From a virus, in the IMG/VR virus record IMGVR_UViG_3300046028_001942, positions 1 to 37,721 of that record: a DNA stretch of 37,721 nt, one strand, 5' to 3'. Below, in pieces: positions 1 through 37,721 of this stretch; the first letter of the stretch is position 1, and each line of letters opens with the position of its first letter. The notes under the pieces were generated by a model that saw nothing but the letters and a program-made list of their open reading frames with translations, did no database searches and was not told where the DNA came from. The translations under genes and the position numbers were made by a program.

Positions 1-2
1 GA

Positions 3-437
3 TTAAATAAACACCGAGCACCTTATCAATTACAGCGAGAGTCGCTTATTGTTGCTACAGTAATTATTTCTGAGTCTGAGATTAAACGAGCAATTCCTGA
101 TTACGATGCTTCTTTTGAAACAGAAAAACCTACTTACTTCAGAAAGATCTTGTATGAACTTGGATTAGACACTACACTAACCTTTAGTAGGCAAGATGGT
201 CTTTGGCATCGTAATCGCTTGAATGAAAAAGTACTATGCAGTAGATACGTAGGCGAAGAAAGACAAGACGACGATTGGATTAAGTCAGGATATGCAAGTC
301 AAGAAGCACTAGACAAATACTCTAGGAATAAAATCCTAGAAGATATGTACAGAACTAAATCCTTGACAAAAGATACACAAGAAGTTCTAGAGAGCAGAGA
401 TCACTATTCGGTTATTGATGAGTCAGTTTGGGAGTAA
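3..437 (+). CDS. Unknown protein, C-terminal part (starts before window)
   Basis: The reading frame is open from the left edge (first complete codon at base 3) to a TAA at 435-437, giving about 144 residues. An in-frame TTG at 150 has no ribosome site, so the real start lies outside the window. The protein is charged and rich in Arg, Asp and Glu, with no membrane segment or motif I recognise. It ends two bases before the nrdA start codon, and the nrdA ribosome site lies inside its last codons, so the two genes are probably co-transcribed and translationally coupled. A role linked to nucleotide metabolism is only a guess from this position. Confidence 0.8.
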   Translation, partial: LNKHRAPYQLQRESLIVATVIISESEIKRAIPDYDASFETEKPTYFRKILYELGLDTTLTFSRQDGLWHRNRLNEKVLCSRYVGEERQDDDWIKSGYASQEALDKYSRNKILEDMYRTKSLTKDTQEVLESRDHYSVIDESVWE

Positions 438-439
438 AG

Positions 440-2227
440 ATGAGTATTATTAAAGATTATTGTAAAGATGCGCTATTTGATGAACTAGGGCTAAAGCGTC
501 TTCGTGAGTCTTATATGAAGGATGATGAAGTATCTCCACAAGACCGCTTTGCTTTTGTGTCTGAGTCATTTGCATCTAATCCTGATCATGCTCAACGCCT
601 GTACGACTATGCTAGTAGTCATTGGTTATCTTACTCTACTCCTATTCTATCTTTTGGTAGGAATAAACGAGGTCTTCCTATTAGTTGCTATTTGAACTAT
701 CTAGATGATACTTCAGAAGGTCTAGTAAATAATCTATCAGAAACTAACTGGTTGTCTATGATGGGAGGCGGTGTAGGCGTTCACGTAGGCATTCGAGGGG
801 TAGATGAGAAGAGTACAGGTGTTATGCCGCACCTGAAGGTCTATGACTCTTCTAGCCTTGCTTTTAAACAAGGTACTACTCGTCGAGGAAGTTATGCTGC
901 TTATCTAGATATCTCTCATCCTGATATTATTCAATTCCTTGAGATGCGTAAGCCTACTGGAGATCAGAACTTCCGTACTTTGAATCTAAATCATGGAGTT
1001 AATATTCCAGACTCTTTCATGAAGATTATTGAGCAATGCTTAATTGACCCTAAAGCAGATGATTCTTGGCCTTTGGTACAGCCTCATAACGGCAAAGTTA
1101 CAGAAGTAGTTTCTGCTAAGATGCTATGGATGAAGTTACTTGAACTAAGGATGCAGACAGGTGAGCCTTATATCTGGTTTATTGACAGAGCAAATGAAGG
1201 TCTTCCTGATTATCAAAAGAAGTTAGGATTAAAGAATCATGGTAGTAATCTATGCTCTGAAATCAGTCTTGCTACTAGTGAAGAGCGCACAGCAGTATGC
1301 TGCCTTAGTTCTGTAAATCTAGAATACTATGATGATTGGAAAGATAATCCTTTATTCTTAGCAGATATTCTAGAAATGCTAGATAACGTAATTGAGTACT
1401 TTATTAAAGAAGCACCTTCTGTTATCGACAGGGCAAAGTATAGTGCAATGCGAGAGCGCAGCGTAGGAGTAGGTGCATTAGGCTTTCACGCTTATCTACA
1501 GAAGCATGGTATTGCATTTGAGAGTGCTCTAAGCAAGTCTGCTAATTTCAAGATGTTCAAGCACATCAGGACTGAATTAGATAAAGCAAATACTGCACTT
1601 GCAGAGGTTAGAGGATCTTGCCCTGATGCCCAAGAGTTCAAAGTACTAAAACGTAATAGTCATGTAATGGCTGTTGCACCTAATGCAAGTTCAAGTATTA
1701 TTATGGGTAATACTTCTCCTAGCATTGAACCTTACTCTGCTAATGCTTACAGGCAAGATACTACTTCAGGAGCATTCTTGACTAAGAATAAGTTCTTGGA
1801 TGAGTACTTCAAGTCTGTAGCACTACAAAAGCCAGAAGGATGGTATGACGACCAATGGGCTAATGTTACTGCTAATGACGGAAGCGTACAGCAACTAGAA
1901 TGGATGCCAGATATCGTAAAGGCTGTATTTAAAACAGCAAATGAAATTGATCAACGATGGATTGTTGAACTATCAGGTGATCGTCAGGTATACGTAGATC
2001 AGGCAATCAGCACTAACTTGTTCTTTAGACCAGATGTTAGTGTAAAATACTTGAGTGCTGTACACTTCCAAGCATGGAAGCAAGGTCTGAAGTCTCTGTA
2101 CTATGTACGTAGTGCAAAGTTAAGGAAAGCAGACAAAGTAGGACAGAAAGTAATTCGTAATAAAATTGAAGATGAGATTGACATCCAAGCACTTGTAGAC
2201 AATACTACTTGCTTGGCTTGTGAGTAA
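440..2227 (+). CDS. nrdA: Ribonucleoside-diphosphate reductase class I, alpha (large) subunit
   Basis: NrdA reduces ribonucleoside diphosphates to deoxyribonucleotides for phage DNA synthesis, together with NrdB. I chose the ATG at 440 (GGAG five bases upstream) over an in-frame TTG at 428, giving 595 residues. The catalytic set is visible: Cys83 (in LPISCYLNYL) and Cys287 (in CCLSS) as the redox pair, Asn270-x-Cys272-x-Glu274 (NLCSE) with the thiyl-radical cysteine, the radical-transfer tyrosines Tyr554-Tyr555 (SLYYVRS), and a C-terminal CLAC pair (Cys591/Cys594) for re-reduction. The E. coli equivalent of Cys83 is residue 225, so about 140 N-terminal residues, including the ATP cone, are missing. 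A hairpin terminator follows, then nrdB. Confidence 0.96.
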   Translation: MSIIKDYCKDALFDELGLKRLRESYMKDDEVSPQDRFAFVSESFASNPDHAQRLYDYASSHWLSYSTPILSFGRNKRGLPISCYLNYLDDTSEGLVNNLSETNWLSMMGGGVGVHVGIRGVDEKSTGVMPHLKVYDSSSLAFKQGTTRRGSYAAYLDISHPDIIQFLEMRKPTGDQNFRTLNLNHGVNIPDSFMKIIEQCLIDPKADDSWPLVQPHNGKVTEVVSAKMLWMKLLELRMQTGEPYIWFIDRANEGLPDYQKKLGLKNHGSNLCSEISLATSEERTAVCCLSSVNLEYYDDWKDNPLFLADILEMLDNVIEYFIKEAPSVIDRAKYSAMRERSVGVGALGFHAYLQKHGIAFESALSKSANFKMFKHIRTELDKANTALAEVRGSCPDAQEFKVLKRNSHVMAVAPNASSSIIMGNTSPSIEPYSANAYRQDTTSGAFLTKNKFLDEYFKSVALQKPEGWYDDQWANVTANDGSVQQLEWMPDIVKAVFKTANEIDQRWIVELSGDRQVYVDQAISTNLFFRPDVSVKYLSAVHFQAWKQGLKSLYYVRSAKLRKADKVGQKVIRNKIEDEIDIQALVDNTTCLACE

Positions 2228-2235
2228 ATGATTTA

Positions 2236-2266
2236 ACCAGAGTGGAGAAATCCCTCTGGTCTTTTT
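2236..2266 (+). terminator. Intrinsic terminator between nrdA and nrdB
   Basis: ACCAGAG (2236-2242) pairs with CTCTGGT (2254-2260). An inner GGA/TCC stem is capped by a GAAA loop with one bulged T, and CTTTTT follows. It probably attenuates transcription into nrdB, which would set a higher alpha than beta transcript level. No separate nrdB promoter is evident in the short gap. Confidence 0.8.
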
Positions 2267-2297
2267 AAATTGCAATAATTGAAAATTGGAATTAAAT

Positions 2298-3269
2298 ATG
2301 AAATTGAAATTGACAGATTCCCGACTAAACTTTAAACCTTTTAACTACCCTTGGTCGTATGACGCATTCCTTCAATCAGAGCAAATGCATTGGTTGCATG
2401 GAGAAGTCCCTATGATCGAAGATGTAAATGATTGGAAGAATAAACTCTCAGAAGAAGAGAAGAAATTCCTTACACATATTTTTAGATTCTTTACACAAGG
2501 AGATATCGACGTAGCAGGTGCTTATGTAAATAACTACTTACCTAACTTCCCTCAACCAGAAGTACGTATGATGCTTTCTAGTTTCGCAGCAAGAGAAGCG
2601 ATTCACGTAGCAGCATACTCGCATTTGATCGAGACTCTAGGAATGCCTGAGAGTACTTATAATGAGTTCTTACAGTACCAAGAGATGAAGGATAAGCATG
2701 ACTACATCGAGTCATTCATCAAGCAAGATGAAAGTACAGCAGCACAACAGATTGCTGTATTCTCTGCCTTTACAGAAGGTATGCAGTTATTCAGTTCTTT
2801 CGTTATGCTCTTGAACTTTGCTCGATTCGGTAAGATGAAAGGAATGGGACAGATTATTGCTTGGTCTATCGCAGACGAATCTCTTCATGCAGAAAGTATG
2901 ATTAAGTTATTCCGAGAGTTCGTAAAAGAAAATAAGCATATCTGGAATGATGATCTGAAATCACAGTTATATTCAATTGCAGAAAAGATGGTAGTGCTAG
3001 AAGATCAGTTTATTGACTTGGCTTTTGGTGTCTCTGAAATGCAAGGTCTTTCTAAACAAGATGTAAAAACCTATATCAGGTATATCGCAGATCGTAGACT
3101 AATCTCTCTAGGTCTTAAAGGTATCTTTAAAGTAAAGAAGAATCCTCTTCCTTGGGTTGATGGAATGCTAGGTACTACACATTCTAACTTCTTCGAGCAA
3201 AAGGTAACAGATTACGCAAAAGGATCTCTCACAGGCTCTTGGAGTGAAGTTTGGGCTAGTAAAGATTAA
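2298..3269 (+). CDS. nrdB: Ribonucleoside-diphosphate reductase class I, beta (small) subunit
   Basis: NrdB holds the di-iron centre that makes the tyrosyl radical passed to NrdA. I chose the ATG at 2298 (GGA seven bases upstream) over a TTG at 2286, giving 323 residues, a normal but compact length. The expected metal ligands are all present: Asp69 (GDIDV), Glu100 and His103 (REAIHVAAY), Glu160 (TEGMQ), Glu194 and His197 (DESLH). Tyr107 sits four residues after His103, as in E. coli R2, where that tyrosine carries the radical. This makes it a tyrosyl-radical type enzyme (class Ia-like), not the manganese or Phe variants. The gene follows nrdA across a 70-base gap. Confidence 0.96.
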   Translation: MKLKLTDSRLNFKPFNYPWSYDAFLQSEQMHWLHGEVPMIEDVNDWKNKLSEEEKKFLTHIFRFFTQGDIDVAGAYVNNYLPNFPQPEVRMMLSSFAAREAIHVAAYSHLIETLGMPESTYNEFLQYQEMKDKHDYIESFIKQDESTAAQQIAVFSAFTEGMQLFSSFVMLLNFARFGKMKGMGQIIAWSIADESLHAESMIKLFREFVKENKHIWNDDLKSQLYSIAEKMVVLEDQFIDLAFGVSEMQGLSKQDVKTYIRYIADRRLISLGLKGIFKVKKNPLPWVDGMLGTTHSNFFEQKVTDYAKGSLTGSWSEVWASKD

Positions 3270-3275
3270 AAGCAA

Positions 3276-3367
3276 GGCTCTAGAACGCTCTCTAAGCGAT
3301 TTAAATCAAAGGTTGATAGCAGCGTAGCCTAAAGACCTTAAATCGCTCCTAGAGGCTCCTAGACGCC
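3276..3367 (+). other. Long imperfect inverted repeat downstream of nrdB
   Basis: AGCGATTTAA (3295-3304) and TTAAATCGCT (3338-3347) are perfect 10-base arms. Pairing continues outward with gaps from 3276 to 3367, where the GGCTCTAG side faces CTAGACGCC, making an imperfect stem of almost 30 pairs. It lies between the nrdB stop and the terminator, so the transcript would carry a large 3-prime hairpin that could block exonucleases. The right arm contains CGCTCCTAGAGGCT, which recurs upstream of the phoH-like gene. Confidence 0.7.
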
Positions 3368-3411
3368 TTAAAATAGATTTAGATTATATAGCATTGTATA
3401 GACGAAAAAAT

Positions 3412-3447
3412 ACCCACCTTGGATCGCTCCTTGGTGGGTTTTCTTTT
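3412..3447. terminator. Bidirectional terminator between converging operons
   Basis: ACCCACC (3412-3418) pairs with GGTGGGT (3433-3439), with an inner GGA/TCC stem. The plus strand continues as TTTTCTTTT. The minus strand continues as ATTTTTTCG. It therefore stops the plus-strand nrd transcript and the minus-strand late/lysis transcript where they meet. Confidence 0.88.
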
Positions 3448-3460
3448 ATTTAAATTTTAG

Positions 3461-3922
3461 TTAAGCCTCAAGACCATTCTTGTAAGTCGCTTTACCGTTA
3501 TTAAAGGTAGCAGTAAGAACTTGACACTTCAGGTCTGATGGATTATAAGATACATGAACCCAACCAGAGTTAGGTTGTCCTGCTTTATAAGCCTCTAGAA
3601 TCAATTGTGTAAACTCTAGATTATGCTTAATCCAAACAGCAAGTTCATAATTAGATAAAGAAGAGCACTCGATATCAGCAGCCATTCCTTTACAATGATC
3701 GCTTGTAGTGCTCCCACCTACTGAAGAGTTAACCATAGGACTCCTGTACCCAGAGTTAACTTTAACAGCACCTAGAGCCTCTCTGATAGGTTGTAGAACC
3801 TTTTGAGTAAGTACAGTCAAGTTATCAATTTCTTTTTGATTAGGAGTATTGTCTAATCCTTTTCTGATTGCTTCTTGACTTTTGGTTAACTCTTCTAATG
3901 TAAAGTTAGTTGAAAGTTTCAT
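3461..3922 (-). CDS. M15-family peptidase, phage endolysin
   Basis: This 153-residue protein matches the M15A/M15_3 zinc peptidases, which cut peptide cross-links in murein, so it is the likely endolysin. Key features are SGYRSP (57-62), the zinc ligands His76 and Asp83 in SDHCKGMAADIE, and His123 in WVHVSY. There is no signal peptide or wall-binding domain, so release would depend on a holin. The start has a good site (AAGGA upstream). That site and the first codons overlap the 3-prime end of the homing endonuclease gene by 17 bases. It is the last gene of the late block, next to the bidirectional terminator. Confidence 0.92.
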   Translation of the reverse strand: MKLSTNFTLEELTKSQEAIRKGLDNTPNQKEIDNLTVLTQKVLQPIREALGAVKVNSGYRSPMVNSSVGGSTTSDHCKGMAADIECSSLSNYELAVWIKHNLEFTQLILEAYKAGQPNSGWVHVSYNPSDLKCQVLTATFNNGKATYKNGLEA

Positions 3923-4730
3923 TTCTTAATTCCTTATTTTTTTCAATCATAGAATTTCTATAATCTACTGCAAGTTTCCAAGCAATTTCTTTTCCATATT
4001 TCTTATAACTAAAAGTCTTTGTTTTCTTAATACCAAAGATATTGTAGTATTCTACAAAAGCAGCAAATAAGTTTTTACCTGTACGTCTTTCAGAAATTCC
4101 ATTTATACCAGAGGTATTTGTAACCCTTAGAGCATTGGAAGTATGAACAATAGATTGCCTATTATTTTCAGAAATAGAAATCATTGATAAATTATCTATT
4201 TTATTATTAGATCTATTTGAATCTATATGATTTATTACTAATGTTTCATCTAGAGTTTTATTACATAATAAATATACAATTCTATGGCAACCGTATGATA
4301 CTCCGTCAACTTCTACCATCCAATAATTATTAGATTGAGAACCTGCTTCCATTCCTCTTTTAGTCTTGTATCCTTTATTTACTTTCCATCTTAAACAAGA
4401 CTTACTAGTTTCATCATAATAAAGCAATTCATTAAACTTATTATAATCTATAAATTTAGTTGACTCTTTAGTTTTTTTATTTACTAAACACCATTCTTTA
4501 TTTTTATTTGATAAGTAATTACCTTCAGTTTCTAATGCTTTTTCTTCTGAAAGATTGTCGTGTACTATTTCTACAGTATAACCACCTGCTTCATTGACAA
4601 TATTACGCCAAGATTCTGTTCTTTCTTTTCTATATGCGCGTTTAGTTCTAGTATTTCCTTTTCCAATATAAAAAACTATATTATTATCTTTTCTTCTGTG
4701 AAAGTAAACATAATAGTCATTAAATATCAT
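3906..4730 (-). CDS. Composite homing endonuclease: GIY-YIG, HNH and AP2 modules
   Basis: In 274 residues this protein joins three modules. Residues 5-75 look like a GIY-YIG nuclease (YVYF at 7-10, FYIGKG at 20-25, Arg34/Arg38 and the ALETEGNYL acidic helix at 65-73). Residues 145-192 look like an HNH nuclease (CHRIVYLL, then INHIDSNRSNNKIDNL with Asn167, His168, Asn176 and Asn180). Residues 208-262 look like an AP2 DNA-binding domain (SGINGISERR, then AAFVEYYNIFG). It sits between the holin-like and endolysin genes, one base after the former and overlapping the latter by 17 bases. That fits a homing gene inserted between two lysis genes. It would act on DNA lacking the insertion. Catalytic activity is inferred. 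Confidence 0.85.
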   Translation of the reverse strand: MIFNDYYVYFHRRKDNNIVFYIGKGNTRTKRAYRKERTESWRNIVNEAGGYTVEIVHDNLSEEKALETEGNYLSNKNKEWCLVNKKTKESTKFIDYNKFNELLYYDETSKSCLRWKVNKGYKTKRGMEAGSQSNNYWMVEVDGVSYGCHRIVYLLCNKTLDETLVINHIDSNRSNNKIDNLSMISISENNRQSIVHTSNALRVTNTSGINGISERRTGKNLFAAFVEYYNIFGIKKTKTFSYKKYGKEIAWKLAVDYRNSMIEKNKELRNETFN

Positions 4731-4731
4731 A

Positions 4732-5235
4732 CTAGTGTTCTTTTTTATTTACTAATAAGTTTGTTTTATTTACACTACTTTGTGAACTTCCAAAATAAAA
4801 ATTCATAACAGTAGCAATAATTTGACCTAAAATAAATCCAGCAATTAAGTCAGCAAACCTAATATTTTCTGGAGCAATTGGTAAAAATGTTATACAAAAA
4901 ATATATAAAGCACCAATAATAGACCAGAAAGAGGCTAAGTAATAAACAAACCTTTTACTGAATAAATCAGATTGATCTAATGCAGAAACCTGCATGGCTC
5001 TAGCATCTGCTGTATTTTTATTAGCCTGTTCAATCTGGAACTCTTCGTGTTTCATAGCAGACTCTTTAATCTCTGCTAACTTCTCTGGACTTAGACCACC
5101 TTGCGCTGTAGCATCAATCTTGATACCTAATTTATCTTCTACGTAGTCAAGACCTTTATCAATAACAGCCTGTGCTACTTTAGGCATATTATTTGAAAAT
5201 AGACTCGATACAATTCCTGCAATAATAGGAAGCAT
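4732..5235 (-). CDS. Holin, GTA/3TM-like
   Basis: This 167-residue protein resembles the GTA_holin_3TM family: a hydrophobic N-terminus (LPIIAGIVSSLF), a charged amphipathic middle (about 20-95) and two membrane segments at about 97-118 (VYYLASFWSIIGALYIFCITF) and 127-148 (ADLIAGFILGQIIATVMNFYF). Such proteins permeabilise the inner membrane so the endolysin can reach murein. The ribosome site GGAG is five bases before ATG. The gene directly precedes the homing endonuclease, and the endolysin follows. The tail after the last membrane segment is short and Lys-rich. Confidence 0.8.
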   Translation of the reverse strand: MLPIIAGIVSSLFSNNMPKVAQAVIDKGLDYVEDKLGIKIDATAQGGLSPEKLAEIKESAMKHEEFQIEQANKNTADARAMQVSALDQSDLFSKRFVYYLASFWSIIGALYIFCITFLPIAPENIRFADLIAGFILGQIIATVMNFYFGSSQSSVNKTNLLVNKKEH

Positions 5236-5258
5236 TATATCTCCTTTGTTGAGTACTT

Positions 5259-5561
5259 TTAAGGACGAACCTTCTTGAGTATTTCTTCTAGTTCTGTAAT
5301 TCTATCTCGCATATCATCAATGATCTTATATGCTTCACTTAGTTCTTTTCTTACAGCGTGTAACTCTTCGGCTAATTGTGTATTTTGAGAAATCAAAGTA
5401 GATAGTTGTTCTGTTTGTAATTTACCTATAGAAGTTACATTAGCGATATCTGTATCATTTCTTTTTAAGTAAAAAGAGAATAAGACAAATACTACTAATG
5501 CAACTGCTGTAAGATCTCCAGATGTAGATTTTAAAACATCTAATATGGTTGTCACTTCCAT
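5259..5561 (-). CDS. Small membrane protein with coiled coil; possible inner-membrane spanin or second holin
   Basis: This 100-residue protein has one membrane segment (about 17-33, TAVALVVFVLFSFYL) followed by a long coiled coil (about 45-97, rich in Glu, Leu and Ile heptads). One N-terminal anchor plus a helical rod is the shape of an i-spanin (Rz-like). No lipoprotein partner gene is visible nested in another frame, which weakens that reading. It lies directly before the holin in the lysis cassette. A membrane-anchored lysis regulator is the alternative. Confidence 0.6.
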   Translation of the reverse strand: MEVTTILDVLKSTSGDLTAVALVVFVLFSFYLKRNDTDIANVTSIGKLQTEQLSTLISQNTQLAEELHAVRKELSEAYKIIDDMRDRITELEEILKKVRP

Positions 5562-5582
5562 AAGAATCCCTTGTTTGTTTTA

Positions 5583-6236
5583 TTAATAGATAATATCTGT
5601 AAATTTCTTTAGAAAAATCCAACCAGCAGGATTCTCTTCTGGGTCATTAATTTGTTGTAGTTCTTCTTTCATAAAATAAGAAGCATCTATAGTTGCTATT
5701 CTATCTGCTTTTAATTCTTCACATCTAATCTTTGCTTGTTCGAAAGTATCAAATCTTTCATATTCACCAATTAGATGATTAAAGCAGGTATAGCAAGTAA
5801 CATCATGATCAAAAACCCCATCTCCATCTAAGTCACAAGTGTGTAAGGTATGTGTATTTTCACCTTCTACACAAATAGCATTGATATGAAACATCCAATT
5901 TTCTGAAGCAATATACTCATCTCTTTTTAATTTAAGTTCAGTTTCCGCTTCTTGTAAATTATCAAATAATCTATATTCTGGGTCAATATTCATACCTTCA
6001 ATATCATACCTATTTGTTTTAATAAATTCTGCATTATTAAAAATAGTATCTCCATTATATAGATAGGTTTTAGCCCAACCCACCCACCATTGAGGATGAA
6101 GATCTAGATCTGCGTCTTCTTGTAACTTATTAACAAACTCTAATCTTGTTAATCCTGTATACCCTTCAGTAATTAATTGATCTACAATAATGTTACAGCC
6201 ACCTACTGCTAGTAATAATTCTTTAGTAACAATCAT
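5583..6236 (-). CDS. Unknown tail-tip associated protein with Ca-binding-like DxDxD loop
   Basis: I do not recognise this 217-residue protein. It begins within the stop of the upstream glycine-rich gene (ATGA overlap at 6233-6236), so it is translationally coupled to it. Possible roles are fibre assembly chaperone or fibre cap. Residues 134-151 hold CDLDGDGVFDHDV followed by CYTC. This is a thrombospondin-3/EF-hand-like acidic loop flanked by cysteines, which suggests calcium binding. Two stretches (about 92-110 and 160-180) look alike, each with aromatic residues followed by an Ala/Glu/Lys-rich helix (FDNLQEAETELK, FDTFEQAKIRCEELK), a possible internal repeat. Confidence 0.65.
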   Translation of the reverse strand: MIVTKELLLAVGGCNIIVDQLITEGYTGLTRLEFVNKLQEDADLDLHPQWWVGWAKTYLYNGDTIFNNAEFIKTNRYDIEGMNIDPEYRLFDNLQEAETELKLKRDEYIASENWMFHINAICVEGENTHTLHTCDLDGDGVFDHDVTCYTCFNHLIGEYERFDTFEQAKIRCEELKADRIATIDASYFMKEELQQINDPEENPAGWIFLKKFTDIIY

Positions 6237-7231
6237 ACTGTTGCTCCATAAATAGTTCCACTATTAGTAACAGTTACAGTAAAAGTATTAAAGTCAATAG
6301 CCTTACCTGCTGCTGCCCCAGCAGATGTTGTAACTATAGTAACTCCTGTATTTTGAGTTGAGGCAGTTCCACCAACAGCATTTGCTGTTCCACCTGCACC
6401 AGAAAATGCATTAAAACTTGCACCAGTAGTTCCGCTCCATCCATATCCTGTACCGCCAGATGCACCCCATCCACCACCTCCTCCACCGGCTTTAGTAGTC
6501 ATGTAGTTTGTTGCTGCACCACTACCACCTGCTCCGTCACCTTGTCCAACACCAAAGGTTGTAGTATTATTTACAGTTACTGCTGTACCACCTACACCAC
6601 CACCTATAATTATCCTACCACCGCCACCCCCTGTAACACCGCTGCTGGTAGTACCATTCCCATCAATACCCGTGCTGTTAACTCCACCGGGAAGACCCCC
6701 TGCTAGTAGTGTAGTACCATTTGAAAGACTTCCTCCTGCTCCTCCTCCAGCACCACCCCCTCCTGATGCTGCACTTGAGGCAGTACTTACTACCGTTCCT
6801 CCATTACCACCACCTCCACCACCTCCTGCAATATATCTAGTTGAGGCATTAATAACCGTCATCCCAAATCCTGCTTTAAGAGCAGTACCACCTGCTGAAG
6901 GGGCTAAATAAGTAGTAGTATTTCCGTTACTTCCACCACCTGTTCCTCCACAGCCAATAATATAACCATTATTGGTCAACTCAATCTTATCTCCACCAGA
7001 CCCTCCTGTTAAAGTAAGTCCCGGTGTTGCAACTGCTGTACTATAAACATATACCCCATTGCCAATAATAATCTTTACATCTGTATTACCTGCTGAATAA
7101 GTACCTGATACTGTACCACCAGCAGGTGCTGTTCCACTTGTTACATTTAAAGCAGCATTGGCTATATTTGCTGCAAAAGTATAAATAATAGTATTTCTTG
7201 AAAAACCAAGAGTCCTTGCTGCAAATGTCAT
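6233..7231 (-). CDS. Glycine-rich distal tail / receptor-binding protein
   Basis: A 332-residue protein whose middle (about 75-300) is dominated by Gly runs separated by short Thr/Ser/Asn segments (for example IAGGGGGGGNGG and KAGGGGGGWG). Such runs can form packed polyglycine helices, as in the adhesin tips of some T-even-like phages. That makes it a likely receptor-binding tip, inferred from composition only. The N-terminal 70 residues are not Gly-rich and may attach it to the fibre. Its start overlaps the stop of the upstream gene by one base (TAATG), so the two are coupled. Confidence 0.75.
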   Translation of the reverse strand: MTFAARTLGFSRNTIIYTFAANIANAALNVTSGTAPAGGTVSGTYSAGNTDVKIIIGNGVYVYSTAVATPGLTLTGGSGGDKIELTNNGYIIGCGGTGGGSNGNTTTYLAPSAGGTALKAGFGMTVINASTRYIAGGGGGGGNGGTVVSTASSAASGGGGAGGGAGGSLSNGTTLLAGGLPGGVNSTGIDGNGTTSSGVTGGGGGRIIIGGGVGGTAVTVNNTTTFGVGQGDGAGGSGAATNYMTTKAGGGGGGWGASGGTGYGWSGTTGASFNAFSGAGGTANAVGGTASTQNTGVTIVTTSAGAAAGKAIDFNTFTVTVTNSGTIYGATV

Positions 7232-8052
7232 TATGCGAATCCTTTCGATAGTGAAACATACCAGAAGCCTGTAGAAGATCTGTATGTCATAATCAATAAA
7301 TCAACAGCATTTAATGCAGTACTAATAGTACCTACACCACCTACACCACCAGACCATTTGAATGAAGTGGGCCAGCCTAGAGTATAAGCAACGCTGGCAT
7401 TCTGAGTAATGAAAAGATTAATAGTCTGACCGTCTTGAGGATTAGAGATAGTCCAACCTGCTGCAAGTACGTTACCTGTCATTGCTAGAGTAAATACATT
7501 ACTTAGAGCGCAGTTTAAAGTAAATGCTGTACTACTTGTAATAGCACTTGTTGCTGTATATGCCTGTAAGAATTTACCAATAGCAGGAGTAGTAATACCA
7601 ATGCTACCATTAAACGAACCATTAATTGCGTTTGATGTACTACTTAGTGTCTTAATACCAGTAATGGTCTGAGTACCTGTAGTACTAACATCACCAAGAC
7701 CTGAAATTAAAGCCCAGTTGGTTGAATCTAAACTTGGATCTGTTACACCTGCACCTGCTACTTTTCTTCTATAAGTCAAGAAGTTAACAGGACTAAATCT
7801 ATTATCTCCGAGTGCATAAGTTGTACCACTTACCCAGATAGTACAACCTGCTGTACTACCTGCTGCTAAGGCAGAGGCGGCTGCATTTGTCGCAGCAGCG
7901 GAAGCAATGCTTTGCTTAGAGTTTACATCAGTCTGAAGTACGTTTGCTTCTTGACCAAAGGTAGGAAGAGCAGTTAGAAAATCATCTGCTCTGTCAGAGA
8001 AGTTAGTAGGATCTGATCTACTTGGAGGAGTTGGTAATGCTGTAATTGCCAT
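7231..8052 (-). CDS. Tail fibre protein with carbohydrate-binding-like segment
   Basis: This 273-residue protein starts with a Pro/Asp-rich segment (ITALPTPPSRSDPTNF) typical of phage fibre N-termini that dock to the tail. An Ala-rich helix follows (about 45-68). Then comes a CBM5/12-like unit at about 73-113 (WVSGTTYALGDN, then FLTYRRKV and STNWALI). The C-terminal half is a Thr/Ser/Ile-rich beta structure ending in GFWYVSLSKG. It is coupled to the glycine-rich gene downstream, so together they probably form one fibre. Confidence 0.75.
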   Translation of the reverse strand: MAITALPTPPSRSDPTNFSDRADDFLTALPTFGQEANVLQTDVNSKQSIASAAATNAAASALAAGSTAGCTIWVSGTTYALGDNRFSPVNFLTYRRKVAGAGVTDPSLDSTNWALISGLGDVSTTGTQTITGIKTLSSTSNAINGSFNGSIGITTPAIGKFLQAYTATSAITSSTAFTLNCALSNVFTLAMTGNVLAAGWTISNPQDGQTINLFITQNASVAYTLGWPTSFKWSGGVGGVGTISTALNAVDLLIMTYRSSTGFWYVSLSKGFA

Positions 8053-8073
8053 TTAATTATTTCCTTAAAAAGA

Positions 8074-10410
8074 TTAAGTTAAACCTTCAACTTCTATTGA
8101 ACAAACTGAGTAAGAAGGGTAAGAGATATTTGTTGAAAAGTCTTTATAGAAACCCCATACAATCAAAGGTTCTGAGAATAAAGGATCATTAGATGCAACC
8201 CAAACTACAGGGGTAGCACGAATAGAATACAAATAAGTTTGAATAGAATTCAATTGTGTATTAGGAATAAAGACTTCAGAAGATAATCTTTTACTAAATG
8301 CTCTGACTACGAAAGTAGTAGTACCAAAAGCATCAGTTTCTTTCTTAGAGTAATCAATAATTCCAGCAGACGCTCCATACTGTGTAGTACCAATTTGAGT
8401 AGTAATTCCAAATACTGCTTGAGCAAGTGAAACAGGAACACCACTTGCACCTGTAAGTTTAATAGTAACTACAGCATTTGCGTAAGTATCAGGAATAGCA
8501 TCAAATACAAGTTGAGTTCTTTGAGTAATAGGATCAAAGAAGAAATACTGATACCAGTCTTGTACGTTAGCACCAGATAAACCTGCTGTTTGATTATAAA
8601 TCAACGCACCTGTTAATTGGTCTGTTACTGCTACACTAGCCAAAGGAGCATCTACAGTAATTAAAGCAACAGCGTCTAACTTACCAGCCTTGACAACAAA
8701 TGTCATCTCTGTTGTTGCGCTAGATACTGTACTAACAGCATCATCTAATGCTGCATGGATATTATCTGGCCCTGTATCTAACCACCAAGTAGGTGAAGTA
8801 CTAGGGGTATGATTTAAGTTAGTTGCTTGTAAACTTTCATATACTCTACTTAGATATCTTACCTTAGCCGCTAGAGCATAAGTAGTGCCTGATGAATATA
8901 CAGCATTTGGATCTGTAACTGTACTATAAATTAAACCAGAACCCGTTACTGTGTCTACTGCTCTTGTTGCTGCTACGCTTGCAGACACATCTGCTGCTCT
9001 TGTTGCTGCTGCTGTAGTTGTTAAGTAATAACTTGTTGGGTAAGTACCTAATTCAAGTTGAGCACCCCAGATATAAATACCAGAACCAGCAGTACCTGCA
9101 TAAATCTGTGCTGAATTATTATTAGAAACACCAATAACTGCGTAATGTGATACGGCAGTTGCTTTTCTTTCATAAGTACAACGATACCATCCGTTACCCA
9201 TATTTTGAATTGTAGCAACAACTCCTGTACCTACTGATCCAAGTGTACCGCTACTTAAATTATACCAAGCACCTATTACTGGAGCATCTGTATCAAATCG
9301 AAGATGAAGCCATGATCGTTCAGCGGCTTTAGCATATACACTAATACAATAATCTGCTGCGGTAGCAGTATAGAGTTGATACGCAATATATTGAGAACTG
9401 GCAGAGGTTGTTTCATTAAGTTTTTCTGCTGTTAATGTTCCATCTGGTGCAGTAGTAGCATTTAACGCAATAGTACTTCCTGTTTTTGTCCAGTTAGCGT
9501 TATCAAACTGTTCACTATAAGTAAATAAGTTAGTAGCCGCTGCTTCTAATAATAAATAAGGCGGAGCAGCCAAATAATTTGGATTGTAACTATATCTTGC
9601 TGTATTTGTTGTAGCGGTAGCAACTAATCCACTTGAGTTTATATAAGTACCAACTGATGCCCTTGATGTAAAAGTATCAGTTGATTGAATATATGAACTT
9701 AATCCATATGTTCCTGTTTCTACTTGAGCACCCCAGATATAAATACCAGAAACACCATCTCCTAGATAAGTATCAGCACCTAAGTCATTTAATAAAAATA
9801 CCCTCATTACTACTGTAGTAGGAGCAATAGAAAATGTACAAGTAATACTTATTCTATACCACCCATTATTACAGGCTTGCATAGTAGGAATAACAGTTGT
9901 AACTGTTCCCTGATTTGAAGGTGCAGCAAAAGTACCTGTTGTTAAGTTAAAAGTACAGGTTGCGACATTTGATGCATTATCATCAAATCTTAACTTAACA
10001 AATGATCTCTCATCTGCTTTTACATAAATAGAAGATGTGTATATAGTATTTACAGATACTGATTTCGATTGAGTTATATAGAACTGGCTGTTTGTTATTC
10101 CTTCAATAAGTTTTTCACAAGATAAACTTCCATCTGGAGAAAGCACATCCTCAGAATCAGGTATTGCTATATTCGGAACAGGTTTAGTCCAATTGGTATT
10201 CTCAAAATTGTTTGAATAAAGTAAAAGATTAGTCTTTGCTGGCTCGATCATCAAGCCTTCGTATAGCAATGTAGTAGGGTTATAATTAAACCTTGGTACA
10301 TTAGTACTTGCTGTATTTACATAACCAGTAGAATTTACATAAGTTCCAGAACTTGCTCTTGTGAAAGAGCCATCTGTCGTAGAGAGTGTATTCGGTTTAA
10401 TTACTTCCAT
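8074..10410 (-). CDS. Large tail-tip structural protein with two tandem carbohydrate-binding-like domains
   Basis: This 778-residue protein follows the tape measure gene after a terminator. It contains two copies of a domain of about 225 residues (roughly 15-243 and 246-470). Each copy has RAS-GTYxNSxG, an NLxxYSxxFxNxNWTK motif, a GWYR strand and GIYIWGAQxExGTY near the end. Such repeats occur in phage fibres and are thought to bind glycans. The remainder (about 500-778) starts with another SSGTTYAL segment and continues as a beta-rich region likely to contact the tail tip. Parts of the repeat are identical in DNA (28 bases at 9058 and 9724), so the duplication is recent or homogenised. Confidence 0.8.
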   Translation of the reverse strand: MEVIKPNTLSTTDGSFTRASSGTYVNSTGYVNTASTNVPRFNYNPTTLLYEGLMIEPAKTNLLLYSNNFENTNWTKPVPNIAIPDSEDVLSPDGSLSCEKLIEGITNSQFYITQSKSVSVNTIYTSSIYVKADERSFVKLRFDDNASNVATCTFNLTTGTFAAPSNQGTVTTVIPTMQACNNGWYRISITCTFSIAPTTVVMRVFLLNDLGADTYLGDGVSGIYIWGAQVETGTYGLSSYIQSTDTFTSRASVGTYINSSGLVATATTNTARYSYNPNYLAAPPYLLLEAAATNLFTYSEQFDNANWTKTGSTIALNATTAPDGTLTAEKLNETTSASSQYIAYQLYTATAADYCISVYAKAAERSWLHLRFDTDAPVIGAWYNLSSGTLGSVGTGVVATIQNMGNGWYRCTYERKATAVSHYAVIGVSNNNSAQIYAGTAGSGIYIWGAQLELGTYPTSYYLTTTAAATRAADVSASVAATRAVDTVTGSGLIYSTVTDPNAVYSSGTTYALAAKVRYLSRVYESLQATNLNHTPSTSPTWWLDTGPDNIHAALDDAVSTVSSATTEMTFVVKAGKLDAVALITVDAPLASVAVTDQLTGALIYNQTAGLSGANVQDWYQYFFFDPITQRTQLVFDAIPDTYANAVVTIKLTGASGVPVSLAQAVFGITTQIGTTQYGASAGIIDYSKKETDAFGTTTFVVRAFSKRLSSEVFIPNTQLNSIQTYLYSIRATPVVWVASNDPLFSEPLIVWGFYKDFSTNISYPSYSVCSIEVEGLT

Positions 10411-10436
10411 AAGTTTCCTAAAATATTATATTATTG

Positions 10437-10464
10437 TAAAATAAGAGGAAGCCGAAACTTCCCC
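10437..10464 (-). terminator. Intrinsic terminator after the tape measure gene
   Basis: Read on the minus strand, GGGGAAG (10464-10458) pairs with CTTCCTC (10451-10445) around TTTCGG, with one mismatch, and TTATTTT follows. It lies between the tape measure stop and the tail-tip gene. It may lower expression of the distal fibre and lysis genes or mark a transcript end. Confidence 0.75.
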
Positions 10465-10473
10465 TTACCTTAA

Positions 10474-13400
10474 TTAAACTACAGTAACTTGCTGTGCAGT
10501 CAAGAAACTAACAGATAAGGTTTCACCATCTTGTACTAGTCTAGTTAGTAACTTAGAAGTATTAGCATTATGTGATACGTCTGCTCTCATTTCATGCCTT
10601 AATCCTTCAATGTTATCATTTAGTCTAATGACTAGATTTTGAAGACCTGTTCCACCATTTAATATACTTGCTGTGCTATTTGCATTGGTGATCTGTCCCG
10701 GTGAATTAAAGTTAATTAACTCTGGGCCTTTCTCACCTACTAGTGCTAATCCACCTTGGTATAAACCACCAGCAGCAAATGGAGGAATCACAATACCTCT
10801 ATCCTGAGCAATTGTAGTTCCAGTTGCCTGTAAACTATTTGCAGTCAAGAGTTGGATTCTTCTTAGTTCTACTAACGTAGCAGCCTGTACACCAGCAATC
10901 TCTAATAGATTTCTACTTAGTTCAGGAAGTGATTCTGCTGCTGTTTTATCACCTGCGGTAGCCTGTGCTGAAGCAATAGCAAACTTAGCCTGTGCTGAAG
11001 CAAGAGTTTCATTTCCTGTTCCTGTAGTCAATCCTCTGATTCTTTTAACTTCTTCAAAGATTGAATCTGTAACACCTTGCCAAGCAGCCTTTAATGCTTC
11101 TGTTGCACTTGTACTTGCATCTGAAATCTCTGCAAAAGCAGAACTTAGTAAGATTAACTTAGCAGCAAGATCTTGATCACCAGCAGCCATAGCAGCAGTA
11201 ATTCTTGCTCTATAAGCAGCCTTATCTACTGGCATTGCTACACCTAGATCAGCCAATGCTTTAGTCATTGCCTCTGTAGCATTTGTTAATATTTCTTGCT
11301 CTGAATAGAATTTCTGATAATACTGCCCAAGTGCAGCACCGGCTTTCTCTGCTCCACCAAGTAAGTCATTGAACTTAACAGCAGCAGCAGCACCAGCAAG
11401 ACTAGATTTATATACAGCAAAACCAAGTTGTTCAAATACTTGATTTGTACTAATTAAGATATTAGTTAGTCTTGTTAGTGTCTGAACAGCAGTTTCACCT
11501 TTTAGGTTATACTCAGTAGTACCAAGTACTAACTTAGCCATAGCCTCTGCCATTTTATTAAACTCAGCCTCAAGCATCTTATCAATCTGTGCTTGATTCT
11601 TTTTCATGAAGTTTAACTTAATATTATAAGTAAACTTATCTAGTGCTTCAGCACCTATACCTAATGCCCCACCCATTGCAGAGACACTATCTCTAATGAG
11701 TTTAAATTGATCACCTAGTGCTGTTTGAATAGCAGGATCTAGAGGACTTGTCTTAGTTTTATTAGATCTAAATACACCACCTTTGTAGTATTTAAAGTTT
11801 ACACCTTGGAAACCCTCTTCTCCACCGAATGTACCTTTGATACCAACTTTTGTAAGTTTTCTACCAAATAATCTATTAATAGCACCAGAGATTACACCTG
11901 CTATTGGGCCAAAGAACATACTAGCGATACCACCAGCAATGTCTACCATACCTCCTAGACCTGTCTTGTAGCCTCCACTAATCATCTTGCTTAGGCTATA
12001 TCCAGCAAATCCATTTAAGACGCTTCCTGCGATCATACCAGCCATCTGTGAACCACCGGCATTGAAAGCCTCAAGCATTCCTGATATATTACCAGTTTGC
12101 ATCATACCTGCACCGAAATCACTAATAGCAGTTTCCATTGCAGTTGAAACATAACCACCTAGACTAGTTGCTAGTTGATTATTAATATAAGCACCTCCAG
12201 CGGCTGCTACATTTAAACCACCTGAAATAGCATTATAAGCAGCACCTGCTCCCTTAATTGCTCCACCTACACTAGATAGAGTACCCATTGCACTCTTGAT
12301 TCCACCACCTAAACCTCCAGCACTTAGATTCTTTAAGAAATCACCTGTTAGGTTTTGGACTATAACATTTACAATAGCAGTAATTGGCTTCTTGAGTTCA
12401 GCAATAATAGCATCACGAATCTTCTTTGATCCTGACTTACCACCATCAAATAAAGCAGTAACTACTGAGTCAGTTAGTTCATCTGTGATTCGCTTGTACT
12501 CATCTCTTTGATATTTTGCTACTGCATCAATACCTGCTTTTTCAGTAGCAACTCTTGACTTTACTAGAGTTTGATCAGCAACTTCTCTTTGTGCTATACT
12601 AGCAGCATAAGCCGCTTCGATCTCAGCATTTGTAGCATTTGGATTATTTAAAGAGTTCTCAAATAATAAGATAGACTTCGCAAGTTCAATATTTGTTCTG
12701 TTGATTTCTTCAGTCCAAATCTTCTGCTCTGCAATAACACCTTGGATCTTAGCAGCCTCTGCTCCTGTAGCATTTAGTAATCTTTCTTGTAACTCTGCCT
12801 CAATCCTTCTATTCTCAATACCGTCTTGTCTAGTTTTGTTCCACTTTTCACTAGCAAGTCTGTTATCATTAACTGCCTTTTCAAAGCCTAGAATACTTTC
12901 TATTTCTCTAGTAGAAACAGTTTTAGAAAGGGTATCTCTTAGAAGAATAAAAGCATCTGTAGTAACACCAGCAGTTTCTGCAAGATTCTGGATTTCAGTA
13001 TTGTACTGTTCAGTAATCTTTGTTCTTGCTTCTGCTTCACCCTTTTTACCTGAAGTATCAGATAATGCTTTATCCCTAGCCTGAACTGCTTGCATAACTC
13101 GATCAGAGTACGCTTTGTTGTACTGATCTTGATACGAGTTAATTGCTTGAAGTTGAGCATCTTCTGACTGCTTTAGTAAAGCAAGATCTTGACTGATATA
13201 TGCTTCTCTGTCGATTAGACCGTAGTCAAACTTTAGTTTATTAAGTTTACGCTCTTCTTCATTTACACTCTTCGCTGCATTAATCTTGTCGGAGTACTCC
13301 TTCTTGATATTCTGCATTGTAGTATCTTTAGGAAGTACAAAAGTACTACTTGCTTCTTTTACATTCTTTAAGGTTTTTGCAGTAAAGTCAGCAACGGCTT

Positions 13401-16029
13401 TTGCAATATCCTTTTCTTCCATCTTGGCAGCACGACCTGTACTTTCAAGTTCAGCAATACCTCTTTTTAGTTTTTCTTCATCTGTAAGACTTTTTACAGT
13501 TAGTGCAGCCCATTTTGATCTAGCCTTTTCTAGTTCTGAAAGATTTGCTTGATCTTCTGCACTTGCTGCTACAACAGTATTATTCTTATTTGCCAATTCA
13601 AGAAGTCTATCTTGTACAGCAAGACGATCTCTTTCTGCTCTAGGTAAAGATCTTCTATCCATCCATACCATTAAGTTTTTCATTTCTCTAAGAGCCAACA
13701 AAGCCAGTTCAAAAGACTTAACAATTACTGTACTATTTGCAAACGATTTAACTGCTGACCATAAAGAAGATACCTCCTCTTTCATGTCAATCCATAATTG
13801 CTCAAGAGGAGTTAAACTTTCTCTCATAATTGCTGATTGTTGAGCAGTCACTTCACCTAAAGTCTTCATAGCAAGAGCAGAGGCTTCTGTGCTCTTACCT
13901 TGTTGATCTAGGAGTCTAATCTGTGTCATAATTTCAGGATTGACTAAACCAGTAGCAATTGCTAATTCAGATAAAGCCTCAACTGGCTTTTCTTTCATCT
14001 TAGCAAATTGTTTTACTGTTTCACTAATAGCAACCCCAGCGTACCTCTCCATGTCAATAGCAGATCTAGTAACTAAAGCAATTGATTCTTGTGCGAATCC
14101 ACCAACCTTTGCCATTTCTGTAATTACTGAAATACCTTGTGAAGTACTAATGCCAATAGTATTCATTGATGCCGCATATGCCACCGCTGCATTTTTTGTT
14201 AAACCAAGTGAGCCACCTGTTAAGATTAAAGATTTAGATAGTTCATTCTGTTCTTTAATGGACTGATATGCAGCAATAGATAAAGTAGCAAGTGCAGCAA
14301 TAACAGCAATAATTCCAATTTTACCTAATGTAATAGATGCTAACCTTACTCTTTCTAAAGCAGCAGCAAACTCATCAGAGTTTCTTCCATTAATAATAAA
14401 TGATTGTCCCATTAAAAAGAGAGCATCGGTTACGAATGTTTTTGCTGTATTACCAACTGAAACAAATGCTCCACCAAGAAGTGAAGTCATAGCACCAGCA
14501 GTCATCTTAATGCTCTCTACAGTACCTGATAGAGCACCTGCCATAGCCTTCTGTAGGGCTTCTCCTTGAACCCCTGTCTGTGCAATCAAACCTCTGATCT
14601 GATCACCCTGCTGGAGCATTACGGTAAGCGGATTCTGACCAGAAGCAAGTGATACAACAACGTCACCAATCTGAGGCTGTAGACCGCGCTGTAGATACTG
14701 AATCTGACGCTTCTCTTCAACCTTCATGATCTGCATTTGCTGATCTTTATACTTGCTTAATTTAGCAGCAGCAGCATCACCAGTAATACCTGCTTGTCTT
14801 AAATGTCTTTCATAATTAGCAATTGATCTTGCTGACTTTTCACTAATTCTAGAACCATTATCTTGCTCTTCGTTAATGCTTCTAAGAACAGAAGCCATCT
14901 TCTCTTCTTCAGTAGTTAACCACTTAGTAGAGTTAGCCATATCTCTATTGGCTTTAGTTACAGTACCAGATGTAGTACTAGTAGAATTAGAATAATTATT
15001 CTGTGCAGCAATTAAATCTTCAATGGCTCTTTGTTGTACTTTAGCAGCACCTAAGTCAAATCTAATAGTTGCTTCTTTAGGTGACATTCCACCTTGAACC
15101 ATAGCAGAGATTTGATTTAATCTTTGTGTACTAGCAATTACATCATTATTTGCTTGAGTAATCTTAATAGCAGCCGCTTCTGCACTTGCTGCTTTTTGAT
15201 CTTCTACTTTTCTAAATAAAGCAACAGCCTGATTCATCATATTGGCATTTGCTTGTTGTGCAACTAGCATAGCCTTTTCTGATTCTTTTAGATCTGCATT
15301 TCTTTTCTTCTCAGCAAGTTCAAGAGCATTTGCTTTTGCTGCTGTTTCTAAATATGTTGCTTGTAGTTCTTTTAGACTTCTATCAAATAACTTAACACCT
15401 TCTGCTGAAGATGGATCAATACCAGCAGACTTCATCTGAGCCTTAATCTCTGATGAAATTCTACTGTACTCATATAACTGCTTTGTACTTAATGAAATAC
15501 CTGCATTTAATAAGTTTGCTCTATTTGTTAATGACTCAAACTCTAGACCAATAGATTTGATTGCACCAATTGCACTATCAAATGGATTCTTATTTAAACT
15601 TCCAATGATATCAAAGGCTTCACGAATTCTCTTTGACTGCTCTTCAGTACCACCGCCAAGCATCTCCATCTGTGATAGAGCACCTGAGAAAGATCTAGTA
15701 AAGCCTTGACCAAGATACTTACCAAGTAATTCATAACGAGTTACTAGTTTCTCTACTTTATCACCTGTCTCAACTGAAGCATCTCCTGATTCAGTAGTAG
15801 ACTTAGCAGCCTTTGCTTCAGCCTCTGCTAAGTTAGCAGCAGCCTTAGCCGCTTTCTCTTGTTCTTTTGCTAACTCTTTAGTAGCCTTTGCTGCTTCTCT
15901 ATCTGAATTTGCTTTTGCACTATTAATATTATTGAAACCTTGAACAGCAACACCTAGTGCCTCAATCTTCTTAATAGCATCATCTAGTTCTTTTGTTTCA
16001 ACTACGAATTTAAGGCTGGTCAAATCCAT
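10474..16029 (-). CDS. Tail length tape measure protein
   Basis: At 1,851 residues this is by far the largest gene. It sets tail length and is ejected during infection. GDVVVSLASGQNP followed by LTVMLQQGDQI (from about residue 455) is the hallmark of the TMP_2 (lambda gpH-like) family. The N-terminus is a long Ala/Lys/Glu coiled coil (about 45-100). A hydrophobic segment lies near 572-592 (IGIIAVIAALATLSIAAY). A VGEKGPELI motif near the C-terminus is common in this family. Using about 0.15 nm per residue gives a tail near 280 nm. AGAGG precedes the ATG by six bases. It follows the chaperone genes, as in lambda. Confidence 0.96.
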   Translation of the reverse strand: MDLTSLKFVVETKELDDAIKKIEALGVAVQGFNNINSAKANSDREAAKATKELAKEQEKAAKAAANLAEAEAKAAKSTTESGDASVETGDKVEKLVTRYELLGKYLGQGFTRSFSGALSQMEMLGGGTEEQSKRIREAFDIIGSLNKNPFDSAIGAIKSIGLEFESLTNRANLLNAGISLSTKQLYEYSRISSEIKAQMKSAGIDPSSAEGVKLFDRSLKELQATYLETAAKANALELAEKKRNADLKESEKAMLVAQQANANMMNQAVALFRKVEDQKAASAEAAAIKITQANNDVIASTQRLNQISAMVQGGMSPKEATIRFDLGAAKVQQRAIEDLIAAQNNYSNSTSTTSGTVTKANRDMANSTKWLTTEEEKMASVLRSINEEQDNGSRISEKSARSIANYERHLRQAGITGDAAAAKLSKYKDQQMQIMKVEEKRQIQYLQRGLQPQIGDVVVSLASGQNPLTVMLQQGDQIRGLIAQTGVQGEALQKAMAGALSGTVESIKMTAGAMTSLLGGAFVSVGNTAKTFVTDALFLMGQSFIINGRNSDEFAAALERVRLASITLGKIGIIAVIAALATLSIAAYQSIKEQNELSKSLILTGGSLGLTKNAAVAYAASMNTIGISTSQGISVITEMAKVGGFAQESIALVTRSAIDMERYAGVAISETVKQFAKMKEKPVEALSELAIATGLVNPEIMTQIRLLDQQGKSTEASALAMKTLGEVTAQQSAIMRESLTPLEQLWIDMKEEVSSLWSAVKSFANSTVIVKSFELALLALREMKNLMVWMDRRSLPRAERDRLAVQDRLLELANKNNTVVAASAEDQANLSELEKARSKWAALTVKSLTDEEKLKRGIAELESTGRAAKMEEKDIAKAVADFTAKTLKNVKEASSTFVLPKDTTMQNIKKEYSDKINAAKSVNEEERKLNKLKFDYGLIDREAYISQDLALLKQSEDAQLQAINSYQDQYNKAYSDRVMQAVQARDKALSDTSGKKGEAEARTKITEQYNTEIQNLAETAGVTTDAFILLRDTLSKTVSTREIESILGFEKAVNDNRLASEKWNKTRQDGIENRRIEAELQERLLNATGAEAAKIQGVIAEQKIWTEEINRTNIELAKSILLFENSLNNPNATNAEIEAAYAASIAQREVADQTLVKSRVATEKAGIDAVAKYQRDEYKRITDELTDSVVTALFDGGKSGSKKIRDAIIAELKKPITAIVNVIVQNLTGDFLKNLSAGGLGGGIKSAMGTLSSVGGAIKGAGAAYNAISGGLNVAAAGGAYINNQLATSLGGYVSTAMETAISDFGAGMMQTGNISGMLEAFNAGGSQMAGMIAGSVLNGFAGYSLSKMISGGYKTGLGGMVDIAGGIASMFFGPIAGVISGAINRLFGRKLTKVGIKGTFGGEEGFQGVNFKYYKGGVFRSNKTKTSPLDPAIQTALGDQFKLIRDSVSAMGGALGIGAEALDKFTYNIKLNFMKKNQAQIDKMLEAEFNKMAEAMAKLVLGTTEYNLKGETAVQTLTRLTNILISTNQVFEQLGFAVYKSSLAGAAAAVKFNDLLGGAEKAGAALGQYYQKFYSEQEILTNATEAMTKALADLGVAMPVDKAAYRARITAAMAAGDQDLAAKLILLSSAFAEISDASTSATEALKAAWQGVTDSIFEEVKRIRGLTTGTGNETLASAQAKFAIASAQATAGDKTAAESLPELSRNLLEIAGVQAATLVELRRIQLLTANSLQATGTTIAQDRGIVIPPFAAGGLYQGGLALVGEKGPELINFNSPGQITNANSTASILNGGTGLQNLVIRLNDNIEGLRHEMRADVSHNANTSKLLTRLVQDGETLSVSFLTAQQVTVV

Positions 16030-16110
16030 TTTATACCTCTTTTAATATAAGTTCATGTGAAGTAGCAACCTAACTACTTTCTTTTTGATTATGTTTGGTT
16101 ATTTTTAAAC

Positions 16111-16139
16111 CAAAAAGAAAGCCCTCGGTTAGGAGGGCT
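16111..16139 (-). terminator. Intrinsic terminator between chaperone GT and tape measure
   Basis: On the minus strand AGCCCTC (16139-16133) pairs with GAGGGCT (16126-16120), followed by TTCTTTTT. A partly stem-like TTTGGTT/AACCAAA pair follows. The tape measure gene begins about 80 bases on, so it is transcribed by read-through or from a weak promoter I could not identify with confidence. Confidence 0.82.
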
Positions 16140-16143
16140 TAGA

Positions 16144-16916
16144 TTATTTATTATTCTTTTTGTTCTGACGCTCTGCTTCTTTAGCGTATATCTCTAACGC
16201 TATACTATCTAATCTACAAATCATTTCTAGTTCCCAATCTTCTGGTTTTACTTCAATAAGAGTAAAGTACGATAGTATTTCAGAGTATTGAATAGGATTA
16301 ACACCAAAACCATTACTTGTTCTTTTATTATTCAAATCAACAAACCACTTGTATACAAACTGCATACTATATGGCAACTCAAGAAGATCCTCAAGTTCTT
16401 TAGGCTTAATACCTGTTTGTCTTTGAACAGAAAGTAACTTTGACCTTAAAGAATTAGACCCGCCTCCGAATTTGAATTCTTGACGGGTGTACTCTATTAA
16501 CTCTTCGAGGTCTTCGGCGTAAAATTTGTTACGTCACTTGACTCTTGCATAATAGCATCACGAATCCAAGAGTGCGCGGTAAGTACTTCTGACGCCTTGT
16601 CCTTTGAGAAAGGAACTTCCTTACCGTCTTCTGTAATACCTTCCCATCCTACAAGTCGAACTAAAGTAGATTCAACACCTAGTTGCTCTGCTTCATCAAG
16701 ATCCATATCATCCAAGTCTTTACCTTTGCGCTTTGCAATGGATTGCTTCTGCTGATACTCTTGAAACTTCCTGCGGCTGTATGCTTTAACAGTACTAGAC
16801 ATATCACCTAGAATTGTTAGTTTAGCACCTGAACCTGCACCTGTAGGTAACTTTAGTTCAAATGTATAACCTGCTTCTGCTGCCTTAGAGAAGTCTTGCT
16901 TTTGTAGATCAAACAT
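16144..16916 (-). CDS. Tail assembly chaperone GT (programmed -1 frameshift product)
   Basis: The upstream frame (from 16916) and the frame ending at 16144 join by a -1 shift at AAATTTT (16527-16521). After Asn131-Phe132 the shifted frame reads YAEDLEELIEYTRQEF and stays open, without stops, through a later Met-initiated stretch (16377) to the stop. The product is about 257 residues. This mirrors lambda gpG-gpGT, where the T extension bridges chaperone and tail tube along the tape measure. The short downstream frame has no ribosome site before its first ATG, which supports expression only as the fusion. The gene position, directly before the tape measure, is the canonical one. Confidence 0.88.
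16497..16916 (-). CDS. Tail assembly chaperone G (unshifted product)
   Basis: This 139-residue protein is short, acidic to neutral and rich in Lys, Glu and Asp in its middle (IAKRKGKDLDDMDLDEAEQL, about 60-79). The slippery site lies at codons 131-132, close to the stop, as expected for a lambda gpG equivalent. Such chaperones coat the tape measure during tail assembly and are absent from the virion. A promoter (16980-17008) and the ribosome site AAAGGA lie just upstream. Confidence 0.88.
   Translation of the reverse strand: MFDLQKQDFSKAAEAGYTFELKLPTGAGSGAKLTILGDMSSTVKAYSRRKFQEYQQKQSIAKRKGKDLDDMDLDEAEQLGVESTLVRLVGWEGITEDGKEVPFSKDKASEVLTAHSWIRDAIMQESSDVTNFTPKTSKS
16521..16527 (-). other. -1 ribosomal frameshift slippery heptamer
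   Basis: The minus strand reads A-AAT-TTT, with AAT (Asn131) and TTT (Phe132) in the zero frame, a textbook X-XXY-YYZ heptamer. The zero frame stops seven codons later and the -1 frame remains open for 125 more codons. I saw no strong downstream pseudoknot by eye. Confidence 0.88.
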
Positions 16917-16979
16917 GAGTTGGTAATTCCTTTCGTTTATTAGTAAAAATAGATATAAAAATATCTAAGACTAGGTTCT

Positions 16980-17008
16980 ATTTTATCACCTGTATTCTGC
17001 ATTGTCAA
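16980..17008 (-). promoter_or_regulatory. Sigma70-like late promoter before chaperone G
   Basis: The minus strand has TTGACA (17008-17003), a 17-base spacer and TAAAAT (16985-16980). It lies directly after the tail tube terminator and about 65 bases before the chaperone G start, so it restarts transcription for the tail genes. The TTGACAATGC stretch matches the other late promoters here. Confidence 0.85.
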
Positions 17009-17022
17009 GAGTATATAAGATA

Positions 17023-17052
17023 TAAAAAATCCCCCTACCGTTAAGTAGAGGG
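17023..17052 (-). terminator. Intrinsic terminator after the tail tube gene
   Basis: On the minus strand CCCTCTAC (17052-17045) pairs with GTAGGGGG (17038-17031, one G-T pair) around a short loop, followed by ATTTTTTAT. It ends the transcript carrying the abundant capsid and tail tube genes. A new promoter follows at once. Confidence 0.88.
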
Positions 17053-17083
17053 AAGTTCTATTTGATTAAATACTAATCAACTA

Positions 17084-18295
17084 TTAGGCTGCTAGTGAGT
17101 CCTGAATAACAATTGTGGTTACATCAGCAGCACCAGATGTACCATTTAGAAGTGCTTGGAAATCGCATGAAGCAGTAATACCTTGCTCACCGTCATCCTT
17201 AGTAAAACTATTAACCTTAATACGTGGAAGTGTAATGCTCATGAAGTCAGCATTAGCAAGGTTACTTGTAGTTAAGGTAAAGATTACTGAAACTTCTGTT
17301 TCGTTCTTGAAAGCATCACGAGCAACAGCATCTATGAAGTAAAGGCTTAGGCTACCATCTACTAGAGCACGACCATCGAATGACTCAGAGATTGAGTTGC
17401 TACCTAGAACTGTAGCGTTACTAATATTACGGTTGATATTAACTGAAGCATCTGTAATGATAGCAACTTGAGTACCGTTGAAAACAACAACACCATTGAC
17501 CCCTGCGAATACACCAGAAGTACCTAGTGCAGTTGGTGTAGTGAAGTACTGTGTAGTACCTGTAGTGTTAAGATCCTTGCCCATGAAGGAAAAGTCAACA
17601 GTAGCCATACCAGTTGAAGGGATGCTAATACCTACTGTATTAACCTTGCAACCTGTGTAGACTTCTGATTGAGCAATGTCAGAGTAAAACTCTTCTACGG
17701 TAAATGAATCAGAAGTATGACCTGTTTGTGGTACAAATGTCTTCTTACCAAATACAGCCATAGCACCTAATGCTGTACATGAAGTAGTAGTGAAAGCGGA
17801 ACCGTTTAGAACAACGAAGGTCATTGTTAGAGCAACAACAGCAGTAATGAGTAGGTTCTTGTTTAGATCACCAGCAACCACACCAGTACCAGCGGTAATA
17901 CGAATTACGTCACCAATCTTGAAACCGTCTGCAAGCCATGAGCCTGAAGGACGAGTAAGAACAGTAGAAGTTGCTGTGAAAGTAGCAGTAGTACCTGTAC
18001 CTGTACCAACACCGGGAGCAACGAACGCCTTGGCTAGAGCAGCAGCGAATAGGTCTGAGTAAGAACCGGGAGATAGTTCACCAGAGACAGAACCCTCGGC
18101 AGAACGTACACCGTGCCTGAAGTCTGACATTTGATAGTCTGTACGAATTTCGTCTGACTGATAAGCCTCTTTTGTTAGATTGAAAGATGAAGTAACTCTA
18201 CGTAGTAATCGACCACCAGCAGCACCTGCGAGAGTACCATATGTTGATTCTTTCTTAATTGCTACTTGCTTTTTGATGCCTTCTGCAATTGACAT
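17084..18295 (-). CDS. Major tail tube protein
   Basis: A 403-residue protein matching the Phage_tail_2/tail-tube type: an N-terminal arm (EGIKKQVAIKKESTYG), the GRLLRRVTSSFNL and RTDYQMSDFRHG region and long beta-rich repeats of Thr/Val/Gly. An inserted Ig-like or loop region (about 95-180, GTGTGTTATFTATS onwards) may face outward. It forms the tail tube. It lies between the tail terminator and chaperone genes, the expected order, and a terminator follows that would keep its high expression separate. The ribosome site AAAGGAA is present. Confidence 0.88.
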   Translation of the reverse strand: MSIAEGIKKQVAIKKESTYGTLAGAAGGRLLRRVTSSFNLTKEAYQSDEIRTDYQMSDFRHGVRSAEGSVSGELSPGSYSDLFAAALAKAFVAPGVGTGTGTTATFTATSTVLTRPSGSWLADGFKIGDVIRITAGTGVVAGDLNKNLLITAVVALTMTFVVLNGSAFTTTSCTALGAMAVFGKKTFVPQTGHTSDSFTVEEFYSDIAQSEVYTGCKVNTVGISIPSTGMATVDFSFMGKDLNTTGTTQYFTTPTALGTSGVFAGVNGVVVFNGTQVAIITDASVNINRNISNATVLGSNSISESFDGRALVDGSLSLYFIDAVARDAFKNETEVSVIFTLTTSNLANADFMSITLPRIKVNSFTKDDGEQGITASCDFQALLNGTSGAADVTTIVIQDSLAA

Positions 18296-18345
18296 AATTT
18301 TATTCCTTAAAGTTTAATTTGCAAATTTACTTTAATTCAGAGAGG

Positions 18346-18750
18346 TTAAAATACCCCTACAGAATACTGTATAAGAACAGGTACTATAATTCTATCTCCA
18401 ATGATAGAAGTTCCTGCGATTTGTGGCGTTCTAATAATAATTATTTCGCTTGCGCCTTCTACGAGAGTTGTACCCCTCTGAAAATAACTTCTTACTAACT
18501 CTGCTCTTGTTAGAACTTCTGAAGTTCCTTTATTACTTGGATAGCAGAGAAATACTTGAAACTCTCCTACCTCTCTATAATACCCATCCCCTATAGTAGG
18601 GTTTTCTGGTTGATTAGGTGATAACTGTACTTTTTGGTACGGTACACCTTGAGTTGGGGTAAATGATACTGCTTCATACGCAGTCTGTATAGAAGGAGTA
18701 ATGCTATTAAGTCTCTTTTCAAAAGCCTTTTTGATATCTAATATTGCCAT
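18346..18750 (-). CDS. Tail terminator protein
   Basis: At 134 residues, the size and layout (N-terminal helix ILDIKKAFEKRLNS, then alternating beta strands ending VLIQYSVGVF) fit the lambda gpU-like / DUF4128 tail terminator that caps the tail tube and sets the joining face for the head. It overlaps the upstream gene by one base (TAATG) and precedes the tail tube gene. Assignment rests mainly on size and order. Confidence 0.7.
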   Translation of the reverse strand: MAILDIKKAFEKRLNSITPSIQTAYEAVSFTPTQGVPYQKVQLSPNQPENPTIGDGYYREVGEFQVFLCYPSNKGTSEVLTRAELVRSYFQRGTTLVEGASEIIIIRTPQIAGTSIIGDRIIVPVLIQYSVGVF

Positions 18751-19271
18751 TAGGTTCCTTCATCAAAATAAGATTTTAGATCTAGATTATATACACTAAA
18801 GATTTCATCGAAGGTAGGCCCATAAATACCATCTGGTGCTTGTGAAGAATATCCATTCTCAAGACTTCCAAAGGTAGAGAATGGAACTCCCGAATTAGCA
18901 ATATAAGGTACACTATTGGTAATATAAATACTGTCACCTAATTTAAACTTAGGAGTTACCTTCTTTGCTCTATTTTTAATATTATCAGCACCTGCGTCAT
19001 TCGCAAGTCCTGTGAAGTAAGGATCTTCCATGTTAAGGGTCATCTTCCAACCACCCTTAGCGTGTCCCGGTCTTGGTATAAGACCAAAATTCTTTTGACG
19101 AGCCTCAATATTGTACATTGGGTTCATCGTACCGTAAGGTGTAGTGTCGATAGCCTTTACAATAATATTATATGAAAAGGTAGTAGCCATCTTCATTAGC
19201 CTACCTTCAACTTCATTCTTATAATCAGTTATCTCTTTAAGTAACTGTTTAGTATTCATCTCTAGTTGCAT
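18750..19271 (-). CDS. Neck / tail-completion protein (HK97 gp10-like position)
   Basis: A 173-residue protein with an N-terminal helix (MNTKQLLKEITDYKNEVEGR) and the phrases DTTPYGT and RPGHAKGGWKM, as in gp10-like tail-completion proteins (DTTPVDTGRLRGGW pattern). It ends in a Phe/Asp/Tyr-rich tail. It likely sits at the head-tail interface. A second ATG lies four codons in. The first has the ribosome site AGAGG seven bases upstream and is preferred. Confidence 0.72.
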   Translation of the reverse strand: MQLEMNTKQLLKEITDYKNEVEGRLMKMATTFSYNIIVKAIDTTPYGTMNPMYNIEARQKNFGLIPRPGHAKGGWKMTLNMEDPYFTGLANDAGADNIKNRAKKVTPKFKLGDSIYITNSVPYIANSGVPFSTFGSLENGYSSQAPDGIYGPTFDEIFSVYNLDLKSYFDEGT

Positions 19272-19282
19272 ACAAAAGCCTC

Positions 19283-19636
19283 TTAGACTACACCAATGAT
19301 TCTATATAAAACAATTGAACCTTGAGCAGCATGACTCTGGATAGAATCTACTTTATAAGTTTTAGAATTAAAGATAATTAAGTCTTGTGGCTTAGGTACA
19401 AAAGCAAGTCCTACCGCATACAAGTAAAACATACCAGTATCTTTACCAATTAAATTTGGATAATTAAACTGATTTACGTTAAGATTTTTCATGTAAATTT
19501 TAACAGTATAACTAGTTTCTGTATTAGTTACAGATCCAGCATTTACATCATACGTACCTTGAGTGATTGACTTATATGTACTAGAAAGACCGTTTCTTTT
19601 AATAGCATCTGATGTAGACTTAGCAAACAAGTTCAT
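19283..19636 (-). CDS. Head-tail stopper-like protein
   Basis: A small beta-rich protein of 117 residues (strands YTVKIYMKNL, GMFYLYAVGLAF, DLIIFNSKTYKVDSIQ) of the size and position of head closure or stopper proteins, which plug the connector after packaging. It lies between the adaptor and the gp10-like gene. Function is inferred from order and fold impression, since no diagnostic motif is visible. Confidence 0.62.
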   Translation of the reverse strand: MNLFAKSTSDAIKRNGLSSTYKSITQGTYDVNAGSVTNTETSYTVKIYMKNLNVNQFNYPNLIGKDTGMFYLYAVGLAFVPKPQDLIIFNSKTYKVDSIQSHAAQGSIVLYRIIGVV

Positions 19637-19645
19637 GATTGCACC

Positions 19646-20068
19646 TTAGATACTAAATGGATCGTCATTTACAGGATAGGTATATACTCCAGTATCATTT
19701 GCTGTAATCACAGCATTTGTATCAAATACATCTACGTTATCTTGCATATCTTGTTTACTAATTCCACCGCAGTAAGCATTGACAGAAGTTAAAACAGGAT
19801 TTAGACTAGGATCTCTCAAGAACATCTGAAGAGAAAGTCTGTACTGTTCAGCAGCCTTGCTTCCTTTTACAGAAAAGATATCTACTGTTTCTTCACCTCT
19901 TAGAGATAACTGCAATAGGATAGTCCTAGCAGCCTCTAAAGATGCTCTACGAACAGAAGACTCATTCTTTGTAAGAAAGTAATCATAAGTAGCATCATCA
20001 AGAATAGGGAATGCGGTATCTAAATCAGCAACTGCAACTCTGCATTCTTGTATTAAAGTAAGAGCCAT
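19646..20068 (-). CDS. Head-tail adaptor (connector) protein
   Basis: A mostly helical 140-residue protein. It has an alpha segment ending in DATYDYFLTKNESSVRRASLEAARTILLQL and a GEETVDIFSVKGSKAAEQY turn, which is typical of gp6/gp15-like adaptors that bind the underside of the portal. It is the first gene after the major capsid protein, the usual place for the adaptor. A ribosome site AAAGGA is present. Two hairpins lie between it and the capsid gene. Confidence 0.75.
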   Translation of the reverse strand: MALTLIQECRVAVADLDTAFPILDDATYDYFLTKNESSVRRASLEAARTILLQLSLRGEETVDIFSVKGSKAAEQYRLSLQMFLRDPSLNPVLTSVNAYCGGISKQDMQDNVDVFDTNAVITANDTGVYTYPVNDDPFSI

Positions 20069-20097
20069 TTTAATCCTTTATTATTTCAGAGTTGTAA

Positions 20098-20146
20098 CCT
20101 AAGAACACTATCAGAATTCTTAGGATACAAGGGAGCCTAGACTCCC
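20098..20146 (-). other. Two hairpins between capsid and adaptor genes
   Basis: CCTAAGAA (20098-20105) pairs with TTCTTAGG (20117-20124), and GGGAG (20131-20135) pairs with CTCCC (20142-20146). Neither is followed by a good T-run on the minus strand, so they look like processing or partial-attenuation structures rather than a full terminator. They could set the capsid to connector expression ratio. Confidence 0.55.
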
Positions 20147-20161
20147 GAGTAAAAAGCAATT

Positions 20162-21175
20162 TTAGTTGCTTGAGAATAGTCTTACGACTGTTGCTGGTCT
20201 ACGAACTAGGTGTAGTTGGTTAGACTCTGACTGAAGAAGAATGCCTTCATCCTTAGGATCACGGTATTGGAATACATAGGCTTCTTGACCTAGTGTATTA
20301 ACTAGTGATAGTTTGTTGGCTGGTGAGAAATAACTCATGAAGGTATCTGAAGTACCTTGTGGTAGTGCATAAGCATCACCTGAAGGAATTAGAGCAGTAC
20401 CGTTGTATGAGCCTCTGTATTCGATGAAGTCCATACCACCATGGCTGAATCTACGATATACGCCAGAACCTAGGCGTGAACGTAGTGGATCTTGGATTGA
20501 AGTGTAGTACTTGTAAGCATCCTTTAGACCAGCCTGAGCGATTAACTTAGCGAAGAATACTGGTGAGCAAAGAACTGTAACGCCTGTGATAACTTCACCT
20601 GAGAGTTGGTTATCTTGAATGTGAGCGATACCTTCTTCAATCTTGGCAACTACGTCAGTAGTAGTAGTACCTAGAACGAAGTCGATTTCCTTACGGGTGA
20701 TACCGAAAGCGGTGTAGTAGTTATCAACAACAGTACCGTTAGGAGCATAGATAGCACCTGTGGTAAGAGCATAAGCACGACCTGCTTCCATTGTGATGGA
20801 ATGGTTACGACGAATACGCTCTAGTTTACGAGCAATAACAGCAGACTCAGTATCTGCTTGGTCTGAACCATAAGCACGCTTACCTGCTAGATCTTGTGGT
20901 GAAACTTGATCGTCTAGTGCAAAGTGTGGAACACCGAAAGCATAGATGCTACGGGTGTCGTTAGCGTTTACGTTGTTACGAGTACCGCGATAAGTGTCAG
21001 GAATGACGCTTAGTGTACCGCTGGTTGCTTCTACAGTAACGGTATGCTGTGATACTGCTTCTGAATTGAAGATGCCGAGTTCGTTAATTAGACCCCATGT
21101 ATTAGGGATTAGATTAAGTTCTTCGGTAAGATCGACTACCTCAAATGGTTTGTCAAAACTGCGAATAATAGCCAT
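20162..21175 (-). CDS. Major capsid protein (lambda gpE-like)
   Basis: A 337-residue protein fitting the Phage_cap_E family: an N-terminal arm (FDKPFEVVDLTEELNLIPN), a glycine-poor P-domain-like middle (YALTTGAIYAPNGTVVDNYY), the helix KIEEGIAHIQDNQLSG, and the conserved end EGILLQSESNQLHLVRRPATVVRL. It assembles the HK97-fold shell without an obvious N-terminal delta domain, so scaffolding comes from the separate upstream gene. The decoration protein gene precedes it. The ribosome site AAGGA and nearly even codon use suggest high expression. Confidence 0.92.
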   Translation of the reverse strand: MAIIRSFDKPFEVVDLTEELNLIPNTWGLINELGIFNSEAVSQHTVTVEATSGTLSVIPDTYRGTRNNVNANDTRSIYAFGVPHFALDDQVSPQDLAGKRAYGSDQADTESAVIARKLERIRRNHSITMEAGRAYALTTGAIYAPNGTVVDNYYTAFGITRKEIDFVLGTTTTDVVAKIEEGIAHIQDNQLSGEVITGVTVLCSPVFFAKLIAQAGLKDAYKYYTSIQDPLRSRLGSGVYRRFSHGGMDFIEYRGSYNGTALIPSGDAYALPQGTSDTFMSYFSPANKLSLVNTLGQEAYVFQYRDPKDEGILLQSESNQLHLVRRPATVVRLFSSN

Positions 21176-21228
21176 AGTAATTTTCCTTAAATTTTAAATA
21201 TTCAGTATCTTTGGTTATTTAAACCAGT

Positions 21229-21624
21229 TTAGGCTGTTGTGTTAACAGAGATACCCTTGTCTTCAAGAGCAGCATAAACAGCAGCCTTCTCAGCATCGAG
21301 GTCATGGCTTGCGTCTAGAACTAGAGCAGCCTTAGAAATAATGGCTGGGCCTCTTAGTAGAACTAAAGTTGAAGTGTCTGTAGTTGCAGCAAAAGTCTTA
21401 TCTTCGAGTAGAATAGCATCGGCTACTTGTGAACCATCAGCAGCGGTCTGTACGCAGATCTTGTACTTGCCACCAGTTGTGACCTTACCAAGAACTGTAC
21501 CAATGGTTAGAGCACCAGCAGTACCGTTGTATGTAACGATAGCGCGGGTGTAACCCATTTCTGGCCATAATTCTTGCTTAACAAGATTGCTGAATCGTTT
21601 ATTTTCTGTATATAGGAGAGACAT
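21229..21624 (-). CDS. Head decoration protein (lambda gpD-like)
   Basis: This 131-residue protein has the gpD/HDPD layout: a short disordered arm (LYTENKRFSNLVKQ), a segment resembling the family motif (AIVTYNGTAGALTIGTVLGKVTTGGKY), then ILLEDKTFAA and RGPAIISKAAL. It binds trimer sites on the expanded capsid and stabilises it. It lies between scaffold and capsid genes, the same order as in lambda-like heads. Confidence 0.85.
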   Translation of the reverse strand: MSLLYTENKRFSNLVKQELWPEMGYTRAIVTYNGTAGALTIGTVLGKVTTGGKYKICVQTAADGSQVADAILLEDKTFAATTDTSTLVLLRGPAIISKAALVLDASHDLDAEKAAVYAALEDKGISVNTTA

Positions 21625-21644
21625 ATTTTTTCCTTAAATTTAAA

Positions 21645-22052
21645 TTACTTACTTAGACGGGCTTTAATGACACGCGCAATGGCAGACTCTTTGACAAGAT
21701 CTTCAGTCTCTACCTGCACACCCTTTTCAACAAACAAATCAGAACTGTCGATAACAGCCCGCATATCAGATAACGCCTTAACGATATCTAGAAATTCTTT
21801 TTCGTTCTCAATTAGACCAATTGCTTTGAATAGAATTTCAGACTTAGCATCATCTCTAACAGCAGCCTTGAGTTGCTCAAAACGTGCTTTACGAATAGCG
21901 TCCTTCTTTTCTTGTTCAAACTTAGCAACTAGTTCTAGTGCTTTTTGTAGTTGTTCTTTCTGTTCATCAAATGCCTTTTGAATAGCCTCAAACTGTGATT
22001 TCTCAACAACGTCGGCTTTTACTTCATCGGCTACTTGTACTTCTTTCGTCAT
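21645..22052 (-). CDS. Nested in-frame scaffold (short form)
   Basis: An internal ATG at 22052 (Met215 of the longer gene) lies seven bases after AAAGGA in AAAGGAAACAGT, a strong ribosome site inside the coding sequence. The product would be 135 residues: MTKEVQVADEVKADVVEK, a Gln/Lys/Glu coiled coil, and a C-terminal helix. In-frame nested scaffolds are known (lambda Nu3 inside C), so a separate short scaffold is plausible. Expression is inferred only from the site. Confidence 0.6.
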   Translation of the reverse strand: MTKEVQVADEVKADVVEKSQFEAIQKAFDEQKEQLQKALELVAKFEQEKKDAIRKARFEQLKAAVRDDAKSEILFKAIGLIENEKEFLDIVKALSDMRAVIDSSDLFVEKGVQVETEDLVKESAIARVIKARLSK

Positions 22053-22694
22053 ACTGTTTCCTTTAGTTACGGTTTCAGAAGGTTCAACCTTCGTTTCAGT
22101 TTCATCCGATTGTTCTGCTTTCGCAACGGCTTCGGTTGAGCCTTCTTCAGCATTAGACATAACAGCCTTTGCAGAATTCTTTTCTAACTTATCAATCTTC
22201 TTAAATGCTTTTTCGATAAGTTCTTGATCTTTTAGCATTGATAGATATTCGTCTTCATTTAGACTAGATAGTACTTCAGGAATTGAAGTTGCTTCGTATA
22301 GAGACTTCATTACTTCAAAAGCCTCTAGTTTAGATTGGATATAATCTTCGTAAGTGCTAGGCTCTGATTCCATAGCATCTTCGGCGGCGTCTTCTGCTTC
22401 GTTATCCTGCATAGCAGTAGTTAGACCAAGTGCTCTAGCAAGGACTTCAGCATCTTCACCGTACATTCCAAAGAATCTACATAAGAAGTCGGTAATCTCT
22501 AGAGTAACAGTTACTTGTGATGCCTTCTTAATAAATTCATCTGAGAAATTCACAGACTTCATTACTAGAGCATAATCAGCACCTGATGCAGGGCCACCTT
22601 GACTCTCAGAAACCAGCGCGATATGACTACCCTCTTTACTGAAGTCGATGTTGCTTAACTTTCGTTTCGCTTTTCGTTTAATTAGTTCACTCAT
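21645..22694 (-). CDS. Capsid scaffolding protein (long form)
   Basis: The 349-residue protein ends in a coiled coil (about 225-275) and a basic tail (AIARVIKARLSK), as scaffold C-termini that bind the capsid often do. The first 100 residues have an RKAKRKLS start and a globular GPASGADYALVMKSVNF segment. An acidic Glu/Asp-rich stretch (about 95-118) and a Glu/Thr linker (about 175-215) separate it from the coil. It overlaps the protease gene by eight bases (22687-22694) and is probably cut and expelled during maturation. It is probably also made as a short form from 22052. Confidence 0.82.
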   Translation of the reverse strand: MSELIKRKAKRKLSNIDFSKEGSHIALVSESQGGPASGADYALVMKSVNFSDEFIKKASQVTVTLEITDFLCRFFGMYGEDAEVLARALGLTTAMQDNEAEDAAEDAMESEPSTYEDYIQSKLEAFEVMKSLYEATSIPEVLSSLNEDEYLSMLKDQELIEKAFKKIDKLEKNSAKAVMSNAEEGSTEAVAKAEQSDETETKVEPSETVTKGNSMTKEVQVADEVKADVVEKSQFEAIQKAFDEQKEQLQKALELVAKFEQEKKDAIRKARFEQLKAAVRDDAKSEILFKAIGLIENEKEFLDIVKALSDMRAVIDSSDLFVEKGVQVETEDLVKESAIARVIKARLSK

Positions 22695-23487
22695 TAGTAT
22701 CCTCTTCTAAGTTTTGAACTGATGCTAAAGCACCAATGCTTACACCATTAATCTTCCCTGATTTAACAAGTTCCCATACTTCAGTATCCATGATTTGTAG
22801 ATTAACTAACCATGTACCCGCCTTGACTAGTTTTTCACCTAGAACAAAGTCTGTAGGGGCAATAAAACTTTCTACTATAGAAAAGGAATCCGTTTCAACT
22901 AAATGAAACAAATTTGCTTTCATACAAAAAGCATTGAAGTTATGACAGGCTTTGCGTACTTCATCTACAGTAGTTACATCACCATGAAGGTCAACTTCAT
23001 CTGGTAACATTGCTACGTACATAACTTGCATTAACTCTTCATTTGTTGCTTTACTGACTTGAAGTTTCATCCAAGATAAATTATCTTCTTGATTAACTTC
23101 TGCATCTGTAATATCTCTACGATAAGACTTAAGAATCTCTTCTTGTTTTAGAATACGTCTAGCAAAGGCTAGTCCTGCACTCCCACCCCAAAGCAACCAT
23201 GCAATAGTACCTGCTGTAGGCCCACCATCAGGCATCTTCTTCTTTGGAGCATAATTCTTTTCATGCCTAGAGAAAAAGGAGTACATCCTCTTTACTGTAT
23301 CTAGGCTAAGGTTTCCATTTATAATATCTCTTGCTCTTACTACTCCAGAACCAACACCTTCGGCATTTGCTTGAGATGCGTCTAAGCCACCTCTATTGAA
23401 CTTCTCTCTAAGAGCGAGTCCTCTGCTTGCGTTATTCTTCATTGCTTGAGTAGGGGCAAATGATTTTGCTTTTTTAATTTCTTCCAT
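22687..23487 (-). CDS. Capsid maturation protease (XkdF-like)
   Basis: I chose the ATG at 23487 (GGG site close by), since the upstream ORF start would overlap a promoter. The 266-residue protein has an N-terminal phage-associated domain (ASRGLALREK, TVKRMYSFFSRHEKN, WLLWGGSAGLAFAR). A C-terminal XkdF-type protease domain follows (about 155-255) with DEVDLHGDVTT (His168), FHLVETDSFSIVES (His195) and KINGVSIGA (Ser250) as candidate catalytic residues. It trims scaffold and capsid during prohead maturation. It overlaps the scaffold gene, and a strong promoter at 23537-23565 lies upstream. Confidence 0.87.
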   Translation of the reverse strand: MEEIKKAKSFAPTQAMKNNASRGLALREKFNRGGLDASQANAEGVGSGVVRARDIINGNLSLDTVKRMYSFFSRHEKNYAPKKKMPDGGPTAGTIAWLLWGGSAGLAFARRILKQEEILKSYRRDITDAEVNQEDNLSWMKLQVSKATNEELMQVMYVAMLPDEVDLHGDVTTVDEVRKACHNFNAFCMKANLFHLVETDSFSIVESFIAPTDFVLGEKLVKAGTWLVNLQIMDTEVWELVKSGKINGVSIGALASVQNLEEDTNE

Positions 23488-23536
23488 ATTACCCTTTTTA
23501 TAAATGCAATACTTACATTGTAAAATGTTATATAAT

Positions 23537-23565
23537 AGTATATCATTATTATACGGCATTGTCAA
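23537..23565 (-). promoter_or_regulatory. Sigma70-like late promoter before the capsid genes
   Basis: The minus strand has TTGACA (23565-23560), a 17-base spacer and TATACT (23542-23537), preceded by ATATACC like the 31 kb promoter. It would drive protease, scaffold, decoration, capsid and neck genes as the most abundant late transcript. It lies about 50 bases upstream of the protease start. Confidence 0.88.
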
Positions 23566-23609
23566 GGTATATTTATTATCACCAACTTATATTCTGATAA
23601 TAAACATTA

Positions 23610-24578
23610 TTAAAACATCAAAAAAAACTTGCTTGTATTAGTAACAAGTGGCGTGTAAGTAATAACCAATGCGCCGATTGAGCCTAAACCGCCAGTAGAG
23701 ATGGTAGATGATACACCGCCACCACCTCCAGCACCATACAGACCACCAGCACCACCTGATGTAGTACCTGTACCGTCACCAGCACCTCCACCACCACCTC
23801 CCGAGAATACATAAGTTGTGGCTGCGTTAGTGCCAGCACCCCCTGCGCTGCCTGATGTGCTTGCTGCGCCACCAGCACCCCCAGCACCAGCACCAATTCC
23901 TGCTGTTCCTGCTGTTGCGGATGTGCCCGATCCTGCTGTGCCCCCGTTACCACCGCCACCGCCTCGGCCTACAGTTGGGCTTGTTGTGGTGTTGGAACCG
24001 CCAGCACCGCCAGCACCGTTTGGCCCTGCTGCACCAGCCCCACCACCACCAGCGGCTGTAGTGGATGCTCGACCATTTCCGCCATTATTACCAGTAAATT
24101 GAGTAAACGATGGATTTGTGCCAAGTATTGATGGGACGCTTCCACCAGACGCTATGTATCCGCCCAAACCCCCTGCAACGGCTATAGTAGAGGCATTAGA
24201 ACCGGGCCGACCTGCCAATCCATCTATAAATACAGTTATATCTGGATCGTTTTCATCTTGCTGTGCACAGGTAAAAAATACAAAACCACCTGTTGAGGTG
24301 GTATTTATAGTGTTAATGGTTGCTGTTTTATTTCCAGCAGAATCCATAACTTGTTGGGTGTAGAAATACAGAGGTAAATTCCTGACCCCTGCATACGCGC
24401 CGCTGCCACCACCGCCACCGCTGCGAGTTGAAAGACCTGTGGCTCCATTACCCCCGCGACCATAAGCCTCAAACTTGTTGGCAGCATCATTCCAATCAGA
24501 CGGAAAAGTCCACGTTTCCATGCCAGTAATGACGATTTGCTTATCGCCATTGGCTAGTGTTGTTACTGTCTGAGCCAT
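23610..24578 (-). CDS. Glycine-rich fibre tip-like protein
   Basis: The start is the ATG at 24578 (AGGAAG site, one-base overlap TAATG with the upstream fibre gene), giving 322 residues. The N-terminus (AQTVTTLANGDKQIVITGMETWTF) resembles attachment segments of fibre tips. The rest is dominated by Gly runs (GGGGGSGA, AAGGGGAGAAGPNGAGGAGG). Its base composition is richer in G+C than the AT-rich neighbours, which suggests later acquisition. It lies between the portal/fibre and protease genes, an unusual place for a fibre tip, so it may decorate the head. Confidence 0.72.
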   Translation of the reverse strand: MAQTVTTLANGDKQIVITGMETWTFPSDWNDAANKFEAYGRGGNGATGLSTRSGGGGGSGAYAGVRNLPLYFYTQQVMDSAGNKTATINTINTTSTGGFVFFTCAQQDENDPDITVFIDGLAGRPGSNASTIAVAGGLGGYIASGGSVPSILGTNPSFTQFTGNNGGNGRASTTAAGGGGAGAAGPNGAGGAGGSNTTTSPTVGRGGGGGNGGTAGSGTSATAGTAGIGAGAGGAGGAASTSGSAGGAGTNAATTYVFSGGGGGGAGDGTGTTSGGAGGLYGAGGGGGVSSTISTGGLGSIGALVITYTPLVTNTSKFFLMF

Positions 24579-26611
24579 TATACTTCCTGCCCAACCGCCA
24601 CTACATCCCAACGTGCATCAGCAGCATTATATATACATCCAACATACACAATCTTATTGGCAACGGTAGTAGTTGGTAGCGTAGCACCAATTACTCTAAA
24701 TGATTTAGACGAACCTGTTGTCCAAGTCAAGGCTCTAGCAGTTCCGTCATCCTTGATTCTAAACGTCATCTTCTGAGCGTCAGCGGGTGCTGTATTTGCA
24801 TCTGCATTGATAGTCAATGTGTTAGCCAGTCCAGTCAATGAGTACTGAACATAGGCTGAACTATCCCATACCAACGGTGACGTAACGCTTGCCGTAGAAA
24901 CGACTACGGGTGTGCTAATGGGCGGTGCAGCAAAGGTTCCATCAGCCCTTAGAAAATTAGCAGTACCACCACCTGATGCAGGTACTAAACCTACGGATGA
25001 AGTATTAAATACAGCAGAGTTCAAATGACCTACTGTTAAAGTGTCTGTTGTATTATTATAAGTAAATGTATTACTAGCACCAAAAGTACCGTTATCATTA
25101 TACTGAACTTGAGTATTTAAACCAGCAGGAGTAGTTAAAGACCCAGATAAAGGCGTTATATTTAGACTACTTGATATTCTCCAATCAAGGTAATCTCCAC
25201 CTTCTGTAGTACTTACTATTCTAGCATTTACTGCATTAGTATAAGCATCTCTTGCTTCATAAATTACAGTAGCAATTGGTACAAACTCAGCAAAAGGTAA
25301 ACCAGTAAGACTTGCTAGTTCTATTTTAGCCGCTTCATTGACTTCTGCTTTAGTAATATATTGATTACCAAGTAAAGCAATAATAGGTTCATTAATATTA
25401 TTTGTAGCAAGAATATGTACAAGTAAAAATTTATTATTAGTAACTTCTGCTAATGACCAAACACCTAATGTCGCTGAATTAAAAGCAGGTCTAGTAGCAC
25501 CTGTAAAACTAGGACTATCACCTGATAATAATAAAGGATAATTATCAGCAGTAGTCTTATACCAGTTATTTGCTGCACCTAATCTATAAAAGACAGGAAA
25601 GTTTCCTAGACTAGCAAGAATCTGTGGAGCATTATTTGTAATAGTATGCTCTATATCTTCATCGGCAATTCTTCCATCTAAGATACCAAACTGAGCATGA
25701 CTTGATAATGAACCATTACCATTTACAATCATACTAGTAAGACCTAGACCAGTTCTATACTGTGTACCTATTGACAAATGTAAGTGCGATTGTGTAGCAC
25801 CATCCATTTGCATTCCATGTCTTTCATCAGCAAAGTAAATAGCCTTCTGCTGATCTACTTGCCAGTACACAATACTGACCATTGCGTGTTTAAGAAACAA
25901 GTCTGAAGTAAATGTACTTGTTACTTTTAACTGCGAATCAGCAGAATCAAAATAGATATAGTACAAATCTGTTGTATTAGGAATTTGTACAGTATCTGTT
26001 GTATTCTTATAAATCTCACCACCAGCCAACCAAAGTACATATCCCTCTGACACAGGATTGATAGTGAAAGTTCTAGTAGTATCATTGAATGATAATTGTG
26101 AGGTTGTTCTATTAACAAAACCTGTAGGTTCAAATCCACCTAGAGTTTTAGTTTGAGATAGACTTACATAATTCTGTACTGTCTCATCTATATTAATAGG
26201 TTTTGTTACTATTTTTTCTGCTGTATCAAAAGTTAGAACTAGTCTATTCTTATCATCAAAGTCAGCAGCAACTAGAGTTCTATCTGATTCTACAGGAAGA
26301 GCATTCTTACCAAGAAACTCTTTCTTCATTGGTTCACGTACTACATAACCTTCAGCAACAGGGCTAGAAGCCTCTACAGCACGTTTTTCTAGTACAGATG
26401 ATAGATGGGATGGAGACTTAGGTTTTAAAGGCTCTGAGAGCCTCCTAGAGCCTTTCTCTATAGCATTCATAGATGCTATTCCAGAGAAGACGCATTCCTC
26501 TTCTGTAAGACCTCTATCTTTAGCAGAATTGTAAGCAGTTAAGAATACTTTCTTTGATTTATCTGATTTATTTTGAACTGCTGGAGGCAGTAAATTTTGA
26601 TTATATAGCAT
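24578..26611 (-). CDS. Long fibre-like structural protein, ChaB-like N-terminus
   Basis: The ATG at 26611 has GGAGG five bases upstream and beats a TTG at 26626. The product has 677 residues. The first 60 (VFLTAYNSAKDRGLTEEECVF and onwards) resemble a ChaB-like helical domain shared with the next gene upstream. The middle (about 115-490) is beta-rich. The end carries fibre-tip phrases (QYNDNGTFGAS, SGGGTANFLRADGT). It is cotranscribed with the coupled glycine-rich gene. Its place between portal and protease, away from the tail genes, suggests a head or neck fibre. A perfect 9-base inverted repeat lies inside its coding sequence (26427-26455). Confidence 0.72.
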   Translation of the reverse strand: MLYNQNLLPPAVQNKSDKSKKVFLTAYNSAKDRGLTEEECVFSGIASMNAIEKGSRRLSEPLKPKSPSHLSSVLEKRAVEASSPVAEGYVVREPMKKEFLGKNALPVESDRTLVAADFDDKNRLVLTFDTAEKIVTKPINIDETVQNYVSLSQTKTLGGFEPTGFVNRTTSQLSFNDTTRTFTINPVSEGYVLWLAGGEIYKNTTDTVQIPNTTDLYYIYFDSADSQLKVTSTFTSDLFLKHAMVSIVYWQVDQQKAIYFADERHGMQMDGATQSHLHLSIGTQYRTGLGLTSMIVNGNGSLSSHAQFGILDGRIADEDIEHTITNNAPQILASLGNFPVFYRLGAANNWYKTTADNYPLLLSGDSPSFTGATRPAFNSATLGVWSLAEVTNNKFLLVHILATNNINEPIIALLGNQYITKAEVNEAAKIELASLTGLPFAEFVPIATVIYEARDAYTNAVNARIVSTTEGGDYLDWRISSSLNITPLSGSLTTPAGLNTQVQYNDNGTFGASNTFTYNNTTDTLTVGHLNSAVFNTSSVGLVPASGGGTANFLRADGTFAAPPISTPVVVSTASVTSPLVWDSSAYVQYSLTGLANTLTINADANTAPADAQKMTFRIKDDGTARALTWTTGSSKSFRVIGATLPTTTVANKIVYVGCIYNAADARWDVVAVGQEV

Positions 26612-26649
26612 ACTGCCTCCATTCAAGATTATTAAACTGCTTTTTTAGA

Positions 26650-26868
26650 TTATTCAATTCTGTACTTTGACTTGATAATCTCTTCTACGCTTTTCTTAAC
26701 TTTCTTCTCTGCTTGCTCTGCGTTTTGCATAGCAGCAAGTGAAGCGATTCTTGCTTTCTCTTCTGACTTAGTTGATCTGTATGTTTCATTGAAAACACGA
26801 ATTGCTACTTCACGAACTTTAAGAGATTTCTTTGAAGCCCATTGTGGTACGTTATCTTTTGAGTACAT
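26650..26868 (-). CDS. ChaB-like small protein
   Basis: A 72-residue helical, strongly charged protein (VPQWASKKSLKVREVAIRVF, then NETYRSTKSEEKARIASLAA) resembling the ChaB family. Its sequence is similar to the N-terminus of the adjacent fibre-like protein. It may be a co-assembly partner or a copied anchoring domain. It begins 17 bases after the portal stop. A ribosome site AAGGA precedes the ATG. ChaB's own function is poorly defined, so no enzymatic role is claimed. Confidence 0.65.
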   Translation of the reverse strand: MYSKDNVPQWASKKSLKVREVAIRVFNETYRSTKSEEKARIASLAAMQNAEQAEKKVKKSVEEIIKSKYRIE

Positions 26869-26884
26869 TATATTTCCTTATATA

Positions 26885-28390
26885 TTAAGCAGCGTTGTCT
26901 AAGTTTAAGGTAGAAGTATCTGTACCGCTCACTTCTGTACTAGTACCCTGACCAGCCGTTACCATACCATCACCTGCTCTTGAAGTATTACCAGATAAGA
27001 TATCTGTCTGAGGTTCTAGGTCATCAGGAAGAGCATCTAGTCCAGCAGCAGTTCTAACTGCATTAAGAACAGCGCGATCCTTCTCTACTAGACCAACAGA
27101 ACTAACACGTTGCCAGTACTTACTTAGTGTCTCAAGATCAACTGCGTGTAGATTTTCATAATCTAATGAAGCACAGCGTGAAACTTCCCAACCATTTAAT
27201 TCATACAACTGTCGAACTACATCTCTGTTAAAGCACTCAACAATATTATTAAGCATAGACTCAACAGCAGAACCAGTAAGACTGTTCTTAATCTGTCCAA
27301 GAGCAAATGAACCACCACCACCTTGACCTAAGACTAGTACATCAGCAAACAAACCTGTGTAGATCTGATTCTGGTAGTATTCTTTAACCTTAGAAGTATC
27401 AAAACTCTTCTTACCACCTTCAGAACTTAGTAGTCTAATATCAAATAATTTCTCTCTTGTATCTGGATCTACTTGCGAAGGTAGAATAATACCTGATTGA
27501 GAATTGTTCTGGATATTACGAATAATATTCTTAAAGTTTTCATAAATAAGTTTCTGCTCAGAAGAAGCATCAGAAGACATATACTGCGCTGGAATCTCAA
27601 GGATAGGAATACCCTGAAGATCTCGTGCTACACCAGACGCTTCGATCTCTTGGATGACCTCAAGGTATCTCCAAGCAAGATAAACATCCCTTAAGGGACT
27701 TTTACCGAAAGGATCACCTCTTGTTCTACCTGTAGTAATGTGTACGTACTTACTACGTGGAAGAACTACTTCTAGATCATTTCTTGCTGTGAAAGTATTA
27801 GTACCTACATTAGATAGGTTCTGCTTTACACCAATAATCTCATTACCTGTATCATCAAAGATAAACTTCTGGATAGTCTCTTGATTTCTTAAAGATAGTT
27901 TCCTTAAACCAATCTTACCGTCATCATACATACTACCATTAGACTTGAATCTTCTTCTGTAGACTTTCTCTACAATAGCGAAACCGTATACATTGCTTGT
28001 TAGAGCATCTCTAATGAATTGTCTGAATGGCATCTGCATATCAGATAAGCATTCATTAATAAAAGCCGCCTGTGCTTTTTCTTCTTCTGTAGCATCCCTT
28101 GGAGCAATTACTCTCCAGTTTACTTTAGAGATTAAGTTTTCATACAAAGTCAAACAAGCATTAATACTTGTGTGATATGACATTTGTTTATAAGTATCAG
28201 CAGAGTAAGGCCAGTTTAACTCTCGCTTGATTTCGTCGTTAGTTACACCGTTGAATAACTGCACACCTGTATAACCAAGTTCGCCTAGTCTGAATCTTTC
28301 AGGTTCATCCATATAGTTAGAAACAAGAGCCTTTACTACAGGTGCAGAAACAGCAGAGTCAGCAGATTGATCTTTCTTAGTCCTTGCCAT
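26885..28390 (-). CDS. Portal protein (DUF935/Mu gp29-like)
   Basis: This 501-residue protein has the size and position of a portal, the dodecameric channel for DNA entry and exit. Visible features are NEIIGVKQNL, a GRTRGDPFGKSPLRDVYLAWRYLE segment (the usual conserved region before the wing/stem), a helical stem (about 270-310), a LVLGQGGGGSF linker, and a disordered C-terminus. It directly follows the large terminase. The DUF935 match is my impression from the layout, not a search result. Confidence 0.87.
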   Translation of the reverse strand: MARTKKDQSADSAVSAPVVKALVSNYMDEPERFRLGELGYTGVQLFNGVTNDEIKRELNWPYSADTYKQMSYHTSINACLTLYENLISKVNWRVIAPRDATEEEKAQAAFINECLSDMQMPFRQFIRDALTSNVYGFAIVEKVYRRRFKSNGSMYDDGKIGLRKLSLRNQETIQKFIFDDTGNEIIGVKQNLSNVGTNTFTARNDLEVVLPRSKYVHITTGRTRGDPFGKSPLRDVYLAWRYLEVIQEIEASGVARDLQGIPILEIPAQYMSSDASSEQKLIYENFKNIIRNIQNNSQSGIILPSQVDPDTREKLFDIRLLSSEGGKKSFDTSKVKEYYQNQIYTGLFADVLVLGQGGGGSFALGQIKNSLTGSAVESMLNNIVECFNRDVVRQLYELNGWEVSRCASLDYENLHAVDLETLSKYWQRVSSVGLVEKDRAVLNAVRTAAGLDALPDDLEPQTDILSGNTSRAGDGMVTAGQGTSTEVSGTDTSTLNLDNAA

Positions 28391-28414
28391 ATATTAAAGG
28401 CTCCTTATATTTTA

Positions 28415-29899
28415 TTAAAAATTATTACTAGGTAATGTCAAACCTGAAGATGGTAAAGATATACCAGACATTTCAAATGAAGGTGCTTGAAACAAATCAG
28501 GCAAAGAAAATGTAGGCATTACAAAATCTTTATTCAAAAGACTAAAACAGTCACTTACGCAGTCAACTTGGTCGTCATGATGTTTACCAGATCCATCAAA
28601 TATCTCTAGTTCATCAAAGAAATCTTTATTCCATTCTGCCTTGACTACATTAACAAATCCTGCTTGTGCTACACTACTGAAAGGAGCAAATCTAGTAATC
28701 TTAGATTTAACAGGACGTTGTAATCTACAAGTAAATCCCATCTCACCAAGTCTCATTTGTAAGTTCTTGGCATAAGCCGCAGCAGCGGCATTCGGATCTT
28801 GTGGAATAGAAATAATAACTTCTGTACCATCTTGTACTGCTGTACTAAAGATAAGTTTCTCTACTTCATGTACTCTATCTCTTAAGCCTACTACACTTTC
28901 TATAGTATAAACTTTTGCTTTATCCTTAGAGATTAAAACACCTCTAGTCCAGTCTGGATTAGCGTACTGCTCAGAAGGTTTAGAGAAAGCAAAGTCCCAA
29001 GCACGAACCCGTTGTGTAGCCCTTGCATTTGCATGATCTACTAATCCAACCCAATCTCTCTTAAATAATCCAGATGACTCTTGTCTAGCAAACCAAGACC
29101 CAAGTAAAAGCCTCTCCATCTCTACTCTAGGTAAAGACATCAACCTGCTTATATAGTCAGGCTGTGCTTTTAATAAAGGAGGATTATCTCTACAAGTAGC
29201 AGGAATAAAAGTAAATGTAGACAGACCAGATTCATTACCTGCTCCATGAACAGCCTCTGCTTCTGCTAAAGAGTTATACCAAAGCATAGTATTACCTTGC
29301 CTGAAGAACCAACGCTTTACACCTGCTAGTTCTTCTTTAGGAATACCTGTATTTGCATCTAAGTAGAAATCCTGAATCCATGTTCTTAGGAATGAATTAT
29401 AATCAGGATTAGTCATCATGAACATCTGTGGTTTATAATCTACATACGCATTACGTAATCTAGATAATAAATACACAATCATATCTTCTGTGAAGTCTGT
29501 TGCTTCATCAAAAATAACTAATGAGTACTGACCACCTTTGTGATCGTACATATTACTAGCGTGCTGCATATGACTGAACTTCAGGATAGCACCATTAGGA
29601 AATAGAATCTCATTTTCTCTATGTCTAATACGCAAGCCTGTCTTATAGATTGAGGTGTACATATTAACGGCTTCATGCCAGATAGAGCCGGGACTCGTAA
29701 TCATTTTGCTAGTTCTACGAAAGATAACTCCTGTAGCCCTTGGGTGCTGCATAAACTTCAAAGCAATCAAAAGAGAAGTATATGTCTTACCTGATCCTGC
29801 TGAACCACCACATAAAGTAATGTTAGCATCAGAGTTCAAAAAGATCTCTTGCTTCTTCGAGGCAGGTGCTAGGCTAACAATTTCAGTATCGTTTTGCAT
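28415..29899 (-). CDS. terL: Terminase large subunit
   Basis: The packaging motor ATPase and nuclease, 494 residues. Walker A is GGSAGSGKT (31-39). Walker B is VIFDEAT (128-134) with Asp131/Glu132. The C-terminal nuclease has AWDFAFSK (Asp302) and the acidic HHDDQVD motif (440-446). It powers DNA translocation into the prohead and cuts concatemers. It starts 16 bases after the small subunit and has no strong ribosome site, which suggests translational coupling. The C-terminal 40 residues (Ser/Phe/Pro-rich) are probably a portal-binding tail. Confidence 0.95.
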   Translation of the reverse strand: MQNDTEIVSLAPASKKQEIFLNSDANITLCGGSAGSGKTYTSLLIALKFMQHPRATGVIFRRTSKMITSPGSIWHEAVNMYTSIYKTGLRIRHRENEILFPNGAILKFSHMQHASNMYDHKGGQYSLVIFDEATDFTEDMIVYLLSRLRNAYVDYKPQMFMMTNPDYNSFLRTWIQDFYLDANTGIPKEELAGVKRWFFRQGNTMLWYNSLAEAEAVHGAGNESGLSTFTFIPATCRDNPPLLKAQPDYISRLMSLPRVEMERLLLGSWFARQESSGLFKRDWVGLVDHANARATQRVRAWDFAFSKPSEQYANPDWTRGVLISKDKAKVYTIESVVGLRDRVHEVEKLIFSTAVQDGTEVIISIPQDPNAAAAAYAKNLQMRLGEMGFTCRLQRPVKSKITRFAPFSSVAQAGFVNVVKAEWNKDFFDELEIFDGSGKHHDDQVDCVSDCFSLLNKDFVMPTFSLPDLFQAPSFEMSGISLPSSGLTLPSNNF

Positions 29900-29914
29900 T
29901 TGTTATATAAGAGT

Positions 29915-30283
29915 TTATTCTTCCGGTTTATCTCCACTAATCATCTTTAGAGAGAATGTAGGCTGATTCTGTGCTTGTACTTCTGTCGCTTCAGCATCAG
30001 GATCTTCACTCTCGTATAAATCAAGAGTAAGCCTTCTGTAATTATCTAAAAGAATAGTAGCAGCCTTTAATTGATTCTGGTGCGCTGCTTCTTCGTTCTT
30101 CATGATCTTCGCTGCTTGCATAATAGCATCAGCAACGTGAGGTCTAATTCTACGTAGAAGCATTAAGAGTTCACGCTCTTTTAGACTTCTGTTTGTTTCT
30201 TTACCATCTTTAGGACGACGACCACCAATATTGATATTAGGGTCAGTCATTCCACCAAGTTCTTCTCTTTTCTTGAAAACCAA
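29915..30283 (-). CDS. terS: Terminase small subunit
   Basis: A 122-residue protein just before terL. The start is a TTG at 30283, with AAAGGAG six bases upstream and no better ATG. The middle (about 38-85) is a helical oligomerisation core (LLMLLRRIRPHVADAIMQAA, then a QLKAATILLDNYRRL helix). The N-terminus is basic (GGRRPKDGKETNRSLKERE) and probably binds DNA. The C-terminal tail is acidic. It recognises the packaging site and loads TerL. A 55-bp repeat and three hairpins lie directly upstream. Confidence 0.82.
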   Translation of the reverse strand: MVFKKREELGGMTDPNINIGGRRPKDGKETNRSLKERELLMLLRRIRPHVADAIMQAAKIMKNEEAAHQNQLKAATILLDNYRRLTLDLYESEDPDAEATEVQAQNQPTFSLKMISGDKPEE

Positions 30284-30300
30284 TTTAATCTCCTTTATTT

Positions 30301-30410
30301 GTATGTCCTGCTTAACAGGATTACTATGTTAGCCCTGCTTATTAGGATTTACGGTGTATGTCCTGCTTAACAGGCTTACTGTGTTAGCCCTGCTTACTTT
30401 ATACAGGATA
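30301..30410 (-). repeat. Tandem 55-bp repeat carrying four CCTGCTTA motifs
   Basis: Two copies (30301 and 30356, period 55) cover GTATGTCCTGCTTAACAGG and a following CCCTGCTTA segment. CCTGCTTA occurs at 30307, 30334, 30362 and 30389 (27-28 bases apart), and two copies make hairpins (CCTG-CTTAA-CAGG). Regularly spaced copies one helical multiple apart, just before terS, make this a candidate small-terminase (pac/cos-like) binding site. Confidence 0.75.
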
Positions 30411-30419
30411 GACTTTCGT

Positions 30420-30498
30420 GCTATAGTGTAATTACACGAAGCATTTAACGGTACTCAGTCGGTGTAGTAACTCTACACAAGTCCTAAGGTAGTAGGAC
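30420..30498 (-). other. Three consecutive inverted repeats upstream of terS
   Basis: GTGTAATTACAC (30426-30437) is a perfect 12-base palindrome. GTGTAG (30462-30467) pairs with CTACAC (30473-30478), and GTCCTA (30481-30486) with TAGGAC (30493-30498). They could be protein-binding sites or RNA hairpins between the zinc-ribbon gene and terS. Confidence 0.6.
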
Positions 30499-30504
30499 AG
30501 TTGG

Positions 30505-30714
30505 CTAAAGACCTGCGTCTGTTTCGTTTGAATCTACTTCATTAAAAACAGCAGCAGTTTTACCATTAGGGTTTACCAGCATCTGTATCTCTATCTCGCA
30601 CTCTTCATCTAATTCAACTACAGGAAGCACATAAGCACAATCCTGACAGTTATAACTATCGTTATAGAACTGCGTAATTCTATAGTAACTAGCACAAGTG
30701 ATACAGGTAGGCAT
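30505..30714 (-). CDS. Small zinc-ribbon protein
   Basis: 69 residues with two CxxC pairs, Cys4/Cys7 (PTCITC) and Cys23/Cys26 (YNCQDC), the pattern of a structural zinc ribbon. The second half is acidic (VELDEECEIEIQ) with a polar tail. Such proteins often bind nucleic acid or RNA polymerase, so a late regulator is possible, and its place right after the leader terminator fits an antitermination role. That is inference. No clear ribosome site is seen. Confidence 0.68.
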   Translation of the reverse strand: MPTCITCASYYRITQFYNDSYNCQDCAYVLPVVELDEECEIEIQMLVNPNGKTAAVFNEVDSNETDAGL

Positions 30715-30766
30715 TTATTATTAAAATCCGTAATAAAAGAAATAAAGGTTTACTTTATCGAAAGGT

Positions 30767-30789
30767 AAAAAAAAAGACTCTTTCGAGCC
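30767..30789 (-). terminator. Strong intrinsic terminator of the 31 kb leader
   Basis: On the minus strand GGCTC (30789-30785), a GAAA tetraloop and GAGTC (30780-30776) form a hairpin (one G-T pair), followed at once by nine Ts (30775-30767). It separates the 31 kb promoter from the zinc-ribbon, terminase and later genes, which would need read-through or antitermination. Confidence 0.88.
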
Positions 30790-31145
30790 TTGGTAAGTAA
30801 TAAATGCTGCTTACTATACTACAGCGTCGATGCCGCCCTAACGGGCCTTACATAAGATTCCTCCTATGTTCGACAGATCTAGCATCAGGGACTTGTACAC
30901 AACGGTTAATCACCAAATAGGTACAATCCTCTTCCCATCCCAATGGGTTCTTTAAATGGGTTCTTTAAAATTAGTTCCAGTTACTTATCTGGAGTTATGC
31001 AAGTTTTGCTTATCTATGATTTACGAGCAAAACAGACATAGCAGGTTTATGAAGATGCAGAGTCTATTCATTTATGTCGTCTAAGCAGGTACTATACGCT
31101 TAATATATAATTTTACAAAGACAGTATAAATAGATTTACAATTTC
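30767..31145 (-). ncRNA. Candidate structured leader RNA (about 375 nt)
   Basis: Transcription from the consensus promoter at 31152-31180 would start near 31145 and end at the terminator at 30767. No meaningful ORF lies between. The sequence folds easily: GTTTTGCT/AGCAAAAC (8 pairs, 31033-31026 with 31010-31003); TCCAG/CTGGA; CCCAT/ATGGG; TTGTAC/GTACAA around a GGT/ACC hairpin; and GATGC/GCATC closing a junction with ACATA/TATGT and GCCC/GGGC hairpins. This is a strong hint of a functional RNA. It matches no family I know (not tmRNA-like, no RNase P signature). Confidence 0.55.
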
Positions 31146-31151
31146 TAGTAA

Positions 31152-31180
31152 ATTATAACATCACAATACTGTATTGTCAA
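31152..31180 (-). promoter_or_regulatory. Consensus sigma70-like late promoter before the leader RNA
   Basis: The minus strand has TTGACA (31180-31175), a 17-base spacer and TATAAT (31157-31152), a perfect consensus match at both hexamers with optimal spacing. It is preceded by ATATACC. It fires toward the terminases. Confidence 0.93.
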
Positions 31181-31225
31181 GGTATATGACGTTTGCTATT
31201 TCCGAATAGAGAATACAGGTAGATC

Positions 31226-31717
31226 TCATTGAGAGATAGTGTATTTCCCTAGCACTTTAATAAACTTGAGTTGAAGTTTAGTAAACTTCTTTCTTGCTAT
31301 CGTTATATCAGATATCACTTCGCGCTTTATCCTACCCTTGTACTTATATTCAAGCACGTAAGAAAAAGCATCTCTTGAATGCGGAGTAATCTTTAAATTA
31401 CCAGATAAGTTCTTTAGAGACTCTTGAATAACAAAATACTCTTTCTTAGTAATAAGAATAAGGTTATTAAGTCTGTTATTATAAATATCTAAGTCTTTAT
31501 GAAACACCACCTCTGTCGAGGTAGGGTAGTAGTTATGCACTAAGCACCAAACAAGTCTGTCGTACTTAATCTTTAACCTAATTGAATTTACATTAGTTAT
31601 AACCATATGCTCTTCATTAGGTAGAAGTTTTCTATACCTGACTTTATCTTTAAGCACAAAGATATCTCCTGTAGAAGGAATATATTCTAGATGCTCAGAT
31701 ATTTCAGATATTAGCAT
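31226..31717 (-). CDS. HNH-AP2-like homing endonuclease, possibly degenerate
   Basis: The ATG follows AAGGAG by five bases. In 163 residues, residues 56-96 fit an HNH core (DRLVWCLVHNYYPTS, then VVFHKDLDIYNNRLNNLILI with His73, Asn80, Asn84). The first HNH histidine, expected where YDRLV stands, is replaced by Asp. C-terminal residues 115-160 (SYVLEYKYKGRIKREV and following) resemble the AP2-like part of phage homing endonucleases. A mutant or specialised enzyme is likely. It sits alone between the two late promoters, upstream of the leader RNA. It is too short and lacks RuvC, so not IscB. Confidence 0.7.
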   Translation of the reverse strand: MLISEISEHLEYIPSTGDIFVLKDKVRYRKLLPNEEHMVITNVNSIRLKIKYDRLVWCLVHNYYPTSTEVVFHKDLDIYNNRLNNLILITKKEYFVIQESLKNLSGNLKITPHSRDAFSYVLEYKYKGRIKREVISDITIARKKFTKLQLKFIKVLGKYTISQ

Positions 31718-32146
31718 TGTACTCCTTGATGTATCTTAGGTTGTATTCTTGGTTTAATCTTAAGTTTCAATCTTGTAAGTATATACTTTGTACTTCGTTA
31801 GAAGATGAAATATACTAAGTATTAGTTAACACATAAGATGACAACAAGATTTAGCACTAAGAAATTAGCACTAAAGTCTTAACACTAGACTTAATAAGAC
31901 TAAACTTATACTACTAAAGGTTTAGCACTAAGATCTAAGCACTAAGATAAATAATTTACTAAGTTAAATAAACTCAGTCTCTTTCAAGTCAGAATCCTCT
32001 ATCTAAGATATATACCTTAGATGTAATCTTGTAAGTATATAATTCAACATTGTTAAATAGTTTAATATAGTAAGTATTAGATTAGTGTTAAGGTTTGATC
32101 TTAGAATATATATCTGTCGATGTCATCCTGTATACAATATAATTTA
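31718..32146. other. AT-rich non-coding region with repeats
   Basis: No coding region was seen here. It holds five TTAGCACTAAG-like repeats (31851-31946) and two diverged direct copies of about 69 bases (31769-31837 and 32025-32092). It also has a perfect hairpin ATCTAAG/CTTAGAT (32001-32022) and a 19-base block (31979-31997) also found inside the ClpP-like gene. It would be the 5-prime leader of the HNH-type gene transcript. It could also act as an origin. Confidence 0.7.
31851..31946. repeat. Cluster of five TTAGCACTAAG-like repeats
   Basis: TTAGCACTAAG occurs at 31851 and 31922, with variants at 31865 (TTAGCACTAAAG), 31879 (TTAACACTAGAC) and 31936 (TAAGCACTAAG). Spacing is 14, 14, 43 and 14 bases. 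All are in the same orientation, like iterons or operator half-sites. Confidence 0.72.
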
Positions 32147-32175
32147 ATTGTATCATATTTTTGTGGTAAAGTCAA
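32147..32175 (-). promoter_or_regulatory. Sigma70-like promoter before the HNH-type gene
   Basis: The minus strand has TTGACT (32175-32170), a 17-base spacer and TACAAT (32152-32147), preceded by TACC, one base off the consensus at each hexamer. It is divergent to the candidate plus promoter at 32208-32235 and gives a leader of about 430 bases. Confidence 0.72.
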
Positions 32176-32207
32176 GGTAAGATTTCGGACTAAATTTCAC
32201 TAACCTA

Positions 32208-32235
32208 TTGCTTTTTCAAAAAGTACTGATATAAT
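32208..32235 (+). promoter_or_regulatory. Candidate promoter for the PhoH/ClpP operon
   Basis: TTGCTT (32208-32213), a 16-base spacer and TATAAT (32230-32235), about 95 bases upstream of the first plus-strand gene. The -10 is perfect, the -35 weak. Confidence 0.6.
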
Positions 32236-32334
32236 CAAAGAGTACCTTAAAAAGAGGTGTAAATAGAAGTACTCAAAAATATATTTTATTTTTTTTATAA
32301 AAAGACCTAAACCAATTGACAAGAAGGAGCAAAT

Positions 32335-32679
32335 ATGCCTGACTTTAAATATCCAACAGTCCAGATCGAAGCCTATAACCTAGCAGAGTTCTGTACTAAA
32401 GTTCAAGAAGCCTTTACTAAAGGATTCAGATTTGATCTAGAGAGTAATACTAACTATCCTACAGCCTTCGGAGCGTACTACTCTGCTGGTATGCAACTAA
32501 AGGTAGAACCTAATAAAGAAGTTACTTATAATACTGTTCTAGACCCAGTTCCAGAACAAGAGATTTCTGCTCAAACTGAAGCACAATCACAAGCACAAAC
32601 CCAAGCACAAGAAGGTGCTACAGGAGCAGAGTACGATCTAAGCCCTAAAACAAGCACCAGAGCCTCTAAGAAGGTATAA
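32335..32679 (+). CDS. Unknown protein with low-complexity Gln/Ala tail
   Basis: A 114-residue protein with the strong site AAGGAG seven bases before the ATG. The first 70 residues look globular (PTVQIEAYNLAEFCTKVQEA). The last 40 are low complexity with AQTEAQSQAQTQAQEG, probably disordered. I do not recognise it. It heads the operon of PhoH- and ClpP-like genes, and a structured 84-base gap follows. Confidence 0.72.
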   Translation: MPDFKYPTVQIEAYNLAEFCTKVQEAFTKGFRFDLESNTNYPTAFGAYYSAGMQLKVEPNKEVTYNTVLDPVPEQEISAQTEAQSQAQTQAQEGATGAEYDLSPKTSTRASKKV

Positions 32680-32708
32680 CTAAGGGCTACCTAGCCAAAT
32701 GACTTATG

Positions 32709-32746
32709 AGACGCTCCTAGAGGCTTTAAAAGGCTTCTGGAGGTCT
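32709..32746 (+). other. Imperfect hairpin upstream of the PhoH-like gene
   Basis: AGAC (32709-32712) faces GTCT (32743-32746), CTCC faces GGAG and AGA faces TCT, around TTTAAAA. It contains CGCTCCTAGAGGCT, identical to 14 bases after nrdB (3344-3357). The ribosome site of the PhoH-like gene follows directly, so it could control its translation. Confidence 0.55.
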
Positions 32747-32763
32747 AGAAGAAGGAGTACGTA

Positions 32764-33540
32764 TTGAAAAGAGTAAACAAGACTCAAGATATGCTAGTAA
32801 AGAAAGAAAAGTTCGCTAGAGTTCAGTTCCCGCAGTTGCTACCTATGAATGAAAAGCAAACTCAGTTATTAGATGCTCTTAAATACAGTACATTGGTTGC
32901 AGCACAGGGTTCTGCTGGTACAGGTAAGACACTTATTTCTGTATGGCACGCTGCTAAGAGGTTGCATTACGGTGATGTTAAGAAAGTAGTCTTGATCAGA
33001 GCATATCAACCTCTTGCTGGAAGAAGCATTGGATTCCTCCCCGGTACTCTAGATGAAAAACTCCTTCCGTATTATCAACAACTTATTGATTACTTTGAGG
33101 ACTATCTAGGTAAGGCTTCTACCGAGATTCACATCAAGAACAAGACTATTGAGATCTGTAGTCTAGAGACAATCAGAGGTCGTAGTTGGAACGACAGTAT
33201 TATTATAGTAGATGAAGCACAGTCTTTATTTGTACCTGAAGTACAAGCACTAGTTACACGAGTAGGTAATAACTCACAGATGATCTTCTGTGGAGATGAT
33301 AGCGGTATCCAGACAGATGTAAAGAACACAATGAATGGTCTTACTTATCTTCGTAAGATCTGTGAAAAGTACAAGATTGCTGATAGTACTTTTGTTAACT
33401 TTACTAGAGATGAAATCGTAAGAAGCGGTATTACTAAAGAATTCGTAATTGCCTTTGAAGAAGAGTTGTTTGCTGATGCAAGAGGTGAAAGTATCATCTC
33501 TATTCAAGATCAAGACAAGCAATTCAAAAAGTCAAGGTGA
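32764..33540 (+). CDS. PhoH-like ATPase
   Basis: The start is a TTG at 32764 with GGAG six bases upstream (258 residues). An in-frame ATG at 32791 is the alternative. Walker A is GSAGTGKT (49-56), Walker B IIIVDEAQ (146-153), followed by FCGDDSG and a helical C-terminus. This is the single-domain P-loop fold of phage PhoH. It is common in phages but its role is uncertain: helicase- or RNA-related in the related bacterial proteins. The stop lies in the first unit of a 59-base tandem repeat. Confidence 0.88.
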   Translation: MKRVNKTQDMLVKKEKFARVQFPQLLPMNEKQTQLLDALKYSTLVAAQGSAGTGKTLISVWHAAKRLHYGDVKKVVLIRAYQPLAGRSIGFLPGTLDEKLLPYYQQLIDYFEDYLGKASTEIHIKNKTIEICSLETIRGRSWNDSIIIVDEAQSLFVPEVQALVTRVGNNSQMIFCGDDSGIQTDVKNTMNGLTYLRKICEKYKIADSTFVNFTRDEIVRSGITKEFVIAFEEELFADARGESIISIQDQDKQFKKSR

Positions 33541-33654
33541 CTTTTCTTGCAATACGAGAAACCTATTTGTTTCTCTTGCAGTTCAAGAAATCAAGGTGAT
33601 TTCTCTCTTAATACGAGAAACTTATCTGTTTCTCTTGCAGTTCAAGAAATCAAG
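33532..33654 (+). repeat. 59-base tandem repeat after the PhoH-like gene
   Basis: Copies start at 33532 and 33591, and a third partial copy starts at 33650 (period exactly 59). Each has GAGAAAC-xxxxxx-GTTTCTC and an outer TTTCTTG/CAAGAAA pair, making a long imperfect hairpin. The first copy holds the PhoH stop codon, so the repeat spans the gene junction. No T-run follows, so it looks like an RNA processing or stability element. Confidence 0.78.
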
Positions 33655-33690
33655 ATAACAAATCTAATCTAACTAACATAAAGGATACCA

Positions 33691-34509
33691 ATGCCTAAGC
33701 ACTACTTAAATATCACAAAGACTAATAAGACTCTTTCAAGTCAGAATCCAACAAGTAAGATTCTTTCAAGTCAGACTCCTTCATCTAAGTCGTTTAACTC
33801 TAGTAAGAAAAATCACGCTTTCGCTAAAGGTCACGAAGAAGAGATTGAACTAGAAGAAGAATCACCTACTGCACTAGGTTTCTTTCAAAGATTCCGACAG
33901 AACAGATGCTTAATCGTACCTATTGACGAAGGCGTTAAGGAAGCATCTTACTATAGGTCAGTTACTTATGGTATCTCAGAGTTATCAGAAGGTGATATCG
34001 TAGAGTTTAACATTAACTCTCCCGGTGGGAATCTAAACGGTCTGATTGCACTTCTATCTGCTATCTCAGAAACAGATGCTCACGTAATCGCTAACATCAC
34101 AGGTGAATGCCACAGCGCAGCAAGTATCCTTGCTCTTAACTGCGATGAGATTAGAGTCTCTCCGCATTGCACTATGCTAGTTCACCATGTCTCATTCAGC
34201 ACAGGAGGCAAAGCCGCTGATATCAGAGCATACGTAAATCACCTTAACGAGAACACAGAAGAACTTCTACGTAAGACTTATACTAATTTCCTAAGCGAAG
34301 TAGAGATTGAGAATGTCTTGAATGGTCTACAACTCTGGCTAGACGCTGATGAAGTTATCTCTAGACTAGAAAAGAAACAAGAGATCGAGTATAAAGAGTT
34401 TGAAGAAGCAAAAGAACTTAAACTAAAAGAACTCGCTGAAGAAATGGAAGACCTCGAAGAAGAGATTATTAATCTTCCTAAGTCTAAACCAAAAAAGAAG
34501 AAGTCATAA
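33691..34509 (+). CDS. ClpP/crotonase-fold serine protease
   Basis: A 272-residue protein. Residues about 72-225 match the ClpP-like fold: the oxyanion segment NSPGG (109-113), catalytic Ser142 in GECHSAAS, and His165 in MLVHH, with acidic residues at about 218-220 as the third member. It begins with a Ser/Lys/Asn-rich leader containing the repeat SSQxP-xSK, and ends with a Glu/Lys coiled coil and basic tail (KSKPKKKKS). Many phages carry such proteins as head maturation proteases, but this one is far from the head genes, so it may be regulatory or a stand-alone peptidase. Confidence 0.8.
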   Translation: MPKHYLNITKTNKTLSSQNPTSKILSSQTPSSKSFNSSKKNHAFAKGHEEEIELEEESPTALGFFQRFRQNRCLIVPIDEGVKEASYYRSVTYGISELSEGDIVEFNINSPGGNLNGLIALLSAISETDAHVIANITGECHSAASILALNCDEIRVSPHCTMLVHHVSFSTGGKAADIRAYVNHLNENTEELLRKTYTNFLSEVEIENVLNGLQLWLDADEVISRLEKKQEIEYKEFEEAKELKLKELAEEMEDLEEEIINLPKSKPKKKKS

Positions 34510-34516
34510 TAACTAG

Positions 34517-34549
34517 CCCTTGGACTAACCATCCAAGGGTGTTTTTTTT
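34517..34549 (+). terminator. Intrinsic terminator of the PhoH/ClpP operon
   Basis: CCCTTGGA (34517-34524) pairs with TCCAAGGG (34532-34539), followed by TGTTTTTTTT. It lies 8 bases after the stop codon. Confidence 0.93.
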
Positions 34550-35022
34550 ATTTTAAACTATACTAATTTATACTTTCAAGGTTTACACAAAGGTTTTATA
34601 TACTAAATATCAATACTGACTTATATTAATGTATTCTTAAGTAACTTCTGTAGTGTTAAACCTTTATCTGTATTTATTTATACTTGTTTATTTCAGTTAT
34701 CTTACTCTTATTGATAATCTATTTGCATTAATATATGCTAATATCATCTATCTTTCTTGAGAATGATTTTGCAATAACAACTTTGCTTACGTTTTGTTCA
34801 CGCTTTGGTTAAATAAGTTTGTTAATTATGGTAGTTTATACTTGCAGTATGGACTATAGGCTTGACAGTCTCTACCCTTCTCTTTTGTCAATCATATTAA
34901 AATTCCAAAATATCAATACTAGATTACCTTCGAATACTCTCGGTCTAAAATTTTTATTAATATATACTAGTATCTCAGATACTATATATAGTATCTACAA
35001 CCCCCGATATACTATAGTAAAA
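34550..35022. other. AT-rich non-coding spacer
   Basis: No gene was seen. It contains a TTGACA/TGTCAA inverted repeat (34862-34889) and a perfect 20-base palindrome, AGATACTATATATAGTATCT (34977-34996). It leads into a change in base composition at about 35000. Confidence 0.6.
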
Positions 35023-35050
35023 CCCCCGAATGATACTATCCATTCGGGGG
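35023..35050 (-). terminator. Intrinsic terminator of the right-hand minus-strand operon
   Basis: CCCCCGAATG (35023-35032) pairs perfectly with CATTCGGGGG (35041-35050) around an eight-base loop. On the minus strand TTTTAC follows. It lies eight bases after the stop of the 45-residue membrane protein, which supports that small gene. Confidence 0.8.
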
Positions 35051-35058
35051 CTGATATA

Positions 35059-35196
35059 TTACCTAAACTTGCCGATGATACCCTTTGCGATTATGTAAGC
35101 GAGTGAGATAATGCAGACTAAAAGGGTTATCGCGTAGAGTATAAACGCCAAAGATAACCCTCCGAAAATCAGAATTAGGATTGTGCAGAGAATCAT
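35059..35196 (-). CDS. Tiny hydrophobic membrane protein
   Basis: 45 residues, MILCTILILIFGG then LSLAFILYAITLLVCIIS, ending in IAKGIIGKFR: almost entirely hydrophobic with a basic C-terminus, enough for one long or two short membrane helices. The ribosome site GGAGGG is seven bases before the ATG. A 12-base SD-like tandem repeat lies upstream and a perfect terminator follows. It could be a holin-like or superinfection protein, but there is no clear family. Confidence 0.75.
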   Translation of the reverse strand: MILCTILILIFGGLSLAFILYAITLLVCIISLAYIIAKGIIGKFR

Positions 35197-35203
35197 TCGA
35201 CAA

Positions 35204-35257
35204 CCCTCCGATATACCCTCCGATATACCCTCCGATATACCCTCCGATATACCCTCC
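35204..35257 (-). repeat. 12-base tandem repeat with repeated Shine-Dalgarno-like GGAGGG
   Basis: Four perfect CCCTCCGATATA units (35204-35251) plus a partial fifth. Read on the minus strand each gives TATATCGGAGGG. The unit nearest the gene supplies the actual ribosome site of the tiny membrane gene. Repeat number could change spacing or ribosome loading. Confidence 0.82.
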
Positions 35258-35275
35258 CGATACTATCCGGTCGCA

Positions 35276-35980
35276 TTATGCTCGTGCCATCATAAAAACC
35301 CGCTCGGCCTTTTTCTTGCCCGAGCCATGCACCGGAAAAGCGACGATCGAGCGTCGATTCTGATTCTGACATAATCCACAATTCGAGCATGTGACAGTAT
35401 CCGACGATACCGCAGGGCAGATAACAACGGGTCGCCCTGCTGGGGTATAGGATAACCGGGGATGGTCTATCGGCACAATTGAAACAACAGGGCCAGCCTG
35501 CAGTTCTGCTAGGGTATCGGCGTGCTCGAGACTATTTGCCGATAGATTAACGGTGAATCCGTTGGTGTTCGCCTTGTCGATACTCGCCCAATTCGAGCGG
35601 GAAACAGCGTCAGAACCCTCGATGCGGTGGTGCGTGTAGGTGAACCCGCGCTTACCCTTGTTGGCGCTTGTGAGGGCTTCTAGGGCGCATGCGTCGATGG
35701 TCTGAGCATTGTGCAGGAGATCCCCTGCGACGTTCATGCGCCAGAGGGTGCCACGTGGCAGGGCTTGGATCTGAGTCAGCATCTCATCATATGACCCGGC
35801 TTGCTCGCCCTTGGACACCCTACGCCAATGCAAAGCCACCATCCCGGTCTCCGCATAGCACCCTGAACCCTTAAGCGGGCAGTTACTGGGGCACGACGTT
35901 GATTCGGTCATTGTGACGGGTATCGGGCCAGTCTTCGAATTCGAAGAAACACGGGTGAATTTTACGTAGTCTTTTCGCAT
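35276..35980 (-). CDS. Cys-rich phage protein (DUF7227-like)
   Basis: The ATG at 35980 (GGA seven bases upstream) is preferred over a TTG at 35992, giving 234 residues. Two cysteine clusters stand out: Cys30, Cys34 and Cys41 (CPSNCPLKGSGCYAETG), and Cys188, Cys198, Cys201 and Cys204 (TCSNCGLCQN). They could bind metal or an Fe-S cluster. The N-terminal motif is shared by a family seen in many phages (DUF7227), without known function. The C-terminus is basic. G+C content is well above the left part of the window. Confidence 0.82.
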   Translation of the reverse strand: MRKDYVKFTRVSSNSKTGPIPVTMTESTSCPSNCPLKGSGCYAETGMVALHWRRVSKGEQAGSYDEMLTQIQALPRGTLWRMNVAGDLLHNAQTIDACALEALTSANKGKRGFTYTHHRIEGSDAVSRSNWASIDKANTNGFTVNLSANSLEHADTLAELQAGPVVSIVPIDHPRLSYTPAGRPVVICPAVSSDTVTCSNCGLCQNQNRRSIVAFPVHGSGKKKAERVFMMARA

Positions 35981-36020
35981 GGTATTGTCCAAAAAGGGAA
36001 GAAACCACCCCTATGGTATA

Positions 36021-36037
36021 GGGGGGGGGGGGGGGGG
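36021..36037 (-). repeat. Homopolymer tract of 17 C (minus strand)
   Basis: Seventeen G on the plus strand, directly upstream of TATACC (36020-36015) on the minus strand and about 40 bases before the Cys-rich gene start. Long tracts slip easily during replication, so length may vary between genomes. It could also be a sequencing or assembly length error. Confidence 0.85.
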
Positions 36038-36045
36038 TTATGTCA

Positions 36046-36381
36046 TCAAGCCTTTATGATTCGAGCATATGCGCTGGTCCGGCTTGTTTCAACCGAGTAA
36101 CCCTCTGCCTTAATGCTTAGGATTCGATCACGTGCAACGTGCCGGGGTGCATCGAATTTTGCAGAACCAGAACGAGTCCAAACAAGAAAATAATCCTTCT
36201 TCGATTGTTCTGACCTAGGTTGACCACCCTTGAGATACTTTGTTACACCAGTCCGGCCATTCAATTTTCGGGTGCTACCGTCTGCCTTGAGGAATTCTAT
36301 TGTCACCCAGCACCCGCGCTCGACTGCTTGCGTGGCAGTAGCAGAGAATGGTGCAGCATCGGTAATATATGGGGTATTCAT
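36046..36381 (-). CDS. WYL_2/Sm-like SH3-fold protein
   Basis: A 111-residue protein with WVTIEFLKADGSTRKLNGRTG, then TKYLKGGQ and RHVARDRILSIKAEGYSVE. That is the pattern of the phage WYL_2 (formerly DUF2693) family with an SH3-like barrel, associated with nucleic acid or ligand binding and regulation. GGA lies eight bases before the ATG. A C-tract directly upstream of TATAAT (36416-36411) stands before it. Role unknown, probably a small regulator. Confidence 0.72.
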   Translation of the reverse strand: MNTPYITDAAPFSATATQAVERGCWVTIEFLKADGSTRKLNGRTGVTKYLKGGQPRSEQSKKDYFLVWTRSGSAKFDAPRHVARDRILSIKAEGYSVETSRTSAYARIIKA

Positions 36382-36416
36382 TTTTGATTATCCTAGAGTT
36401 TAGAGTTTAGATTATA

Positions 36417-36426
36417 GGGGGGGGGG
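36417..36426 (-). repeat. Homopolymer tract of 10 C before TATAAT
   Basis: Ten G on the plus strand. On the minus strand the tract separates the upstream stop TAA from a perfect TATAAT (36416-36411). It resembles the 17-C tract before the next gene. Confidence 0.85.
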
Positions 36427-36555
36427 TTAATAAATCAGGGCATCCAGCCCGTGGAGAATCATAGCAGACAAGGCCAGCCCGATGGCGATAGCGCAGAAAA
36501 TACTGGCCGCATTATCGTTGGCGAGAATTCGATTCATTCGATTAGCGCGTTTCAT
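36427..36555 (-). CDS. Tiny protein with one membrane segment
   Basis: 42 residues: basic start MKRANRMNRI, then a hydrophobic stretch (ASIFCAIAIGLALSAMILHG, 18-37). Its ATG overlaps the stop of the preceding 57-residue gene (ATGA), so the two are coupled. A short stop leads into the C-tract. No family recognised. Coupling and codon character support a real gene. Confidence 0.6.
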   Translation of the reverse strand: MKRANRMNRILANDNAASIFCAIAIGLALSAMILHGLDALIY

Positions 36556-36725
36556 TTTGAACCCTCAAAAGATGCCCGGATTGATTCCGCTTCAATTTTA
36601 GATTGTCCAAAGTATAAGTGGCCGTTGATACCCTCGGCGCACCAGTCACACACACCAAATTCGATTTGCTGTTCTATATTCAAATCAGAAAACGATGGGC
36701 AAAGATATTCATACGCTGATTTCAT
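36552..36725 (-). CDS. Tiny protein with CDWC motif
   Basis: 57 residues, start ATG with GGAG five bases upstream. It has CDWCAEGINGHLYF (26-39) with a CxxC pair, and an acidic helical end. It could bind zinc with only one such pair plus Cys9, or a disulfide. It is coupled to the next gene. A palindrome CTCAACCGTTGAG (36744-36756) upstream could be an operator. Confidence 0.68.
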   Translation of the reverse strand: MKSAYEYLCPSFSDLNIEQQIEFGVCDWCAEGINGHLYFGQSKIEAESIRASFEGSK

Positions 36726-37142
36726 AATCGCTCCTTTTTTCGTCTCAACCGTTGAGCCGATAACTAGACTTTATCACACAATCCAAACCCTGCAAGACTT
36801 ATTTTTTGTAGGGTTATTCGGTGCGATTCTGACCCAACTAGAAAAGAACAACGCGCGCGCACACGTAGCAAAATCCATGCCAGAAAATCAATCCCCAACT
36901 TATCCACACCTTGTGGACAGTTTGTTGATAACCCTAAGTTTCCCCTATGGGGCTGGCTGTTGATAACGTGTGAAAAGCCGCAGGACGCTCTAAGTTTATT
37001 TTTGAATGGCAGGGTATCGACTCGAGCGAAAACGCGCCCTAGGGCCTTCTGGGTGCCTTCTAGGGCCATGCAGGGTTAACCCTAGGATGCCAGAATCGGG
37101 CTTGCTGGCTGTTCGTTGGCATGGATCTTGCTAGGCTCTCCG
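36726..37142. other. Non-coding region with DnaA-box-like sites
   Basis: No convincing gene was seen. TTATCCACA (36900-36908) matches a DnaA box exactly. TTGTGGACAG (36911-36920) and two TGTTGATAA (36923-36931 and 36958-36966), read in reverse, are near matches. Such a cluster suggests an origin of replication or a regulated region. The overlapping open frames in this stretch look like chance. Confidence 0.65.
36744..36756. promoter_or_regulatory. 13-base palindrome, candidate operator
   Basis: CTCAAC and GTTGAG separated by one base. It lies between a weak promoter-like pair (minus strand TTGCAG 36795-36790, 16-base spacer, TAAAGT 36773-36768) and the first ATG at 36725, where a repressor would block transcription. 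Confidence 0.5.
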
Positions 37143-37418
37143 ATTATCTCAAACAGTATATACTAAAGCCAGATACCATTATGTATTCGGTATATACTAA
37201 AGCGAGATATCATTATCTCAAACAGTATATACTGTTCCGGTATACCCTTATCTTCTTCGATTATCCTCTTCGGTATATACTAAAGCCAGATACTAGTATC
37301 TCCGACCTATAACATTATCTCACCGATACCCCGAAAGGTCTTCTATAATACCCGAGATAAGTCTTCTATAATACCCGAGATAAGTCTTATATAAGACTTG
37401 AGATACTATACTAGTATC
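37143..37418. repeat. Arrays of AT-rich direct repeats and palindromes
   Basis: A 22-base repeat occurs at 37143 and 37212 (ATTATCTCAAACAGTATATA onward). Three copies of a 21-base unit beginning GTATATACTAAAG are at 37156, 37190 and 37273. Two perfect copies of a 23-base unit beginning GTCTTCTATAATACCCGAGA are at 37338 and 37361, with a third degenerate copy at 37384. Palindromes lie at 37288-37301, 37384-37397 and 37402-37418. They sit beside the DnaA-box cluster like iterons. Confidence 0.85.
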
Positions 37419-37564
37419 AAACAGATAATATTATCAGTATTAGGGTTTTCCCTTATTTTGGCCCCACCCCGCCTCGAAGATCACTTTTTGCTCAGGTTGG
37501 TTTTCCTTTTCTGGTATACCCTAGACTGCCAAGGGTTTTTTGATCTAAACCAGCCAAGGGTTTT
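37419..37564. other. Non-coding spacer with two hairpin-like repeats
   Basis: GCCAAGGGTTTTTT appears at 37528 and 37553, 25 bases apart. ACCCT (37519-37523) faces AGGGT (37532-37536) followed by T-runs, so a plus-strand terminator is possible. No coding region was seen. The minus-strand gene at the right edge ends here. Confidence 0.5.
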
Positions 37565-37720
37565 TTAGCCTTGTTTTGAGTCCCTGATATAGTCAATTGC
37601 AGTCTCTGAAATCTTAAGGGTACAAATCCATGTTTGTGAATTCAGTCTTTTGTCGATGCTCAGGAAAGCCTCAAGTTCAACAAGAGCAGCCTTCTGATGT
37701 ACTTTAGTTGGGTTGCCCTC
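37565..37720 (-). CDS. Unknown protein, C-terminal part (starts beyond window)
   Basis: An open frame of 51 codons on the minus strand from the right edge to the TAA at 37567-37565. The end reads NPTKVHQKAALVELEAFLSI, then TWICTLKISETAIDYI and a charged RDSKQG tail. No family recognised. The stop is followed by the repeated GGGTTTTTT hairpins, fitting a gene end. The start lies outside the window. Confidence 0.6.
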   Translation of the reverse strand, partial: EGNPTKVHQKAALVELEAFLSIDKRLNSQTWICTLKISETAIDYIRDSKQG

Positions 37721-37721
37721 T

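Follow-up and report, generated by a model that had tools for sequence, protein, structure and literature searches.

What kind of genetic element is a short transcription unit without a credible gene, which lies directly in front of the packaging genes of a phage? We have analysed such a unit on the minus strand of an IMG/VR virus record (IMGVR_UViG_3300046028_001942; its whole stretch of 37,721 nucleotides is called the window here). A preliminary description of this DNA proposed a dedicated structured RNA of about 375 nt. According to our analysis a structured RNA is indeed encoded there, but the proposed length does not hold, as the conserved unit, named RNA1 below, comprises only the first ~177 nt. 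We consider it probable, although with considerable reserve, that RNA1 is a stand-alone, trans-acting non-coding RNA gene of a new family, residing in an RNA island of freshwater phages.

Results

The perfect promoter and the GAAA-capped terminator with nine Ts, from which the unit was originally recognised, are both present in the window (Table 1). The promoter boxes TTGACA (31180-31175) and TATAAT (31157-31152) stand on the minus strand with a spacer of 17, and this 12/12 match is the sole one in the stretch 28000-37721 and the sole perfect one window-wide, while 0.057 perfect promoters per window are expected by chance. The transcript inferred from these signals runs from 31145 to 30767 on the minus strand and has 379 nt, close to the earlier estimate of ~375 nt without an ORF of note: the longest ATG/GTG/TTG frame within it on the same strand encodes 31 aa, and none is credible. 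Its minimum folding energy is -98.5 kcal/mol (z = -3.05), which was equalled by none of 100 shuffled sequences. The minus-strand gene order in the window is an HNH gene, the 379-nt RNA unit, a 69-aa zinc-ribbon gene, terS, terL and portal, and the location ascribed to the unit, upstream of packaging and late genes, was therefore correct.

Table 1. Coordinates of the features discussed, as positions in the window
Feature	Position	Strand	Basis or remark
RNA1, conserved structured RNA domain	30969..31145	(-)	model R1 match; single-sequence MFE gives same helices
Conserved apical loop region UAUUAAGCG of P3 hairpin	31097..31105	(-)	alignment A1
P5 hairpin, in the window without UCCUUU loop	31003..31033	(-)	member comparison
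P6 hairpin UCCAG-AUAAGUAA-CUGGA with ACUAAU tail	30967..30993	(-)	same 3' element ends RNA2
Lineage-specific 3' extension	30792..30968	(-)	hairpins 30893-30926, 30850-30869, 30835-30846
Sigma-70 promoter TTGACA-17-TATAAT, TG before -10	31152..31180	(-)	predicted start ~31145
Intrinsic terminator, GAAA loop, nine T	30767..30791	(-)	stem-loop 30791-30774, Ts to 30767
HNH_3 endonuclease-like gene	31226..31717	(-)	Pfam PF13392, E 1e-6; regular upstream neighbour of RNA1
Small CxxC...CxxC zinc-ribbon protein, 69 aa	30505..30714	(-)	usual downstream neighbour of RNA1
Diverged RNA2 copy	30381..30496	(-)	model R3 (window left out), 24.8 bits, E 2.5e-5
terS, TTG start	29915..30283	(-)	position before terL, homology across loci
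terL	28415..29899	(-)	PHROG terminase large subunit, E 1.7e-151

No phage record was matched when the window RNA was used directly as a blastn query. A terL search of viral contigs yielded 39 loci, of which about half keep the order HNH - gap - zinc ribbon - terS - terL, and in many of the loci keeping the HNH/zinc-ribbon order the gap is filled by a recognisable conserved segment. Further loci were collected via a DNA pattern and an HNH profile, the terS alignment being too diverged to serve for a pattern search; four DNA-pattern matches in bacterial assemblies had no match to model R2 and were taken as chance. RNA1, about 180 nt long, is now recognised at some 50 loci of phages. Two of these phages are in culture, Limnohabitans phage DC31 and Curvibacter phage P26059A, which infect Limnohabitans and Curvibacter, respectively. 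The covariance model R1, built from 18 members with the window left out, matches the window at 30969-31148 (84.1 bits, E 3.4e-17), and R2 matches the RNA1 of P26059A, which is part of no RNA1 model, at 82885-83070 of its record (99.9 bits, E 2.9e-19). In DC31, the nearest cultured phage to the window, RNA1 is unannotated; it is flanked by two unnamed genes and shortly precedes a set of five tRNAs. The paper on DC31, in a term search, yielded nothing on non-coding RNA. No description of RNA1 was found in the literature, but subscription journals were mostly outside this search and an earlier description is not excluded.

The predicted transcript begins with the long arm P1, which contains twice an internal-loop motif of the GUAAA/CCUGC type, with 5' GUAAA against 3' [A/C]CCUGC. 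It is capped by the P3 hairpin with the apical loop UAUUAAGMG, in which UAUUAAG is invariant in all 20 sequences of alignment A1 and is followed by MG. The P4 stem encloses the P5 hairpin, whose loop carries UCCUUU in 38 of the 47 members compared and CUCCUUU in 33; the nine members without UCCUUU are the window, L002, L015, L026, L035, L037, L040, L081 and L112. In the RNA1 consensus the P6 hairpin has the loop A-NNN-GUAA and the tail ACUAAU.

Pairing was evaluated in two alignments, the sequence-only A2 (18 members), which gave an RNAalifold consensus of 46 pairs, and the model-fitted A6 (47 members). Compensatory changes in aligned relatives, on which the proposal of a structured RNA had been made dependent, turned out to be abundant: two-sided changes occur in 24/46 pairs in A2 and in 42/46 pairs in A6, and the covariation score is 0.374 against 0.174 for shuffled alignments in A2 and 0.669 against 0.190 in A6, with 0/500 shuffles reaching the observed value in each of these four comparisons. 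In A6 94.4% of the cells pair, and only 31-38% when the partner is slid by 1-3 columns. Since a fitted alignment leans to structure, we regard the 18-sequence result as the conservative one. The window's own minimum-energy fold has the same helices as the consensus. A conserved coding frame, which would have refuted the proposal, is absent, as in 0/47 members is a frame open throughout RNA1, and the RNA1 lengths are spread over all three residue classes modulo 3. We regard the conserved fold of RNA1, its promoter sequence, its synteny and its non-coding nature as shown; that it is a conserved structured RNA we hardly doubt.

The unit of the window is composite and consists of RNA1 (31145-30969) and a lineage-specific 3' part (30968-30767, including the terminator), for which only the near-identical L002 has a homologue. 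The extension contains a 13-nt tandem duplication at 30942-30967, and its parts fold with z of only -1.3 to -1.7 against shuffled sequence; with a single homologue and folding barely above shuffled, we claim no fold for it. Since most relatives have no terminator at this place, we assign the terminator to the variant of the window's lineage, so that it was rightly noticed in the window but does not belong to the unit in general. Other folded-looking inserts follow RNA1 in L037, L038, L040 and L054, and the site after RNA1 therefore seems to be variable. By eye, the segment after RNA1 in L054 (12905 onward) and L096 (5660 onward) is similar to int-alpA RNA (RF02996).

The island has the order HNH - RNA1 - zinc-ribbon gene - tRNAs - RNA2 - terS - terL. 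The HNH gene stands before RNA1 in most homologous loci and encodes a protein of ~160 aa, in which Pfam finds HNH_3 alone and no further domain. In most of 50 members a near-consensus TTGAAA-type promoter with TATAAT lies directly upstream of RNA1; L034, L035 and L040 have none, and in L040 tRNA-Asn ends at 4636 and RNA1 starts at 4641. tRNA clusters adjoin RNA1 in most close relatives, with a tRNA-like sequence preceding it in L035 and following it in L085, but not in the window, where ARAGORN found 0 tRNA or tmRNA genes. A terminator downstream of RNA1 was seen in the window and in L083; most relatives have no intrinsic terminator there, so that transcription of many RNA1 copies may continue into the genes that follow. 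In the DC31 group RNA1 is directly followed by a second, strong promoter and then by the zinc-ribbon gene, in P26059A the zinc-ribbon gene is immediately downstream of RNA1, and in L035 it is upstream. With such variable neighbours RNA1 is not bound to any particular gene downstream of it.

RNA2 is a second conserved structured RNA of ~190 nt, located just upstream of terS in most relatives (for instance, L012 5446-5637 and L137 17358-17551). RNAalifold gives 35 pairs for 17 sequences, 28 of them with two-sided changes, and no Rfam family matches RNA2. Its 3' end resembles that of RNA1, with a hairpin of the same type and the tail ACUAAU.

Several other elements were observed in this region. 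Rfam places int-alpA RNA in the same island of L009 (2623-2688) and L038 (3571-3637), and group I introns (RF00028) lie downstream of terS in L037 (6327-6529) and L038 (4989-5200). In the window two 42-nt direct repeats, 95% alike, stand in the 3' portion of the terS leader (30300-30396), with a shorter version in the near-identical L002. The divergent intergenic region of the window contains a pair of AATCTTGTAAGTATATA boxes (31769-31825 and 32025-32080, 256 nt apart) and, at 31851-31945, four exact TWAGCACTAA boxes; both kinds are possible operator or origin sites. The minus-strand product of 35276-35992 matches DUF7227, a domain of unknown function (E 1.5e-90).

Discussion

RNA1 constitutes a new family within a kind of element that is already known. 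The window has no match in Rfam 15 at the gathering threshold and only weak chance matches at a relaxed one, and RNA1 gave none in 13 relatives and none in L012 at the relaxed threshold. Consequently it cannot be recognised as a GOLLD, ROOL, tmRNA, RNase P or 6S RNA, in agreement with the preliminary description, which had recognised no known class.

GOLLD and ROOL form homo-oligomeric RNA cages, and the small RNAs of T4 lie within the T4 tRNA cluster. Like RNA1, GOLLD and ROOL are structured non-coding RNAs of phages and prophages, often near tRNA islands, and their function is still unknown (PMC12286853). RNA1, being located beside phage tRNA genes in most of the close relatives though not in the window, meets the criterion of this tRNA-island kind though not of either family: many GOLLD members exceed 800 nt as compared to ~180 nt of RNA1, the folds differ, and Rfam gives no match. 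The T4 band C and D RNAs are small RNAs of a virulent phage with unknown function (cited in PMC4933390). RNA-seq of Pseudomonas phage PAK_P3 detected two abundant late small RNAs, sRNA1 and sRNA2, in a zinc-ribbon/terS/tRNA/terL region equivalent to the RNA1 island, although the phage is only distantly related (PMC4933390). Its terS, gp161, matches DC31 terS with E 1e-6 and is adjoined by a zinc-ribbon-like gene; sRNA1 comes after terS, and sRNA2 looks tRNA-like by sequence. Homology of the PAK_P3 RNAs to RNA1 is nevertheless unsupported, as R1 and R2 have no matches in the stretch L076 that contains both sRNAs, and what they share is the same place and habit only. In Pseudomonas phage PAK_P2 (L138) the R2 match is weak (E 0.1), on the opposite strand and both over and beside its HNH-like gene, and we rejected this phage as a carrier. 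A non-coding segment of ~400 nt, which has a TTGACA-type promoter and in which R2 finds no RNA1, precedes the zinc-ribbon gene of L138 (6270-6745); it may be an unrelated RNA in the same place. The best reading is that RNA1 occupies the niche of GOLLD, ROOL and the PAK_P3 sRNAs without being related to them. The int-alpA RNA (RF02996, ~71 nt) is a separate element, which RNA1 does not match. The phi29 pRNA is a packaging-associated phage non-coding RNA, and RNA1 is also encoded near packaging genes, but there is no Rfam match and no evidence tying RNA1 to the motor.

From the described contexts it would be logical to ask whether RNA1 is rather a cis-acting leader of the late or tRNA operon, working by antitermination like HK022 put or as the leader of a switch like lambda pR'-tR'. 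The lambda 6S leader (pR'-tR') and put share with the window's version of RNA1 a promoter, a short RNA and a terminator before late genes, and the window's order of a strong promoter, short untranslated RNA, terminator and zinc ribbon/terS/terL resembles the lambda late switch; besides, the window's zinc-ribbon gene has no good second promoter in front of it, and P1 begins where transcription is predicted to start. However, an element of the put kind should always be promoter-proximal and act in cis, which is unmet in the three promoterless members, among them the L040 copy directly after a tRNA, while relatives of the DC31 type have their own strong promoter immediately after RNA1, and the gene downstream varies, up to the upstream zinc-ribbon gene of L035. 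RNA1 also differs from the lambda leader and put in its strong fold conservation and its placement after tRNAs in some phages, and put is smaller and less elaborate. We see only a minor chance for the leader explanation. The variety of contexts favours a free RNA, and we hold it likely that RNA1 is a free trans-acting RNA, with both the trans action and the transcription being inferred in the absence of transcript data.

The regular position after the HNH_3 gene could mean that RNA1 partners the HNH protein, either guiding an RNA-directed nuclease or serving as its substrate, or else belonging to a homing element. This is quite improbable, since the ~160-aa protein has HNH_3 as its sole Pfam match, no HNH gene was detected within the examined stretch of L034 and L035, which have RNA1, other genes intervene between the two in L040 and P26059A, and HEARO was not matched in the Rfam search. 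Still less credit can be given to the conserved fold being a DNA element, an origin or a packaging site, which the adjacent terS and terL might suggest: the promoter points into RNA1 in one fixed orientation, the position of RNA1 relative to the tRNAs shifts, and pairing within a single strand that tolerates G-U is the behaviour of an RNA. As for a short protein, the 31-aa frame has the same orientation as the unit in the window and falls within its 3' part, and for RNA1 itself the frame and length data given above have already refuted such a product; we regard it as practically ruled out.

Taking RNA1 as a free RNA, we may suggest how it would work. Host sigma-70 RNA polymerase would make it from the near-consensus promoter, starting at the first base pairs of P1, while in a few phages it may be excised from a tRNA transcript instead. 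The molecule is predicted to fold into the long P1 arm, the P4-P5 arm and the terminal P6 hairpin, which would close it, and during infection it may act in trans, with the translation apparatus or the start regions of mRNAs as its likeliest targets. In the majority form the action would proceed through the P5 loop CUCCUUUC, in the manner of the 16S anti-Shine-Dalgarno tail, which UCCUUU resembles. The lineage of the window would have lost the P5 loop motif and gained a second folded part with the terminator. Short RNA1 motifs also seem, at first sight, to resemble the 16S 3' end.

A role in translation is no more than tentative, and the translation target is inferred. In ten genomes the own P5 loop paired to mRNA starts no better than swapped loops, and all P5 loops pair better than reversed ones, as is expected of any anti-Shine-Dalgarno sequence. 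The best complement of the DC31 loop, 14 nt in the start region of a 66-aa gene (L140 30741-30941), was dropped, as this gene is present in 0/26 related records. Neither the ten-genome loop swaps nor the 26 DC31-related records provided a conserved or co-varying target, as sought for an sRNA acting on Shine-Dalgarno regions. Because these two target tests gave nothing specific, the role remains a hypothesis with modest support, and for the window's own RNA1, where the P5 motif is missing, it is weak. More specifically, RNA1 may act on host translation as an anti-Shine-Dalgarno mimic and form with RNA2 a two-RNA set recognised via the shared 3' hairpin (loop A-NNN-GUAA, tail ACUAAU); we mention this combination as a rather unlikely one.

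The 3' hairpin common to RNA1 and RNA2 suggests that one factor binds or processes both, and offers a tangible starting point for work on their function. Since two of the freshwater phages that carry RNA1 are in culture, it can be deleted or used in pull-downs without delay. The tRNA-island RNAs of phages, such as GOLLD, ROOL, T4 band C and D and the PAK_P3 sRNAs, have had no function assigned for decades, and RNA1 adds to them a compact and strongly supported new family.
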